Of a stretch of DNA of 64,000 bases, positions 1-64,000 are shown piece by piece. Made by a program: the position numbers and the translations under genes. Under the pieces are notes generated by a model that was not told the DNA's origin, made no database searches, and worked only from the letters and a program-made list of their open reading frames with translations. Origin of the DNA: Gemmatimonadaceae bacterium (GTDB lineage: Bacteria; Gemmatimonadota; Gemmatimonadetes; Gemmatimonadales; Gemmatimonadaceae). Location of the stretch: positions 868,001-932,000 of the forward strand of contig JADLCY010000001.1 in the NCBI GenBank assembly GCA_020846935.1, read 5' to 3'. How positions within the stretch are numbered: the stretch's first letter is position 1; each line of letters begins with the position of its first letter.

Positions 1-867
1 GTGCCGCACGGGCCGACCAACTCGCTGCTGATCCGGACGTCGCCGCCAAACTTTCCGCTGCTGCAGGAAACGGTACAGTCGCTCGACGTGCGACCCGCGC
101 AGGTGCTGCTCGAGGTCACCGTCGCGGAGGTGACGCTGGGGACGGGTGACCAGTTCGGCGTGGACTGGTCGAGCGTGGGTGGCAGCACGACGACTTCGTC
201 CGGCAACCCGGCGGTCGCCGACTCCGGTTCGCTCCGCGACTTTGCCGTGCGGGTGGTCACACTGCGCAACGCGAACGTGCGCGCGATCCTCCGCGCGCTG
301 TCCACGCGGTCACAGGTGCGGGTGCTCTCGACGCCGTCCGTGGTCGCGACCAACAACCGCGAGTCGCGCATCCTCGTCGGGAGTCGCGTGCCGTTCATCG
401 CGTCGACGCGACTCGGCAACGATGTGGCGATCGATCGCAACGTGCAGTACGAAGAGGTCGGCACATCGCTCACCATCATCCCGACGATCAACCTCGACGA
501 CTACGTGAGCGTGCAGATCCTCCAGGAGGTCAGCTCCCTCACCACGCAAACGGTGCAGGCGGCGCTCAACGCGCCGGTGATCTCCACGCGCGAGGCGTCC
601 ACCCGTGCCGTGATGCGCGACGGCCAGACAGTGGTGATCGCGGGGCTGATCGGGACGTCGCGCGAGGACATCGAGAGCGGGATTCCGTTCCTCAAGGACA
701 TCCCGCTCATGGGGAACCTCTTCAAGCGCCGCAGCGTGGCCCGCAACCGCACGGAGGTCGCGATCTTCGTCACGCCGTACATCGTGCGCACGGACGAAGA
801 CGCCGATGCGCTGCGCGAGCGCGTGCGTCGCCGCATGGACGCCGACACGAGCGCGGTGCGTCGCTGA
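1..867 (+). CDS. gspD: Type II secretion secretin GspD, C-terminal part (partial at window start)
   Basis: Outer-membrane secretin of a type II secretion (or related type IV pilus-like) system. The frame is open from base 1, so the N-terminus lies outside the window and the first GTG is not a real start. The visible 288 residues begin in the last N-domain (LLEVTVAEVTLG at about 37-48) and run through the secretin barrel: a VRVLSTPSVVATNN segment at about 105-118, VGSRVPF, and the GLIGTSREDIESGIPFLKDI signature near 217-236, followed by PLMGNLF. It ends one base before the GTG of gspE and precedes gspE-gspF-gspG, so it belongs to that operon. Family assignment is firm; the exact system subtype is inferred from the pseudopilin downstream. 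Confidence 0.93.
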   Translation: MPHGPTNSLLIRTSPPNFPLLQETVQSLDVRPAQVLLEVTVAEVTLGTGDQFGVDWSSVGGSTTTSSGNPAVADSGSLRDFAVRVVTLRNANVRAILRALSTRSQVRVLSTPSVVATNNRESRILVGSRVPFIASTRLGNDVAIDRNVQYEEVGTSLTIIPTINLDDYVSVQILQEVSSLTTQTVQAALNAPVISTREASTRAVMRDGQTVVIAGLIGTSREDIESGIPFLKDIPLMGNLFKRRSVARNRTEVAIFVTPYIVRTDEDADALRERVRRRMDADTSAVRR

Positions 868-868
868 C

Positions 869-2302
869 GTGAGCGATCACCTTCGGGCCGCGGCCTCCGG
901 GCCACTCGCCGCCGAGCTTCCGGCGCGGTTCATGGAGGAGCACGCCCTCCTGCCGCTCCGGGTGGAGCCGGACGGCGCCCTCGTGGTGGCCTGCGGACGA
1001 CCGCCGGATGCGACGATCGCCGACGAACTGCAGCGGCGCTTTGGCCGCACCGTGCGCTGGTACGAGGCCCCGCTCAACGACGTGCAGGCCGCCATCCTCG
1101 CCGCCCGTCGGGAAGCGACACCGGTCGCACCGGCCAGCGCGCTGGAAACCGAGGCCATGGGCGACCTGCGCGCCCAGGCGAATGACGCGCCCGTGGTGCA
1201 ACTGGTGAACGCCATGCTCGCCGACGCGCTGCGCACGGGGGCGAGTGACCTGCACCTCGAGACCGGGCGCGACGGCCTGCGGGCACGCCTGCGCCAGGAC
1301 GGCGTGCTGCGCGACGTCGCGACCTACCCGGCGCGGCTCGCCGCCGGAGCCCTGAGCCGCGTGAAGCTGCTCGCCGGGCTCGACATCGCCGAGCGTCGCC
1401 TGCCGCAGGACGGGCGCGCCCGGGTGCGGCTCGGCGACCGCGAGGTGGACCTGCGTGTGTCCACGCTGCCCGCGCTGCACGGCGAGTCGGTGGTGCTTCG
1501 CGTGCTGGACCACGGCGGCGGCGCGCGCGACCTGCCGGCGTTAGGCATGCCGGTCACCGTCGAGGCCGCGTTTGCCCGCGTGCTGGCCCGGACCAGTGGA
1601 CTCGTCCTGGTGACCGGACCAACCGGCTCCGGCAAGACCACCACGCTCTATGCCGCCCTCGCACGACTCAATCAGCCCGGCGTGAAGGTCGTGACCGTCG
1701 AGGACCCCGTGGAGTACCAGCTCCCCGGCGTTACCCAGGTGCCCGTGCATCGCAAGGCCGGGCTCACCTTCGCGACCGCGCTCCGATCGATCCTTCGCCA
1801 TGATCCCGACATCGTGATGGTCGGTGAGATGCGCGACCGCGAGACCGCCGACGTCGCCATCCAGGCCGCCCTCACCGGTCACCTCGTGTTCTCCACGCTC
1901 CACACGGGCGACGCACCCAGCGGCGTCACCCGACTCGTGGACATGGGGGTCGAGCCCTATCTCGTGGCCGCCACCGTGCAGGCCATCCTCGCCCAACGAC
2001 TCGTGCGCGTGCTGTGCCCGGCATGCGTGCGACGTGCGCCGACGGGCGAAGGGGTGCCCGTCGGCTGTGCCGCCTGCGGCGGCTCGGGCTTCCGCGGACG
2101 CACGGGCCTCTACGAACTGTTCGTCCCCGACGACGCGGCCCGACAGCGCATCGTGGCCGGCGCGACGGGTGACCAACTGCGGGCTGCGGCTCGAACCGCG
2201 GGCGTCGCGTCGCTGGTGGACGCGGGCCGCGCGCTCGTGGCGGACGGCATCACCACGATGGAAGAGATCCTGCGGGTGACCAACGCCGGGGAGGCCGAAT
2301 GA
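869..2302 (+). CDS. gspE: Type II secretion ATPase GspE
   Basis: Hexameric cytoplasmic ATPase that powers pseudopilus assembly. I place the start at the GTG at 869, one base after the gspD stop; an upstream start at 806 would overlap gspD by about 60 bases in a poor-looking frame. The product is 477 residues. An N-terminal N1E-like domain is followed by the ATPase core with Walker A GPTGSGKT at about 250-257, the [10 protein letters not shown] Asp-box region, Walker B ([12 protein letters not shown]) and [14 protein letters not shown] four-cysteine zinc motif begins with CPAC at about 383 and ends with CAACGG, as in canonical GspE. The stop overlaps the gspF start (ATGA), so the two are translationally coupled. 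It contains one rare TTA codon in A-L-G at 1538-1546. Confidence 0.95.
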
Positions 2303-3498
2303 GCACCGCCTTCCGCTATCGCGCTGCCACGGCCGGTGGGCAACTGGTGGAAGGCGTGGTGCGCGCCGACTCGGAGCGCAGCGCACTCGAAGACCTGCGA
2401 CGCCAGACGCTCGTGCCCGTGTCGCTCGCGCCGGAGCAGGTAAGTCCCTCACGACCGGTGTGGCCACGTGCTTCGCCGCGGAGTGAGGTCGCCGTCGCCA
2501 TGCGCACCATGGCCACACTGCTCGCCGGAGGGGCCACGCTGGACCAGGTGCTCGACTTTGCGGCTCGTCAGGCCGCTCACCCGGACGTGTCGACGGCGCT
2601 CGACGGCGTGCGACGCGACGTGCACGGCGGCCTGACGCTGGCGACCGCGCTGGGCCAACGCGCGGCGCTGTTCGGGACGCTCGCCCCCGCGCTCGTGCGC
2701 GCCGGGGAAGAGAGTGGGTCGCTCGACGCCGCGCTCGATCGACTGGCCAACCATCAGGAGCGTGCGCAAGCGTTGCGCGCACAATTGCGTGACGCGCTGA
2801 TCTACCCGGCCCTCCTTGCGCTGGTCGCAGGGGTTGGCGTCACCGTCCTGCTGACCTTCGTCGTGCCCCGGTTCGTCCAGATGCTCGGCGACCTGGGCGG
2901 CAACCTCCCGTGGAGCACCCGGCTGCTGGTTGGTGCGTCGCGCGGAGCGACCGACTACGCATGGCTCTGGATCGGTGGAATCGGCGCGCTGGTCGCCGGC
3001 GCCATCGTGTGGAACCGGGACGCCGAACATCGTGCCCAGTGGCACGCGGCGAGACTCACATGGCCGGTGGTCGGGGCGCTGGAGTGGACCGCGGCGACGG
3101 CGCGATTTGCGCGGACACTCGCCGCGCTGCTGGCCGGAGGTACCCCCGTGCTCACGGCGCTCCGCATCGCCCGTGAAAGCGTGGACAACCTGTACATGGG
3201 CCGGCAGCTCGACGCGGCAATCGCGCGTGTCGAGCGCGGCGATCGGCTGGCGACGGCGCTTGACGGCGTTTTGCCCCCGTTGCCTCGGCAGCTGCTGGCC
3301 GTCGGCGAGGAGAGCGGCACGCTGGGCGCGATGGCGGAACGTGCGGCCGACGGGTGCGACGCCGAGGTGCAACGAGGCCTCCGTCGACTGGTCGGGCTGG
3401 TGGAGCCGGTGTTGATCGTCCTGTTCGGGGGGCTGGTGGGATTCATCGCCCTGGCCATGTTGCAGGCGATCTATTCGATCAACGCGAGCGTGCCATGA
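2299..3498 (+). CDS. gspF: Type II secretion inner-membrane protein GspF
   Basis: Polytopic inner-membrane platform protein, 399 residues, which is the usual GspF length. It has the standard layout: an N-terminal cytoplasmic segment (FRYRAATAGGQLVEGVV), two T2SSF repeats each with the G-EESGSLD/GEESGTLG motif (about residues 135 and 336), membrane helices around 173-195 and 224-242, and a C-terminal helix (VEPVLIVLFGGLVGFIAL). The ATG overlaps the gspE stop and the TGA overlaps the gspG start, so gspE, gspF and gspG are read as a tightly coupled unit. Nothing looks truncated. Confidence 0.95.
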   Translation: MSTAFRYRAATAGGQLVEGVVRADSERSALEDLRRQTLVPVSLAPEQVSPSRPVWPRASPRSEVAVAMRTMATLLAGGATLDQVLDFAARQAAHPDVSTALDGVRRDVHGGLTLATALGQRAALFGTLAPALVRAGEESGSLDAALDRLANHQERAQALRAQLRDALIYPALLALVAGVGVTVLLTFVVPRFVQMLGDLGGNLPWSTRLLVGASRGATDYAWLWIGGIGALVAGAIVWNRDAEHRAQWHAARLTWPVVGALEWTAATARFARTLAALLAGGTPVLTALRIARESVDNLYMGRQLDAAIARVERGDRLATALDGVLPPLPRQLLAVGEESGTLGAMAERAADGCDAEVQRGLRRLVGLVEPVLIVLFGGLVGFIALAMLQAIYSINASVP

Positions 3499-3905
3499 GA
3501 CGAGCCGGATTCACCCTGCTGGAACTCATCGTCGTGATCATCGTGCTCGGCCTGCTCGTCGGGCTCGTGGCGCCGCAGATCTTTGGCCGTGTGGGCGAGG
3601 CGAAGGACGTGGCCGCAAAGACACAGATGTCCCTGCTCGCGTCGGCGCTCGACAACTACAAGCTGGACATCGGGGCGTATCCGCTGACGGCGCAGGGGCT
3701 CGGTGCGCTGCGCACCGCGCCTACAGGGCTGGCCACGTGGCGCGGGCCCTACCTTCGCAAGGAGGTTCCGGCCGATCCTTGGGGGCGAGCGTACGTGTAT
3801 CGCGCACCCGGTGATCGGAACCCCAACGGTTTCGACCTGATGACATTTGGCCGTGACGGGAAGGCGGGCGGGACCGGGGAAGACGCTGACATCGTGGGCC
3901 AGTAG
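3495..3905 (+). CDS. gspG: Major pseudopilin GspG
   Basis: Major pseudopilin of the type II secretion pseudopilus, 136 residues from the ATG at 3495 that overlaps the gspF stop. The class III signal is very short: RRAG followed by FTLLELIVVIIVLGLLVGLV, with prepilin peptidase cleavage expected after Gly5 and the conserved Glu at +5. After the helix come the GspG-typical YPLTAQGLGAL and the C-terminal calcium-site region (DPWGRAYVYRAPG, FDLMTFGRDGKAGGTGEDADI). No gspH, I, J or K follows; the next gene is unrelated, so the minor pseudopilins must be encoded elsewhere or upstream of the window. Confidence 0.95.
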   Translation: MRRAGFTLLELIVVIIVLGLLVGLVAPQIFGRVGEAKDVAAKTQMSLLASALDNYKLDIGAYPLTAQGLGALRTAPTGLATWRGPYLRKEVPADPWGRAYVYRAPGDRNPNGFDLMTFGRDGKAGGTGEDADIVGQ

Positions 3906-4188
3906 GCGGGCGAAGCGCGGGGGTCGTGGCGGAACGCACCTGCCGCCGCGCCGCGCGGGTGGGACAGAGTGACGGAAGCGGGAGCTTCGGAGGCCCGCGG
4001 GGCAGACGAGCCCACGACGCCGGTGTGCGCCGTGACACGGCGCGTCAGGGTGGGTTGGTATTTGCATTGTCGCCACGAGGGTTGGTCGTTTTTCAAGCCC
4101 AGTTCGTGGGTACCGCAACGGATTGAAGGCAGGGCGGGTGGGCGCCAGGAACCGCATGTCATTTCACCGCACGCGCACGGGGAGCACT

Positions 4189-5820
4189 ATGAGCGTGACT
4201 TCGACGGACGCCATCGGAGCAGCGTCGGACGCAGACGCCGAGGACCAGGACGCGCGACCGAGTCGGCGCGCCTTTTTCGCGATGGGGGCCTCGGTGGCGG
4301 CGGCGTCGCTGGCTGGCGCTTCGGCGGCGGCGGCGCAAGGGACGGGAACCGCAAAGAAGCCTTCAGCGGTTCGAGGCATGGTCAAGCGGCTCCTCAATCA
4401 GCCCCCTGACCCGGCCTTCGATCCCTTCAAGCGCCAGCCGACGCTGTCGACCAAGGGATGGGATTCGGCGCTGTCGCGACTGGTGCGGCGGGTCACGAAC
4501 GGGGTGACCGAGGAAGAGATGAAGCTGGCGCACAAGCTGGGCTTCAACGGCTACCTCAACTACCACCTGCAGGCGTCGAAGATCGAAGATGGCGCCTGCC
4601 AGGCCTGGGTGGGCCAGAACGCGCCGTTGCTCGGTAGCGCGCCCGAAGCGCTCTACAGCCTGGACCAGCGCATCCCGATGGACCAGCTGATTGCGTCGAG
4701 CGTGTATCGGGCGGCGTTCTCCAAGCGGCAGTTGCACGAGCGGCTCGTCGAGTTCTGGAGCGACCACTTCAACATCGAGTACGAAAAGGTCCGCTACCTC
4801 AAGCTGGGTGACGACCGCGACGTGATCCGCAAGCACGTGCTCGGGAAGTTCCCCGACATGCTCAAGGCGAGCGCGCACTCGCCGGCCATGCTCGAGTACC
4901 TCGACAACACGCGCAACCGCCGCACGACGCTCAACGAGAACTACGCGCGCGAGATCATGGAGCTGCACACCGTCGGCGCCACGGGCGGATACTCGCAGGC
5001 CGACGTGCGCGAGCTGGCACGCTGCTTCACGGGATGGACGCTGGCGGGTCGCGGCAACTTCAACTTCGACCCCAACGGCCACGACTTCGGCGAGAAGATG
5101 GTGTGGGGCCAGCGCATTCCGGCGCTCCCGGCGTCGTCCGGCGTGCAGGGCAAGACCGACGCTGACACGATGATCGAGTTCCTCGTGAAGCATCCGAAGA
5201 CGGCGGAGTATGTGTCGTTCAAGATGCTGCGCTTCTTCCTGCAGTACGATCCCTCACCGACGCAGATCGCGGCGGTGGCCAGCGTGTACACCAAGACCGG
5301 TGGCGACATCCCCGCGATGATGCGCGCCGTGCTCACGCCGCAGAACCTTCTGGCGGCGACCCCGAAGTACAAGCGTCCCTACACCTTCATGCTTGGTGCG
5401 ATGCGTGCCACGCTCGTGCCCTCGCAGGTGGCCAAGGTCGATCAGCTGTCGTTCCGGTACCTGCCGCTCCTTGGCCAGGCGATGTACCAGTGGGATCCGC
5501 CGGATGGGTATCCCGATCGCGCCGACTACTGGGCCGGCGGCGTGTTGCAGCGGTGGAACTTCGCCACGTACATCACGACGACGAACTCCACCGAAGCGCG
5601 CATGGACGCCAATCGCTTCTGGAACGCGACGACGCCGGCGTCCAACACGCCGGACACGGTGGTGGACGCGATCGCGCTGCATCTCTTTGGCGGCGAAATG
5701 CCTGACCGGCTGAAGGCGCTCGTGCGCGGCTACCTCGCCGCGACGCCAACCATGTCGCTCACGCGCACGCGCGAGGCCATTGCCCTCACGCTGAGCTCCG
5801 CCACCTACAACTGGCTCTAG
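4189..5820 (+). CDS. DUF1800 family protein, Tat-exported
   Basis: Secreted protein of the DUF1800 family, 543 residues from the chosen start; biochemical role unknown. I chose the ATG at 4189 because GGAG lies four bases upstream and the twin-arginine signal then sits normally (SRRAFF with RR at 26-27, then an Ala-rich hydrophobic stretch). Upstream in-frame starts at 4123 and 4156 would add residues lacking sequence support. The body shows DUF1800 hallmarks: LVRRVTNGVTEEE, LVEFWSDHFNIEY, NENYAREIMELHTVG and DVRELARCFTGWTL. DUF1800 and DUF1501 genes are habitually adjacent, as here (19 bases to the next gene), and are thought to act together outside the cytoplasm. The type II secretion genes directly upstream may be coincidental or a delivery route; that is inference. 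Confidence 0.9.
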   Translation: MSVTSTDAIGAASDADAEDQDARPSRRAFFAMGASVAAASLAGASAAAAQGTGTAKKPSAVRGMVKRLLNQPPDPAFDPFKRQPTLSTKGWDSALSRLVRRVTNGVTEEEMKLAHKLGFNGYLNYHLQASKIEDGACQAWVGQNAPLLGSAPEALYSLDQRIPMDQLIASSVYRAAFSKRQLHERLVEFWSDHFNIEYEKVRYLKLGDDRDVIRKHVLGKFPDMLKASAHSPAMLEYLDNTRNRRTTLNENYAREIMELHTVGATGGYSQADVRELARCFTGWTLAGRGNFNFDPNGHDFGEKMVWGQRIPALPASSGVQGKTDADTMIEFLVKHPKTAEYVSFKMLRFFLQYDPSPTQIAAVASVYTKTGGDIPAMMRAVLTPQNLLAATPKYKRPYTFMLGAMRATLVPSQVAKVDQLSFRYLPLLGQAMYQWDPPDGYPDRADYWAGGVLQRWNFATYITTTNSTEARMDANRFWNATTPASNTPDTVVDAIALHLFGGEMPDRLKALVRGYLAATPTMSLTRTREAIALTLSSATYNWL

Positions 5821-5839
5821 CCACCCTGACGAGGTTCCC

Positions 5840-7159
5840 ATGAGCCACGACGAACACGACGCCTGCGCGTGCGACGAGTACAACGACCTCACGTCGAGAC
5901 GTTCCTTTCTGCAGACCAGCGGTGGCCTTGGCGGCGCGGCCCTCTTTGCGTGGGCGTATCCCGAATGGCTTCCCAAGGTCTCCTTCGCCGATTCGTTCGC
6001 CGGCGAGCGGGATGTCATCGTCTCGATCTTCCTGCGCGGTGGCGCGGACGGCCTTTCGCTGTGCGTGCCCTTCGGTGATCCGCTCTACTACACCGGGCGC
6101 CCGACCATTGCGATCCCACGGCCCGACAGTTCGAGTGCCAACCGCGCGATTGCGCTGGACAACTTCTTCGGCTTCCCGCAGGGCATGCGCTTCCTGGTGC
6201 CGGCATACCAGGCCGGGCACCTGCTCGTGGTGCACGGGGCCGGTCTCACGTACAACACGCGGTCGCACTTCGACGCCCAACACTTCATCGAGCTGGGCAA
6301 GGCCAACGACAACTCGGTGAACACCGGCTGGCTGGGTCGCCACCTCGCGACGACGTCCCCGATGAAGAACGCCGCGAGTCTGCGTGCCATCACCATCGCC
6401 GACGGCCTCGCCGAAACGCTCAAGGGCGCGCCGCGCGCGCTGCCCATTGCCGACCCCGCGAACTACGGCATCTCCGGGTCGGGGAGCACGCGCGCCGAGC
6501 GTCAGGCGTGGCTCGGACTGGAATGGGGCGAGTCCATCGATCCCGCCAAGACCGCGGCGTCGGACGCGCTCAACACGATCAACATGCTGCGCAACCTCAA
6601 CGTGGCCGGCTACCAGCCGGCGAACGGCGCGGTGTACCCGAACACGGGCCTCGGTCGTGGCCTGCGCAACTCGGCCGCTCTCATCAAGGCCGACATCGGC
6701 GTAGAAGCCGTGCACCTCGACATCGGCGGCTGGGACACGCACACGCAGCAGGATCCGCTCGCTGGCAGCATGAACGGGACCATGACACAGCTCTCCGGTG
6801 CGTTGGGCGCGTTCTGGCAGGACTGCATCGCGTCAGGCCTCACGCAGAACGTCACGGTGGTGGTGGTCTCCGAGTTCGGCCGGAACGTGCGAGAGAACGG
6901 CAGCCGCGGCACCGACCATGGCCGGGGCACCGCGATGTTCGCCATGGGCCGCGGCATCAACGGTGGTCGCGTGCTGACCAACAACTGGCGCTCGCTTTCA
7001 CAGGAGAACCTGGCCGATCGCCAGGACCTTCCGGTGTCGATCGATCACCGCGACATCCTGGCGGAGATCGTGCAGAACCGGCTGGGCAATGCGAACCTGG
7101 GCGTGGTGTTCCCCGGTTATGTGCCGGTCATCAGGGGAGTGACGAAGCCGAACGCCTAG
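5840..7159 (+). CDS. DUF1501 family protein, Tat-exported
   Basis: Partner of the preceding DUF1800 gene; 439 residues. It has a twin-arginine signal (TSRRSFLQTSGGLGG, RR at 20-21) after a short acidic N-terminus with two cysteines. DUF1501 landmarks include FLRGGADGLSLCVPFGD, IGGWDTHTQQDP and a sulfatase/phosphatase-like end with VVVVSEFGRNVRENGS and GTDHGRGTAMFAMG. The fold is related to alkaline-phosphatase-like hydrolases, but the substrate is unknown. It is co-directional with DUF1800 with a 19-base gap, so they are co-transcribed, and it is followed at 7317-7350 by a hairpin that should end the transcript. Confidence 0.9.
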   Translation: MSHDEHDACACDEYNDLTSRRSFLQTSGGLGGAALFAWAYPEWLPKVSFADSFAGERDVIVSIFLRGGADGLSLCVPFGDPLYYTGRPTIAIPRPDSSSANRAIALDNFFGFPQGMRFLVPAYQAGHLLVVHGAGLTYNTRSHFDAQHFIELGKANDNSVNTGWLGRHLATTSPMKNAASLRAITIADGLAETLKGAPRALPIADPANYGISGSGSTRAERQAWLGLEWGESIDPAKTAASDALNTINMLRNLNVAGYQPANGAVYPNTGLGRGLRNSAALIKADIGVEAVHLDIGGWDTHTQQDPLAGSMNGTMTQLSGALGAFWQDCIASGLTQNVTVVVVSEFGRNVRENGSRGTDHGRGTAMFAMGRGINGGRVLTNNWRSLSQENLADRQDLPVSIDHRDILAEIVQNRLGNANLGVVFPGYVPVIRGVTKPNA

Positions 7160-7316
7160 AGAGTGATGGGAATACCCACCGATCGACTGGTGGGGGTGCG
7201 GATGCGCCCAGACGACTGAAGGGTGGAGCACCAGGGGGTGGGCGCAGGGATGCCGCTCGTCGGATGGACGGGTGGTGGGTGACAGCCCGACGAATGAAGG
7301 GATTCCAGCGCAAGAA

Positions 7317-7350
7317 AAAGGGACTCGGTGCTCTCGCGCCGAGTCCCTTT
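7317..7350. terminator. Bidirectional terminator hairpin between convergent genes
   Basis: Perfect 12-bp stem AAAGGGACTCGG / CCGAGTCCCTTT with a 10-base loop. The A-run on the left (7315-7319) and T-run on the right make it usable from both strands. It lies between the end of the DUF1501 gene (+) and the end of the M28 peptidase gene (-). Confidence 0.85.
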
Positions 7351-7398
7351 CAGCTGCTGCCGATCGTCAGCTGACCTACCCGCTGCCCTTCGTCCGTT

Positions 7399-9171
7399 CT
7401 AGTAGCGCGGCCTCGTCTTCCGGGGCGCACCGCCGCAGTTGTCCGGCCAGTTCGCCGGCCACGTGCCCGGGGACTTCGTGCGATCGATGAACTGCGGATC
7501 TTCGCTCGCGAGGTATGTCATCATCGCCACGAGCACCGCGTTGTGCCTGAGGTCATCCCACACGACCTTGTCGTACGTGTCGCGATTGGTGTGCCAGGTG
7601 TACGTGCCGTAGTTCCAGTTGAGCGCGCCCATGCCAAACGACGGGGTGCCGTAGCAGGCGAACACGGCGCCGTCGGTGCCACCGGGGTTGCCGACCGGTG
7701 TGTCGTTGAAGGCCCACGACACCACGTTGGGACTCAGCGAATCAGTGAAGAAGCTCGGGAGCTTGCCATACCAGTCGCGGAGATGCGGCCCGATGGCGGT
7801 GAGGCCGGACGCGGACACGTTCTGCACGCGACCGGTGCCGTTGTCCTGGTTGAACAGCGCCTGCAGCCCCTTGAGCACCTCGGGATGATCGGTCGCAAAC
7901 GCGCGCGAGCCGTTGAGGCCCTGCTCCTCGCTGGACCAGTGGCCCACCATGATCGTGCGCTTGGGGTTTGGATACACCTTCTTCAGGATGCGCATGGCTT
8001 CCATCATCATGAGCGTCCCGGTGCCGTTGTCGGTCGCACCCGAAGAACCGTCCCACGAATCAAAGTGCGCCGAGAGCATCACGTATTCGTCGGGCTTTTC
8101 CGAACCCTTGATCGTGCCGAGCGTGTTGAACGCCGGCACTTCGCCCAGGAGTTCACCGTCGAGGTCGAGACGCACCATCGGCCGCTGATTGTTCTCGGCC
8201 AGGCGATAGATCAGCGAGTAGTCCTCGCAGCTCAGCGTCACCGCAGGCGCAACCGTGTTGTAGGTCTCGAAGACTTCGACGGTACCCCAGCCGCCGGAAC
8301 CCTGCGGCGGACGCGGCGCATTGGCGGTCACCGAAGCGGCGGGACCACCGCCGCGCATGCTGCCAGCGCTCGGCGCGCGGCCGCCGCCCGGCGGCCCACC
8401 AAAGCCGCCGCCACCGCCGGCGCCGTAGCCGCCCTGCTTGAGGCGCGAGGTGATCAGACCGGCCACCCCGGCCTGTTCGAGCCGCATCCCAAGCGTGCCC
8501 GTACCGAGACCCATCGACTTGCCCGTGCCGCGATACAGCTTCGTGCTGTCGCGGGGGTCACTCGACCAGTCGGCCTGCATCGCCGTGATCGCGCTGTCGA
8601 TGCGTGCGCGTGACTCCGGGGTGCTCCAGCGGAACCAGTCCTCTGACGGGCGGCAGGTCGGCCACGCGGGCGAAAGCAGCACGATCTTGCCGCGCGCCTG
8701 AGGCAGCCAGCGGACAAACTCCGTGCTGTCGGCAAACTTCGGGAGGATGATCGCCTGCGCGGTGACGGGGCGTCCCTTGGTGCCCGGGCTCCACGCCAGC
8801 ATCTGCCCCTCGAGCGAACGCACGCGCGGCTGCACCAGGTCGATGTGCGAGGCGCCGCGACGCCAGCCGCGCCACGTGCCGTATTCGTCGCGCTTCGCGT
8901 CGATGCCCCACGCCTTGTACTGCGCGATGACCCAATCGCTCGCTGACCTCATGCCGGGGCTTCCGGTGAGGCGCGGGCCGATGGAATCGAGCAGCACCTG
9001 ACCAAGCTGCGTCAGGCGCGAGTTGTCCATGCCTTCGGACCAGATGCGCTTGAGAACGGCGTCATCGGTCGGGAACGTGACGGGCCGACCACCCTGGGCG
9101 GCCGCGATCACGGGGAGTGCCACGAGGCCCGCCGCGAACGCTGCGGCGGCTGTCAATCGAGAGGTGCGCAT
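7399..9171 (-). CDS. Secreted M28 family zinc peptidase
   Basis: Predicted exported aminopeptidase/carboxypeptidase of the M28 (transferrin-receptor-like) family, 590 residues, with signal peptide ending near VIAAAQ. Zinc and catalytic residues are readable: AHFDSWD (H369, D371), TDNGTG (bridging Asp about 381), SSEEQG (Glu pair 415-416), a later GGTDGA, and HTN (H527). Between about 240 and 300 a Gly/Pro-rich insert (GGYGAGGGGGFGGPPGGGR) interrupts the PA-like domain, which is unusual and probably a flexible linker. It is oriented towards the DUF1501 gene and shares the terminator at 7317-7350. Substrate is unknown. Confidence 0.92.
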   Translation of the reverse strand: MRTSRLTAAAAFAAGLVALPVIAAAQGGRPVTFPTDDAVLKRIWSEGMDNSRLTQLGQVLLDSIGPRLTGSPGMRSASDWVIAQYKAWGIDAKRDEYGTWRGWRRGASHIDLVQPRVRSLEGQMLAWSPGTKGRPVTAQAIILPKFADSTEFVRWLPQARGKIVLLSPAWPTCRPSEDWFRWSTPESRARIDSAITAMQADWSSDPRDSTKLYRGTGKSMGLGTGTLGMRLEQAGVAGLITSRLKQGGYGAGGGGGFGGPPGGGRAPSAGSMRGGGPAASVTANAPRPPQGSGGWGTVEVFETYNTVAPAVTLSCEDYSLIYRLAENNQRPMVRLDLDGELLGEVPAFNTLGTIKGSEKPDEYVMLSAHFDSWDGSSGATDNGTGTLMMMEAMRILKKVYPNPKRTIMVGHWSSEEQGLNGSRAFATDHPEVLKGLQALFNQDNGTGRVQNVSASGLTAIGPHLRDWYGKLPSFFTDSLSPNVVSWAFNDTPVGNPGGTDGAVFACYGTPSFGMGALNWNYGTYTWHTNRDTYDKVVWDDLRHNAVLVAMMTYLASEDPQFIDRTKSPGTWPANWPDNCGGAPRKTRPRY

Positions 9172-9257
9172 GAGAGTGGGGGAGGAAGCGAGCGATCAAG
9201 CTACGCCGCGGTCAAGCCACCGCGCCACAGCACGGCCGTGGGGACTCCCCCTACCCT

Positions 9258-9860
9258 TCAGCGCACGACGACCACCTCGCCTGCCATGCCGTTGTGCAGC
9301 GTGCAGTCGTAGGCAAAGGTGCCCGTCGTGTTGAACGTCCGTCGCACGGTGGTGTTGGAGATCGGGAGGATGTCCTGGGGCACCCCGGCGGCCGCCTTGA
9401 AAATCACGTTGTGCGCGGTGGCCGGGAACCGGAAATCCACGCTTCCGGTCACCCGGATCGTCGACGTGAACGGGGTGAACGAGTTGCCCGGCATGTCGAC
9501 CACGACGATGAGCGGCGCGGTGCCTACGGTGACGCGCGTGGTCCCGACGCGCCCGCCCATCGTCGCGGTGACATCGGTCTGGCCGTTCGCGACGCCGGTC
9601 ACGAGGCCGCCCGGGCTCACGGTGGCTACGGCGGTGTTGCCAGACGCCCAGGCGATCGCCGGTTGTGTCGCGATGGGGTTCCCCGACGCGTCGAGTGCGG
9701 TCGCCGAGAGCTGTTCGCTCTGTGAGGGAAACAACGTGATGGAGTTGGCGACCATGCGCACCGTGGCCACGCCGCCGCCACCAGGTGGGCCGCTGGAATC
9801 TCCGCCGCTGCACGCTACGAGGCCCACCAGGGCCCCACTCAGCCAAATTGCTCGCTTCAT
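9258..9860 (-). CDS. Lipoprotein with Ig-like domain and cupredoxin (amicyanin-like) copper site
   Basis: Predicted lipoprotein of 200 residues; lipobox LVAC gives a lipidated Cys17, followed by a Gly/Ser/Pro linker. Residues about 30-110 resemble a bacterial Ig-like (Big_2) domain (NSITLFPSQSEQLSATALD ... ASGNTAVATVSPGGLVTG). Residues about 115-200 form a plastocyanin-type domain: AHNVIF supplies the first His, and YDCTLHNGM supplies Cys, His and Met with C-x2-H-x2-M spacing as in the short amicyanin loop. It therefore probably binds type 1 copper and may carry electrons or handle copper at the membrane. It sits beside cutC, but on the other strand. The stop region has no obvious hairpin. 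Confidence 0.85.
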   Translation of the reverse strand: MKRAIWLSGALVGLVACSGGDSSGPPGGGGVATVRMVANSITLFPSQSEQLSATALDASGNPIATQPAIAWASGNTAVATVSPGGLVTGVANGQTDVTATMGGRVGTTRVTVGTAPLIVVVDMPGNSFTPFTSTIRVTGSVDFRFPATAHNVIFKAAAGVPQDILPISNTTVRRTFNTTGTFAYDCTLHNGMAGEVVVVR

Positions 9861-9891
9861 GAGTTGGCCCTCCGATGCGCCAACGATGTGG

Positions 9892-10125
9892 CTATTCGTC
9901 GGGCCGGGCCGTGACGGCGCTCACCGCTCGGCACAGGCGCCCGTGATCGGCGCAATACAGCCCGTAGTGATCCTTGAACACCTGGTGAACGGCGCGTTCC
10001 CATTCGAAGCGCACCACATAGATCGCCTCGACCCGGGTCTTCTCGCCCACCACCTCCCTCGGATCGAGGCGCTGAATCCTGACCTGCTCCGGGAAGAAGT
10101 CCAGCTGCACTCGGCGACGCGGCAA
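9892..10125 (-). CDS. Small hypothetical protein
   Basis: A 77-residue frame that begins at TTG (10125) 31 bases upstream of the cupredoxin lipoprotein, same strand. The sequence has a protein-like alternation (QLDFFPEQVRIQRLDP, VEAIYVVRFEWERAVHQVF, DHYGLYCADHGRLC) with two or three Cys/His positions, and is more plausible than the two overlapping minus-strand frames, which are Arg/Ser-rich. No in-frame ATG lies nearby. I do not recognise a family. It could be a small cytoplasmic protein co-transcribed with the lipoprotein. Confidence 0.45.
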   Translation of the reverse strand: MPRRRVQLDFFPEQVRIQRLDPREVVGEKTRVEAIYVVRFEWERAVHQVFKDHYGLYCADHGRLCRAVSAVTARPDE

Positions 10126-10298
10126 TCGGTGAGGTGGCGCTCCACAACATAGCGAGGGCGGCGGTGGGGAGAGGGCGCTCGTGTATTCTTGAGTCAGCCA
10201 CTTACCTCCACGACACGCGACCGGCCGTGGCCCCCGGGTGCGACACCCGCGTTCGGCACGCTGATTCCGTGTCTCGCCCCAGATTGACCGAGAGCCGC

Positions 10299-11048
10299 AT
10301 GCCCGTCCTTGTCGAAGCCTGTGTCGATTCCGTGGCCGATGCCGTCACGGCCGAACGTCTTGGCGCCGGTCGGATCGAACTGTGCGCCAACCTGCAGGAA
10401 GGCGGCACCACGCCGAGTCTGGGAATGGTGCGCGCGACCGTGGCGAAGGCGGGCATCCCGATTTTTCCGATCATCCGGCCGCGTGGCGGCGACTTCTGCT
10501 ATTCCGCCGACGAGATCGAGGTCATGCTGCGGGACATCGAGGCGGCCAAGGCGGCGGGCGTCCACGGGATCGTGGGCGGAGCGCTGCATCCGAACGGCAC
10601 GATCGACGAAGATGGCACCGAGGCGCTGCTCGAGGCCGCCGCGCCGCTCCCCTTCACGTTCCATCGCGCGTTCGACCTGACGCGCGACCTCGACGAAGCC
10701 CTCGATGCCTGTCTCGCGTTAGGCGTGACCCGGATCCTGACCTCGGGCGGGGCGTCGACCGCGCTCGAGGGCGTCGACGCATTGGGGCGCCTTCGCACGC
10801 GGGCCGGGGCGCGGCTCGGGATCATCGCGGGCGGAACCGTGCGCGGAGACACGGCGTCCCAGGTGGTCGAACGCGCTGGCGTTCTTGAGGTGCACACGGG
10901 GCCGCGTCGCGCCGCCACCGGCGCCATGCGCGCTCGGCACGGGAGCGCCCGCATCGGCACGCGGAACGATGACGGTCGAGGATGGCAGGAACTTGATGCG
11001 GACGCCCTGGCCGCCGTCGTGCAGGCATTGGCTCGATCCCACGCGTAG
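10299..11048 (+). CDS. cutC: CutC family protein (copper homeostasis)
   Basis: TIM-barrel protein of the CutC family, 249 residues from ATG 10299; an upstream start at 10134 would add about 55 residues with no counterpart in the family. Motifs: VEACVDSVADAVTAERLGA, RIELCANLQEGGTTPS, PIIRPRGGDFCYS, GALHPNGTID, PFTFHRAFD, LTSGGAS and GGTVRGD, all in the CutC order. CutC has been linked to copper tolerance, although its exact activity is debated. The neighbouring cupredoxin lipoprotein on the opposite strand supports a copper theme. It contains a TTA leucine codon in the 9-mer at 10716-10724. Confidence 0.93.
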   Translation: MPVLVEACVDSVADAVTAERLGAGRIELCANLQEGGTTPSLGMVRATVAKAGIPIFPIIRPRGGDFCYSADEIEVMLRDIEAAKAAGVHGIVGGALHPNGTIDEDGTEALLEAAAPLPFTFHRAFDLTRDLDEALDACLALGVTRILTSGGASTALEGVDALGRLRTRAGARLGIIAGGTVRGDTASQVVERAGVLEVHTGPRRAATGAMRARHGSARIGTRNDDGRGWQELDADALAAVVQALARSHA

Positions 11049-11238
11049 CGAGCCTGCCGAGCAGACGGCTCGGGCGCGCGGGTGCGATCGGTCCCCCTTC
11101 CACTGGGGGCGATCGCGGTTGGCACGCTGGGCGGGCGCAGGTAACGACCACACGGGTGAAGGAACCGTGGCGTGTATCAATCGCTGCGGGCGTCGGGTCG
11201 CGCGATCGCGGGCCGACGCGTCGTACATTCCTGTGTCC

Positions 11239-13005
11239 ATGCCTCCGCCTTCCTCATCGCTCATCCGTCGGGCGGCTGTCGCGCTGGTGTTTGCCGCGCC
11301 CCGGCCCGCCCCCGCACAAGTGATCAGTGTTCGCCCGGTGACCCCGGTGCGAACCGGACCCCTTCTTTCGGAACTCAAGCACCAGCAACTCGAGTTCGAG
11401 GGGTATCGTCGCCAACACATCCCCCTGGTCGATCTTGGCCGATCTTCTGGTGGCCGGTGTGACGAACAGGTGGGTCGGTTCTGCTACTGGTACGACGAGA
11501 GCGAACCGCCGGCCCCTCCAGAGCCGGACGACATTGCCCGGCGTCGCGAGCAACTCATCGCGAGACTCGATTCAGCGTTCCGCGTGGTTCCGGCTGAACC
11601 ATGGACCTCGGGGGTTCTGGTCCGCTACCTGGTTGAAGCGGGTCGAGTGGACCGCGCGATCGACGTGGCCGCGACATGCACGACCATCGGATGGTGGTGC
11701 CCGGCGCTCCGCGGGTTTGCCTACCACGCTGCGGGGCGTTCGGCGCAGGCAGACAGCGCGTGGAGCATTGCACTGCGGGCGATGGACGAAGGTCAGCGAT
11801 GCGAGTGGCACGACCTCAAGCTCGTACTCGACGACGCCATGCTGCGCGACTATCGCGAGGTGGACTGCGTCGCGCGCCGCGCGCAAGAGAACCGCATCTG
11901 GTGGCTGGCTCGGCCGATGCTTTCGTCGCCCGGCAACGACGCGCACGCGGAGTTCCTGTCGCGTCGACTGTATGCCGTTATGCTCACCGACGCACCCTCG
12001 GTCCATGAGCAAGGCTTCGACGCCGACGAGCGCGAACTGCTCATCCGGTACGGCTGGCCGCGGGCGTGGACCCAATCCACCGTCCACGTACAGGGCCGTG
12101 AGAGTCGCGTGATTACCGGGTACGAACCCTCCCCCGCACCACCCATGCTCCCCACCGCAGCGACGGTGCGGAACCCGGCGCTGAGCGATTCCATCGGATG
12201 GCGTGGCAAGGGGCTTCCCGGCGTGCGCGCGCGCTACTCACCCGATGTCGCACGCCGCTTGCTGCCACTGGTGCATCAGGCCGCGCTATTCCGTCGCGGA
12301 GATTCCGCGCTCGTCGTCATGGCCTACGACGTGTCCGGTGACTCCGCGCTCGCCGCGGTGGCCGGCACGAGCGCGATGTCAGCCGCGCTCGTACTCACCA
12401 AGGGCGAAGAAGCCGACGCCTCGATCGTGCGACACGCGCTGCCTGGCGCAACCGGAACGATCTCCGCCATGACGTCCTGGGGCCCGACCCTGCTCAGTGG
12501 CGAAGTGGCAGCGACCTCCCGGGGCACCTTGGCCCGCGCGCGATATGGCCTGCGCGCCACCGACCATCCTGGCTCTCGCGTCAGCATTTCCGACCTCCTG
12601 TTGTTCGAGCCGTACGACGGAATGCCGCGCACGCTCGACGAAGTGCTCCCGCATGCGCGCGCCTCGCAGGTCGTGGCGCGCGACTCGAAGATTGGCATCT
12701 ACTGGGAGACCTACAACACCAGTCCGCTGGGAGAAGGCATCCAGGTGGCGATCAACGTGGCGCCGGAGGAACAGAGTGGCGGTGGGTGGCTGCGTCGCGG
12801 CCTGACGGCGCTGCGACTGGTGCGCGAATCGCAGCCGGTGTCGATGGGCCTGAGCGATGTGAGCGCGCGTGGGCGCGCGTTCACGCCGCGTGCCGTCGTC
12901 GTGGATCTCACGAGCCTGCGCCCGGGTCGTTACGTGCTGCAGATGGAGATCACCGCCCAGGGCACTGCACCGGTTCGCGCCGAGCGCGTGCTCACGGTGC
13001 GCTGA
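11239..13005 (+). CDS. Exported protein of unknown function with helical-repeat-like N-terminal half
   Basis: Not assigned to a family. I start at ATG 11239 because it gives a signal peptide (SSSLIRRAAVALVFAAPRPAPAQ); the frame is open upstream to 10885 across the cutC end. The product is 588 residues. Residues about 95-190 have TPR-like helices (LVRYLVEAGRVDRAIDVAATC, LRGFAYHAAGRSAQADSAW). Around 265-285 is ERELLIRYGWPRAW, similar in feel to the RYG-x-P motif of GWxTD-type proteins that are common in this kind of bacterium. The C-terminal third is beta-rich (GRYVLQMEITAQGTAPV). A periplasmic or surface role is likely; nothing more specific can be read. Confidence 0.75.
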   Translation: MPPPSSSLIRRAAVALVFAAPRPAPAQVISVRPVTPVRTGPLLSELKHQQLEFEGYRRQHIPLVDLGRSSGGRCDEQVGRFCYWYDESEPPAPPEPDDIARRREQLIARLDSAFRVVPAEPWTSGVLVRYLVEAGRVDRAIDVAATCTTIGWWCPALRGFAYHAAGRSAQADSAWSIALRAMDEGQRCEWHDLKLVLDDAMLRDYREVDCVARRAQENRIWWLARPMLSSPGNDAHAEFLSRRLYAVMLTDAPSVHEQGFDADERELLIRYGWPRAWTQSTVHVQGRESRVITGYEPSPAPPMLPTAATVRNPALSDSIGWRGKGLPGVRARYSPDVARRLLPLVHQAALFRRGDSALVVMAYDVSGDSALAAVAGTSAMSAALVLTKGEEADASIVRHALPGATGTISAMTSWGPTLLSGEVAATSRGTLARARYGLRATDHPGSRVSISDLLLFEPYDGMPRTLDEVLPHARASQVVARDSKIGIYWETYNTSPLGEGIQVAINVAPEEQSGGGWLRRGLTALRLVRESQPVSMGLSDVSARGRAFTPRAVVVDLTSLRPGRYVLQMEITAQGTAPVRAERVLTVR

Positions 13006-13024
13006 CGTCACGGTGCGCCGACGT
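12993..13024 (+). repeat. 16-bp tandem duplication across a stop codon
   Basis: CACGGTGCGCTGACGT (12993-13008) is followed directly by CACGGTGCGCCGACGT (13009-13024), one mismatch. The mismatch falls in the TGA stop of the preceding gene, which reads CGA in the second copy. Confidence 0.8.
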
Positions 13025-13255
13025 GGGATAGGTGCGGCGACCCGCAGACCGCTCCAGCGAGCGTGCCACGCGGCGCACAGCGTTCTGGTGCGATTCACCA
13101 CACGCGATTCGCGTCGGCAACGGTAGCTTTCCCGCCACGGCAACGGCCTCGCGTGCACGGATCGCGCCGTCGTTACCCCGCCTTCAACGCGGGCGTCGGA
13201 CAGGCAGGCGGCCGGCGTCTGGCCGTCACCGGCGACCATCCTTCATTGCTCCGCT

Positions 13256-13939
13256 ATGACTCCGTCCTTCGGGCGTTTGCGCGTTTGGTTCCTGGGGACT
13301 CTGCTCGCAACGCTGATGAGCGCTGGTGTGGCGTCGGTCTCCGCGCAGGAACTGCGGCTTGGCTCGGTGCACGCGCGCACCTCGGACGACCGCTGGGGCA
13401 ACCCGTCGGGGTGGGGGCTCGCCTTTCAGTACCCGGCGAACGACTACGTGACGTTGCTGGTCGGCGTATCCGCCACGAGCGATCGGCGCAATCGCGTCGG
13501 CCAGGTGTGCGCCAACTGTCCCACGGAGCAACTCGACAATCACGCACGTCTGCTCGACCTGCGCGCCGGCCTCGCGGGCACCGTCTTTCGCGCGCGACAG
13601 GTGGCGGTGTCGGTCACGGGCGATCTGCGATGGGTCGAGGGCACGAGCGACACGCGCGCCCAGCAGACGGCGCGCTTCGTGAGCACGAGTCCCGGCTACT
13701 GGGGCCCCTCGCTCGGCGTCGACCTTTCGTGGAAGCCATCGCCCACCGGGGCCTTTGGCGTCTTTGTCGCCGCGCAGTCGGTCTGGTGGAGGCCGCGGAG
13801 CACGACCGGCGATCCTGACATCTACGATCCGTTCACGGCGACCGTGCAGGCGCCGAGTGTTTCAGCAGGTATCTCGTGGGCCGTGAGATTGCGGGCGAGC
13901 GACGCCGACCGGCCGGCCACCGAATCCGGAAGCCGTTAG
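13256..13939 (+). CDS. Exported outer-membrane beta-barrel-like protein
   Basis: Hypothetical protein of 227 residues with a signal peptide (FLGTLLATLMSAGVASVSAQ). The mature part alternates polar and hydrophobic residues in short strands separated by polar turns (WGLAFQYPANDYVTLLVGVSAT, QVAVSVTGDLRWVEG, SLGVDLSWKP, GAFGVFVAAQSVWW, SVSAGISWAVRL), the pattern of a small outer-membrane barrel. Two cysteines (CANCP) sit in one loop. It is not followed closely by another gene on the same strand. The family is not recognised. Confidence 0.75.
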   Translation: MTPSFGRLRVWFLGTLLATLMSAGVASVSAQELRLGSVHARTSDDRWGNPSGWGLAFQYPANDYVTLLVGVSATSDRRNRVGQVCANCPTEQLDNHARLLDLRAGLAGTVFRARQVAVSVTGDLRWVEGTSDTRAQQTARFVSTSPGYWGPSLGVDLSWKPSPTGAFGVFVAAQSVWWRPRSTTGDPDIYDPFTATVQAPSVSAGISWAVRLRASDADRPATESGSR

Positions 13940-14187
13940 GCGTCCGGGGCCTGACATGGGCTGCATTCGTCGCGAAGCGGCGCATCAGCCCCCGAACAGC
14001 GGCGCAGATCCACCGTCACCGTGTGACGCCATCTGACAACGTCCATCGCGTGGTCGGCCCCGCGCCCACGTTCGCGACCGCAACGACCGTGGGGTGTGCA
14101 CGCTGGAACGTTACGGGGACGCCGCTTGCTGCCGGTCCTCCGTGTGCACGCGGCTGGCGCTGCGCGCCGCCGAGGTGAGAATGCGAA

Positions 14188-14203
14188 GGCGCCATTCGGC
14201 GCC
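14188..14203 (-). terminator. Short hairpin downstream of amidohydrolase gene
   Basis: GGCGCC-ATTC-GGCGCC, a 6-bp perfect stem 14 bases beyond the stop of the minus-strand amidohydrolase. There is no T-run, so termination is only suggested. Confidence 0.4.
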
Positions 14204-14217
14204 GCGACGCCGAGGGG

Positions 14218-15435
14218 TCAGCGCACTACGCGATTCCCGGCCACCCACACGGAGGAGATCCGGCGGACGTTCGAGATATCGGCCAGCGGGTCGGCGTCGA
14301 GTACCGCGAAGTCGGCCCATTTCCCCGGTTCCAGCGTGCCAAGGTCGCGGTCGATCTTCATGCAGCGCGCTGCGTCGAGCGTGGCCGCGCGCAGCGCCTG
14401 CAGCGGTGAGAGGCCGGCTTTCACCATGAGTTCGAGCTCCATGAGCTCGAAGTACCCCTGAAAGCGACCCGCGGGCCCCGTGTCGGTACCCATCGCGATC
14501 GAAACGCCGCCGTCCGACAGCCGCTCTACGTTCGCACTCGCCACGTCGAGGGCTGCCTTGTAGCGCTGCGCACTCGTGCTGCTGCGCATCGCTTGCTGTC
14601 GCGCGGGATCCCTCCCCTGTGCGACCCATTCCGGATTCGCATGGGCCTTGAAGAGCGGATCGTCGAACCAGGGAGGCGTCGATTCGTAGACGAACGTCGA
14701 CACCTCGCGCATGAGCGTCGGGCTCACGCAGACGTCCTTTGCCCTGAGCGCGGCAATAAGCCCGCCGTCGACGGCCGCATCGCGAACGCTGTGCGCGACG
14801 AGGTCCACGCCGGCATCGAGCAGGCGCCTGGCGTCGTCGAGATAGAACAGGTGCGCCGCCACACGGAGCCCTCGTCGGTGCGCCTCATCGATCACCGCGC
14901 GGTAGACAGGCTCCGGCATTTTCTGTGTTGTGCCGAGGTTGTCGTCGACGCGGATCTTCACCATGTCGACCTGCTGCGCCGCGACGCCGGCCACCTGGGC
15001 TCGCGCCTCGTCGATCGTCGTCGGCGCGAGCACCGGGCCCGCCACGAACACTCTCGTCCGCGCCAGCAATGGCGTCTCCTGGCTCCGCCGCGCCTCGAAC
15101 ACCGATGCCGGTTCGCCGCCAAGGCTGTACACCGTGGTCACGCCGTACGCCGCGTAGGTCGCGAGGTCTGCCGGCGAAGTCACGTGGCCGTGTGCGTTCA
15201 CGAGTCCCGGCATCACGGTCTTGCCGTTCAGCGCAATGCGCTCGACGCCTGCTGGGATGTTGACCTGCCGGGACGGGCCCGCCGCCACCACGCGTCCGTC
15301 GCGCACCACGATCGTCGCGTCCGCGATCGGCGCGCGACCCGTGCCGTCAATGAGGCGAAGGCCGGTGAAGGCCCTGACCTGCGCACCAAGAGACACCGGG
15401 AGGAGCAGAACGGCGAAGGCTGTTGTGAAGCGCAT
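14218..15435 (-). CDS. Secreted amidohydrolase-superfamily protein
   Basis: Metal-dependent hydrolase with an imidazolonepropionase/dihydroorotase-like barrel; 405 residues including a signal peptide (TAFAVLLLPVSLGAQ). Metal ligands are visible: GLVNAHGHV near residue 80, MVKIRVDDN (candidate carboxylated Lys) near 160, AAHLFYLDD, VAHSVRDA, and MGTDTGP (Asp) near 315. The N- and C-terminal beta domain is typical (LIDGTGRAPIADATIVVRDGRVVAAG ... KWADFAVLDADPLADI). Substrate cannot be read from the sequence. It is paralogous in layout to the larger amidohydrolase at 36089-37597. Confidence 0.9.
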   Translation of the reverse strand: MRFTTAFAVLLLPVSLGAQVRAFTGLRLIDGTGRAPIADATIVVRDGRVVAAGPSRQVNIPAGVERIALNGKTVMPGLVNAHGHVTSPADLATYAAYGVTTVYSLGGEPASVFEARRSQETPLLARTRVFVAGPVLAPTTIDEARAQVAGVAAQQVDMVKIRVDDNLGTTQKMPEPVYRAVIDEAHRRGLRVAAHLFYLDDARRLLDAGVDLVAHSVRDAAVDGGLIAALRAKDVCVSPTLMREVSTFVYESTPPWFDDPLFKAHANPEWVAQGRDPARQQAMRSSTSAQRYKAALDVASANVERLSDGGVSIAMGTDTGPAGRFQGYFELMELELMVKAGLSPLQALRAATLDAARCMKIDRDLGTLEPGKWADFAVLDADPLADISNVRRISSVWVAGNRVVR

Positions 15436-15780
15436 GATCAGCGGATAGGGAGGGCGACCGATAAGCGACCGCTTCGGTAGCGGGTCATCATGGATGAGGC
15501 GCGCTCGTCAGAGCGCTCGATTGATCGAGACGACGTATGTAGCAAGGCGTGCCCGTAGCGGAGAAGCTCGCCTGCCTGACGCCGCACGTCCACCCCGGCG
15601 CACGCTGGAGTCCGGTCTCCCCCTGATGCCCTAACATGCCTGAACCGAAGGACGGGTGGTCTGTCGGAGCGAACCTCCGACAGCTGTCAGGCAGGACACG
15701 CGATTCCGGCCGACGGTTGGCCATTCAACCAATCGGACCAACGCGCTGTCCAAGCTCGGTCGCTTTCCAGAGTCGTCTCG
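15436..15780. other. Intergenic region between divergent genes
   Basis: 345 bases between the starts of the amidohydrolase (-) and the DUF5916 gene (+). Apart from the hairpin at 15661-15683 I see no gene, RNA or repeat; it should hold both promoters. Confidence 0.6.
15661..15683 (+). promoter_or_regulatory. Perfect hairpin upstream of DUF5916 gene
   Basis: CTGTCGGAG-CGAAC-CTCCGACAG: a 9-bp perfect stem with a 5-base loop, about 98 bases before the ATG at 15781. No T-run follows on either strand, so it is more like a leader structure or protein-binding palindrome than a terminator. Confidence 0.45.
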
Positions 15781-18327
15781 ATGTTGCGCCATATCCTTCC
15801 GCTCGGCATCGCCGTCGCCGTGACGTCGAACCTCGGTGCGCAGGACACCAGGGTCGCAACGCGCACGGCCACAGCAGTCCAGGCCCAGCGCGCCCCGCAG
15901 ATCGATGGTCGCGCGGACGATGCCGTGTGGCAATCCGCGCCGCGATTCGCCGACTTCGTGCAGTTCGAACCGCGTGCGGGGCTCAAGCCGAGCTTCGGCA
16001 CGGAGTTCCAGGTCGCGTTCGATGAGCGCAACCTCTATGTGTTCGCCAGGATGTTCGATCCACACCCGGACAGCGTCATGCACGCGCTGTCGCGTCGCGA
16101 CCAACGCGGGCCGTCCGACCAGATCAAGCTCCTGATCGACTCGTATGGGGATCGACGCACGGGCTTCCAGTTCGCCGTCAACCCGGACGGTGTGCAGCGC
16201 GACTACTCGATCAGCAACGACACGCAGGAAGACGACTCATGGAACGGTGTGTGGGATGTCGGCACGCAGGTGGATTCGCTCGGCTGGACGGCGGAGTTCC
16301 GCATCCCGCTGTCGCAGCTTCGCTATGCGCCCACCGCATCGCCGATGTTCGGATTCGGGCTCTGGCGCGACATCGAGCGGTATCGCGAACGATCTGCGTG
16401 GCCGGAATACGTTCCAACGCGCAATGGCCTCGCGTCGCAGCTCGGGCGACTCGAGGGCCTGCAAGGCATCACGACCGCGCGACGCCTGGAGCTTACGCCG
16501 TACGTGGTCACCAGGAACGTCCAGCGCGTCATGTCGCCGTCGCGCTTTGGGCGAGACCAGGAGATCACCGGCGGTGCCGACCTCAAGTTCGGCATCACGC
16601 CAAACGTCACGCTCGACGCCACGGTGAATCCGGACTTCGGCCAGGTGGAGGCCGATCCCGCCGTGGTGAACCTCTCCGCCTTCGAAGTCTTCTTCAATGA
16701 GCGCCGCCCCTTCTTTCTCGAGGGCACCGCGCTCTATGCCTTCGAACTCAACTGCTACATAGTTGTGGACTGCGGCACCAACGAGGGATTGTTCTACTCG
16801 CGACGCATCGGGCGGTCGCCCGCATTGCGCGACTTGTATGGCAACCGCACCACGCCAACGGCGACATCAATCGCCGCGGCAACAAAGCTCACCGGACGCA
16901 CCAACTCCGGTTTGTCGTTTGGCATGCTGGACGCCGTGACACCGCGGGTCGCGGGGGACTCCGGCAAGACGGTGGAGCCCACGACTAACTACGCCGTGTT
17001 TCGTGCCCAGCAGGACCTGCGAGGCGGCGAAGCCGGGATCGGGCTCATCGCCACCGCGGTGAACCGTTCGCTCGACACGTGGTCGGAGCCCTGGCTGCAC
17101 CGCAACGCATACGCAACGGGCGCGACGTTCCGGAACCGGTTCTACAAGCGACAGTACGAGTTCACCGCGCAGTTCGCCGGCTCGCGCATCGAGGGCACGC
17201 CGGCTGTCATCGCACGCACCCAGCGCAACTCGGTGCACTTCTACCAGCAGCCGGGCGACGACCTCGATGTCGATACCACGCGCGCCTCGCTCGTCGGCCA
17301 CGCCGAGCAGGTCAGGTTCGGCAAGTATGGGGGCGGGATCACCCGCTTCGAAACCAGCCTCGTCAGGCAGTCGGCCGGCTTCGACGTCAACGATATCGGG
17401 TTCCTGCAGCGTGCCGACAAGGTGGACTGGAGTACCTGGGCCGCGCTCACCTTCCGGACGGCCAAGGGCATCTATCGTTGGGCGCAGGTGAACGCCAACC
17501 ACTGGGAAACCTGGAACACCTCGGGCGCGCGGCTCGACAACGCCTTCAACTTCAATGGCCACATGGGCCTCATGAACACCTGGGACGTGCACCTCGGCGG
17601 CACGATGGCGCGCATGACGCCCAGCGTGTGCGATCGCTGCACCCGCGGTGGCCCGCACCTCCGGCAATCGCGCGGCTTCTACCCCTGGGGCGGCGTGAAC
17701 ACCGACAGCCGAAAGACCGTCTCGGGTGGCCTGTGGTTCAACCTCGGCTTTGGCGACGAGGGCAATTCGCGCTCACGGTCCCTCGAGCCGTACGTGAATG
17801 TTCGGGTTTCCACGCGCCTGCAGGCCAACGTTGGGAGTGGGTTCAGCAGAAACGTGAACGACATGCAGTGGTTTGGGAACTTCACCGACGAGCGGGGTGT
17901 GCGGCACTATGCGTTCGCACACCTCGATCAGCATACGGTGTCGACGAATGTCCGACTCAATTATGCGGCGACCCCGCGGCTCAGCTTCGAGTTCTACGGC
18001 CAGCCGTTCGTGACACGCGGCTCGTACTCCAATGTGCGTGAGGTAAGTGCCACGCCCGAAGCCGAACGGTACGACGATCGCTTCCGGCCATACACACCGC
18101 CGGCGACGTCGCAGATGTCCTTCACGGTCACGCAGCTTCGCACGAATGCCGTCGCCCGGTGGGAGTACCGCCCCGGCTCGACGCTGTTTGTGGTCTGGGC
18201 ACACGGGCGGCAGGACAACGACGACCGCAACCTCGATCGGTCATGGGCCCGCGACTATCGCGATCTGTTCGGCCTGCATCCTGACAACACGTTCCTCGTG
18301 AAGTTCGCCTACTGGCTCAACAGGTAG
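15781..18327 (+). CDS. DUF5916 protein: CBM9-like domain plus outer-membrane barrel
   Basis: Exported protein of 848 residues. After a signal peptide (PLGIAVAVTSNLGAQ) comes a CBM9-like domain at about 35-210 (IDGRADDAVWQSAPRFADF, FAVNPDGVQRDYS, GWTAEFRIPLSQLRY), as found at the N-terminus of DUF5916 proteins. The rest has the family hallmarks FFNERRPFFLEG (about 305-316) and FYSRRIGR, then a long run of amphipathic strands ending with FLVKFAYWLNR, the aromatic-rich C-terminus typical of barrels. Function is unproven; the architecture suggests binding and passage of an extracellular polymer or ligand. It stands alone between divergent and convergent neighbours. Confidence 0.9.
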   Translation: MLRHILPLGIAVAVTSNLGAQDTRVATRTATAVQAQRAPQIDGRADDAVWQSAPRFADFVQFEPRAGLKPSFGTEFQVAFDERNLYVFARMFDPHPDSVMHALSRRDQRGPSDQIKLLIDSYGDRRTGFQFAVNPDGVQRDYSISNDTQEDDSWNGVWDVGTQVDSLGWTAEFRIPLSQLRYAPTASPMFGFGLWRDIERYRERSAWPEYVPTRNGLASQLGRLEGLQGITTARRLELTPYVVTRNVQRVMSPSRFGRDQEITGGADLKFGITPNVTLDATVNPDFGQVEADPAVVNLSAFEVFFNERRPFFLEGTALYAFELNCYIVVDCGTNEGLFYSRRIGRSPALRDLYGNRTTPTATSIAAATKLTGRTNSGLSFGMLDAVTPRVAGDSGKTVEPTTNYAVFRAQQDLRGGEAGIGLIATAVNRSLDTWSEPWLHRNAYATGATFRNRFYKRQYEFTAQFAGSRIEGTPAVIARTQRNSVHFYQQPGDDLDVDTTRASLVGHAEQVRFGKYGGGITRFETSLVRQSAGFDVNDIGFLQRADKVDWSTWAALTFRTAKGIYRWAQVNANHWETWNTSGARLDNAFNFNGHMGLMNTWDVHLGGTMARMTPSVCDRCTRGGPHLRQSRGFYPWGGVNTDSRKTVSGGLWFNLGFGDEGNSRSRSLEPYVNVRVSTRLQANVGSGFSRNVNDMQWFGNFTDERGVRHYAFAHLDQHTVSTNVRLNYAATPRLSFEFYGQPFVTRGSYSNVREVSATPEAERYDDRFRPYTPPATSQMSFTVTQLRTNAVARWEYRPGSTLFVVWAHGRQDNDDRNLDRSWARDYRDLFGLHPDNTFLVKFAYWLNR

Positions 18328-18526
18328 CACCTGAGGGGGTCAAGTGATACGGCTCCGGCGATCTCGCTGATCCCGCGGTTGTGGCGCTTCACCGGTGCTG
18401 AGTCCCTGTCCGCGAAACCTCGTCCTGCGCCGCTCGAGGCAACGGCGGCCGTCGCGCCGACGACGCTCATGGCCATAGGGCATATCTCGCCACCTCCGGG
18501 GGCCCATCTCGGCGATGCACGCAGGA

Positions 18527-19255
18527 TCAACCCGCGGAGTTTGGCGCCGCCGCCGGATCAATCAGCAGCAGGGCGCGCCGCGCGCCCCGAAACACCGCGG
18601 CAGCCGGCACATCACCCTGAGGGTCGAGCGTGCGGCGCACCGCGTCTCGCTTGGAGGTACCGAACGCGGCAAGCACGGTGAGCGAGGCGCCGGTGAGCAC
18701 CGGCAGCGTGAGCGAGAGACGCTGCGGCGGTGTTTTTGGCGCATCGTGCTCCATGACAACACTCGCCGAGGTCGCGCGCGCGACTGCGTGCCCGGGGAAG
18801 AGCGACGCCACATGGCCGTCTTCGCCGATACCCAACAGGACGATGTCGAGCACGGGCGGGCGGCCGGCGACCCGCGTCAGCGTCTCCTCATACACCACCG
18901 GTGCGTCTTCGCCCAGCTCCACGGGCATGCGGTGCAGCATCGCGCCTGCCAGGTGCGCAAAGGCCGGCAGCGCGCGCAACGCCGACCAGTTGGACCTGGG
19001 GTCGCCCGCCGGCACCACGCGCTCGTCGCATTGTACGAGGTGCGCGCGATCCCACGGGAGCGCCGCCTCGGCCAGGGCAGGCACCAGCAGCTCGAGCACC
19101 GAGCCCCCGGGCACGGCGATCGTCCAGGCCCCGCGCGTGGCAAGAGCATGTGCACACACGGTCGCCGCCTCTCGCACGAGCATCCGCGCGAGCGCAGCCG
19201 CGTCCGCCACGTGAACGCGAGGGTCGGGCACTCCGGGTGAACTTGTGTGCATCAT
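18527..19255 (-). CDS. pgl: 6-phosphogluconolactonase
   Basis: Hydrolyses 6-phosphogluconolactone, the second step of the oxidative pentose phosphate pathway; cytoplasmic, 242 residues. Motifs: AVPGGSVLELLVPAL (substrate phosphate loop), QCDERVVPAGDPRSNW, DIVLLGIGEDGHVASLFPG (catalytic His region) and RLSLTLPVL. The gene is divergent from gnd with only 74 bases between the start codons, so the two transcripts share a control region. It starts with two adjacent ATG codons; the upstream one is used here. Confidence 0.93.
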   Translation of the reverse strand: MMHTSSPGVPDPRVHVADAAALARMLVREAATVCAHALATRGAWTIAVPGGSVLELLVPALAEAALPWDRAHLVQCDERVVPAGDPRSNWSALRALPAFAHLAGAMLHRMPVELGEDAPVVYEETLTRVAGRPPVLDIVLLGIGEDGHVASLFPGHAVARATSASVVMEHDAPKTPPQRLSLTLPVLTGASLTVLAAFGTSKRDAVRRTLDPQGDVPAAAVFRGARRALLLIDPAAAPNSAG

Positions 19256-19329
19256 GCCACCTTGTACGTTAGCCTCGCGGCGCCGCTCGCGCCGCGGCGC
19301 GCACGCACCACTCTTTCACGGGACACGCG

Positions 19330-20346
19330 ATGGACCTCGGCATGGTCGGTCTGGGGCGCATGGGCGCCAACATGGTTCGGCGCCTCATGAAGGACGGGCA
19401 TCGCTGCGTGGCGTACGATCGCGCCGCCGACGCCGTGGCGACACTGGCCGCCGAGGGCGCCGTCGGTGCGGCGTCACCGGCAGCGCTCGCCGCAGCACTT
19501 CCGTCGCCGCGCTTCGTGTGGCTCATGGTGCCCGCGGCGATCGTCGACCGTGCCATCGACGACCTCCTGCCGCATCTGGCACCGGACGACACGATCATCG
19601 ACGGCGGCAACTCGCGCTTCCACGACGACATCACGCGGGCCAGGCGGCTGGGCTCGGCCGGCATTCACTATGTAGACTGCGGCACCAGCGGCGGCGTATT
19701 CGGGCTCGACCGGGGCTACTGCCTCATGATCGGTGGCGAGGCCGACGTCGTGCAGCGGCTGCGCCCGATCTTCGAGACGCTCGCGCCCGGAGCGCACGCG
19801 GCTCCCCCAACCGCGGGTCGCACGCGCACCGACTCCACGGCGGACCACGGCTTTCTGCATTGTGGCCCTGCCGGCGCGGGCCACTTCGTGAAGATGATCC
19901 ACAATGCGATCGAATACGGCATGATGCAGGCGTATGCCGAGGGCTTCAACCTGCTGCGTCACGCGGGGGCGGGCCGACACGAGCGCGCCATCGACGCCGA
20001 GACCACGCCGCTCGATCACCCCGAGTACTACCGATACGATTTCGACGTTGGCGAGATCGCCGAACTGTGGCGGCGCGGCAGCGTGATCCCGTCGTGGCTC
20101 CTGGACCTGGCGACGCAGGCTCTCGCCGACGACCCGGCGCTCGCCGGCTACCAGGGCCGCGTCTCCGACTCCGGCGAGGGGCGGTGGACGCTCGCCGCAG
20201 CAAACGACCTCGGCGTACCGATCCACGTACTGGCTGGCGCGCTCTTCGAGCGCTTCACCTCGCGAGGTGAAGCCGACTACGCCAACAAGATGCTCTCCGC
20301 GCTTCGTCATCAGTTCGGTGGCCACGTGGAGAGGCCGCACGCATGA
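19330..20346 (+). CDS. gnd: 6-phosphogluconate dehydrogenase (decarboxylating), short bacterial type
   Basis: Oxidatively decarboxylates 6-phosphogluconate to ribulose 5-phosphate. At 338 residues it is the short form of the family, lacking the long C-terminal repeat of the E. coli enzyme (about 468). The N-terminal Rossmann motif is [20 protein letters not shown]. Further motifs are [52 protein letters not shown] (with catalytic Lys) and the C-terminal [13 protein letters not shown]. Cofactor preference is not certain from sequence. The stop overlaps the zwf start (ATGA). Confidence 0.94.
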
Positions 20347-21719
20347 ACGGCGCGCGCTCCGACGCCCTCGTCTTCTTCGGAATCACTGGCGACCTCGCGT
20401 ACAGGAAGATCTTCCCGGCCCTGTACGCGATGGCGCGACGGGGAGTACTCGACCTCCCGGTGGTCGGCGTCGCGTCCACCGACATGTCCCGGGAGCAACT
20501 CGTCGCGCGCGCGCACGCGTCGCTCACCGACGCGAAGGTGTCGATCGACGAGAAAGCGTTTGCCGCGCTCGCCTCCCGGCTCGCATACGTGCGGGGCAAC
20601 TACCTCGAGTCCGAGACCTACGGCCGGATCCGGCAGGCGCTCGGCGCAAGTCGACAACCGCTGTTCTACCTCGCGATTCCACCCTCGCTGTTCACCACAG
20701 TGGTGGAGGGCCTCGCGACGTCGGATTGCACGTCACGCGGGCGCGTGATTCTCGAGAAGCCGTTCGGACGCGACCTTGGGTCCGCCATGGCGCTCAACGC
20801 CACGCTGCACGCGCGCTTCGACGAGTCGTCGATCTTCCGCATCGATCACTACCTGGGAAAGGAAGCGGTGCAGAATCTGCTCTACTTCCGCTTCGCCAAC
20901 GCGTTCTTCGAACCGGTCTGGAACCGGAACTACGTGGAGAACGTGCAGATCACGATGGCCGAATCGTTCGGCGTGGCGGGACGCGGGAAGTTCTACGAAG
21001 AAGCCGGCGTGGTGCGTGACGTGATCCAGAACCACCTGCTCCAGGTCGTTGGGTTTCTCGCCATGGAGCCGCCGAGCAGCGCGTATCCGGAAGCGATCCG
21101 CGACGAACAGGCCAAGGTGTTGCGCAGCATCCGGCCCCTCGACCCGGCAACCGCGGTGCTTGGTCAGTTCGAGGGCTATCGTGAGGCCGCAGGCGTGGCC
21201 CCGGACTCACGCGTGCCCACCTTTGGGGCCGTGCGCGTCGAGGTCGACTCGTGGCGCTGGGCGGGCGTTCCGTTCTACATCCGCGCGGGCAAGTCGCTCG
21301 CCGTGACCGCAACCGAGGTTTATGTGGAACTCAAGGCGCCGCCGCAGGTGGTGTTCAACGAAGCGGAGCCGGCGATGGGCAACTACGTGCGATTCCGGCT
21401 CGGTCCCGACGTGGCGATCGCGTTAGGCGCGAGCGCCAAGGTGCCCGGTGAAGGCATGGCGGGCACGCCTATCGAGCTCTCGATGACGCGCCAGAAGACG
21501 TCGGACGAGATGGACGCCTACGAGCGTCTGCTCGGCGACGCCATGCAGGGCGAGCCGACGCTCTTTGCGCGTCAGGACGCGGTGGAGGCGGCGTGGCGCA
21601 TCGTCGATCCCCTGCTCCATGTCGACCGCCTCCCGACCTCGTACCCCGTCGGCAGTTGGGGCCCTGCTGAAGCGCCGGCCCTCGTTGCCGGTGTCGGCGG
21701 ATGGATCGATCCGCGATGA
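20343..21719 (+). CDS. zwf: Glucose-6-phosphate 1-dehydrogenase
   Basis: First enzyme of the oxidative pentose phosphate pathway, 458 residues. Nucleotide-binding [16 protein letters not shown] sits at 13-28, [15 protein letters not shown] near 138, the active-site signature [13 protein letters not shown] near 165, and [13 protein letters not shown] near 310; all are canonical. It overlaps gnd at its start and the downstream kinase at its stop, each by ATGA, so the three proteins are made from one coupled message. It contains a TTA codon within the GCGTTAGGC 9-mer at 21420-21428. Confidence 0.96.
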
Positions 21720-22405
21720 CCGCGCGACGCCAACGGGGCGGGCCACGCCGCATCCTCGTCGTCGACGTCGGTGGCACCCACGTCAAGGTTGCCATTGCCG
21801 GCGAGCGCCGCGTGCTCAAGCTGCCGTCGGGCCCCTCGCTCACGCCGGCGCAGATGGTGAAGTCCGTTCGCGCAGGAACGGCGGATTGGCGATACGACGT
21901 CGTCACCATTGGCTACCCCGGGCCCGTGCGCGACGGACAACCGATCCGCAATCCGCACAACCTTGGCCGAGGCTGGACGCGGTTCGCGTACGAGGAGGCC
22001 TTCGAACATCCCGTCCGTCTGGTGAACGATGCCGCGATGCAGGCCATCGGGAGCTATCGCGGCCGGCGCATGCTGTTTCTCGGCCTTGGCACGGGACTCG
22101 GCTCGGCGACCGTAGACGCCACCAGCGTGCAACCGCTCGAACTGGCGCACCTGCCCTATCGGGAGGGAAAGAGCTACGAGGACTACCTTGGCGTACGCGG
22201 CCTCCAGCGACTCGGCGCCCGCAAGTGGAAGCGCCACGTGCACCACGTCACGGAGATCCTTCGCGTCGCCTTGCTTTGCGACTACGTCGTGCTCGGCGGA
22301 GGCAACGTGAAGCGGCTGGACGAACTCCCTCCTCACGCCGTGCGTGGCAGCAACCTCCTTGCGTTCCGCGGCGGTGAGCGCGTGTGGACGACGTGGCATC
22401 AATGA
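21716..22405 (+). CDS. ROK-family kinase, probable (polyphosphate) glucokinase
   Basis: 229 residues from the ATG that overlaps the zwf stop (an ATG at 21701 is possible but would overlap more). The phosphate-binding motif [16 protein letters not shown] is near residue 10; the sugar-binding region includes [39 protein letters not shown] and [12 protein letters not shown]. This matches ROK-like polyphosphate/ATP glucokinases (PpgK type), though the phosphate donor cannot be read. Coupled to zwf and gnd, it would make the glucose 6-phosphate that zwf uses. Confidence 0.82.
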
Positions 22406-22538
22406 CTGGGGCGGAGGCGTAGTACCCAACGAAGGAGCACCGGACAGCGGTGGAGACGCGGGAGGCTTCGTTCTCGCGCTCGTTCCGTCGCCGGCTGGGC
22501 ATGGAACGCGTAGATTCGGGCAACTCTTCCCCCGCCAG

Positions 22539-22985
22539 ATGCGCCAAGCCCTGCTGCACGCCTTTGCATTCGTCCTGGCAGCTTCGTCCAGCGCCAGCAC
22601 GGTCCAGGCCCAGGCCGACAAGCCGTTCACCGTCGACTATTACTACAGGATCAAGTGGGGCCACACGGCGGAGTGGATGGATCTCTACAAGCGGAACCAC
22701 TTCCCGATCCTGCAGCGACAGCAGGAGATGGGACGCATCGTGTCGATGTCGGCGGTGACTCCGGTCTATCATGCCGGCGAAGCCGATCGCTGGGACCTGC
22801 GGTTCACCATCGTGTGGAAGAACGCCGACGTGGCGCACGACGACTTCGACTCCTCGACGATCGCGAAGGCGCTCTATCCTGATCAGGCAAAGTTCCTGAA
22901 GGAGGAGCAGCGTCGGTTCGAGCTGCTGTTGCAGCACATGGACGTGCCGGTGGTGGCCGAGAACCTGGCGGGCTGGAAGCGATAG
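22539..22985 (+). CDS. Small exported protein, ferredoxin-like (NIPSNAP/ABM-like) fold suspected
   Basis: 148 residues from ATG 22539, chosen because it starts a clean signal peptide (ALLHAFAFVLAASSSASTVQAQ). The mature part reads YYYRIKWGHTAEWMDLYKRN, then FPILQRQQEMGRIVSMSAVTPVY and WDLRFTIVWKNADVAHDD, a beta-alpha-beta arrangement like the dimeric alpha-beta barrel families. The same pattern appears twice in the protein at 27642-28403, so the two are probably distant paralogues. Function unknown. Confidence 0.75.
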   Translation: MRQALLHAFAFVLAASSSASTVQAQADKPFTVDYYYRIKWGHTAEWMDLYKRNHFPILQRQQEMGRIVSMSAVTPVYHAGEADRWDLRFTIVWKNADVAHDDFDSSTIAKALYPDQAKFLKEEQRRFELLLQHMDVPVVAENLAGWKR

Positions 22986-23113
22986 GCGGGCCGGGCGTCG
23001 CGGGATGAGCGCGCGCCGTGCGCGGTCGCTCGACCTGACCTTTCAGGGGCCCAGGGCTAGTTTTCGCCCCTCGGCCGCGTCCGGCGGCCGGGCCCTCCGT
23101 CGAGTCTCCGTCC

Positions 23114-26100
23114 ATGCGACCTGTCCGCACCCTCGCGTTCGCCTTCACCGCACTTTCCCTCGGCGCATCCCTCGCGAGTGCCCAGCGCACTCGACCTGCG
23201 GCACCGCAGCAGGCGGTGGGCGCGCCGGCCTACGACCCCACGCTCTACACCGCACCGTCGGCGACGTCGGCGCGGTTCAAATCGCTGCGATGGCGCAACG
23301 TGGGCCCGATCCGCGGCGGCCGAGTGGTGGCCGTCGCCGGCGACCCCACGCGTCCGTTCGTGTTCTACCACGGCAGCGTGAACGGCGGCGTGTGGAAGAC
23401 CACGAACGGTGGCCAATCGTGGAACAACGTCACCGACGGAACGACCGACATTTCATCGGTAGGCGCCATTGCCGCCGCGCCGTCGGACCCCAACGTGATC
23501 TACGTCGGCACCGGCGAGTCGCAGCTGCGCGAAGACCTCACCTTCGGCACCGGCGTCTACCGTTCCACCGACGCCGGCCAGACGTGGAAGCACCTCGGCC
23601 TCACCGACACGCACCAGATCACCGACGTGGTGATCGACCCGCGCAACCCCGATCGCGTGTTCGTGTCAGCGATTGGCCACGCGTTCGGACCGAATGCGGA
23701 GCGCGGCGTGTTCCGCACGACGGACGGTGGCAAGTCGTGGGCCAAGGTCCTGTTCATCAATGATTCGACCGGCGCCAACGACCTGTCGATGGACCCGAGC
23801 AACCCGCGCATCATCTACGCGTCGTTCTGGAAGTTCCAGCGCACACCCTGGTCCATGAACGCCGGTGGCGGCCGAAGCGGCATCTGGAAGACGGCGGACG
23901 GTGGGGACACGTGGACCGAGATCACGTTCAATCCGGGCATTCCGCGCACGCCACTCGGCAAGATCGGCCTCGACGTGTCGCCGGCCAACCCGCGCCGCAT
24001 CTACGCCAGCATCGAGGCGCCGGACTCGTCAGGCGGCATCTTCCGCTCCGACGACGCCGGCGACACGTGGCAGCGCATGAACACCGACCCGCGCTTCTGG
24101 GTGCGCGCCTGGTACTACTCCGCGGTCACCGCTGACCCGACGGACGAGAACACGGTGTACGTGATGAACCTGCAGGTCATGCGATCCATCGACGGCGGCA
24201 AGACGTTCACCGTGGTGCGCGTCCCGCATGGCGACACGCACCCGCTGTGGATCGACCCGAAGGACAACCGTCGCATGATCAACGGCAACGACGGTGGCGC
24301 GCAGGTGTCGTTCGACCAGGGCGCGACATGGTCAACCATGTACAACCAGCCCACGGCGCAGTTCTACCACGTCACGACGGACAACCAATGGCCGTATCGC
24401 ATCTACGGTGCGCAACAGGACAACTCGGCGGTGTCGGTGATGTCGCGCTCTGACGATGGCAGCATCGGGGAGCGGGACTACTACTCCGTTGCCGGTTGCG
24501 AGAACGCCACGGTCGCCGTGGATCCGCGCGATCCGATGATCACCTATGGCGGCTGCTACATGGGCTCCTTTTCGCGCTACGACCATCGGACGCGGCAGGA
24601 GCGCGACATCTCGGTTGGCCTGCGCAACTTTGACGGGTGGGGCGCGAAAGACGTGCCGCACCGCTTTCAATGGACGTTTCCGGTGCTCATCTCGCCGCAC
24701 GACCCGAAGACGCTGTACGTGACGTCGCAGCACGTCTGGCGTTCGACGACCGAGGGCGCGAGCTGGGAGCGCATTTCTCCCGACCTCACCACGGCGGATC
24801 CAAAGACGCTCGAACGCACCGGTGGCCCGATCCACGGTGAGATGACCGGCGCCGAGTGGTACGCGACGATCTACGCGTTCATGGAGTCGCCGCGACAGAA
24901 GGGTGTGCTGTGGGCCGGGTCCGATGACGGAAAGGTGCATGTATCGCGGGACAACGGCACGACCTGGCAGGACGTGACCCCGCCGGGCTACGGGCGACTC
25001 ACGCGCACGGCGCATATCGATCCGTCGCCGCACGACCCTGCCGTGGCCTACATCGCCGCCAACCGCTATCAGCAGGACGACTTTGCGCCGTCGTTGTGGA
25101 AGACGGCGGACTATGGGCGGACCTGGACGAAGATTGTCCGGGGCCTGCCGGCCAACGCCTACTCACGTGTGGTGCGTGAAGACCCGAAGCGGCGCGGACT
25201 GTTGTACAGTGGCAGTGAGCTCGGCGTGCACGTGTCGTTCGACGACGGCGCGACATGGGAGCCGTTGCAGCTCAACCTTCCGCGCGTCAGCGTCCGCGAC
25301 CTCAAAGTTCATGACAATGACCTGATCGCCGCCACGCACGGCCGGGCGTTCTGGGTGATCGACGACCTCTCGCCCCTGCGTCAGTTGGCCGACAGCGTCA
25401 CGTCGAAGCGCATGCACCTGTTCCAGCCCGCAACCGCCGTCCGCTGGCGCGGTGGCTCGCGCGGCATCAACACCGCCGGGGCCAACCCGGCCGGAGGCGC
25501 CTACATCGACTACTGGTTCGCCGCCAAGCCGACCGCAAAGGTGACACTCCAGTTTCTCGATGGCTCCGGCAAGGTGCTCCGGTCGTTCGACAGTGAAGGC
25601 AAGGCCGATACGGCCATGGGCGCCAGGGACTCCCTGGCCCGCCGCGCTGACGCGACTCGCGCCGACAGTCTCGCCTACATGCCGGGAACGGACAAGGTGC
25701 CGGCCCGGGCCGGCGGCAACCGTTTCGCCTGGAACCTGCAGGTCGAAGATGCGAAGAAGATGGACAACACGGTGATCGACGAGGGGCACCTTGGTGGACC
25801 TATGGTGCCACCGGGCCAGTACACCGCACGACTCATCGCCGGCTCCGACACGCTGACGCACCACTTCGAGGTCATCGCCGATCCGCGCATCGCCGCCATC
25901 ACCACCACCGCGGACCTCCAGGCGCAATACGCCGCCGCGCTGCGGGTGCAGGAGCGCATCAACGAGATCGTGGAGAACACGCAGCGCACCGAAGACATCC
26001 AGAAGCAGATCGACGGCAAGGTGCAGCAGACGAAGGACCAGGCCTACGCCGCTCGCGTCGACAGTGCGGCGAAGGCGGTGCGTGGTCGGTTCGAGTCGGT

Positions 26101-26386
26101 GCGCGAGGAACTCTACGAAATCGCCTGCCACGTCGACCAGTGTACGCTCGACCAGCCGGTCAAGCTCTACAACTGGTTCATCACGCTCAACGCGCAGGTG
26201 CAGCAAGGCGACTTTGCGCCCACCAGGCAGCACGGCGAGATCTACGACCAGCTCAACACCAAGCTCCAGGTGCAGCTGCAACGACTGCAGCGGCTGGAGG
26301 CCGAAGACCTGGCCGCATTCAACCGATTGCTGCAGGAGCTCGGCGTCCCGAACGTGTTTGTAGCGCCCCGAAAGCCGATCTCCTGA
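23114..26386 (+). CDS. Large exported BNR/VPS10-type beta-propeller protein
   Basis: 1,090 residues with a signal peptide (TLAFAFTALSLGASLASAQ). The region from about 55 to 760 is a long series of sortilin/BNR repeats of the form S-x-D-x-G-x-T-W, for example YRSTDAGQTWKHLG, FRTTDGGKSWAKVL, WKTADGGDTWTEI, VSFDQGATW, VSRDNGTTWQDV and WKTADYGRTWTKI. A C-terminal Ig-like/fibronectin-like stretch follows, and then a helical tail (about 930-1070). Such proteins are often labelled glycosyl hydrolase because of sialidase-type repeats, but no catalytic site is apparent. It is likely periplasmic or secreted and expanded in this type of bacterium. It ends at a hairpin terminator. Confidence 0.9.
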   Translation: MRPVRTLAFAFTALSLGASLASAQRTRPAAPQQAVGAPAYDPTLYTAPSATSARFKSLRWRNVGPIRGGRVVAVAGDPTRPFVFYHGSVNGGVWKTTNGGQSWNNVTDGTTDISSVGAIAAAPSDPNVIYVGTGESQLREDLTFGTGVYRSTDAGQTWKHLGLTDTHQITDVVIDPRNPDRVFVSAIGHAFGPNAERGVFRTTDGGKSWAKVLFINDSTGANDLSMDPSNPRIIYASFWKFQRTPWSMNAGGGRSGIWKTADGGDTWTEITFNPGIPRTPLGKIGLDVSPANPRRIYASIEAPDSSGGIFRSDDAGDTWQRMNTDPRFWVRAWYYSAVTADPTDENTVYVMNLQVMRSIDGGKTFTVVRVPHGDTHPLWIDPKDNRRMINGNDGGAQVSFDQGATWSTMYNQPTAQFYHVTTDNQWPYRIYGAQQDNSAVSVMSRSDDGSIGERDYYSVAGCENATVAVDPRDPMITYGGCYMGSFSRYDHRTRQERDISVGLRNFDGWGAKDVPHRFQWTFPVLISPHDPKTLYVTSQHVWRSTTEGASWERISPDLTTADPKTLERTGGPIHGEMTGAEWYATIYAFMESPRQKGVLWAGSDDGKVHVSRDNGTTWQDVTPPGYGRLTRTAHIDPSPHDPAVAYIAANRYQQDDFAPSLWKTADYGRTWTKIVRGLPANAYSRVVREDPKRRGLLYSGSELGVHVSFDDGATWEPLQLNLPRVSVRDLKVHDNDLIAATHGRAFWVIDDLSPLRQLADSVTSKRMHLFQPATAVRWRGGSRGINTAGANPAGGAYIDYWFAAKPTAKVTLQFLDGSGKVLRSFDSEGKADTAMGARDSLARRADATRADSLAYMPGTDKVPARAGGNRFAWNLQVEDAKKMDNTVIDEGHLGGPMVPPGQYTARLIAGSDTLTHHFEVIADPRIAAITTTADLQAQYAAALRVQERINEIVENTQRTEDIQKQIDGKVQQTKDQAYAARVDSAAKAVRGRFESVREELYEIACHVDQCTLDQPVKLYNWFITLNAQVQQGDFAPTRQHGEIYDQLNTKLQVQLQRLQRLEAEDLAAFNRLLQELGVPNVFVAPRKPIS

Positions 26387-26429
26387 CGGCGGCGCCCCCG
26401 ATCCTGCGCCTGCGGTCGCGCGGGGCGTG

Positions 26430-26459
26430 CGACGTCCGGATGCATTCTTCCGGACGTCG
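26430..26459. terminator. Hairpin between convergent genes
   Basis: Perfect 11-bp stem CGACGTCCGGA / TCCGGACGTCG with an 8-base loop, between the stops of the BNR/VPS10 gene (+) and the epimerase gene (-). There is no clear T-run on either side. Confidence 0.65.
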
Positions 26460-26468
26460 GCGCCGGGA

Positions 26469-27446
26469 TCACCCGATCGCTGCGAGCACCGAATCCTCCC
26501 ATGAGAAATCGGGGCGTGGCCGCTGCTGGCGCTGGTACCATTCGTAGGTTCTGGCCAGCCCCTCGTCCATTGGCGTCAGTTCGAGCCCCAGGCCCATGCG
26601 CACGAGATCGGCGCGTACGGTGATCGGGGGGACGTCGAGGTACGCGCCAAAGTAGTACGGCGGCTGGAACAGCTGGCCACCGAGCGCGAGCAGTTGCTCG
26701 CGCGGGACGAACACCAGTTTCGGCGCGCGGCCAGCGGCGCGGCCAAGCGCCTCCACGAACTCGCGCTGCGTGATGGGCGGGTAGTTTGCCAGGTTCACGC
26801 CGCACCCGAGGACCGCGTCACTCGCTGATGCGAGCACTGCCGCGCGCGCCACATCACGAGCATACACCCACTGCATCGTCGCCCGCCCATCGTCGGGCAC
26901 GAGGATCGGGCGGCCGGCCACGAGCCGATCCCAGAAAAACGCCTCGCGCTCGAACGGATTGTTCTCGCCGTAGACGAACGCCGGACGCAGCGTGGTCACG
27001 GGGATCGCGCGATCCCGGTGCAGCGCGAAGAGGGCGCGCTCGCTGTCAGCCTTGTGCGCGGCATACGGATTCGGAACGTCCGAAGGCACGAGCGGCGCGT
27101 CTTCGTCGTGGTCGCCGCCCGGCGGGTACACGGCCACGCTCGATGTGAACACGTAGCGCGCGAGCCCCTGTGCCGCGGCAGTCGCGGCCGCGCTCACCTG
27201 ATCGGCGGTCGTGCCACGCTGCCAGTCGTAGACCATGTCGTAGACGACGTCGAACTGGCGCCCTTCGAGTGCGGTCCGCACGGCAACGATGTCGTTGCGA
27301 TCGCACCGGATCTCGTCGACGCGCGGCCCGAACGGCGTGCCGTGCCCGCGGTGCATGATGACCACGTCATCACCGCGCTCGAGGAGCAGATCCACGAGCG
27401 CGCGGCCCATGAAGAGGGTACCACCGATCACGAGTGCGCGCGCCAT
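26469..27446 (-). CDS. NAD-dependent epimerase/dehydratase (extended SDR)
   Basis: Short-chain dehydrogenase/reductase of the extended type, 325 residues. The N-terminal nucleotide motif is VIGGTLFMGRALVDLLLERG. The active site shows a Ser region (FTSSVAVYP) and Y-A-A-H-K near residue 130. Downstream are TTLRPAFVYGENNPFERE and MQWVYARDVARA. The layout resembles nucleotide-sugar epimerases and mRNA-binding/CSP41-like SDRs. Substrate unknown. It is convergent with the BNR/VPS10 gene and has no close partner upstream. Confidence 0.88.
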   Translation of the reverse strand: MARALVIGGTLFMGRALVDLLLERGDDVVIMHRGHGTPFGPRVDEIRCDRNDIVAVRTALEGRQFDVVYDMVYDWQRGTTADQVSAAATAAAQGLARYVFTSSVAVYPPGGDHDEDAPLVPSDVPNPYAAHKADSERALFALHRDRAIPVTTLRPAFVYGENNPFEREAFFWDRLVAGRPILVPDDGRATMQWVYARDVARAAVLASASDAVLGCGVNLANYPPITQREFVEALGRAAGRAPKLVFVPREQLLALGGQLFQPPYYFGAYLDVPPITVRADLVRMGLGLELTPMDEGLARTYEWYQRQQRPRPDFSWEDSVLAAIG

Positions 27447-27641
27447 TGGATGCTGAGGGTGTGAGCCGTGACAGAATACACGATCGGTCCACCGCCACCA
27501 GAGGCGATCCGTCGCATCGGGCGGCGCTCACCCGTGGGCGGAGCGCAAGAGCAGGGCGCCAAGGCGTGCGGCCGCGCGTGCCGGCTCGCGATCGCCGCGA
27601 ACGCGCCGGGGGCGCATCGGCCCACGGCGCGCGCGTCAGTC

Positions 27642-28403
27642 CTAGTAGCTCAAGTCGGCGACTCGCCGACGTATGTCGACTCTCACCGGCGTCGAGTAGA
27701 GCGCATTCTTTGCATTGATCGCTGTAGCCGCCTGGGCACCCAGTACCTGGGTGATGGGGTCGCCAGCCTGCAGCTCCGCAAACGTGTTGTGGTACGTCAC
27801 GACGGTGAACTCCCCGCTTGCCGCGCCGGCGCCCCGCACGGCAACGGTGGAGCCAGCGATCTTGCCAGCGGCCTTTGCCTTCTGCATCGCGGGCAGCACT
27901 TCGGCTCGGTGCCAGGCAAGGTACTCAGGCATCTTCCCGGGCAGGATCTTGCGAAGGACCACACGCCACACCAGCGCAGGACCGGGGTCGATGGTCAGGC
28001 TATCCTGCCGGTTGGTCATGTAGGACGCCTGGGTCAGGATGCACCGACGGAGCTTGGCGTTGAGTTGGGCCGCGCCTTCGGCGCCGAGCGCGCGAACGAG
28101 CGGCGCATCGCCATCCATGGCCGCCCAGGTCGGGAATGGCGTCAGGATGAAGTACTCGAACGCATTGCCAACCTGTGTCGCCAGCGTGATGCGCGACGCA
28201 ATGCCAGCCTTCTTCTGCGCCGGAATCACTTCCGTTCGCGGCAACGTCATCCACTCGGTCACCATCTCCGGCTTGAGCCGGACCACCTGCACGTATGAAC
28301 GCGTCGTGGCGGGCGCCTGCGCCCGCGTGGCGTTCGGCGCCATGGCAGTGGCTACCAGCGTGACGGATGTGGCCACCAGCACGGCGGGGTACGTGGCTCT
28401 CAT
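27642..28403 (-). CDS. Exported protein with two ferredoxin-like repeats, function unknown
   Basis: 253 residues with an N-terminal signal (LVATSVTLVATAMAPNATRAQ). Two similar halves can be seen: VQVVRLKPEMVTEWMTL followed by VIPAQKKAGIASR, and WRVVLRKILPGKMPEYLAW followed by VLPAMQKAKAAGKI. This is an internal duplication of the same fold seen once in the protein at 22539-22985. The repeat at 28428-28484 lies directly upstream of its start. No enzymatic motif is visible. Confidence 0.8.
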   Translation of the reverse strand: MRATYPAVLVATSVTLVATAMAPNATRAQAPATTRSYVQVVRLKPEMVTEWMTLPRTEVIPAQKKAGIASRITLATQVGNAFEYFILTPFPTWAAMDGDAPLVRALGAEGAAQLNAKLRRCILTQASYMTNRQDSLTIDPGPALVWRVVLRKILPGKMPEYLAWHRAEVLPAMQKAKAAGKIAGSTVAVRGAGAASGEFTVVTYHNTFAELQAGDPITQVLGAQAATAINAKNALYSTPVRVDIRRRVADLSY

Positions 28404-28427
28404 GGGACACCTCGGGAGGGGGGAGGA

Positions 28428-28484
28428 GTCGAGGGCGAGGCGGCGCTGTGGCTGCCTTGCCTACCTGCCAAAGGCAGGTTGCAG
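28428..28484. repeat. Dispersed intergenic repeat, copy 1 (contains ACCTGCC-AAA-GGCAGGT hairpin)
   Basis: Shares GTCGAGGGCGAGGCG and, after 6-7 variable bases, GGCTGCCT and CCTACCTGCCAAAGGCAGGT with the copy at 30532-30587, same orientation. Weaker similarity continues for about 15 bases to the right. The core is a 7-bp inverted repeat with a 3-base loop. Confidence 0.75.
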
Positions 28485-28678
28485 GAGAATCGACCGCCTT
28501 CCAAGCCGCACCGCAAGGGACAATCCGCCGGCCGCCCTCAATGCATCGCGGGTCCAAGCGTCCCGCGCTCTCGCGCCACACCGCTGGCAGGTCTCGGCAC
28601 GCAGCGGTATGCAAGGCGAAGTTGGCGCAGGTCCGAGGGTACAACGCCGCCGCTGGCGCGGCCGCGCGGCTGGACGAG

Positions 28679-28843
28679 CGCGCCGGTCGTGTCGTCCTTG
28701 AACCGCGCGTCGAAGTGCGACAGGTAGATCGCGTGCGCCACCCAATGATGCACGGCCTGTGCGAAGGTGCCCGGCATCAGCTGCTGGGCCAGGTCCACCG
28801 GCCGCAAGCGGGGCTGGGTGTCGATGTACTTGTAGCGGGCCAT
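28679..28843 (-). pseudogene. IS1182-type transposase, N-terminal remnant
   Basis: From the ATG at 28843 the minus strand encodes about 55 residues that match the start of IS1182-family transposases: ARYKYIDTQPRLRPVDLAQQ, LMPGTFAQAVHHWV and YLSHFDARFKDDTTGA. After that point the similarity stops abruptly; the frame stays open to 28538 but reads Arg-rich and unrelated (RGRASGGVVPSDLRQ). The DDE catalytic region, normally several hundred residues further on, is absent. It is therefore a 5' stub of a lost insertion sequence. Confidence 0.8.
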
Positions 28844-29047
28844 GGGCGCTCCTCGACGGGGGACGAACCACGCTCGAGCTTCACCCAGCAACCCTGCAAA
28901 GTCTCAGCCGCTCGCGCGGCCGCGGCGGGTTGTTCTACAGATTCGTTAGGTAGCATAGACGGCCGGCTCACACCGAATGAAGCACGTGACTGTGTCCAAG
29001 CGAGCGCATCTGCTGCTTAGGCGAGCTCGGCTGCAATAGTTGCGCCA

Positions 29048-29788
29048 GTGACGCCCAAGATGTACCTGTCAGTATGGCGAGGTGCGACGGGCAACGCTTT
29101 CCCGGCGCAAGTAGTTGCGGCGAACATCCTGCTATTCAAATCAGCCGGCAACTGGAATGCCGATGCATTTCAGGATCGGAGCAATCGGTCGGCTGGCTCC
29201 GTAGTTGTTGGAGCAACAAATTCGGGCGATGCAAGGTCGGCGAACACGGCTTGGGGCAACACGGTCTCGCTAATGGCACCTGGCGAGTTTATGGAGGTCG
29301 CATGGACGGGCAGCAACTCAGCCGTGTCAGTGCAGAGCGGAACTTCGCTTGCCACGCCTTTGGCGGCTGGAGTGGCAGCAGCGATCCTCGCCGCGAACTC
29401 CTCCTTATCGGCGTCGCAGCTAAGGACGACGGTGTTGAATGGGGCGAGTTCCGTGGTTGTGGGCAACGGCTTAGGAGTCGCCAACCGTGTGCTCTACTCA
29501 CGGATTAATCCAAGCAATTCGATTGTTGCTTCAATCAGCGGCCCCTCCCTCGTTCAGCCGGGCGTTTCCTGCCAGTACGTGGCCGTCGTCGCGGGATCAC
29601 CTGGTCCCTTTACCTACGCTTGGAGCGTGAACGGCTCCCCGGCAGGTACAAACTCCGCAACACTCTCATACACCAACGGCGGGGGATTTCACAATATTGC
29701 TGTTCTTGTGACCGCGCCGGACGCCACATCCGGCTCGTCAAATGTGGCAGTGAGCGTGTCCGGGGGGGCCCCATCGTGCGGCGAATAA
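29048..29788 (+). pseudogene. Truncated S8 (subtilisin-like) protease, C-terminal part only
   Basis: The 246-residue frame keeps the end of a subtilase: ILLFKSAGN carries the oxyanion Asn region, GSVVVGATNSGDARSANTAW and VSLMAPGE follow, and SGTSLATPLAAGVAA holds the catalytic Ser. The Asp and His catalytic segments that precede these are missing, and an in-frame stop lies at 29018-29020, so the gene has lost its 5' half. After the protease part, about residues 155-240 look like a PKD/Ig-like domain (SISGPSLVQPGVSCQYVAVV). Base composition is clearly poorer in G+C than the flanks (about 53% in 29161-29220). The GTG at 29048 may or may not be used. Confidence 0.8.
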
Positions 29789-30255
29789 ACCTAAGCCAGC
29801 GGTCGCGGCTGCGCTCAGGCGCTCTACTGCCAGTGGTCACTATTACTCTCCTGCTTCTCAGTGCTTGCGCGAGCGCGGGAGAAGCCTGCTTCATCCGTGC
29901 TGGTGAGCCCCTGATCACGATTGCGTCGGTCCAGGACTCCGTAAGCGGCATCGCGATCCCCATCGTGACAATCAGCGACGTATACTTCCAAGGCGCCCCA
30001 GTGACCGACGTCAGTGTGCTCGTAGATCGTGCTAAAGCTCCAGCCATCCAGGCCATCGTCGAGGGACAGGTCCTGCGATGCACTGTTGCGTGCGGATTTG
30101 CAGCAAGTTCCGGCAGCTACCGGTTTGCGATGAGCGCACCGGGTTACGCAACGCGTACGATAGCGCTCGATGCCCAATACGCCTCCTTAAGCGAAGGATG
30201 TCCCAAGGTGAGCAGTGCCGGGCCACGAGTGTCGGTCGCGCTCGTCAAGCCCTGA
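29776..30255 (+). CDS. Small lipoprotein of unknown function
   Basis: 159 residues from a GTG at 29776 that overlaps the truncated subtilase by 13 bases; the frame is open further up but is out of character there. A long hydrophobic segment ends in a lipobox (VVTITLLLLSAC), so Cys31 is the likely lipidation site. The mature part, AGEACFIRAGEPLITIASVQ then VDRAKAPAIQAIVEGQVLRC and YRFAMSAPGYATRTIALDAQ, resembles a single carboxypeptidase-regulatory-like beta sandwich. Composition is AT-richer than the chromosome around it, matching the subtilase fragment, so both probably arrived together. Confidence 0.65.
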   Translation: MRRINLSQRSRLRSGALLPVVTITLLLLSACASAGEACFIRAGEPLITIASVQDSVSGIAIPIVTISDVYFQGAPVTDVSVLVDRAKAPAIQAIVEGQVLRCTVACGFAASSGSYRFAMSAPGYATRTIALDAQYASLSEGCPKVSSAGPRVSVALVKP

Positions 30256-30324
30256 CGCGCTCGTTCACGCGGATCGCCGCCAGCGCCATGTAAGTGCTGG
30301 ACGCGCCACATGTTGGACGGCTGC

Positions 30325-30438
30325 CTAACCAGGGCGCGAGATGCCATGGCGCCGGATCAGGTCCGCGGGCGCCGCGCCAGCGGCGTGCTCCTGCAAAATG
30401 ACGATGATCGGCTCGGTCGTGAATCGGGACGCTTTCAG
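30325..30438 (-). pseudogene. IS3-family OrfA remnant
   Basis: On the minus strand, starting at a CTG where an ATG would be expected (30438), 37 codons read LKASRFTTEPIIVILQEHAA then GAAPADLIRRHGIS before a TAG at 30325. This is the helix-turn-helix beginning of IS3-type OrfA (usual pattern K-x-SRFT-E-QI-x-IL-x-EH-x-AG, then L-x-R-x-HGIS). The downstream part of OrfA and all of OrfB are absent and the start codon appears lost, so it is a relic, too short to be listed as an ordinary ORF. Confidence 0.75.
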
Positions 30439-30531
30439 CAGGACTCCCTGGCCGTTCCAACGAACGGCCGGTGGAGGCCCGACTGTCAACCGTCCACTGG
30501 AGGGAGCGGCGGGGGGACTCTCAGGGGAGGG

Positions 30532-30587
30532 GTCGAGGGCGAGGCGTACTCGGGCTGCCTGGCCTACCTGCCAAAGGCAGGTTGCAG
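30532..30587. repeat. Dispersed intergenic repeat, copy 2
   Basis: Second copy of the element at 28428-28484 in the same orientation, with identical 20-base hairpin core region. The two copies are 2.1 kb apart and bracket the transposase relics and the AT-richer genes. Confidence 0.75.
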
Positions 30588-30616
30588 AGAAGCGACTGCC
30601 TGCCGAGCCAATCGGC

Positions 30617-30641
30617 GACGGGCCGGTAGGGCCGGCCCGTC
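30617..30641 (-). terminator. Hairpin ending the SusC-SusD-cyclophilin operon
   Basis: GACGGGCCGG-TAGGG-CCGGCCCGTC: a perfect 10-bp stem eight bases beyond the cyclophilin stop on the minus strand. It lacks a T-run, which is common for terminator-like hairpins in G+C-rich genomes. Confidence 0.65.
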
Positions 30642-30649
30642 ACCACCCG

Positions 30650-31276
30650 TCACATTGCGCGGATGCTCCTGATGCGGACGACGTTTCGCAGTCGCTGTGG
30701 CGGTGCCGAATCGGCCGGCATCTGCTGGATGCGACGCACGACGTCCATCCCCTGTACGACCTTGCCGAAGGCCGCAAAGCCCTGGCCGTCAGGGTTGCGC
30801 TTGCCGCCAAAGTCCAGCTCGGGCTGTGCGCCGATGCAGAAGAAGAACTCGCTCGACGCACTGCCGGGTGTCCCGCGCGCCATGCTGATCGTGCCGTCTT
30901 CGTGCCTGATCCCGGTCTTGTCGTTGGTCTCGTGCGCGATGGCGGGGAGGCGTTTGGTACTATCGGTGTCCAACCCACCCTGGATGACCTCGATCTTGAC
31001 CGGGCTGGTGGGCTGGTTCTGCATGGTGACGACCCGATAGAACGCCCCGCCGTCATAGCGCCGCTCGGTCACGTAGCGCAGGAAGTTCGCGGCGGTCACC
31101 GGCGCTCTGGTCGTATAGACCTCCACGATGATCGGCCCGGCATCGGTGTCGATGCGCACGCGCGGTGACGCCTGCGACCCGGCCGTTCGTCCCGCACACG
31201 CGATGGCCGTTGCAACCAGGGCAGTCGCCCCGAGGCGCCGCCACGTGCGGCGGCGCCATGCGATGTTGGTCATCAT
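30650..31276 (-). CDS. Cyclophilin-type peptidyl-prolyl isomerase, exported (probable lipoprotein)
   Basis: 208 residues. The start ATG at 31276 overlaps the SusD stop (ATGA), so it is translationally coupled to the SusCD pair; a longer frame reaching 32101 is antisense-like and rejected. N-terminal WRRLGATALVATAIAC suggests export with lipidation at Cys27. The cyclophilin core is clear: GPIIVEVYTTRAPVTAANFL, YDGGAFYRVV (active-site Arg), VIQGG, GTISMARG and SSEFFFCIG. It would fold prolyl bonds outside the cytoplasm, perhaps in the SusC barrel or its substrate. A hairpin follows the stop. Confidence 0.9.
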   Translation of the reverse strand: MMTNIAWRRRTWRRLGATALVATAIACAGRTAGSQASPRVRIDTDAGPIIVEVYTTRAPVTAANFLRYVTERRYDGGAFYRVVTMQNQPTSPVKIEVIQGGLDTDSTKRLPAIAHETNDKTGIRHEDGTISMARGTPGSASSEFFFCIGAQPELDFGGKRNPDGQGFAAFGKVVQGMDVVRRIQQMPADSAPPQRLRNVVRIRSIRAM

Positions 31277-32715
31277 TTGTCGAACCACACTGGCTTGTCC
31301 ACCGTGAGGCCGCTCGGCGTGTTGGGGTTCGAGTTGATCTCCTCGCTGCGATAGAGCAGCCGGCGCGCGAGCGACGTGGCCAGGGCGCCGGTGGGGACCG
31401 TCATCGTCGGGTGCTCCTGCCCGACCGGGCCGCTGCGCCGCCACTGGACCCACGCGTCCGCCGGGCGCATGAACAGATCGAGCCACTGCTGACGGTTGAG
31501 CTCGCGGCGGTAGTTGGCGGCCGTGAGCGTCGGAAGCGCGTTCACATAGGTGTCGATCGCGCCGGAGGCCACGCCGAGTGCGCCCATGGATTCGCGGACG
31601 CCCGCGCGGAAGCGCGTGTCGGCGAGGCCGACGCCGCCGGGCCAGAATCCGCGCGCCGTGGCTTCGGCCTCGAGCAGGATCTGCTCGGAGTACGAGAACG
31701 ACACCTCGGGGAGGTTGGCCTTGAGCATGTTCAGGTGCACGAGTGCCGAACGGGTGGTGCGGGGCTCGACCGGGTTGAGCGAGAGGTACTCCGTCGAAGA
31801 CGCCGCCGGGCCGGGCTGGAAGAAGATCGGCAGGCGCGGATCGTTGAACGGCACCATCTCGGCGAACATCACGTTCGATGCGTACCAGTCCTGCTGCACG
31901 CCACCGCGAAAGATCTGCGTGAACGAGTAGCGCGGATTCTGGCGTCCCGGAGTGTCGAAGTACGGGAACTTCATGTCGTCCCCGCGCGAGGCGATCATCG
32001 CCTGTGAGGCCATCGCACCGATCGCCGCGGCCTTCGTCGGGTCCGCGTCGACCATCGTCATCAGGATGCGGAACTTCAGCGAGTTCGCGAAGCGCCGCCA
32101 CTTGGTCATGTCGCCGCCGTAGTACAGGTCGTTCGGTGCGCCGATCTTCGCCGAATTGGCGTCGATCAGCGCCAGCGCTTCATCGAGCAGCTTGATGCAG
32201 CCGTTGAGCACGACCTCCTGCGAGTCGAACTTGGGGATGTCCACCTCGCCCGTCGCCGCTTCCGTGAACGGGATGTCGCCCCACAGGTACGTGGTCTGCG
32301 AGTAGACGAACGCCGTGTAGATCTTGAGCTGCGCCAGCGTGTTGTTGGGCTTTGGCGTCCGCGCGTTGGCCTCCTTGGTGGCGAGCATCAGGTTCTTGAG
32401 CACGTCCACGTAGATGGCGCCCCACGCGCTGCGTACGCGCGTCTGGTCGTATTGAGCCTGCGCCAGCCCCCACGCGGCGCCCGAGGCCCACATCTGGTTC
32501 ATGAGGGCGACCGGCCATGTGAGTTCGGCCACGCGCAGGAGCGAGAACTTCACCTCCGCACCGGAGAACAGCAGCGCCGGCTCGGCGGTGGTGGATCGGT
32601 TCGGGTCGACGTTGAGTGCCCCGTCTTCAAAGCAGGCGACGCCGGCCAGCGCGATCAGGCCGCACGCCGCGAGGCGCCGGGCACGGGACGCGAGACTGCG
32701 GGAGATTCGGGTCAT
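31273..32715 (-). CDS. SusD/RagB-like outer-membrane lipoprotein
   Basis: 480 residues with a lipobox (LIALAGVAC, Cys28). The body is alpha-helical with SusD-like segments: SGAEVKFSLLRVAELTWPVA, TLAQLKIYTAFVYSQTTYLW, GDIPFTEA, KWRRFANSLKFRILM and the C-terminal RRELNRQQWLDLFMRP. SusD-like proteins cap the SusC TonB-dependent channel and bind oligomers or peptides. It lies 22 bases downstream of susC and overlaps the cyclophilin start, forming a three-gene operon read leftwards. Confidence 0.93.
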   Translation of the reverse strand: MTRISRSLASRARRLAACGLIALAGVACFEDGALNVDPNRSTTAEPALLFSGAEVKFSLLRVAELTWPVALMNQMWASGAAWGLAQAQYDQTRVRSAWGAIYVDVLKNLMLATKEANARTPKPNNTLAQLKIYTAFVYSQTTYLWGDIPFTEAATGEVDIPKFDSQEVVLNGCIKLLDEALALIDANSAKIGAPNDLYYGGDMTKWRRFANSLKFRILMTMVDADPTKAAAIGAMASQAMIASRGDDMKFPYFDTPGRQNPRYSFTQIFRGGVQQDWYASNVMFAEMVPFNDPRLPIFFQPGPAASSTEYLSLNPVEPRTTRSALVHLNMLKANLPEVSFSYSEQILLEAEATARGFWPGGVGLADTRFRAGVRESMGALGVASGAIDTYVNALPTLTAANYRRELNRQQWLDLFMRPADAWVQWRRSGPVGQEHPTMTVPTGALATSLARRLLYRSEEINSNPNTPSGLTVDKPVWFDK

Positions 32716-32737
32716 GGTATGCGTCTCGGTGAAAGGC

Positions 32738-35700
32738 TCAGTAGGCCAGGCGGACGTTGATGCCGAAGGAACGCGTCGATGGCAGGTTGTTGCGTTCGAT
32801 GCCTTCGCCGATCAGGCTCGTGCCGTGGACGTTGGCTTCGGGGTCGATGTGCGGCACCTTGCTCGAGATCAGCCACAGGTTCCGCCCCTCGACCGACACC
32901 ACCACGTCGCGGCTGCGGAACGCGCTCGCCCAGCTCCGTGGCAGCGTGTAGCTGACCTGCAGCTCGCGCAGCTTGGTGTACGAGCCGTCGAAGATGTTGT
33001 TCTCCGGGCTGATCGAACTGTCGAGGTTGCCCCAGTACTGCTGCACACTGGCCACCTTCACATCGTTCGGGCGTCGCGTGCCGTCGGCATTGATGATGAC
33101 GCCAGGCTGCACGAACGGCGTACGATCGGCCGTCTCCTTCGCGGTGCCTGACGAGCGCAGGGACGAGACGGTGTTCGACATCACCACGCCTCCGCGGCGC
33201 GTGTCGATGAGGAAGGACAGCGCGGCGTCCTTGTAGCGGATCGAGTTGCTGATGCCGCCGATCCAGTCGGGATAGATGTTGCCGAAGAGTCGGCGCGGCC
33301 CCGTGATGCGGAGTCCGTTCTGCGGGTTGATCACGTATTGCCCCGACACGGAGTCGCGAAGGAAGCCGACGCCCTGGATCTGGAACGTGGTGCCTGGCCG
33401 CGCAGCGATGAACGTGCCGAAGCCGTCGCCCGACGTCACGATAAACTCCTTGAGGCCCGGCGCGAGCTTGGTGATTTCGTTCTTGTTGCGGCTGTAGTTC
33501 GCCGTGACGTCCCACTGCAGCCCGTTCCGGGCCGCACGCAGGATGGAATAGCTTACCTGCGCTTCGATGCCATTGTTCACGATCTCGCCCACGTTCAGGC
33601 GGCGGGCGTTGAACCCGGTGCTCTGCGGCACCGAGATCGAGACGATCTGGTCGTAGTTCCTGAGGTTGTAGACCGTCAGGTCGACGCCGATGCGGTCGTT
33701 CAGGACGCGGAACTCGCCGCCGACTTCCCATGAGCTCTGCCGCTGCGGCTTGAGGTTGGCGGGCGGGATGACGTTGGTCGCCGCGAACGCCGAGGCTCCG
33801 TTGTATGGGAAGCTCTGGTTGAACGTATAGATGTCGCTCTGCTGCGTGAGCGGGGCATACGTAAAGGCCAGCTGGTACGGCTCCTCGTCAGAGCCCACGT
33901 TCGCCCAGTTGGCCCTCAGCTTGGCAAAGCTCACCTTGCCGCTCTTGAAGATCGCCGCTTCCTTGAACGCGTCGGAGAGCACGAAGCCGGTCGACACCGA
34001 CGGGTAGAAGTACCGGTTGCTCGCGACCGGCAGCGTCGACGACCAGTCGTTGCGTCCGGTGACGTTCACGAACAGATAGTCGCGCCACGCCAGCCCCACG
34101 TCACCGTATGCACCGAACAGCTGTCGCTCGGACAGGAAGTTCGTGGCCGCGTTCACGTTGGCGTTGGCCTGCGTGTACAGCTTGTCGATGTTCAGGCCCT
34201 GGCTGAAGACGCGCTGCCGCTTGAACACGCGCTTGTTGAAGTTGTGGCCGACCAGGCCCTTGAACGCGAGGTCCGGCGTCAGCTGTCGCGTGACGGTGGC
34301 AATGAAGTCGGTGTTCAGCTCGCGCTCGTTGAAGTCCTGCGTGTCGAACTCGCCGTCCAGGCGCCCGCGCGTCCCCTTGCGGGTCACGAAGCGCCGGTTC
34401 TCCACGGCGATATCGGTGCCCGCCCGGAAGGCGAGGTTGAGCCAGCTGCTGGCGTCGTAGGAGATGTAGGCGTTGCCGTACACGCGATCGACCGAGTTAT
34501 TGAGCCCGTTGTTGTCAACGACGAAGTACGGATTGTTGCTCGTGCCCGTGCCGTCGATCGCCCCGGCGCGTCCATCGGGCCCGATGCGATTGGCCCGCAG
34601 GAACTCCGTGGACAGCGTGCGCGGCGTGAACGTCCAGAGCGACATCGGGATGCTCTGTCCGTTCTGCCCCTGGGAGGCTCGACCGGCGGAACTGGAGCGT
34701 GCGTAGTTGGCCGCCAGGCGCACGCTCAGCTTGTCGGTGAACCGCTGCCCCGAGTTGACCGAAAGCGTGTAGCGCTGCAGCTCGGAGTTTGGGATGATTC
34801 CCGTCTGACCAAGCCACGTGCCACCCAGGCGATAGTCGCTCGTTTCGGTGCCGCCATCGAATGACATGGCGTGCACGTTCGTGTACCCGGTCTCGAAGAA
34901 GTCGCTGAAGTTGTTCGGGTAGGCCCTGAGCACCTCGGGTACGCCCAGGATGTTGGGCTCGGTTTGCCCGGTGATCTTGGGGCCCCAGCCGTTGGCGTTG
35001 GCCGTGTTGTACACACCGAGTGAGCCCTGGGCGTACTCGTTCTGAAACTCCGGAGAACGGAAGATCTGGTCAGCACGCACCGAGCCGTTGTAGGTAAAGC
35101 GACGCTGGCCGGCTCGACCACGCTTGGTCGTTACGACAATGACACCGTTGCGGGCGCGCGAGCCGTACAACGCAGACGCGGCTGCGCCCTTGAGAATCGA
35201 CATCGACTCGATGTCGTCGGGGTTGAGGTCCTGGGCGCGGTTGCCCACGTCCACACCGCCCGTGACAATCTCGGTCTCGGTGCCGGCAAACGACGAGTTG
35301 GAGATCGGCACACCGTCGACCACGAACAGCGGCTCGGTCGCCGAGGCAATCGAGTTCACGCCGCGGATCACGACCTTGCTCGATCCGCCGACCGTGCCCG
35401 ACTGCTGCGTCACGCGAACGCCGGACACCTTGCCGGCGACGCTGTTGAGCACGTTCGAGCTGCGAGCCACCGTGAGCTGCGCCGGCTCGATCTGCGCGAT
35501 CGAGTAGCCCAGTTCCTTCGTCTCACGCACGATCGCATTGGCCGTGACCACAACGCTCGAGAGCGTGGTGCGGGCCGTCTCGAGCGCCACGTCCACGGAT
35601 GTGCGCCCGGCTACCGGAATGTCGACCGGCGTGTAGCCGATGAGCCGGAACGTCAGCACGTCGGCGCTTCCCGACGCCGGAAGCGTCACACGGTAGCTCC

Positions 35701-35902
35701 CGGTCGCGTCGGTCATGGCGCCGCGGTTGGTGCCGCGAACGATGACCGACACGCCGGCAAGCACGGTGCCGCCATCAGCGGCGGTCACCTTGCCGGTGAC
35801 CGTGCGCGCCTGCGCGCCAAGGGTGGAAAGAGGAGGCGATCCGAGGGCGAGCGCGAGGCTCAGGATCGACAGGAACAGGGAACGACGACGCGGATGAGGC
35901 AT
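32738..35902 (-). CDS. SusC/RagA-type TonB-linked outer-membrane transporter
   Basis: About 1,054 residues from ATG 35902 (a TTG two codons upstream is also in frame). Signal peptide (SLFLSILSLALALGSPPLSTL), then a carboxypeptidase-regulatory-like domain (TGKVTAADGGTVLAGVSVIV, about 35-110), plug with VRVTQQSGTVGG and SKVVIRGVNSI and the SusC signature near PLFVVDGVPI, then a long barrel ending in SFGINVRLAY. The partner SusD follows, so the pair imports an oligomeric nutrient; substrate unknown. No anti-sigma/ECF genes are adjacent. Confidence 0.95.
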   Translation of the reverse strand: MPHPRRRSLFLSILSLALALGSPPLSTLGAQARTVTGKVTAADGGTVLAGVSVIVRGTNRGAMTDATGSYRVTLPASGSADVLTFRLIGYTPVDIPVAGRTSVDVALETARTTLSSVVVTANAIVRETKELGYSIAQIEPAQLTVARSSNVLNSVAGKVSGVRVTQQSGTVGGSSKVVIRGVNSIASATEPLFVVDGVPISNSSFAGTETEIVTGGVDVGNRAQDLNPDDIESMSILKGAAASALYGSRARNGVIVVTTKRGRAGQRRFTYNGSVRADQIFRSPEFQNEYAQGSLGVYNTANANGWGPKITGQTEPNILGVPEVLRAYPNNFSDFFETGYTNVHAMSFDGGTETSDYRLGGTWLGQTGIIPNSELQRYTLSVNSGQRFTDKLSVRLAANYARSSSAGRASQGQNGQSIPMSLWTFTPRTLSTEFLRANRIGPDGRAGAIDGTGTSNNPYFVVDNNGLNNSVDRVYGNAYISYDASSWLNLAFRAGTDIAVENRRFVTRKGTRGRLDGEFDTQDFNERELNTDFIATVTRQLTPDLAFKGLVGHNFNKRVFKRQRVFSQGLNIDKLYTQANANVNAATNFLSERQLFGAYGDVGLAWRDYLFVNVTGRNDWSSTLPVASNRYFYPSVSTGFVLSDAFKEAAIFKSGKVSFAKLRANWANVGSDEEPYQLAFTYAPLTQQSDIYTFNQSFPYNGASAFAATNVIPPANLKPQRQSSWEVGGEFRVLNDRIGVDLTVYNLRNYDQIVSISVPQSTGFNARRLNVGEIVNNGIEAQVSYSILRAARNGLQWDVTANYSRNKNEITKLAPGLKEFIVTSGDGFGTFIAARPGTTFQIQGVGFLRDSVSGQYVINPQNGLRITGPRRLFGNIYPDWIGGISNSIRYKDAALSFLIDTRRGGVVMSNTVSSLRSSGTAKETADRTPFVQPGVIINADGTRRPNDVKVASVQQYWGNLDSSISPENNIFDGSYTKLRELQVSYTLPRSWASAFRSRDVVVSVEGRNLWLISSKVPHIDPEANVHGTSLIGEGIERNNLPSTRSFGINVRLAY

Positions 35903-36088
35903 GGGCAATCCGGCGGAGGAGGAAGGGCCTCAATACTGAGTGAATCCGGGTCGTTGCGAAAGCCCGATGACGCAGCTCGCACATCAGCCCGTTAGGCTCA
36001 GCCCTCGCCGAATCTCCTCCGCGCCCCCTCGATGTTCTTGCTGATTGGAGTACCAAGCAGCTACGCGCGTCGGAGCGCTCTCAACCGA

Positions 36089-37597
36089 TCAGCTCACTTT
36101 CTTGCGCGCCCTCGCCACGATCTCGCGCACCTCGCGCAGCAGCGTCGGGCCGTGGTAGGTGAAGCCGTCGCGAATGGTCCATTCGATACCGCCCGCGGGC
36201 ACCACCTTGCCATCGCGCACGGCCTCGGTCCCGCTGGCATAGAGCACCTTGAGGTTCTCGAGGGGGTTGCCGTTCACGATGATCAGGTCGGCAAGCCAGC
36301 CCGGCCGCACACGACCGAAGTCCATCTCCTTGCCGAGCACCTTTGCGCCATTGCTCGTCGCCTGCTGGATGATCCTGAGCGGACTGAAGCCCGCCTCCTG
36401 CTTGAGCTCCATCTCGCGCACCATGCCCCACCCGTACATCTGGTAGATGAAGCCCGCATCGTCGCCCACGGCGATGGTGCCGCCGAGTCGATCGAACTCA
36501 CGCAGGGCCTTGAACCAGATCTGATAGTTCTCCTTCCAGTACGTTTCGTCGACCGAAGTCCAGCCGATGAAGTACGAGCCGTGGTTCATCGGGTTGGGCT
36601 TGAAGAACTCCTCGAGCGTCGGGTGCAGGTACTCCCGGAACCAGGGCTGCGTCTGCGCCCGCTGCAGGTCGCGTGATGCCTCGTAGATGTCGAGCGTGGG
36701 CACCCACGCGACGTTGGCCTTCACCATGCCGGTCAGCACCTCCGTGAGCTTGGCCGGATCGGCTTCGCGCCACAGCCGACCCGCATAACGAAAGCGATGG
36801 GTCTCGTCCGTGATGTTGAAGTCAGCCGGAAAGCTCTGGCCACCCTCACGAATGGCTGCGTCGGGGATGCCGTACCAGTGTTCGATCGTCGTCGTGCCCC
36901 AACGGATGTCGTCCCAGGCGTTGGTTTCCTCGACCGCCGCGTGATGCGCCGTGCGCAGCCCGACCTTCTTCGCCTCGTCGAGCAGCGCTTCCATCACGTC
37001 CCGCTTGGTGCCGAGGAACTTGATGCCATCCACGCCTTGCGCCTTGAGCTGCTGCACGCGGGCGCGCGCTTCCGCGGCGCTGTTGGGCACCGGCGGGAGA
37101 TTGAACATGGGATAGTGAAAGATCCGCGGGCCCTCGGCCTGGCCGGCATTGATCCGGTCACGCAGTGGGAGCGTCTTGCGTGTGTCGCTGCCGACGTCGC
37201 GCACCGTGGTGATCCCGGAGGCGAGCCAGATCTTGAGTTCGTACTCCAGCTCCTGCGGAATACCGCCCCGCTCGTCCTGCACGTGCGCATGGGCGTTCAC
37301 GAGACCGGGCATCACGTATTTCCCGCGTGCGTCGATTTCGATGCCGCCCTGCGGTCTGCGACTTGCCGCACCGATCGTGGTCGCAACGGCGTCGGCGATC
37401 GGCACGAGCTGCGCGATGCGGTTGTTCTCGATGACGATGTCGTAGGGCCCCGAGGCGGGGGTGCCCATGCCGTCGATCACCATCGCGTTGCGGATGATCA
37501 GCCTCGGCGCCCGCTTGCCGTGCATCGAGGGAACGGTCTGGGCGCCCGCCGTCGTGGCGAGGGCGAGGGCGGCGAGAAGAAGACGATGTCGACGCAT
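36089..37597 (-). CDS. Secreted amidohydrolase-superfamily protein
   Basis: 502 residues from ATG 37597; an upstream in-frame start (37654) would place extra residues before the signal peptide (LLLAALALATTAGAQ). Metal-site segments: GLVNAHAHV, GIKFLGTK (candidate carboxylated Lys), LRTAHHAAVEE, TTIEHWYG and VGDDAGF, followed by LREFDRLGG and the closing beta domain (GWLADLIIVNGNPLENLKV). Substrate unknown. It is the third gene of a leftward group with an amidase and a small membrane protein, 72 bases after the latter, suggesting a shared degradative role. Confidence 0.9.
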   Translation of the reverse strand: MRRHRLLLAALALATTAGAQTVPSMHGKRAPRLIIRNAMVIDGMGTPASGPYDIVIENNRIAQLVPIADAVATTIGAASRRPQGGIEIDARGKYVMPGLVNAHAHVQDERGGIPQELEYELKIWLASGITTVRDVGSDTRKTLPLRDRINAGQAEGPRIFHYPMFNLPPVPNSAAEARARVQQLKAQGVDGIKFLGTKRDVMEALLDEAKKVGLRTAHHAAVEETNAWDDIRWGTTTIEHWYGIPDAAIREGGQSFPADFNITDETHRFRYAGRLWREADPAKLTEVLTGMVKANVAWVPTLDIYEASRDLQRAQTQPWFREYLHPTLEEFFKPNPMNHGSYFIGWTSVDETYWKENYQIWFKALREFDRLGGTIAVGDDAGFIYQMYGWGMVREMELKQEAGFSPLRIIQQATSNGAKVLGKEMDFGRVRPGWLADLIIVNGNPLENLKVLYASGTEAVRDGKVVPAGGIEWTIRDGFTYHGPTLLREVREIVARARKKVS

Positions 37598-37669
37598 TGG
37601 GGAGGTGTGGGTCGGGCCAAATCTGGCGCGCGGCGCACGGACGCGCACGCCCACACCCTGCGCGAGGGG

Positions 37670-38185
37670 TCAGAGATAGCGGGCGATCGCCATACAGGTC
37701 GCTGTCACGAACAGAAGCACCGCGACGATCCGCATCGACTGTTGTCCTCGGCTCCGCTGGGTCATGGCATGGGCCATCAGGCCCTGCTTCTCCGATGTGT
37801 CGGTCACCGCCGAGGCCTGGGCCATCAGCGCCATCGCCCGGAGCGTGGCGGGGCGCGAAACGATCAGGCCGATCAGCAGGGCCAGGATCCCGCACAGTCC
37901 TCCGATGCTCAGCGCGATGCCCACTCCCGAGCCCATGTACTGCGGGGCAAAGCCGCCCGACACACGGCGCAGCAGGTCGACACCGGAGAGCACCACCAGG
38001 ATCGCGACGCCTGGCAGCACGTCGAACCAGCGTCGCCTGGCGAGCGCGGCCATCACCTGCCCACCGGCGGATCCCACATCGGCGAGTGCGCGCATGAGGT
38101 AGCCGACCGTGAACAGCACCGCGCCGACCCAGAAGATCCCACCCACCACGTGCACGAATCGCAGAACGACAACGGTGATGTCCAT
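37670..38185 (-). CDS. Four-helix membrane protein of unknown function
   Basis: 171 residues from ATG 38185; the frame extends further upstream only over the amidase end. Hydrophobic segments at about 5-25 (VVLRFVHVVGGIFWVGAVLF), 47-63 (LPGVAILVVLSGVDLL), 80-102 (GIALSIGGLCGILALLIGLI) and 148-168. The first segment has the H-x4-G-x-FWVG pattern found in small DUF2269/CopD-like membrane proteins, in which the His may touch heme or metal. It starts 10 bases after the amidase stop, so it is co-transcribed with it. Confidence 0.75.
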   Translation of the reverse strand: MDITVVVLRFVHVVGGIFWVGAVLFTVGYLMRALADVGSAGGQVMAALARRRWFDVLPGVAILVVLSGVDLLRRVSGGFAPQYMGSGVGIALSIGGLCGILALLIGLIVSRPATLRAMALMAQASAVTDTSEKQGLMAHAMTQRSRGQQSMRIVAVLLFVTATCMAIARYL

Positions 38186-38195
38186 GGGAGTTGCG

Positions 38196-39728
38196 TCAGA
38201 GGGTTGGGAGCCGGCCGCCGTGGTTCGTGGCCTGCTCGTACGCATGCGCGATCTGCAGGACCGACCAGTCCGCACGCGGCTTTCCCACGATCTGGAGCCC
38301 CACCGGAAGGCCGCGCGCGGAGAAGCCGGCCGGTACCGAGATCGCGGGACAGGCCATGAACGTCACGTACCAGCACGACCGCATCCAGTCGATGTAGGTC
38401 GGCATTGTGACCTCGTTGATGCGGGTCGGGTATTCGGTGCCGACGTCGAAGGGCTCGACCTGCGTCACGGGGAGGACGAAGTAGTCCCACGCGGTGAAAA
38501 GGTCGGCCACCTCGTGCATCATGCGCTGCTGCCGCGCCACAGCCCGCGCCACGTCGGCACTCGTGAGGCGCTCCGCCTCCGCGATCTCCCATTTCACCGT
38601 CGCCTTGAACATCTCCGGACGCTGACGAGCCGGCAGCGCGTAGTTGGCGTGGTACGAGAGGTGGCGCAGCGTCGGGAACGCATCGTCGACGCCCGTGAAA
38701 TCCGGCTCTTGCTCCTCGACCGTGCAGCCCAGCGCGCGAAACGCGGCGCGCTGCTCATTCACGACGCGCACGATCTCCGGCTCGAAGGGGAGCCCACCAA
38801 GCGATGTGAACCAGGCCACGCGCGTGCCCCGGAAAGCGCGGGCCAGCGACGCCCGAAACGCCGCCGGATCGTCCGTCAGCGAGAGCGGGTCTGGCGCGTG
38901 ATGCCCCGCCATCGCGCTGAGGAGCAGGGCCACATCTGCCACCGTGCGCCCCATCGGACCGCCGGTGGCGAGCGGCGACCACGATCCATCGTCGTCAGGC
39001 ACGCGACCGGGCGACGGCCGGAAGCCGACGACGTTGTTCCACGCGGCGGGGTTGCGCAGTGAGCCACCCATGTCACTCCCGTCGGCGATAGGTACGAGAC
39101 CGCAGCGCAGGGCGCAGGCCGCACCGCCGCTCGATCCACCAACGGTGCGTTGCAGGTCATACGGGTTGCGCGTTGCGCCAAAGACGGGGTTGAACGTGTT
39201 CGATCCCGCGCCGAACTCCGGCGTGTTGGTCTTGCCCAGCATGATCGCGCCCGCCGCCCGGATGCGGCGGACCAGCAGCGCATCGGTGGTCGGCACGTTC
39301 TCGCGGAACATGGGCGACCCGAACGTCGTGCGGACGCCGGCGGTCGGCACCAGGTCTTTGTGCGCCACCGGCAAGCCGTGCAGTGGCCCCAGCGGACGCC
39401 GCCGCGCCTGCCACTCGTCAGCCGCGCGTGCACCGGCCATCGCGCGATCGGCGACGAGCGTCACGATCGCGTTGACCTTTGGATTCACGCGCTCGATGCG
39501 CGCCAGGTGCGCCTCCATGACCTCACGCGCCGAGATCTGCCGGCGTCGAATCCGTGCGACGAGGTCGACCGCCGAGGCGTCGCAGATCTCGTCGCCAGCG
39601 ACGGGGGCGAGCGGTGCGGTCTCCAGCGTCGCCGGCTCAGGCGGTACGGGCATTGAACCCATCACGGCGGCGGCGCCGAGGAGCTGCCCAAACGCTCGGC
39701 GGGTGAGGGGATCGTCGGGTCGCGGCAT
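38196..39728 (-). CDS. Amidase signature family enzyme, Tat-type signal
   Basis: Hydrolyses an amide bond; 510 residues from ATG 39728, chosen because it places a Tat-like signal at the N-terminus (LTRRAFGQLLGAAAVMG); an ATG at 39779 is possible. The Ser-cisSer-Lys site is visible: Lys in PVAHKDLVPTAG, the cis-Ser in VGGSSGGAACAL and the nucleophile in DGSDMGGSLRNPA. N-terminal helices (DLVARIRRRQISAREVMEAH) and AIMLGKTNTPEFG are typical of the family. The substrate is not identifiable. It heads the leftward operon with the membrane protein and amidohydrolase. Confidence 0.92.
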   Translation of the reverse strand: MPRPDDPLTRRAFGQLLGAAAVMGSMPVPPEPATLETAPLAPVAGDEICDASAVDLVARIRRRQISAREVMEAHLARIERVNPKVNAIVTLVADRAMAGARAADEWQARRRPLGPLHGLPVAHKDLVPTAGVRTTFGSPMFRENVPTTDALLVRRIRAAGAIMLGKTNTPEFGAGSNTFNPVFGATRNPYDLQRTVGGSSGGAACALRCGLVPIADGSDMGGSLRNPAAWNNVVGFRPSPGRVPDDDGSWSPLATGGPMGRTVADVALLLSAMAGHHAPDPLSLTDDPAAFRASLARAFRGTRVAWFTSLGGLPFEPEIVRVVNEQRAAFRALGCTVEEQEPDFTGVDDAFPTLRHLSYHANYALPARQRPEMFKATVKWEIAEAERLTSADVARAVARQQRMMHEVADLFTAWDYFVLPVTQVEPFDVGTEYPTRINEVTMPTYIDWMRSCWYVTFMACPAISVPAGFSARGLPVGLQIVGKPRADWSVLQIAHAYEQATNHGGRLPTL

Positions 39729-39785
39729 GGTGCCAAGCTCGCGCTCCTCGGCGGAGTCGTCCAGCCCGTCACCTGCCAACCTTCG

Positions 39786-40232
39786 CTAGGGCTCGTCGGT
39801 AAACGGGTCGAGCCGCTCCACGAACGGGAATCGGTGGAAGTCGGTGTCACGACGACTGCCTATTCGGCGAACGCCGTGTTCTCGCATGGGGATCGCCGTC
39901 TCTGCGTCGTGCCACACGTTTCCGCTGAGCCCGGGCACCTCGGCGAGCGTTGCCGAAAGCACCGCGGCATGCCGTTCGGTCGGTACCAGCATCTCGAGCC
40001 CGGGCGCCGCCTGAATCGCGGCAAGAAACGACATCGCAGCGTCCGCGGTCCAGGGCCTGCGCAACACGCGAGGATGGGTAACGACGCGAAGGAACTCGTA
40101 GCAGATCCCCCACGTGAGATACCAGGCGCCCCGTTGCCGACGCCAGGATTCGAGCAGCGCGTGGCAGCGGGCGTGTTCCGGAGCGGACACGTCGGCAGCA
40201 TACACCAGCACGTTTGTGTCCACGACGAACAC
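39786..40232 (-). CDS. PIN-domain toxin, VapC-like
   Basis: 148 residues from a GTG at 40232 that shares one base with the antitoxin stop (TAGTG). It has the PIN-domain acidic residues expected of an RNase: FVVDTNVL (Asp5), ICYEFLRVV (Glu46) and NVWHDAE (about 102-106). The product should cleave RNA when freed from the antitoxin. A longer open frame to 40496 merely covers the antitoxin gene. Family usual length is about 130-150 residues, so it looks intact. Which RNA is cut cannot be inferred. Confidence 0.88.
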   Translation of the reverse strand: MFVVDTNVLVYAADVSAPEHARCHALLESWRRQRGAWYLTWGICYEFLRVVTHPRVLRRPWTADAAMSFLAAIQAAPGLEMLVPTERHAAVLSATLAEVPGLSGNVWHDAETAIPMREHGVRRIGSRRDTDFHRFPFVERLDPFTDEP

Positions 40233-40459
40233 TACCGACCCTCCATCGCTCGGTAGAGCGCATTCCGATCGGCAATATCGACGAGCGCCCCTCCCCCATC
40301 GAAACTCGGGAGTGGCGCCAGCGGCGCGCTCTCCTGGCGAGTGGCGAGCAACCGTCGCAGCGCCGTCTCCACGAGCTCGGACATGGTGCGACCGCTCCGC
40401 GCCGCTTCGCGCTTGAGGCGGGCCATCACGGACGGGTCGATGTTGAGGGTCGTCTTCAT
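40232..40459 (-). CDS. Ribbon-helix-helix antitoxin, VapB-like
   Basis: 75 residues from ATG 40459: MKTTLNIDPSVMARLKREAA then RSGRTMSELVETALRRLL, a ribbon-helix-helix DNA-binding domain, followed by an acidic/disordered tail (SFDGGGALVDIADRN) that would neutralise the toxin. An ATG at 40471 would add only MVCH. Antitoxin precedes toxin, which is the usual order. The palindrome at 40468-40484 just upstream is the expected operator for autoregulation. Confidence 0.88.
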   Translation of the reverse strand: MKTTLNIDPSVMARLKREAARSGRTMSELVETALRRLLATRQESAPLAPLPSFDGGGALVDIADRNALYRAMEGR

Positions 40460-40467
40460 ATGGCAAA

Positions 40468-40484
40468 CCATACGAGCCGTATGG
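40468..40484. promoter_or_regulatory. Probable VapB operator palindrome
   Basis: CCATACG-AGC-CGTATGG, a perfect 7-bp inverted repeat with 3-base spacer. It begins nine bases upstream of the antitoxin ATG in the 49-base gap before the convergent-strand neighbour's coding end, the right place for autorepression by an RHH dimer. Confidence 0.7.
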
Positions 40485-40508
40485 CGTGCCGTCCACCCTA
40501 CGGACGAC

Positions 40509-42008
40509 TTACCAGCGCCCCCGAACCGTGAACGCAAACCGGTGCGTGACCGCGCGGCCGGCGTTGAAGCGGATCGCATCGGTCGGGGCCGCGATCACGC
40601 CGCCGTCGCCGGGCGTCGGGGCCGCGATGCTGACATCGTCCCCGCACGCGAGCAGGCAGCCAACGCAGGCTCCTCCAGCACCACAGGTGAGGCTCGCCGT
40701 ATAGCGGAACTCCATCCCCGGACTGCGCCACAAGAAGCCGAGCGTGGGCGTCCATTCCATCCAGTGTTCGTCCTGCACCCTCGAGGAATCGCGGACGAGA
40801 TCGGTCTGCCACAGCCGGTACTTGAACGCCTGCACCGCGAGCCCCGCACGCAGGCCGATCACGGACGAAGAGTCGTTCTGCGGCCACTCGTGGGCAAAGC
40901 CAAAGCGCATCAGCGAGTTGGAGAAACGGAACTCGTTGTCGACGGTGTGTTCACCGCGCCGGATCGTGCGCCCGTTGGCCGCCAGCGTATCACCTGCGGC
41001 CTCGGCCCACGTCGTGCTGTAAATGGGCTCGAGCACCACGTCCGCACCGAGTGTGGACCTGCCGACCGTGCGTGATGCGCCCATGCCCAGGTTGTAGGCC
41101 CACGAGTGCCCCGGATCGCGCGGCACCGTGATCACCTCGTTGATGCGGTAGTCCGGAATCTTGGGGTGCGACAGGCGATTGACCGTTCCCAGCCACCCGA
41201 TCCGCCAGCCATCAGTGCCGACCGGCAGGCTGTACACCGCGTGCGCGCCCCAGCGTTCGGTATGATCGCGGTTGACTTCGCGGCGCTCGGGCACGTCGGT
41301 GAACGTGCCGTTTCCGGACCAACGACGGAATCCCGGAAAGTGCACGTCGTGCGTCATGTCGAAGTTGCTCCGCAACGCGACGACTTCGAGGACGCGGGTG
41401 CCCGCAAAGCGACTCGTGAGTCCGAGGCGGATGTCCTTCGACGACCCGTTCTGCAGGATGCGATCGCTCCCCGCATACAGCTGGTCGATGCCCTGCGCGG
41501 CGTCGAGTTCGGCCAGGTACGCCGACATGCCGATCGCGACGTTGTCGCCAAGGCGGCGAGCCAGCATGCCCTGCAGGTAGCGGTTCGCGGCGGTGCGTTC
41601 ACTCACCGGTGCGTTGAATCGCAGGCGCGCCCGATCGAGTGACTGCAGGGCCACCAGGCCACCAGCCGACCAGTTGCCAAACGATCCAAAGCCGGCGATG
41701 GGAAGTGTGCGCCCACCCACGTCGCTCGCCGACAAGCTGTGGAAATACGGCGCGACCGACACGCGGGCGGTCCGCGTGCGCGTTGCCATCGCCGGATTCA
41801 TGAACGGATCGAGCAGCTCGTCGTCCAGGGCGATCGTCACCCCGGCCATGGCCGCGCGGTCCGACGGGATGATGTCGAACTGCTGGCTCATCAGCACGGG
41901 GACCGTGCGAGGCGAAATGGTCTGCGCGCCGCCTGGCGCTGCCACCAGGACCGACGCCGCGACGAGCGGCAAGGCCAGCAACCTGCCGTCACAACGCAGG
42001 CGTCCCAT
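40509..42008 (-). CDS. Exported protein, probable outer-membrane beta-barrel
   Basis: 499 residues; the start at ATG 42008 has GGGAGG upstream and a signal peptide (LLALPLVAASVLVAAPGGAQ). The mature part contains many short alternating strands and Gly/aromatic turns (GGLVALQSLDRARLRF, IGMSAYLAELDAA, YNLGMGASRTVG, MRFGFAHEW) and ends RFAFTVRGRW. Near residue 440 is a cysteine-rich loop (CGAGGACVGCLLACG). It is not a clear member of a known porin family. No gene is close enough upstream to be certain of an operon. Confidence 0.75.
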   Translation of the reverse strand: MGRLRCDGRLLALPLVAASVLVAAPGGAQTISPRTVPVLMSQQFDIIPSDRAAMAGVTIALDDELLDPFMNPAMATRTRTARVSVAPYFHSLSASDVGGRTLPIAGFGSFGNWSAGGLVALQSLDRARLRFNAPVSERTAANRYLQGMLARRLGDNVAIGMSAYLAELDAAQGIDQLYAGSDRILQNGSSKDIRLGLTSRFAGTRVLEVVALRSNFDMTHDVHFPGFRRWSGNGTFTDVPERREVNRDHTERWGAHAVYSLPVGTDGWRIGWLGTVNRLSHPKIPDYRINEVITVPRDPGHSWAYNLGMGASRTVGRSTLGADVVLEPIYSTTWAEAAGDTLAANGRTIRRGEHTVDNEFRFSNSLMRFGFAHEWPQNDSSSVIGLRAGLAVQAFKYRLWQTDLVRDSSRVQDEHWMEWTPTLGFLWRSPGMEFRYTASLTCGAGGACVGCLLACGDDVSIAAPTPGDGGVIAAPTDAIRFNAGRAVTHRFAFTVRGRW

Positions 42009-42173
42009 GGACCACCTCCCTGATAAGTGGGGCCACCTCGCGCGCACGGCGGGCAGCATCGCATGCACAGGAACGACCCCCGCACGCCACGCCGTGGTCA
42101 CACTCCCGAGCGCTGATGTGACGAACCGTGCGCAACGAGCCCGACCGTGGTACGGCCGCGCCGGAGAGGCGTG

Positions 42174-42632
42174 CTACCGGGTGGGCAGTTGCCGGGCGTG
42201 AGGCTGCTGCGCCATCAACCGACGACGTCGCTCCGCCGCATTGAACGTGCGCCACATGTTGTACGCGAACCCGTACGCGCCTGCCGCCCACAGCAAGCCA
42301 CCGCCCGCCGTCACCGGGACGCTCGATCGGCCAATGCTCGGGGCGAGAAAGAAGCCCGCCACCAGCGCGGCCAGTCCCACGTTGGCGAGCCAGATATGCG
42401 CGATGGCGAGACGACGGCTGTGGATGGGGTGACCGAAGAACCGCGGAAGCATCTGGTAGCCAACGCCGAAAATCATCATGACGACGAAGCCAGCGAGGTT
42501 CATGTGGGCATGCGCGGGCCGGTAGACGGCCCACGACGGATGCACGGCCATGGCGAGGCCGAGGGTGATGCCAGCGACGAACCAGAGAAGGCTCGCGCGA
42601 ATGAAGGCCTTGGCAAACGAGTCCACTGGCAC
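42174..42632 (-). CDS. Small four-helix membrane protein related to heme-copper oxidase subunit I
   Basis: 152 residues from a GTG at 42632. Hydrophobic helices lie at about 10-30, 44-62, 76-98 and 105-125. The segment RPAHAHMNLAGFVVMMIFGV, then GYQMLPRFFG, matches the H-x-H-x-N-L-x-G ... P-R-F pattern of one heme-ligating region of cytochrome oxidase/NO reductase subunit I. The other helices that carry the remaining heme and copper ligands are missing, so it cannot be a full oxidase. Similar short proteins are annotated as cbb3-type subunit I-like; role unknown. It stands alone downstream of the RND operon end. Confidence 0.7.
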   Translation of the reverse strand: MPVDSFAKAFIRASLLWFVAGITLGLAMAVHPSWAVYRPAHAHMNLAGFVVMMIFGVGYQMLPRFFGHPIHSRRLAIAHIWLANVGLAALVAGFFLAPSIGRSSVPVTAGGGLLWAAGAYGFAYNMWRTFNAAERRRRLMAQQPHARQLPTR

Positions 42633-42937
42633 GTCCTGAAGAACGGAAAGGCCCCCGACCCGCCGGGTTCGGCAGCGGGAGCTGACGCGGAACGTGGGCG
42701 GCGGCGGATGCCGGCGCCGTCAGGCAGTTCCTGTCACCAACGTGGGGCGGACCCCTTCAACAGGACGCCGTGGGCGGACTGCCCACGGCGCCTCGATCGC
42801 TCAATCTGGAACACGCTCACGGTGAAGCTGCCGTCGAAGTACGCCGCCGCTGGCCGCGCTGGGGCGCGACTTCGAGAACTCGAACCCGTACGGTGGTTGG
42901 CTACAGGGCGTCGTCAGCCGTTCCGAACCGCGGTGGC
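42633..42937. other. Intergenic region with a 10-bp hairpin
   Basis: 305 bases between the end of the RND pump gene and the start of the small membrane protein (both leftward). It contains CGCCGTGGGC-GGACT-GCCCACGGCG at 42766-42790, a perfect 10-bp stem without a T-run, which may end the RND transcript. No gene or tRNA was found. Confidence 0.55.
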
Positions 42938-45900
42938 TCAGTCTCCCGTCGCGGGCGCGTGTGCCGCGCGAGCCGTCGTCGCTGCGGAGCGTCCGAGCAC
43001 CTTGTTCGAGAGGTCGTCGAGCATCGTGTACACGGTCGGCACGATGAACAGCGTGAGCAACGTGGACGTGATCAGTCCGCCAATCACCGCGTGCGCCATC
43101 GGTGCGCGCTGCTCGGCGCCTTCACCGAGTGCGAATGCCAGCGGCAGCATACCGAAGATCATCGCCGCCGTCGTCATGATGATCGGCCGCACGCGGACCC
43201 GTGCCGAGTTGAGGATCGCCGTTCGACGATCGACGCCCCGTTCGCGTTCCTTGTTCACGAAGTCGATCAGCAGGATGCCGTTCTTGGTGACGAGTCCCAT
43301 CAGCATGATGATGCCGATCATCGACATCACGTTGAGCGATCCTCCGGTCACCAACAGGCCCAACGCGACGCCGAGGAGCGAGAGCGGGAGCGCGAGCATG
43401 ATCGACAGCGGCTGGATGAAGGAGCCGAAGATCGATGCGATGATGAGGTAGATGAACACCACCGCGAGAATGAGGGCTTCCTTCACGTAGCCCTTGGTCT
43501 CGTTGAGGTTCTGTACGTCGCCGCCAAAGATGGTGCGGTATCCGGTGGGCAGGCCCAGGGCGTCGATCGCGGCCTTGGCCTGGTCGGCGACGTTGCCCAT
43601 CTGGTAACCGGGCAGCACACCGGCCGAGACACTGATGCGGCGCTCGAGGTAGCCGCGATCGATCGACTGCGGGCCCACTCCGGGACGGATTTCGGCGATC
43701 TGGGAGAGCGGCACGGTGGCTGCGATGCCCGTGCGCGGATCGACGTTGGCGCTGAGAACCGGGATGCGCGCTACATCATCGGGTGACGCGCGCTCCGAGT
43801 CCGGGTACACGACCATGACGTCGTGCGAGTAGCCGTTGGGATCCTCCCAGCGGGTAGCGCGCTGTCCCTGGAACAGGGGCTGGATGGTGGCGCCGATCGT
43901 TTGCATGGCGAGGCCCGATGACCAGGCCGCCTGTCGATCGACGCGCACGTCGAGTTGCGGAATCTCGCCGTCGTCGCTCGACTGGGGCTCGGCGGACCCC
44001 GGGATGGATCGCATGGCGGCGAGGACCTGCTCTGCCGCGAGCTTGAGCCGCGTGGGTTCCGGGCCCTGAACGTAGATCTGGATCGGCTGCCGCATGCCGC
44101 CGAAGATGGACTGGTTGCCGGTGATCGTCGGTCGGACGCTGGGGAAGGTCGCAAGCTTCCTCCGCAGGTCGGTCTGGATCTCGAACATCGTCTTCTCGCG
44201 TTCGTGGCGCGGCTTGAGCCGCACGAACACCTGCCCGCCGTTCGAGCCGCGGCCAAAGCCGCCGCCACCGCCGGCGTTCAGCGACGTGAACGCAACTTCC
44301 GGCTGGGCGCGGAGGAAGTTCTGGATCTCCTGGCCACGCGCGACGGTGTATTCGATGCGCGAACCCGGCGGCACGCGGTACGACACGTTGAACTCGCCGC
44401 TGTCGTAGTCCGGCAGCCACGTGAAGCCGAGCATCGGGAAGAGCGCGAAGGCGCCAACGACCGACACCACCGCCAGACCGATCATCAGCCCGCGACGGTC
44501 GAGCGACCAGTCGAGGGCGCGCCGATAGCGCTCCGACGTGCGTTCGAACCAGTCGTCGAACGCAAAGGCGAGCTTCCGGATCGGGTTCCGCGTCTTCTTG
44601 CGTGTGTCGGCGTGGCCGCCATGCTCCAGCTCCGGATCGGCCCACACGCTGGACAGCATCGGGTCAAGGGTGAAGGAGACGAACAGCGAGACCAGCACCG
44701 CAAACGCCACGGTGACGCCGAACTGGAAGAAGATCTTTCCGATCTGCCCACCCATGAACGCCACGGGGACGAACACCGCCACCACGGCGAGCGTGGTGGA
44801 GAGCACCGCGAGCCCGATCTCCTTGGTGCCTTCGAGAGCGGCCGTGTAGTGGTCTTTCCCCATCTCGATATGGCGCACGATGTTCTCGCGCACCACGATA
44901 GCGTCGTCGATGAGGAGCCCGATCGCCAGCGAGAGCGCGAGCAACGTCATCGTGTTGATCGTGAAGTTGAACAGCCACATCACGAAAAACGCCGAGATGA
45001 TCGACACCGGCAGGGTGAGCCCGGTGATGACCGTCGACCGCCACGAATTGAGGAAGAGGTAGATGATCATGATCGTGAGCACGGCGCCGAGTCCGATGGA
45101 CAGCTCCACGTCGGCAAGCGACTCGCGGATCTTGATGGAGTCATCGCGCACGAGGGTGAGCGCGATGTCCGGCGGCAGCGTGCGTTGCAGCTCCTCGACG
45201 ACCTTCTTGACACCGTCGCTCACCGCGACCGTGTTGGAGCCGGTGACCTTGAGCACTTCGAGCGTGATCGAGCGGGTGTCACCGATGAACGAGGCGGACC
45301 GGCGATCGGCGATGCCATCGACGACGGTGGCCACGTCGCGTACGCGGACCGGGGCGCCGTTGCGCACGGTGACCACCACGTCCGCAAAGGCCATCGGGTC
45401 GCGGATCTTGCCCGTCACGCGCACCATGCGTTCCGTCTCGCCGCGGAAGACGCGGCCGGCGGGCACCTCGGTGTTCTCGCGCGCGAGGGCCTGAGAGACC
45501 TGCATGGGCGAGATGCCGTAGGCCACAAGCGCATCGCCATCGAGCTCCACCTTGATCTGTCGGGTGGTGCCGCCATTCACGTTCACGCCGCCCACCCCCG
45601 AGACACTCTCGAAGCGCGGCTTGAGGCTCTGATCGGCGAGGTCGGTGAGGTCACGCAGCGGCCGCTCGGAGCTGGTGAGCGCCACCGCCATGATCGGCCG
45701 GTCATTCGGGTCGAAGCGGTTGATCGTGGGATCGAGGACGTCGGGCGGCAGCTGGCGGCGGATGCGCGCGACCTTGGCGACGACCTCCTGCTGCGCCTCC
45801 AGCACGTTCACGTTCAGCTGCAGCATCACGCGCACGCTGGAGTTGCCCTCCGACGACGTCGACGTGATCTCCCGAATGCCCTGCACCGTGTTCAGCGCTT

Positions 45901-46105
45901 CCTCGATGGGCCGCGACACGTCGCGTTCCATCACTTCCGGCGACGCCCCGGGGTACGAGGTGTTGGTCATCACCACCGGATAGGTGATGTCGGGGTACTC
46001 GTCCACCGCGAGGCGGTTGAACGACACGATGCCGAACACCACCAGCGCCAGCATCATCATGGTGGTGAAGACCGGCCGCCGGATCGAAATCTCTGTGAGG
46101 ATCAT
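42938..46105 (-). CDS. RND efflux pump, inner-membrane transporter (AcrB/HAE1 family)
   Basis: 1,055 residues from ATG 46105; an upstream frame to 46186 lies over the adaptor end and is not used. N-terminal MILTEISIRRPVFTTMMML and ITYPVVMTNTSYPGASPEVM are characteristic. The 12-helix topology with two large periplasmic loops is intact. The proton-relay Asp pair is in the ALSLAIGLLIDDAIVVREN segment, and the final helices are GVALGLLVTGGSLNVMSMIG and MLPLAFALGEGAEQRAPMAH. It exports drugs, lipids or other small molecules using the proton gradient. The adaptor gene ends 13 bases upstream. Confidence 0.95.
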   Translation of the reverse strand: MILTEISIRRPVFTTMMMLALVVFGIVSFNRLAVDEYPDITYPVVMTNTSYPGASPEVMERDVSRPIEEALNTVQGIREITSTSSEGNSSVRVMLQLNVNVLEAQQEVVAKVARIRRQLPPDVLDPTINRFDPNDRPIMAVALTSSERPLRDLTDLADQSLKPRFESVSGVGGVNVNGGTTRQIKVELDGDALVAYGISPMQVSQALARENTEVPAGRVFRGETERMVRVTGKIRDPMAFADVVVTVRNGAPVRVRDVATVVDGIADRRSASFIGDTRSITLEVLKVTGSNTVAVSDGVKKVVEELQRTLPPDIALTLVRDDSIKIRESLADVELSIGLGAVLTIMIIYLFLNSWRSTVITGLTLPVSIISAFFVMWLFNFTINTMTLLALSLAIGLLIDDAIVVRENIVRHIEMGKDHYTAALEGTKEIGLAVLSTTLAVVAVFVPVAFMGGQIGKIFFQFGVTVAFAVLVSLFVSFTLDPMLSSVWADPELEHGGHADTRKKTRNPIRKLAFAFDDWFERTSERYRRALDWSLDRRGLMIGLAVVSVVGAFALFPMLGFTWLPDYDSGEFNVSYRVPPGSRIEYTVARGQEIQNFLRAQPEVAFTSLNAGGGGGFGRGSNGGQVFVRLKPRHEREKTMFEIQTDLRRKLATFPSVRPTITGNQSIFGGMRQPIQIYVQGPEPTRLKLAAEQVLAAMRSIPGSAEPQSSDDGEIPQLDVRVDRQAAWSSGLAMQTIGATIQPLFQGQRATRWEDPNGYSHDVMVVYPDSERASPDDVARIPVLSANVDPRTGIAATVPLSQIAEIRPGVGPQSIDRGYLERRISVSAGVLPGYQMGNVADQAKAAIDALGLPTGYRTIFGGDVQNLNETKGYVKEALILAVVFIYLIIASIFGSFIQPLSIMLALPLSLLGVALGLLVTGGSLNVMSMIGIIMLMGLVTKNGILLIDFVNKERERGVDRRTAILNSARVRVRPIIMTTAAMIFGMLPLAFALGEGAEQRAPMAHAVIGGLITSTLLTLFIVPTVYTMLDDLSNKVLGRSAATTARAAHAPATGD

Positions 46106-46118
46106 CGGTCGCTCCTGC

Positions 46119-47375
46119 CTAACGCCTTGTCGAGTCGGCGCGCGGTCGCCCGCCACCGGGAGACACGCTGCGCGCGCCGGCTCCACCGCCCGTCTCCGCG
46201 GACACCACGTTCACGGTCACGCCGCGACCAAGGGCACCCACGTTCCCCACCACGATGCGGTCGCCGACCGCGAGCCCGGAGAGCACCTGCTGCGCCCCCA
46301 GCTGCTCGTCCGTCACCCCAAGCTCCACCGGGGCGACGTCCACTTTCTCATCCACGATGCGGTAGACGAATGGCTTGTCTCCCGTGGCCGACTGCCGGAC
46401 GGCCGAAATCGGCACCACGATCGTCTTGTCGATCGCCTTCGTCACCACGCGACCCGTCGCGAACGTGTTGCCCTTGAGCTCCCCACGCGGATTCGGTACC
46501 TGCAGGTAGACCGTGATCGTGCGACTCGCCGCATTGATCGTGGGCGCCACCCGGGCCACGCGACCCTCCAGGGCCTGGCCGGCCGCGACAAATCGCACCA
46601 GCTGCCCCGCCTTGAGATCCGCCGCCTGGCGCGCGGGCACGTTGGCGGCCAGCTCCAGCACGTCATTGCGCACGACCGTGAACATCACGGCCCCACGCTG
46701 CACGTGTTCACCGATCTCCACGCTGCGTGCCGACACCACGCCGTTGGTCGGCGCCAGGATGCGCGTATCGTCGAGCGTCCGCGTCACCGCGCGCAGCCGC
46801 GCCTCGGACGCGGCCAGGCGTGCGGTCGACGCGGTCAGGGCCTGCTGCGCCGTCCGCAGGTCGCGCTCGGGGATGGCGCCGGCCTTGTGAAGCTCGGCGG
46901 ACTGTTCCGCATTCCACTGCGCATTGGTGACATCGCTCTTCGCGGCTTCGACATCGGCTTCCGCCGAGGCGCGATCGCCCTCCTGGACCGCGCTCTCGAA
47001 ACGACCCATCACCTGCCCGCGGCTGACGCGGTCGCCCTCACGCACGGACACCGCGACCACATCGCCCTCGACACGGGCGCGCACGGCGATCTCCTCGATC
47101 GGTTTGAGGTCGCCATTGAGAATGATCGCCGCTTCGATCGACCCGAGCGCCACGTTCATCACGTCCGTCGGACCGAGGACCGTCGGCGGGCGACCGCCAC
47201 CCCCGGAACCGCTGCTCCCGCCCGACCCTCCGGGGCCCTTCCCGGCACCAGGGTCGGCCGCCGGCCGTGCGTCCTTCCCGTTGGCAGCGCTTGCCTCAGA
47301 GGCGCGGTTGCACCCGGCCGCAAAGCACAGGAGCGCCAGGACGCTGGTGACGCGCGCGAATTGCGAAGATTGCAT
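46119..47375 (-). CDS. RND efflux periplasmic adaptor (MFP) lipoprotein
   Basis: 418 residues; lipobox LLCFAAGC gives lipidated Cys22, followed by a Gly/Ser-rich linker. The HlyD-like core is visible: NGDLKPIEEIAVRARVEGDV (barrel-sandwich hybrid), the coiled-coil hairpin at about 135-205 (ASAEADVEAAKSDVTNAQ, ASTARLAASEARLRAVTRTL), ILAPTNGVVSARSVEIGEHV, and the beta-barrel/membrane-proximal part. It joins the TolC channel and the RND pump. Its ATG directly abuts the TolC stop, with zero bases between. Confidence 0.94.
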   Translation of the reverse strand: MQSSQFARVTSVLALLCFAAGCNRASEASAANGKDARPAADPGAGKGPGGSGGSSGSGGGGRPPTVLGPTDVMNVALGSIEAAIILNGDLKPIEEIAVRARVEGDVVAVSVREGDRVSRGQVMGRFESAVQEGDRASAEADVEAAKSDVTNAQWNAEQSAELHKAGAIPERDLRTAQQALTASTARLAASEARLRAVTRTLDDTRILAPTNGVVSARSVEIGEHVQRGAVMFTVVRNDVLELAANVPARQAADLKAGQLVRFVAAGQALEGRVARVAPTINAASRTITVYLQVPNPRGELKGNTFATGRVVTKAIDKTIVVPISAVRQSATGDKPFVYRIVDEKVDVAPVELGVTDEQLGAQQVLSGLAVGDRIVVGNVGALGRGVTVNVVSAETGGGAGARSVSPGGGRPRADSTRR

Positions 47376-48797
47376 CTATCGTGAGGTCGAATGGGTGGGG
47401 GGCAGCGGAATCTCCAGCCCCCGGGCGCGCGCCAGGTCGGCAGTCGCCAGGTAGAACTCGGTGGTGGCACGCGCCGCATTCGTGCGCGCGGTCAGCAGGA
47501 GCAACTGCGCGTCGGAAACTTCCAGCTGCGTGGACAAGCCACGTTCAAAACGGAGCGCGGCAATCTTGAACGCCTCCTCCGCCTGTCCGACATTCTGTCG
47601 TTGGGCTTCAAAGGCGGCCTCGGCGCGGCGGAACTCGGCCCACGTGCGCGCGCGGTCGACCGACACCCGCTCACGCTCCTGGTCCAGCTGCAGCTGCGCC
47701 AGCCTGGTCTGCGCCTGCGCCAGGTCGATGTTGCCCTTGGTGCGCAGCCCGTCGAACAGTGGCCACGCGACCTGCACACCGAAGTTGCGATCGGCAAACC
47801 AGCCGTTGTTCTGGCAAGCCCGTGTCGGTGCGGGTTGTCCCGGCGCTGTCGGCGCGCAGAACGCAAGCGAGGTTCGACCCCACACCGTGGGAAATCCGTT
47901 GCTGGACGGTAGCGCCGTATAGCCGGTCTGGAAGAACGTGGTGATGGTCGGCATGAGGTCCGCGCGCGCGACGCGCACACCTTCGCGACGCGCATTGAGC
48001 GTCGACAGCGCCGCGCGTTCAGACGCGCGGACCGGATCGTTGCCGGAATCGGCCACGGCCATGGAGCGCGGTCCGTCCAGACCTGCCGAATCGAGCTGGC
48101 TGATGAGCACGAGCGGCTGGCTCGCCGGCACATTGAGCACGCGCCGAACCTCGATCTCCGCCAGTTCCGCCGCATTCTTCGCCTGGAGCAGCTGCGGCTC
48201 CAGGTTGGTACGCTCGACCCGAGCCCGCAACACGTCGAACCGTGAGGCGCGCCCGGCGGCTTCGAGGCGTTCGACCAGCGCCAACCGCTCTGCGGCCAAC
48301 TCCACGTTGCGCTGCTGGATCGCGAGCAGTTCGCGGGAGAGCTGCGTGTTGAGATAGGCGCGCTGCACGTCGACGGCGATCACCGCTTGGGTCTCCGCGC
48401 GAGAGAGCCGCGCGGCGGCCCGCACGTCACCCGCCGCGCGCGATCCGGCAAACACGCGGCCGCCCTGAAAGAGCACCTGCGAGATGTTGATGTTGCCCGA
48501 GTAGTTGTAGTTCTGGCCAAAGATCGACTGGCCCACGATCTCGGCGCGCGCATTGCGCAGCACCTGCGAATACGACGACGCGAGACGCATCTGCGGGAGT
48601 CCCGCCGCGCGCGCCGTCATGACCTGGGCATCGCTGACTTCGACCTGTGCCGCGGCCACTCGCGCTTCGTCGCTTTCGCGCACGGCGCGCTGCACGGCGT
48701 CTTCTATGGAAAGGCGCAGCGAATCCTGGCGCTGTGCATCGAGCGATCCGGCGGAGACCAGTAAAGCGGCCCCGACGAGAAAAAGGGTCCTCAGCAT
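47376..48797 (-). CDS. TolC-family outer-membrane efflux channel
   Basis: 473 residues from ATG 48797, where a signal peptide begins (TLFLVGAALLVSAGSLDAQ); an upstream start at 48848 would add 17 unlikely residues. Two OEP repeats: the first with SIEDAVQRAVRESDEARVAA and YSQVLRNARAEI, the second with VAWPLFDGLRTKGNIDLAQ and LQLDQERERVSVDRARTWAE, plus LSTQLEVSDAQLLLLTART. First gene of the leftward tripartite efflux operon (TolC, adaptor, pump). No local regulator is adjacent; the response-regulator cluster begins 250 bases further upstream. Confidence 0.94.
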   Translation of the reverse strand: MLRTLFLVGAALLVSAGSLDAQRQDSLRLSIEDAVQRAVRESDEARVAAAQVEVSDAQVMTARAAGLPQMRLASSYSQVLRNARAEIVGQSIFGQNYNYSGNINISQVLFQGGRVFAGSRAAGDVRAAARLSRAETQAVIAVDVQRAYLNTQLSRELLAIQQRNVELAAERLALVERLEAAGRASRFDVLRARVERTNLEPQLLQAKNAAELAEIEVRRVLNVPASQPLVLISQLDSAGLDGPRSMAVADSGNDPVRASERAALSTLNARREGVRVARADLMPTITTFFQTGYTALPSSNGFPTVWGRTSLAFCAPTAPGQPAPTRACQNNGWFADRNFGVQVAWPLFDGLRTKGNIDLAQAQTRLAQLQLDQERERVSVDRARTWAEFRRAEAAFEAQRQNVGQAEEAFKIAALRFERGLSTQLEVSDAQLLLLTARTNAARATTEFYLATADLARARGLEIPLPPTHSTSR

Positions 48798-49050
48798 GTT
48801 CGAATGTACGTGCGACGGAGTCATGACGTTCGCCGGAACCGCACCCACGCGGGAGGGAGGGAGCGAGGCGATCCCTGGGCGGAAAGGCGCTGGACGGCTG
48901 AGCCCAGCCGATGTCCAAGTGGTACGCGCAACCCGTTGCCAGTGCTGGAGTTGGCTCCAGATGACCTGCAGCGGTGTCCCGAACGGGAATGGCTGAAAAG
49001 CGTTGGACGACGCGGGACCGCGGATCGTTAAGAAATTGTCGCCAGGGGCC

Positions 49051-49506
49051 CTATCGGCCTTGACTCAGCTCGGCGAGCAGGACTCGGAGGCCAGCCATGT
49101 CGAGGGGTTTCACGACGTGTCGGTCAAAGCCCGCCGCGATGGCGCGCGCCCTGTCTTCCTCCCGCCCCCACCCGGTCATCGCCACCAGAACCACGGTGCG
49201 CCCCCACGACTCGGCGCGGGCCCGCGATGCTGCTTCATAGCCGGACATTCCCGGCATGCCCACATCCATCAACACAACGTCGGGCAACCACGCCTGCATG
49301 CACGCGAGCGCCTCTGCCCCCGACACGGCGGATTGCACCTGATGACCCAGGAACTGCACAGTCATGGAGAGACTCTCCACCAGGTCGGCGCTGTCGTCCA
49401 CCACCAGTACCCGCAACGTGTCCGGAGTCGGTGTGGGTGTTGCACTCGGTGTGACCGCCGGCGCACGGTCCGCGGCCCCGTGCGCCGGCTCGCGCGCGCC
49501 TGTCAC
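49051..49506 (-). CDS. Single-domain response regulator (CheY-like)
   Basis: 151 residues from a GTG at 49506 with AAGGAGA five bases upstream; a longer frame reaching an upstream start at 49581 lacks a site. A Thr/Pro-rich N-terminal tail of about 30 residues precedes the receiver: LRVLVVDDSADLVE (Asp pair 37-38), PDVVLMDVGMPGMSG (phospho-Asp81), VAMTGWG (Thr) and VKPLD (Lys). No output domain. It is divergent from the histidine kinase at 49849, which may phosphorylate it. Confidence 0.87.
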   Translation of the reverse strand: MTGAREPAHGAADRAPAVTPSATPTPTPDTLRVLVVDDSADLVESLSMTVQFLGHQVQSAVSGAEALACMQAWLPDVVLMDVGMPGMSGYEAASRARAESWGRTVVLVAMTGWGREEDRARAIAAGFDRHVVKPLDMAGLRVLLAELSQGR

Positions 49507-49848
49507 GTTGTCTCCTTCGCTGGGCACCCGCGGCCTTCCTCGGTGAACGGTGGTAAGCTCTCGTCGAACATTCGCAGCCACATCTTAACGCAACGATGAG
49601 CGAAACCGATGCATGAAGGTACTGCCGAGCACACGCTCATCAGTGGATACCTCGGATCAGCCGCGCCGTTGCGATGCCTGCATGCCGAGCGCAGCTTGAG
49701 GTCGCCAACACGCGGTCATGCCCGCATGGGATATGCGAAGTGTGGCCTCACGGCCTATGGAGTCCGGGACGGACAGCGGTAGAGTCCAACGGGAACAGCG
49801 CCACCCGCAGGCCGCCGGTGCCTCGAGGCATTGGCGGCGGCCTCGACC
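49507..49848. other. Intergenic region between divergent signalling genes
   Basis: 342 bases between the single-domain regulator (-) and the histidine kinase (+). It should contain both promoters. I see no gene, RNA or strong hairpin in it. Confidence 0.5.
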
Positions 49849-50943
49849 ATGCTCCTCGCTCGTCAGGCACCATCGTCAGCAGCCATGGCCATAGATCACG
49901 TGGACCGCGTCGACCTTTCGGGCGACGAGGAGCAGTACCACCTGCAGCGCCTGCAACAGATGGCGATGCTGGGAACGCTTGCGGCCGGGCTTGGGCACGA
50001 CCTGCGCAATCTGGTCATGCCGGTTCTCCTTCGCCTCGACGTCCTGGCGGCGTCGCCTGACCTCAGCGAGCAGGCGCGCGCCGATCTCGCGGGGATCCGC
50101 GTGAGCATTGCGCATCTCCAGCGACTGGCAAACGGCCTTCGCCTGTTGGCTGCGGATTCGACACCCGGACGCAATGAAGCGCGAACGACGCGCCTCGCCG
50201 ACTGGTGGGGCGACGTGAGGCCGCTGATCGCGGACGCACTCACGACCGAGACTCGACTCGTGGTGGACGTGCCGAGCAACCTTCCCGCGGTGGCCATCCC
50301 GCCGGGAACGCTCGCGCAGGTGATGATCAACCTCGTGCTCAACGCCCGTCGCGCCACCGAAGCCACGTCGAGCCCAGTGTTCTCCATCGCGGCGAAGGCG
50401 AGCCAGGGCGTGGTGTGCGTGGAGGTCCGTGACAACGGCAGGGGCATGGACGCCGAAACGCGCCGGCGATGCTTCGAGCCGTTCTTCACGACCCGTCCCC
50501 GTGAGTTTGCCACCGGGCTCGGGCTCTCCACATCGCGCGCGTTGCTGCAGCGCTTCGGTGGAGATCTCACGGTGGCGTCGTCCGACGAGTCGGGGACGGC
50601 GTTCGTGCTGAAGCTGCCGGTGCAGTCGTCCAACGAGGGCGATGCAGATGGGGCACGCAGTCCGCTGACCGTACACCTGATGTTGCGCGATCCGCGTCAA
50701 CGGACCCTCGTGCGCCGCATCCTGGGTCAGCGAGGAATGCTGCCATGGACGCCCGACAGCGGCCGGGCGCCGGTCGTCGTCGTATGCGACGGCGATGCGC
50801 TGCCCTCGGTGCTGGAGGCACATCGGGCGGAGCCGGGCGTCCGCATCATCGCAATCGGCCAGGCGCCCGATCAACCCGTGCATGGTGTCGTCACGTGGAT
50901 CCAGCCGTCGTCGATCTCCCGCCTGGGCGACGCGCTGCCGTGA
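49849..50943 (+). CDS. Histidine kinase with degenerate C-terminal receiver
   Basis: 364 residues from ATG 49849 (TTG 49831 and ATG 49885 are also in frame; none has a strong ribosome site). It has no transmembrane segment. The dimerisation/phosphoacceptor motif is GLGHDLRN (His50). The ATPase shows VMINLVLNARRATE (N box), RDNGRGMDAE (G1), CFEPFFTTRP (F) and GLGLSTSRALLQRFGG (G2). After about residue 265 comes a receiver-like fold (LTVHLMLRDPRQRTLVRRIL, APVVVVCDGDALP, VRIIAIG, VVTWIQP) that keeps Asp residues but lacks the conserved Lys. It lies 37 bases upstream of a response regulator gene. Confidence 0.87.
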   Translation: MLLARQAPSSAAMAIDHVDRVDLSGDEEQYHLQRLQQMAMLGTLAAGLGHDLRNLVMPVLLRLDVLAASPDLSEQARADLAGIRVSIAHLQRLANGLRLLAADSTPGRNEARTTRLADWWGDVRPLIADALTTETRLVVDVPSNLPAVAIPPGTLAQVMINLVLNARRATEATSSPVFSIAAKASQGVVCVEVRDNGRGMDAETRRRCFEPFFTTRPREFATGLGLSTSRALLQRFGGDLTVASSDESGTAFVLKLPVQSSNEGDADGARSPLTVHLMLRDPRQRTLVRRILGQRGMLPWTPDSGRAPVVVVCDGDALPSVLEAHRAEPGVRIIAIGQAPDQPVHGVVTWIQPSSISRLGDALP

Positions 50944-50980
50944 AACACGGCAACCGCTGGCCCGACGTGAGGCGGCCGAG

Positions 50981-51388
50981 ATGCTGACGCCGAGTTCGTT
51001 CACGGTCATGTGTATCGACGACAACGTGATGCTCGTCGACGCACTCGAGCGACGCCTGACGATGGAGCCCCACTGCCTGGCGTTCCATCGCGTGGAGTCG
51101 TTCGCCGACGCCGTTGATGTTGCGGTGCGCGTTCAGCCCACGGTGGTGCTGCTGGACATCGACCTTCCGGGCGGCGTTGATGCCGTGGCGCTGCTCCTGG
51201 AGTTTGTCCGCCGTACGCCGGAGTCCCGCGTCATCGTGTTCACCGGCTATCCGGACGACGAGCTGGTGACGCGCACCATGGAGCTGGGCGCCTGGGGTTT
51301 CGTGTCCAAGGGCGTTCCCGCTGACCGCCTCATGGCCTCGATCCGACGCGTGGTGGATGGCGAGGCCGTGATCGAGGTGGAGGCGTAG
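50981..51388 (+). CDS. Response regulator receiver protein
   Basis: 135 residues from ATG 50981. FTVMCIDDNVMLVDALERRL gives the acidic pair Asp13-Asp14, VVLLDIDLPGGVDA the phospho-Asp59, VIVFTGYP the Thr and GFVSKGVPADRL the Lys. There is no output domain; the C-terminal helix ends VDGEAVIEVEA. Co-directional with the histidine kinase and probably its cognate partner. It resembles the receiver half of NarL-type regulators. Confidence 0.88.
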   Translation: MLTPSSFTVMCIDDNVMLVDALERRLTMEPHCLAFHRVESFADAVDVAVRVQPTVVLLDIDLPGGVDAVALLLEFVRRTPESRVIVFTGYPDDELVTRTMELGAWGFVSKGVPADRLMASIRRVVDGEAVIEVEA

Positions 51389-51405
51389 CGCGGACAGCCC
51401 GTCGT

Positions 51406-52035
51406 TCAGAGCGCGCGGACGAGCCCTCGCTTGATCGCGATCGTGATCGCCTGCGTGCGGTCGCGCGCGGCGAGCTTCTGGAGGATTGCCTTCACATGCG
51501 CCTTGACTGTGCCTTCACTGATGTAGAGTGCGTTGGCGATCTCGAGGTTGGACTTGCCCTCCGCGAGACACCTGAGCACGTCGGCCTGCCGCGGCGTGAG
51601 GGCGTCGGTGGCCATATGGTCGGCCAGCTTGGCGGCGATCTCCGGCGGAATGGCCTTGCGGCCGGCGTGCACGGCGCGGATCGTCTCAATCAGCGTCGCG
51701 GAGTCGACGTCCTTGAGCAGGTAGCTCGCCGCCCCCGCGCGCAGCCCACGAAAGATTTCCTCGTCCGTATCGTACGTCGTGAGCAGGATCACGCGCGCAT
51801 TGGCCGTGACGGCCCGCATGGCCTGCGTAATTTCCACGCCATCCATCGGGCTCATGCGCAGGTCCACGATCGACACGTCGGGCGAGTGCTCGTTGAACAA
51901 CTGCAGCGCCGAGGATCCGTCGCCCGCCTGGCCAACGACAATCATGCCGCCACGAGCCGTGAGTACGGCGGCGAGCCCCTCACGCATGATGGCATGGTCG
52001 TCGACGAGCAGCACACGAATCGGGGTATCAGTCAT
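51406..52035 (-). CDS. NarL/FixJ-type response regulator with LuxR DNA-binding domain
   Basis: 209 residues from ATG 52035; the open frame to 52287 is not used. Receiver: IRVLLVDDHAIMREGL, DVSIVDLRMSPMDG (phospho-Asp58), VILLTTYDTDEE and ASYLLKDVDSATL (Lys). LuxR helix-turn-helix at about 147-205: LTPRQADVLRCLAEGKSNLE then IANALYISEGTVKAHVKAIL. It should bind DNA and control transcription after phosphorylation. It is convergent with the preceding regulator gene and divergent from the kinase-like gene at 52126. Confidence 0.94.
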   Translation of the reverse strand: MTDTPIRVLLVDDHAIMREGLAAVLTARGGMIVVGQAGDGSSALQLFNEHSPDVSIVDLRMSPMDGVEITQAMRAVTANARVILLTTYDTDEEIFRGLRAGAASYLLKDVDSATLIETIRAVHAGRKAIPPEIAAKLADHMATDALTPRQADVLRCLAEGKSNLEIANALYISEGTVKAHVKAILQKLAARDRTQAITIAIKRGLVRAL

Positions 52036-52125
52036 GAACGGTCCAGCACGGTCGAGGTGTAGCGGACACGGCACCATGACGCAGCGCCGTCCTTCAGCGG
52101 GCGCTCTCTCGCCCACTGAGTCCAC

Positions 52126-52767
52126 ATGATAGCACGCGAGCATGCGAATGTCCCCGACCCTTCCGAGACCGAAGGTGCGCTGCTCGGGGATCTCATAGGG
52201 TCTGCGGCACACGACCTCGGCGGCATCGCCGCAGCCCTCGCGCTGCGTGTGGACGCGCTCGGCACCACAGTGTCTGCGGAGGATCACCGCGGACTGGTGT
52301 CGATCGCTGCGGAAGCCCGGACCCTCGCTCGACAGTTGCGGCAGCTCCGCGCGCCTCGAGGTGAAGAACAGCTCGCGCCCGACAGCGCGACGACGTTCGC
52401 AAGGTGGTGGCCCCTCATCGAGCGCTTTGGCCGCGCCGTTGCTGGCAGAGGCATCGCGCTCGACGCTCGGATGGATGACACACCGATCACGGCACAGCAG
52501 TCACACGCACTGACCTTCGCGACCCTTGCCCTGCTCCGCGCTCCGCGTGACCGGGGCCTCGCAGCGGGAGCGACGGTGCATATCGTCTCGAAATCGCACG
52601 GCGGACAACCGGCGCTGTGCCTGACCGCGCGCTCGGCTGACGGTACGACGATTCCGATGACCGCCGACGATGGTCCGTGGACGCGGTATGCGTCGCACGC
52701 TGCCGCGCGCGGCGGCATTGACCTTCGCTTCACTGATGGCGCGGCCACGCTCGTGGCGAACGCCTGA
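52126..52767 (+). CDS. Degenerate histidine-kinase-like protein (phosphoacceptor domain, no ATP site)
   Basis: 213 residues from ATG 52126. SAAHDLGGIAAALALRVDAL (His29) resembles the phosphoacceptor helix of the kinase at 49849 (GLGHDLRNLVMPVLLRLDVL), and later ARWWPLIERFGRAVAGRGI parallels its LADWWGDVRPLI. However, the N, G1, F and G2 boxes of the ATPase are absent, with only strands such as ATVHIVSKSHGGQPALCLTA and IDLRFTDGAATLVAN left. It may be a phosphotransfer protein (ChpT-like) or a decayed kinase. Divergent from the LuxR-type regulator, 90 bases away. Confidence 0.65.
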   Translation: MIAREHANVPDPSETEGALLGDLIGSAAHDLGGIAAALALRVDALGTTVSAEDHRGLVSIAAEARTLARQLRQLRAPRGEEQLAPDSATTFARWWPLIERFGRAVAGRGIALDARMDDTPITAQQSHALTFATLALLRAPRDRGLAAGATVHIVSKSHGGQPALCLTARSADGTTIPMTADDGPWTRYASHAAARGGIDLRFTDGAATLVANA

Positions 52768-52900
52768 GTATCGCGGGCGGACGACAATCCGCAAACTACC
52801 AGCGGTACTTCGGACCACTCCTGCCAGCGGCGCCGCGTTGTCATTGTGCTCGCAGTACCCGCGCGAAGCGCGCCACCCGTGGGCCTCCACTGTCGAACCT

Positions 52901-54937
52901 CTACTGCACCACACCCTGGAACAACGCGACGAGCTTTCGCACATCCGGGACGATCACCACGCGGAGCAGCCCCTGCGGCGCATCGTAGAGCTTGAGATCT
53001 GCGTTCGCGTTCGCGATCCACACGGAGTCTGGCCGCGTCCCCGCGCGGGCGTGCCGCAGCGCCTCGAGGCCGATCGCTGATGTACGCTCGAGCGCGCGCG
53101 TGACCGGCACCGCGTCGCCGATCTCCGTGGCGCGCTGCGCCAGTGAATCGACGCGCGGCGCCAGCTCGCGCCACCGCGAGAAGAGCGTGACCAGCGAATC
53201 GTAAGCCGCGCTGTCGTCGGCATTGACCACGAAGCGACGCACAAGACGCTCGGTTAGCCAGCGCGCCGGAGGATCGGGGCGCGCCGCGTCGACGAGCCGC
53301 GTCAGCGGCTGCAGCTGGTTGGTGGACTTTCCGTTCAACCGCTGCGCAAAGAACGGCGGCTGCACCACGGTGAGCAACGTGTCGAGCACGCTCAGTTCGC
53401 CGACGGGGTAAAACTTGCGCAGCATGCGCTCCGAGTGCGACAACACGCGGATCCCCGAACCCTCCAGCCGGTTCGCCAGGATGTCGAGCCGGCGGTACAT
53501 GTCAGCCACGTCGGTGACTTCGCCCGGCGACCACAAACGCTCGGCAACAGCACCAAGCCGCGGCCAGAGGCGCGAGTCGGTCGTCTCGTATGAGACGAAC
53601 TCCGACCACATGCAGGCTTCGCCGCCGAGGACGAGCTGCTGCTCCTGCGGGGAAAGGTCGGTCGTACGCGGGACCGGATCGGCCAGGTAGAAGTCCGTCG
53701 CCGGCTTGATGTGGTCGAGGTAGTAGGGCGCCGAGAGGATACTGGTGAACCCGGCCTTCGCCGCATCGCGCAGATAGTTCGTGCCGCGCCACGACTGCAC
53801 CACCGTCTGTTTTGGCAGGCGCGGGTTGAGGATCTCGTCCCAGCCGATCATGCGCCGATGATACTTCGCGAGAATGGTCGTCAGGCGACGGTTGAAGTAC
53901 GCCTGCAGTTCCTCGTTGTTGCGGAACCCGCGGCGGCGACGCCAGGCGACGATGCGGCGATTCGCGTTCCAGTGCTTGTCCTCCACCTCGTCGCCACCGA
54001 TGTGCCAGTACGCGTCGGGAAAGATCCGCACCATCTCGCCGATGAAGCGATCGATGAATCCGTAGACCTCCTCGCGCGTCGGATCGAAGATCGCGTCGGC
54101 GCCGCCCCACTCCCGTCGAATGCTGATGGGCCCCGGTCGTGTGGTGTATTGCGGGTAGCCCACGAACCACGCGGTGGAGTGGCCCGGCATGTCGAACTCG
54201 GGCACCACCCGGATGCCACGATCTCGCGCATACGCCACCACGTCACGCAACTGCTCCTGCGTGTAGTACTCCCCGTCGCTTCCGAGCTGGTGGAGCTTCG
54301 GAAACCGCTTGCTCTCGACGCGAAAGCCCTGGTCTTCGCTCAGGTGCCAGTGGAGTACGTTGAGCTTGACCATCGCCATGCCATCGAGCGTCTTCTTGAC
54401 CTGCTCCACGGGCATGAAGTGGCGCCCGACGTCGACGAGGAGTCCGCGCCAGGGAAAGCGCGGCCGATCGTCGATGGTGACGGCGGGCAGGTAGTGAGTG
54501 GTGGCATCGCTCGTCACCAGCTGCAGCAGCGTTTCGATGCCGCGCATCGCGCCGACCACGGTCGCCGCGCGCAGCGTGACCCCGCTGCTGGCCACCTCGA
54601 GACGGTACGACTCATCTTCCTCGACGCCTTGAACGGGCATGCCCGCGCCGACAACCTCGATCCGCCACGCGGCATGGCTCGAATCGCGGACCGGCCGCGT
54701 GGCGAGCGGGATGGTCACGCGCTCCTGCAACCGACGCATCCCACGCGTCACCGCGCGGGCCAGGCGATCATTGCTGAAGCGGGTGATCGCCGCGGTGAAC
54801 GTGCTGTCGATCACCAGCCATCCCTCCCCCGGCTGCACCGAAGTGGGAACGGGCATCAGGGTGCCGAGCTGTGCGCGCGCTACCGAGGGCGCGGACAGCA
54901 GGAGAAGGGCCGCGAGGCCTGAGGCGAGGTGGCGCAT
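52901..54937 (-). CDS. Secreted beta-N-acetylhexosaminidase (GH20)
   Basis: 678 residues from ATG 54937, where a signal peptide begins (ASGLAALLLLSAPSVARAQ). The open frame continues for another 500 residues upstream but that part is antisense to the symporter gene and is rejected. GH20 features: N-terminal GH20b domain (ESYRLEVASSGVTLRAATVV), RGLLVDVGRHFMPVEQVKKT, LNVLHWHLSEDQGFRVE, PEFDMPGHSTAWF and the catalytic pair in HIGGDEVED (Asp316-Glu317), then VQSWRG and GGEACMWSEFV. It removes terminal GlcNAc/GalNAc. Divergent from a sugar symporter-like gene. Confidence 0.95.
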   Translation of the reverse strand: MRHLASGLAALLLLSAPSVARAQLGTLMPVPTSVQPGEGWLVIDSTFTAAITRFSNDRLARAVTRGMRRLQERVTIPLATRPVRDSSHAAWRIEVVGAGMPVQGVEEDESYRLEVASSGVTLRAATVVGAMRGIETLLQLVTSDATTHYLPAVTIDDRPRFPWRGLLVDVGRHFMPVEQVKKTLDGMAMVKLNVLHWHLSEDQGFRVESKRFPKLHQLGSDGEYYTQEQLRDVVAYARDRGIRVVPEFDMPGHSTAWFVGYPQYTTRPGPISIRREWGGADAIFDPTREEVYGFIDRFIGEMVRIFPDAYWHIGGDEVEDKHWNANRRIVAWRRRRGFRNNEELQAYFNRRLTTILAKYHRRMIGWDEILNPRLPKQTVVQSWRGTNYLRDAAKAGFTSILSAPYYLDHIKPATDFYLADPVPRTTDLSPQEQQLVLGGEACMWSEFVSYETTDSRLWPRLGAVAERLWSPGEVTDVADMYRRLDILANRLEGSGIRVLSHSERMLRKFYPVGELSVLDTLLTVVQPPFFAQRLNGKSTNQLQPLTRLVDAARPDPPARWLTERLVRRFVVNADDSAAYDSLVTLFSRWRELAPRVDSLAQRATEIGDAVPVTRALERTSAIGLEALRHARAGTRPDSVWIANANADLKLYDAPQGLLRVVIVPDVRKLVALFQGVVQ

Positions 54938-55063
54938 GCGGTGAATGTGCGCCTGGCCTGGCCGGCCTTCCAGCCCGGGCATGGCGAGCCTCGGCCTGAC
55001 CGGCGATCTTCTGGCGCGTTCTCGCCCGTCACCGCTCGTCTCGCCACTCGCCCACTCGCTCGC

Positions 55064-56839
55064 ATGCGTCTGACCTCCCTCGACTGGATTGTCGTCGCGC
55101 TCTCGATCATCGTCGCGTTCGTGCCGGCGCTCTTCTACGCCAGGCGCGGCAGCTCGAGTACCAAGGAGTTCTTCACGTCGGGCCAGGCCGCGCCGTGGTG
55201 GCTCGTCGGCGTCTCCATGGTCGCCACGACCTTCAGCACCGACACGCCTAACCTGGTGACGGACCTCGTCCGCACGAAGGGCGTGGCGAACAACTGGGCG
55301 TGGTGGTCGTTCCTGCTGACGGGCATGATGACGGTCTTCTTCTACGCGCGGCTCTGGCGGCGATCGAAGGTCCTCACCGATCTCGAGTTCTACGAGATCC
55401 GGTATTCGGGGCGCGCGGCGAGCTTTGTGCGCGGCTTTCGGGCCGTGTACCTCGGCCTGTTCTTCAACTGCGTGATCATGGCCACGGTCAACCTCGCCGC
55501 GGCCAAGATCGCCAACGTGCTCCTTGGCTGGCCGATGTCGCAGACGTTGCTGGTCTGCGCGGTGATCAATGTGGTGTTCGCCGCCACCTCGGGACTCTGG
55601 GGCGTGCTCGTCGTGGACTTCATCCAGTTCGGGATCGCGATGACCGGCTCGTTCGCCGCGGCGTACTTCGCCCTGCAGCAGCCGCAGGTGGGTGGGCTCT
55701 CCGGACTGTTCAGCAAGATCGATCCGGCCACGCTCGCGCTCGTCCCCGACTTCGGCGACTGGGGCCTCACGCTGTCGGTGCTCATCATCCCGCTCACCGT
55801 GCAGTGGTGGTCGGTGTGGTATCCCGGCGCCGAGCCGGGCGGTGGGAGCTACATCGCGCAGCGCATGCTGGCATCCAAGTCCGAAAACGACGCACTCGCC
55901 GGGACGTTGTTCTTCAACTTTGCGCACTACGCGCTGCGCCCGTGGCCGTGGATCATCGTGGCGCTCGCATCCATACTGGTCTACCCGCAGCTCGCCGACA
56001 TCGCGGTCGCGTTCCCGTACGTCGACGCCAAGCTGGTTGGCCACGACATGGCCTACCCCGCCATGTTGCGCTTCCTGCCGAGCGGGTTCCTCGGCCTCAT
56101 GATCGCCGGCCTGCTCGCGGCGTACGTGTCCACCATCGCGACGCACCTCAACTGGGGCGGCTCCTACCTCGTGCACGACATGTATCGGCGCTTTATGCGG
56201 CCCGACGCCGAGGAGAAGCACTACGTGCTCGTCGGTCGCGTGGTCACCGCGCTGCTCATGGTGCTCGCTGCGTTGATCACCTTCGTGCTGACATCGGCGC
56301 AGGAAAGCTTCAACCTGCTGATGTCGATCGGCGCGGGCACGGGCCTGCTGTACCTGCTGCGGTGGTTTTGGTGGCGCGTGACGGCCTGGAGCGAGGTGGC
56401 GGCCATGATCACGTCGTTCGTCGTCGCCGTCGGGTTCTTCATCGCCGGCAAGATTGGCGTGAGCGTGGCATCGCATGTCTCGCTCATCACCGGCGTGGTC
56501 ATCACGACGGTGGTGTGGGTGGCCGTTTCATACCTGGGCCCGCAGAACGATCGTGCCACGCTCGAATCGTTCTACCGACTCGTGCGACCGGGCGGACCCG
56601 GCTGGGAGCCGGTGCGCGCGTCAACCGGGCTCGCACCGTCGCCGGATTCGCTCACCACCTCGCTGCTCGCGTGGGTGAGCGGATGCTTTTTCGTGTACTC
56701 CGCGCTCTTCGGGTCCGGCAGCTTTCTCTACGGCCGTACCTCACAGGGCCTGATGTGGCTCGCGGTGTTCGTCGTCTCGGGCATTGCCCTCGCGCGTCTG
56801 CTCCCGCGCATCACCCGCGACGCCGACTCGACCGCGTAG
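55064..56839 (+). CDS. Sodium:solute symporter (SSS family)
   Basis: 591 residues from ATG 55064; an open frame starting at 54929 covers the GH20 signal region and is not used. About 13-14 membrane helices: LDWIVVALSIIVAFVPALFY, WWLVGVSMVATTFSTDTPNL, GLFFNCVIMATVNLAAAKIA, LRFLPSGFLGLMIAGLLAAY and others. The STIATHLNWGGSYLVHDMYR segment corresponds to the sodium/substrate-binding region of TM8-9. Substrate unknown; with the divergent hexosaminidase an amino sugar is plausible. A nucleotidyltransferase follows after 24 bases. Confidence 0.92.
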   Translation: MRLTSLDWIVVALSIIVAFVPALFYARRGSSSTKEFFTSGQAAPWWLVGVSMVATTFSTDTPNLVTDLVRTKGVANNWAWWSFLLTGMMTVFFYARLWRRSKVLTDLEFYEIRYSGRAASFVRGFRAVYLGLFFNCVIMATVNLAAAKIANVLLGWPMSQTLLVCAVINVVFAATSGLWGVLVVDFIQFGIAMTGSFAAAYFALQQPQVGGLSGLFSKIDPATLALVPDFGDWGLTLSVLIIPLTVQWWSVWYPGAEPGGGSYIAQRMLASKSENDALAGTLFFNFAHYALRPWPWIIVALASILVYPQLADIAVAFPYVDAKLVGHDMAYPAMLRFLPSGFLGLMIAGLLAAYVSTIATHLNWGGSYLVHDMYRRFMRPDAEEKHYVLVGRVVTALLMVLAALITFVLTSAQESFNLLMSIGAGTGLLYLLRWFWWRVTAWSEVAAMITSFVVAVGFFIAGKIGVSVASHVSLITGVVITTVVWVAVSYLGPQNDRATLESFYRLVRPGGPGWEPVRASTGLAPSPDSLTTSLLAWVSGCFFVYSALFGSGSFLYGRTSQGLMWLAVFVVSGIALARLLPRITRDADSTA

Positions 56840-56863
56840 CACGGCCCTGACCGGAAACGGTGG

Positions 56864-57682
56864 ATGACGGTGACCACGAAGGCGGTGATCCTGGCCCGCG
56901 GACTCGGGAGCCGAATGCGTCGGGGCGATACCGCCGCGACGCTGTCCGATGCGCAGTCGGCGGCGGCCGATTCGGGCGTGAAGGGCATGATCCCCATCGA
57001 TCGGCCGTTCCTCGACTACGTCATCAGCGCCCTCGCTGACGCTGGCCTCAGCGAGGTGTGCCTGGTCATCGGCCCGGAGCACGACGCCGTGCGCGCCTAT
57101 TACACGCAGGACGTGCGTCCCGAACGCGTGCATATCCACTTCGCGATCCAGGAACACCCGCGGGGGACGGCAGATGCCGTGGCGGCGGCGGCGGCATTCG
57201 CCGGTGACGACCCCGTGCTCGTGCTCAACGCCGACAACTACTACCCCGTTTCGGCCTACCGTGCGATTGCATCCCTTGGCGGGAGCGGCCTGGTGGGCTT
57301 CGACGCCGCCTCCCTGGTGGTGAACAGCAACATCCCGGCCGAGCGCATTCGCGCCTTTGCTCTCGTGACGGCGGATTCGGCGGGCCACCTGGCGTCGATC
57401 GTGGAGAAGCCGGACGAGGCGACATGGGCGCGCCTTGCGGGCTCGGCGCGTGTGAGCATGAACCTGTGGTCGTTCACTCCGGTGATCTTCGAGGCCTGCC
57501 CGCGCGTGCAGCTGTCTCCGCGGGGAGAGCTGGAGCTGCAGGACGCGGTGCGCATCGCGCGCGACGAGTTCGGCGAGGCGTTCACCGTGGTACCCTCGTC
57601 AGGCGGTGTACTCGACCTCTCCAGCCGGCAGGATATTCCGCGCGTGGCCGCGGCGCTCGAAGGCGTTAAGGTCGTGCTGTAG
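56864..57682 (+). CDS. Nucleotidyltransferase family protein (sugar-phosphate type)
   Basis: 272 residues. VILARGLGSRMRRGD is the Rossmann-like nucleotide-binding signature (the common A-A-G-x-G-x-R is A-R-G-L-G-S-R here), then KGMIPIDRPFLDYVISALAD, IQEHPRGTADAVAAAAAFA, VLNADNYYP (metal-binding Asp) and VEKPDEATW. It would transfer NMP to a sugar phosphate. The gene lies 24 bases after the symporter, so it may belong to one transcript and process the imported sugar; that link is inference. It is convergent with the small barrel gene downstream. Confidence 0.88.
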   Translation: MTVTTKAVILARGLGSRMRRGDTAATLSDAQSAAADSGVKGMIPIDRPFLDYVISALADAGLSEVCLVIGPEHDAVRAYYTQDVRPERVHIHFAIQEHPRGTADAVAAAAAFAGDDPVLVLNADNYYPVSAYRAIASLGGSGLVGFDAASLVVNSNIPAERIRAFALVTADSAGHLASIVEKPDEATWARLAGSARVSMNLWSFTPVIFEACPRVQLSPRGELELQDAVRIARDEFGEAFTVVPSSGGVLDLSSRQDIPRVAAALEGVKVVL

Positions 57683-57734
57683 CAGGCGCGCGGGGCCGCT
57701 GTGCGGGATCCGGAGCCGTTGTGACCACGTGTGA

Positions 57735-58307
57735 CTAGCGTAGTCCGATCCTCGCGCTGATCGAGTAGTGTCGAAGCCACTCGCTGTCTGACGCCGTGCC
57801 GCGGCCCGTCACGAAGTAGCGTTGGGTGAGTGATATCCCAGCAACGAGGCGACGCCGCCTCGCCTCCAAGCCTATGCGCGCGTGGACGGTTGGGGTGGAC
57901 ACACTCGTGGGATCCGCGGAGTCCCGGACGTCAGCGATCCCCATTCCGACTCCCAGAACCGGAGTAACGGCCCGTCGGAACCTCCCCAAGCTCGCCACCC
58001 CTGACACCCAGCTGGTGGTAACGGAGGTTTGGGTTGCGGGTCCGCCGGTCCCAATCAGACCTCCACCGTCAAAGTGTACCCTTCCAGCCTCGAGCCCCCA
58101 GGACACGGACTCGCGCGCGATGGACGCCCCCGCAGCGAACTCAGTGCCGCTCTCTCTTGTCCTTTGAGCAGCACCTTGCTGTCGAGCATGGCCGATGCTA
58201 AGCCACAGCTCGTGCATTCCTTGCGCGCCTGTTGGACTGCTTGAGAGCAGAAGCAGGACGACCGCCCAACCTGCGCTTGGCTTCGAGCCGCGAGAGCGAT
58301 GCTGCAT
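57735..58307 (-). CDS. Exported small outer-membrane barrel-like protein
   Basis: 190 residues from ATG 58307, which begins a signal peptide (AGWAVVLLLLSSSPTGAQ); the open frame to 58385 adds Arg-rich residues. Short alternating strands (LWLSIGHARQ, SWGLEAGRVHF, AVTPVLGVGMGIADV, VHARIGLEARRRRLVAGISL, YSISARIGLR) suggest an eight-strand barrel with the usual C-terminal aromatic/hydrophobic strand. No family recognised. It resembles the protein at 13256-13939 in style only. Confidence 0.7.
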   Translation of the reverse strand: MQHRSRGSKPSAGWAVVLLLLSSSPTGAQGMHELWLSIGHARQQGAAQRTRESGTEFAAGASIARESVSWGLEAGRVHFDGGGLIGTGGPATQTSVTTSWVSGVASLGRFRRAVTPVLGVGMGIADVRDSADPTSVSTPTVHARIGLEARRRRLVAGISLTQRYFVTGRGTASDSEWLRHYSISARIGLR

Positions 58308-58481
58308 CAGCGCGCGACCGCGCGACGCGTTGCGCGTGGACGATGCATCTCTGGGCTGCCGCGTGGACCGAGTGCCCTTGGGCACGTGGGACAGCCCGGG
58401 TTGTTGTCCATATCAATGACACCAACGACTGTGGAGTAGCTTCGACCGTGCACTCTGTGGGGCCGCCCCGGATACGCGAAC

Positions 58482-60914
58482 CTACCGCGCCGTATCACCG
58501 CCGAGCGGCGGAGCGCCCGCGTCCTGCGGCTGCAACAGATGACCGAGCCGCGTGGCGCGCGCCACGCGACCGACGAGATCCGCCACCCCACGCGCCGCAA
58601 CGCTGTCGCCTCGGTAGTGCAACACATCGGACAGCTCACCGCCCGCGACCAGGTAGGAATACACCGTACTCAGCGACGGGCGATCGATCCAATCGTTCCG
58701 CCTGAGGATGGCAGCCGGCCCGCCGAAGCTCCCCCACAGGGCCATCGAGCGCTTCACGTCCAACCAGCCGCTGCCGGGCACGAACACGGTGTCCCGCGAC
58801 GCGACCGGTGCCGGTATCACCTTGCGCGCCAACCCCTGCGACAGGGTATGGGCACCGAGGCCGAGCGTCTCCGCGTAGGCGCCGGCCGTACGACTGATGA
58901 ACAGCGGCCGCTGCGGCCACGTATCGGCGATCATGCGAAGGACGAGCAGGTCTGCGCGCTCGAGGAGCCCACCACCCTCCACCTGCGGCAGTCGACGCGG
59001 ATCGATCGTGAGGTCGAGTCCCTTCGCCTGGAACCGCAGCGGCTGCGGCACCACCATGTACTGCGGCACCGAGTCCGCCTCGGCGAGAGTGAGTTTGAGC
59101 GGCGGGCCCTCGGGCCTGGGCCATGTGCCGTCTCGATAGATCGTCGGCCCGGTCGCGGTGTCGTACGCGACGACCGGCCGGCGGAGGATGCCGCGCGCGA
59201 ACCAGTCCGTGTTCATGAGCGAGAGCACCGCGACGGTCACGTCCTTTCGCACGCCCTCCACCTCCTGCGCATACCACAGCGGGAACGTGTCGTTGTCACC
59301 AGCCGTGACGAGCACCCCGTAGGGCTCCACCGAGTTCAGGAGGTCGCGCGCAAACGCAATGGTGGTCGTGTCGTCCCGTCGGGAGGCAAACGACCAGTTG
59401 CCGAATAGCGGAACGAAGGCCAGAGCGAGCACGGGCGCGCCAGCCAGCGGCGCCAGCCGCCACACTGGCGCCCCATCCTCTCGTCGCGGCAGGAGCTGTC
59501 CGATCGTCACCCAGAGCCACGTGAGTCCGAGCGCGGCCCACACGCCCCACGCCGAGAAGCTCCACAGGAAGAAGTAGTCGCGATCGCGGACTTCGCGCGG
59601 CACGTCCAGCGCCGTGTCCTGGGAGGCGCCGTACCGGAAGTTCAGATAGTAGACCAGCACCACAGTCATCAGCAGCATGAGCGGCCCGAAGAACCAGAAA
59701 CCGCGCCGGTCACGCCGGTAGTGCACGACGCCTCCGGCCACAGCAAGCATGAAGAACGCAGCGGCGATCGCCGCCTGCGTCCCGGGCGACTCGTCGTGCG
59801 CGTCGCGCCACCACTGCCAGCGAAAGTAGAGCCACCACATGCCGAGCTGTGCCCGGAACGGCGCTTGGCGCTCGGCGAGATCGGGCTTGCCGTACTGTCC
59901 ACGGTTGAAGTTGTAGGTGAACGCATCCCACGTGCCCTTCGAGAAGGTGCACGAAAGCGCGAGCCCCTCGCGGCACGCGGTAGGCTCGCCCTCGTTGATC
60001 GGCGGCTGGAACGCGGCACGAATGGGCTGCGTGGCGAACGGGGTCATGCCGGCCAGCAGCGCGCACCCGGCCGCCGCGATGAGCTTCCATCGCAGCAACG
60101 TGCGCGGTCTCGTGAGCAGGACCACGAGCCCGACGGCGGGCATCGGCAACATGCCGGCCATGTGGTTCGCGTAGCCAAGGCCGAGCAGGTACGCCACCAG
60201 CACGAGCAGTCGATCGGCGTACGGACCGTCGGGCTGGTCGCTCCAGCGCAAGGTGAGCCAGCTGATGATCGCGATGCCGGCGAGCGAAACCGTGTAGACC
60301 TTCTCGTTCACGACCGACTGATTCCAGACGGTGAACGCGGTCGCGCCGATGAGCGCCGCGAGCCCGCCGGCAACCAGCGCCTGCCAACGCGAAAGCCCCC
60401 AACGCGCGGCGACGCGATGCGCCACGAGAAACCAGACCGCCGCCGCCACCGCGCTCGAAAGGGCGGCAAGTACGTTCACTCGCATCGCGATGCCGGGCGC
60501 CACCGGGAGCAGGGAGAAGAACCTGCCCAGGATGACAAACATGGGATTGCCGGGTGGGTGCGGCAGCCCGAAGGTGAACGCGGCCGCGATGTATTCGCTC
60601 GCATCCCACATCGCCGTGGACGGCGAGAGCGTGAGCAGGTACAGGCCGAAGACGGCGGAGGCCGCGAGCGCCGCGCCGTGCCAGGGTGTCGCCATCGATC
60701 CGTCAGCGCCGCGGCGCCTTCCCCCGGCCAGGATCGCCCACGGCAGCGCGACGCAGTAGCCGAGCGAGAGCAGGATCGCCGATATGGTGATGCCACCACG
60801 CACGAGGTCGACGAACCCGCCGCCGAGCATGAGGGCCGCAGCCAGCCATGGGATCCACCCTGGCCAACGCGCAGACAAAATCTTGTCTCCCTCGGACACG
60901 TCGAGTCGCTTCAT
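58482..60914 (-). CDS. DUF2723 membrane protein (O-mannosyltransferase-like)
   Basis: 810 residues with about 12 predicted membrane helices and a large C-terminal soluble part from about 500. The DUF2723 region contains LYLLTLSPSTAMWDASEYIA then AFTFGLPHPPGNPMFVILG, the conserved first loop in which an acidic pair is typical of GT-C glycosyltransferases. Family proteins are thought to act in surface glycan or protein glycosylation. It starts 15 bases after the M56 peptidase stop, and is the last gene of the leftward operon that begins with the BlaI-like regulator. Substrate is unknown. Confidence 0.9.
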   Translation of the reverse strand: MKRLDVSEGDKILSARWPGWIPWLAAALMLGGGFVDLVRGGITISAILLSLGYCVALPWAILAGGRRRGADGSMATPWHGAALAASAVFGLYLLTLSPSTAMWDASEYIAAAFTFGLPHPPGNPMFVILGRFFSLLPVAPGIAMRVNVLAALSSAVAAAVWFLVAHRVAARWGLSRWQALVAGGLAALIGATAFTVWNQSVVNEKVYTVSLAGIAIISWLTLRWSDQPDGPYADRLLVLVAYLLGLGYANHMAGMLPMPAVGLVVLLTRPRTLLRWKLIAAAGCALLAGMTPFATQPIRAAFQPPINEGEPTACREGLALSCTFSKGTWDAFTYNFNRGQYGKPDLAERQAPFRAQLGMWWLYFRWQWWRDAHDESPGTQAAIAAAFFMLAVAGGVVHYRRDRRGFWFFGPLMLLMTVVLVYYLNFRYGASQDTALDVPREVRDRDYFFLWSFSAWGVWAALGLTWLWVTIGQLLPRREDGAPVWRLAPLAGAPVLALAFVPLFGNWSFASRRDDTTTIAFARDLLNSVEPYGVLVTAGDNDTFPLWYAQEVEGVRKDVTVAVLSLMNTDWFARGILRRPVVAYDTATGPTIYRDGTWPRPEGPPLKLTLAEADSVPQYMVVPQPLRFQAKGLDLTIDPRRLPQVEGGGLLERADLLVLRMIADTWPQRPLFISRTAGAYAETLGLGAHTLSQGLARKVIPAPVASRDTVFVPGSGWLDVKRSMALWGSFGGPAAILRRNDWIDRPSLSTVYSYLVAGGELSDVLHYRGDSVAARGVADLVGRVARATRLGHLLQPQDAGAPPLGGDTAR

Positions 60915-60929
60915 GATCCTGGCCGCGGT

Positions 60930-62147
60930 TTAGTTGAACGTGGGTTTGGCCACCGGCGCCGTGAGGTCGACGCCGCGCGCCAGTGCGTAGTGCGCCCACG
61001 CACGCACGCGTGGACTCGGATCCCGGTCGGCGGCCGCGCGGGCCACCTCCACGGAATCCCTGCGCTGCGCCAGGCGCACCACGGCGTAGGCCCGTGACTC
61101 CCAGCGCACATCGCGCATCAGCGACGTGAGTACCTCTCGCGTCGGCGCCACGCGTACGGTCGCCACCGGAACCGCGACCGCGATGGTCGCCGCGATCGCC
61201 ACCAGCGATGCCCTTCGGGAAGGCACGCGCACGACGCGCGTGGTGTCCGCGATCGCCTGCAGACGCGCGCGAAGGCCGCTCCGCCTGACGAGTGCCGCCG
61301 CCCCCGCCGGAATGCCGTGACCGTCCAGCGCCGTCACCAACAGCTCCGCGTAGTCACTCCGTCGCACGCCCCCGAGCAGCACCCGGTCGTCGCAGGCAAG
61401 CTCCACGTCTTCGGCGAGTTGCGCGCTCAGCCACCACACACCGGGATGGAACCACAGGAGCGCGCAGGCCACGCGTGCCAACACGGTGAACACGGCATCC
61501 CGGCCACGCACGTGCATCAGCTCGTGCAGGAGCGCCGCGCGCCGCTGCGCCTCGCCCCATTCGACCGCGGCAACGGGTACCACCACCACCGGTCGTCGCC
61601 ATCCCCACGTCATCGGTACTCGGACTCCGGTCGACATCACCAGCTGCACGTCGCCCCGCACGCCACTGGCAGCGAGTGCTGCACCAAACGGCTGCTGCCA
61701 CCCCGCATCACGCAGGGAGGCCGCGCGCGCCAGCAAGCGCACCAGCCGAACGCGCGACACCACCAACGGCGTGAGCACGGCCACCACGCCGCACACGTAC
61801 AGCGCGGCGAGCCCCGGCACCAACCACGAGGCGCCGTCCCGCACACCGGAGGTGCCCACCGCCAGCTGCGCCGTGCCTAACGCGATGAGCGGCGAAGCCA
61901 GGCCCTCCGGCACCACCCACGCCATCCAGTGAAACGGCACCAGGCGACCCAGCGCCGTCACGAGCACCGCCACGATCGCCGCACGCCAGAGCAGGACGCG
62001 TGCGCCCGCCGAGGCGCCACGCATCGCGAGCATGACGCCAATCGCCAGCACGATCGGTACCGTCGCCAGCAGCGACACGCCGTACACCTCTCCCACTGCA
62101 CGCGCGCTGTCGGCGGGCGTCATCAACAACGTGCTCGACATCGCCAT
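60930..62147 (-). CDS. BlaR1/M56-type membrane zinc peptidase with HEAT-like tail
   Basis: 405 residues from ATG 62147 (an ATG two codons later and one at 62201 are also in frame). Four or so N-terminal membrane helices flank a cytoplasmic loop with the zinc motif HELMH at 208-212 and the third ligand in EDVELACDDRVL. After the last helix (VAIAATIAVAVPVATV), where BlaR1/MecR1 carry a penicillin-binding sensor, there is instead a short helical segment like HEAT repeats (VREVLTSL-type and RDPSPRVRAWAHYALARGV). It should cleave the BlaI-like repressor in response to an unknown signal. Spaced 15 bases from the DUF2723 gene. Confidence 0.9.
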   Translation of the reverse strand: MAMSSTLLMTPADSARAVGEVYGVSLLATVPIVLAIGVMLAMRGASAGARVLLWRAAIVAVLVTALGRLVPFHWMAWVVPEGLASPLIALGTAQLAVGTSGVRDGASWLVPGLAALYVCGVVAVLTPLVVSRVRLVRLLARAASLRDAGWQQPFGAALAASGVRGDVQLVMSTGVRVPMTWGWRRPVVVVPVAAVEWGEAQRRAALLHELMHVRGRDAVFTVLARVACALLWFHPGVWWLSAQLAEDVELACDDRVLLGGVRRSDYAELLVTALDGHGIPAGAAALVRRSGLRARLQAIADTTRVVRVPSRRASLVAIAATIAVAVPVATVRVAPTREVLTSLMRDVRWESRAYAVVRLAQRRDSVEVARAAADRDPSPRVRAWAHYALARGVDLTAPVAKPTFN

Positions 62148-62320
62148 TGTCTCAGCACCCCTCCGCGCGCAGGCGATCTGCGACGACCTGCACTTCGTCA
62201 CATTCGCCCGGCGTATGCGACTGCTCGCTCGACATCGTCATCGTCTCAACGCCCCTCGGCGCGCAGGCGCTTCACCACCGCCTGCACTTCGTCGCGCTCG
62301 CCCTGCGTGAGTGGCAGCTC
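62133..62320 (-). repeat. 94-bp imperfect tandem duplication across the blaI/blaR1 junction
   Basis: 62133-62226 and 62227-62320 align without gaps: 73 of 94 positions are the same by hand count (about 78%). The right copy is the real BlaI C-terminus, its stop, and a downstream ATG. The left copy keeps a decayed version of the same protein end (CDEVQVVADRLRAEGC against RDEVQAVVKRLRAEGR) and holds the real start of the M56 gene. Confidence 0.85.
62152..62241 (-). CDS. Possible 29-residue leader ORF between the BlaI-like and M56 genes
   Basis: Created by the 94-bp duplication. An ATG at 62241, five bases after the BlaI stop, opens MTMSSEQSHTPGECDEVQVV then ADRLRAEGC and ends at TGA 62154-62152, four bases before the M56 ATG. 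The first five codons mirror the M56 N-terminus (MTMSS against MAMSS), showing that this was once the M56 start. If translated, it would couple BlaI and M56 translation; it may equally be silent. Confidence 0.4.
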   Translation of the reverse strand: MTMSSEQSHTPGECDEVQVVADRLRAEGC

Positions 62321-62632
62321 GCCGTCATCGAGGAGGGCGGCGACCGCGGCCGAGCGCGACCCGTTGAAGAACGTGCTGAGCAGGTGCCGGACGGCCGAAC
62401 GCTGCGCCACGCTGCGTGGCGTCACCGGGAGATACACGTGTCGCGGCCCATCCTTCACGTGCCGCAGTTGACCCTTGCCTTCGAGGATACGCAGCAGCGT
62501 CCGCACAGCGGCCGCATGTGGCGGTTCCGGCAGCTCGTCGCGAATCTGCACCGCCGTCGCACCACCGAGGCGGTACACGACATCCATGATCTGGCGTTCG
62601 CGACGGGAGAGCGAAGATGGCCTGGGCGGCAC
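62246..62632 (-). CDS. BlaI/MecI/CopY-family transcriptional repressor
   Basis: 128 residues from a GTG at 62632. Winged helix-turn-helix: SLSRRERQIMDVVYRLGGAT, AVQIRDELPEPPHAAAVRTL and LRILEGKGQLRHVKDGPRHV, followed by a dimerisation helix (RSAVRHLLSTFFNGSRSAAV) and the C-terminal QGERDEVQAVVKRLRAEG. It is expected to bind upstream of the operon and be cleaved by the M56 peptidase next door. Its 3' end is inside the 94-bp tandem duplication. First gene of the operon BlaI, M56 peptidase, DUF2723. Confidence 0.93.
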   Translation of the reverse strand: MPPRPSSLSRRERQIMDVVYRLGGATAVQIRDELPEPPHAAAVRTLLRILEGKGQLRHVKDGPRHVYLPVTPRSVAQRSAVRHLLSTFFNGSRSAAVAALLDDGELPLTQGERDEVQAVVKRLRAEGR

Positions 62633-62737
62633 GGGCGATGGTTGCGGGGAGGACGTCGAGATAAGTTCTTATCTTCTGCGCGCGGCGTCAAGGCTACCCC
62701 GGCGGCCGGCGCCTCGGACCCGCATTAGGTTGTCGCG

Positions 62738-64000
62738 ATGACCGACGACGTGCAGCAGCTCAGGCGCATTGGACTGTCGGAGGCCCAGGCTGCCATCAAG
62801 GCGGAAATGTTCCGGCGGGCCGACGAGGCGCTCGACGGCATCGGGGCCGATGCGGCGAGGTGGAGCATCTGGGTGCCTGGCCGACTCGAGGTCTTCGGCA
62901 AACACACGGACTACGCCGGTGGCCGCAGCGTGCTCTGCGCCGTCGAGCGCGGATTCGTCGTCCGGGCCGCGCTCCGGCGCGACCGGCGCGTGCGTGCCGT
63001 CGATGTAGCGCTGCAGGACAGCTGCGACACGTCGCTGGATCCAGACGTGCCAAAGCCGGAGGCGGGGTGGCAACGTTACGTGGCGACGGTGGCGCGGCGC
63101 CTGGCGCGCAACTTTCCCTCGGCGCGTCGCGGCGTGGACCTCGCGTTCCACTCTGACCTCCCGATCGCGGCCGGCATGAGCAGTTCCAGTGCGCTCATGA
63201 TCGCGGTGTTCGTGTCGCTGGCCAAGTCGAACGATTTGCGGAGCTCCGAAGAGTTCCGTCGCGAAATCTTTTCGCGCGAGGAGCTGGCCACGTACCTCGG
63301 CTGCATCGAGAACGGGGACGCGTTCCGCTCGCTCGAGGGTGACGGCGGCGTGGGCACGTTCGGGGGAAGCCAGGACCACACGGCCATCATGTGCAGCATT
63401 CCGGGCCGCCTGGTGCAGTACGGCTTTCGCCCCGTGCACCGTGAGGCCGTGTACCGCATGCCGCCAACGCACACGTTCGTGGTGGCGTCCTCCGGTGTGG
63501 TCGCCGAGAAGACGGTGGGAGCCCGCGACGCCTACAACCGCGCGTCACGCATGGTGACGCACCTGGTCTCGGCGTGGAACGGGACGACCGGTCGAGCGGA
63601 TCCAACGCTCGCGGACGCACTGCGCAGCAATGCCCGCGCGTCGGCGCGTCTGCACGAAATCGCGCGCGCGGAAACAGGGCCGTTCTCAGCGGACGAGTTG
63701 ACGCAGCGGCTTCAGCAGTTCGAGCTCGAGGCGCTGGAACTGATCCCGGCGGTGGGCAGCGCGCTGGCGCGTGGCGCGTTCGACGAGCTGGGGCCGCTGT
63801 CCGATCGTTCGCAGCGTGCGGCGAACGAGTGGCTGGGCAACCAGGTGGCCGAGACCACGTCGCTGGCGCGACAGGCCCGCGAACTGGGGGCAACGGCGGC
63901 GTCGGCGTTCGGCGCGGGGTTCGGTGGCAGCGTGTGGGCGCTCGTCCCGTTAGGCGCCGCCGACACATTTGCCGCTTCGTGGGCGGCCGCGCATGCCGCC
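62738..64000 (+). CDS. Galactokinase-like GHMP kinase (partial, runs off the window)
   Basis: 421 codons from ATG 62738 with no stop before the edge. Family motifs in order: WVPGRLEVFGKHTDYAGG at about 46-63 (galactokinase signature, with F-G-K where I-G-E is usual), DLPIAAGMSSSSALM near 142-156 (ATP loop), VGTFGGSQDHTAIMCS, and the third motif FGAGFGGSVWALVP near 390. Galactokinases have a catalytic Asp in the D-Q-x-x region, present here as SQDHTA. It could be galactokinase or another sugar 1-kinase. It is divergent from the BlaI-like regulator, 105 bases away. It contains a TTA codon in P-L-G at 63949. Confidence 0.88.
   Translation, partial: MTDDVQQLRRIGLSEAQAAIKAEMFRRADEALDGIGADAARWSIWVPGRLEVFGKHTDYAGGRSVLCAVERGFVVRAALRRDRRVRAVDVALQDSCDTSLDPDVPKPEAGWQRYVATVARRLARNFPSARRGVDLAFHSDLPIAAGMSSSSALMIAVFVSLAKSNDLRSSEEFRREIFSREELATYLGCIENGDAFRSLEGDGGVGTFGGSQDHTAIMCSIPGRLVQYGFRPVHREAVYRMPPTHTFVVASSGVVAEKTVGARDAYNRASRMVTHLVSAWNGTTGRADPTLADALRSNARASARLHEIARAETGPFSADELTQRLQQFELEALELIPAVGSALARGAFDELGPLSDRSQRAANEWLGNQVAETTSLARQARELGATAASAFGAGFGGSVWALVPLGAADTFAASWAAAHAA

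Follow-up and report, generated by a model that had tools for sequence, protein, structure and literature searches.

A single 94-bp tandem duplication at the junction of a BlaI-family repressor gene and an M56-family membrane protease gene has, in the lineage of this Gemmatimonadaceae bacterium (G000), moved the protease start 98 nt from the repressor stop. The resulting spacer is filled by a chimeric open reading frame of 29 codons, which lies 4 nt from the gene on either side. We put at about an even chance the reading that this mini-ORF relays ribosomes terminating on the repressor gene to the protease gene, while its peptide has no function. The arrangement is a small variation on ordinary translational coupling, which is the usual state of this operon in related genomes.

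The repressor-protease operon

The repressor gene occupies 62632..62246 on the minus strand of the window, the whole 64-kb stretch of DNA that was analysed, and encodes 128 amino acids from a GTG start to a TGA stop at 62248-62246. A Pfam Penicillinase_R domain (PF03965, 2e-23) covers residues 8-121, a full-length domain of the BlaI/MecI type. The protease gene (62147..60930, minus strand) encodes 405 amino acids from an ATG at 62147, with a Peptidase_M56 domain (PF05569, 2.2e-27), the HExxH zinc motif in the form HELMH at residue 207, and an N-terminus that can be aligned with MALPTDLLLTPADSARAV of the closest relative, G001. A GTG at 62201, inside the duplicated BlaI end, was rejected as the protease start: it has a weak Shine-Dalgarno pairing of -2.5 kcal/mol, and the ATG at 62147 matches the alignment of relatives. 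As in the BlaI/BlaR1 and MecI/MecR1 pairs, a Penicillinase_R repressor adjoins an M56 membrane protease; unlike them, the order is repressor then protease, and Pfam finds no C-terminal penicillin-binding (beta-lactam-sensor) domain in the 405-residue protein. Because Peptidase_M56 is its sole Pfam domain, the protease is an M56 partner and not BlaR1 proper. The C-terminal region past the protease domain (60930-61250) has no Pfam match and a repeat-like look (RWESRAYAVVRLAQRRDS...SPRVRAWAHYALARG), and is perhaps HEAT-like.

Upstream of BlaI, before a divergent GHMP/galactokinase-like gene, there is a palindrome, AGATAAGAACTTATCT, at 62660-62675. Akin to it are GACAAGATCTTGTC (G015), GATAAATATTTATC (G009) and GAGATAAAATATTATCTC (G066), such sites often lying just downstream of a TTGAC box, and sites of the form GAYAA-N4-TTRTC are seen upstream of BlaI in several orthologs; the palindrome is a likely candidate for the BlaI operator, with that form as its candidate consensus. 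In several orthologs (L016 of G009, L004 of G002 and L005 of G003) the BlaI ATG stands a few bases past the operator/-10 region, for example in GATAAATATTTATCCTATGG, which suggests a leaderless BlaI mRNA in these genomes. The sequence CATTAGGTTG occurs at 62723-62740 of the window and again in L003 (G004), each time directly upstream of where the divergent GHMP-kinase-like gene starts, and could possibly be a promoter or leader element.

The duplication and its chimeric reading frame

Both copies of the unit lie on the minus strand and contain a BlaI 3' end, a stop codon, 4 nt, an M56 start and five M56 codons. In the first copy (62227..62320) the BlaI end is the real one, followed by TGA, GACG and a duplicate M56 start, ATGACGATGTCGAGC; in the second (62133..62226) a BlaI C-terminal "ghost" is followed by TGA, GACA and the real M56 start. 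The initial annotation had counted by hand two copies in register, about 78% identical and spanning the end of BlaI and the start of M56, and the alignment bears this out, with 73/94 positions (77.7%) identical and no indels. Tandem Repeats Finder reports a matching array (62133-62308/62330, period 94, score 235-240), which is the top tandem repeat of the window, the runner-up scoring 63. Homology drops abruptly at the unit borders, with 8/30 and 15/30 matches beyond the two ends. An origin through microhomology would have only about 2 nt, common to the exact ends of the unit and the flanks, to draw on. Searches of congeners and of two other family members found no such duplication. Within its own genome no second copy of the array was found, the other matches being short, at about 16-41 nt, and close to chance level, and a comparison of the mini-ORF DNA with plasmids gave no match.

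The mini-ORF itself (MTMSSEQSHTPGECDEVQVVADRLRAEGC; 62152..62241, minus strand) joins MTMSS, the first five M56 codons, to EQSHTPGECDEVQVVADRLRAEGC, the last 24 BlaI codons, and terminates at the copied BlaI stop. The initial annotation was right about this ORF and about the coordinates of the duplication: 4 untranslated bases separate it from the BlaI stop and another 4 from the real M56 ATG, and both gaps fall within the range of coupled pairs, about -4 to +10 nt. The M56 frame is one ahead of the BlaI frame, and since 94 is 1 mod 3, the copied M56 start falls in frame with the copied BlaI tail. For the same reason the ghost is out of the M56 frame and, as had been claimed, cannot be read through into the protease. 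The flush fit arises because the length of the duplication equals the frame offset, a one-in-three accident; as a by-product of a single duplication, it is therefore not independent evidence of function.

Junctions in relatives and the age of the ghost

Junctions were drawn from family, order, phylum and GTDB genomes (Gemmatimonadota, Acidobacteriota, Planctomycetota and others), the M56 frame downstream of BlaI being located by profile search. The M56 start lies no more than 20 nt from the BlaI stop in 193 of 198 unique junctions, with -4, +1 and +2 the commonest offsets; in the first junction set 146/153 fell within -8..+8. Those close relatives that were examined have the ribosome-binding site of M56 within or beside the last BlaI codons, a placement that has the appearance of a coupled gene pair. 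This resembles termination-reinitiation coupling as described elsewhere (PMC10666635; PMC12548453), with stop and start a few nucleotides apart and the downstream ribosome-binding site in the last codons of the upstream gene; G000 differs in that two junctions of this kind follow one another, separated by a 29-codon ORF. Of the remaining five junctions, L058 has a masked start, L204 carries an ATG at +5 with its frame broken, and three are real spacers: 98 nt in G000, 81 nt in its congener G002 and over 230 nt in Singulisphaera acidiphila (L064), where the middle is AT-rich, there are several stops, and no bridging ORF was found.

The G002 spacer (L004:1879-1959) holds an ORF of 25 codons, MHHASLGRRARRVAGGLRAPTNRGR, that begins 2 nt past the BlaI stop and finishes 1 nt ahead of the M56 ATG. 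Compared with its own flanks and with the G000 unit the spacer has no significant similarity, and an origin as a decayed duplication of either was rejected on that ground. An equally flush ORF appears in 0.3% of dinucleotide shuffles of the spacer when ATG starts are required, and in 1.1% when GTG and TTG are allowed. The sister of G002, G003 (BlaI 92% identical), has no spacer, and the tree supports G002 with G003 at 100/100 and G000 with G001 only moderately, at 83/85. The two spacers probably have independent origins, because the tree forms these pairs and the sisters G001 and G003 both lack a spacer. The G002 case, a single one from a metagenome assembly, is to our reading the best evidence that an open, flush frame may matter.

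G001, the closest relative (BlaI 82% and M56 66% identical), has an ordinary junction, TGAcgATG. Both copies in G000 carry the codons GTG CAG (Val-Gln) where relatives mostly have Leu-Ala, and since these codons are specific to G000 the duplication must postdate the split from G001. The copies differ at 19/69 coding bases, close to the 20 differences between G000 and G001 at those codons, so that the duplication is not recent within the G000 lineage. The view of the initial annotation that the substitutions mark the arrangement as old and retained gains no support as evidence of selection. Polarised with five relatives, 14/19 differences are assigned to the ghost and 5/19 to the real BlaI end, so that the ghost changes about three times as fast. 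By codon position the ghost changes number 4/3/7, with no clear bias, the sites being too few to reveal one. Seven amino acids have changed (P to S, L to H, R to C, A to V, V to A, K to D and R to C), mostly at conserved positions, including L108 and R113, which are invariant in an eight-sequence alignment; because of this the ghost peptide is not bound to BlaI function. In neutral simulations without indels, 5 substitutions left the frame open in 67% of runs and 19 substitutions in 24%; so long as indels are absent, drift is expected to leave the mini-ORF intact about one time in three. The half of the unit near the ribosome-binding site shows 7/46 differences and the 5' half 14/48, which is not significant (p 0.14).

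A proposed ribosome relay, its alternatives and precedents

Each of the two starts keeps its native Shine-Dalgarno-to-ATG spacing. The mini-ORF is preceded by a Shine-Dalgarno-like GAGGGG at approximately 62251..62258 (minus strand; -7.8 kcal/mol), within the last BlaI codons, which is the ancestral M56 ribosome-binding site, and M56 by a GGAGGGG at approximately 62157..62164 (minus strand), within the duplicated BlaI C-terminal codons, with a pairing of -10.0 kcal/mol to the anti-Shine-Dalgarno sequence. In E. coli reporters re-initiation was down by 80-100% at 38 nt and, for several pairs, had all but disappeared by about 20 nt (PMC10666635); longer-range coupling is also cited in a review (PMC12548453). 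Since re-initiation falls so steeply with the distance between stop and start, M56 should lose its coupling to BlaI across a bare spacer of 98 nt. Under the relay, ribosomes terminating on BlaI would re-initiate 4 nt later at the mini-ORF, translate its 29 codons, terminate, and re-initiate once more 4 nt on at M56, so that the tight coupling of the ancestral operon would be preserved in two steps. All that would then matter is that the frame is open and flush at its two ends, and we infer that the peptide itself is functionless. The initial annotation had suggested that the arrangement keeps repressor and protease coupled, and this is plausible in view of the tight junctions and the flush ORF of G002; the relay step itself is what we infer.

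The relay is favoured because spacing is tight in nearly all junctions and because two independent, unrelated spacers are both filled flush. It is weakened because in G000 the flush fit came free with the duplication and the ORF would survive neutrally with a probability of 0.24-0.67; because the codon-position pattern of the ghost shows no clear bias and the Singulisphaera gap has no bridging ORF; and because the grouping of G000 with G001 is only moderately supported and none of the relatives searched carries the duplication. Coupling may even be dispensable, since M56 possesses a strong Shine-Dalgarno sequence of its own. A neutral duplication, with M56 initiating alone from the duplicated ribosome-binding site in the second copy and the mini-ORF a passenger that has yet to decay, accordingly keeps a substantial chance of being the truth, if a less than even one. 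The pairing before the M56 ATG equals that of the strongest orthologs, the ghost has changed at conserved residues at about three times the BlaI rate, and about one neutral case in three would be expected to keep the frame open; against this, the 193/198 tight junctions imply that spacers are normally not tolerated, and the independent spacer of G002 is likewise filled by an unrelated flush ORF. Were the duplication neutral, it would be of small interest.

It is improbable that the mini-ORF acts as a regulatory leader, reducing M56 output or making it conditional, through stalling for example or loss at each re-initiation, and so shifts the ratio of repressor to protease, the tuning that the initial annotation had offered as an alternative. 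Two re-initiation steps should pass fewer ribosomes than one, and two spacers in one genus would permit lineage-specific tuning, but there is neither a conserved peptide nor an attenuator-like run of codons, and the two leader sequences are unrelated. A function for the 29-residue peptide itself, for instance as a decoy that mimics the C-terminal dimerisation helix of BlaI, is very hard to credit: the peptide is still similar to the last BlaI helix (DEVQVVADRLRAEG), yet it covers no more of the domain than that final helix, is absent from every relative searched, and has taken seven amino-acid changes in the ghost lineage, most of them at positions conserved in the family (L108, R113, V, K, R).

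The closest described precedent, as far as the review's account of them goes, is the mycobacterial MIRUs (PMC12548453, citing its ref. 77): these insert at the start of a gene, and that gene is coupled to an ORF inside the repeat. There, as in G000, a short repeat-derived ORF stands at a gene start and the downstream gene stays coupled; in that account MIRUs are dispersed, apparently mobile and form -4 overlaps, whereas the G000 case is one local tandem duplication that leaves gaps of 4 nt and was found once, and the search of its own genome did not return the multiple dispersed copies of a MIRU-like element. Ribosome-"delivering" uORFs (PMC12548453) are similar in that a short ORF may serve only to supply the next start with ribosomes, but the G000 ORF sits within an operon, between two genes, and not upstream of the first gene.

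A broader generalisation, which we offer tentatively and consider rather unlikely, is that insertions in tightly coupled repressor-protease operons survive mainly if an ORF spans them and fits flush at either end, G000 and G002 being independent cases in which selection restored coupling through a relay ORF whose peptide need not be useful. If the relay is true, an in-frame duplication of a junction would be tolerated because the hand-over of ribosomes continues, and this would be a simple route for the birth of short ORFs inside operons. Each with a sister that has no spacer, G000 and G002 form a clean natural pair for gauging selection on the coupling of repressor and protease.
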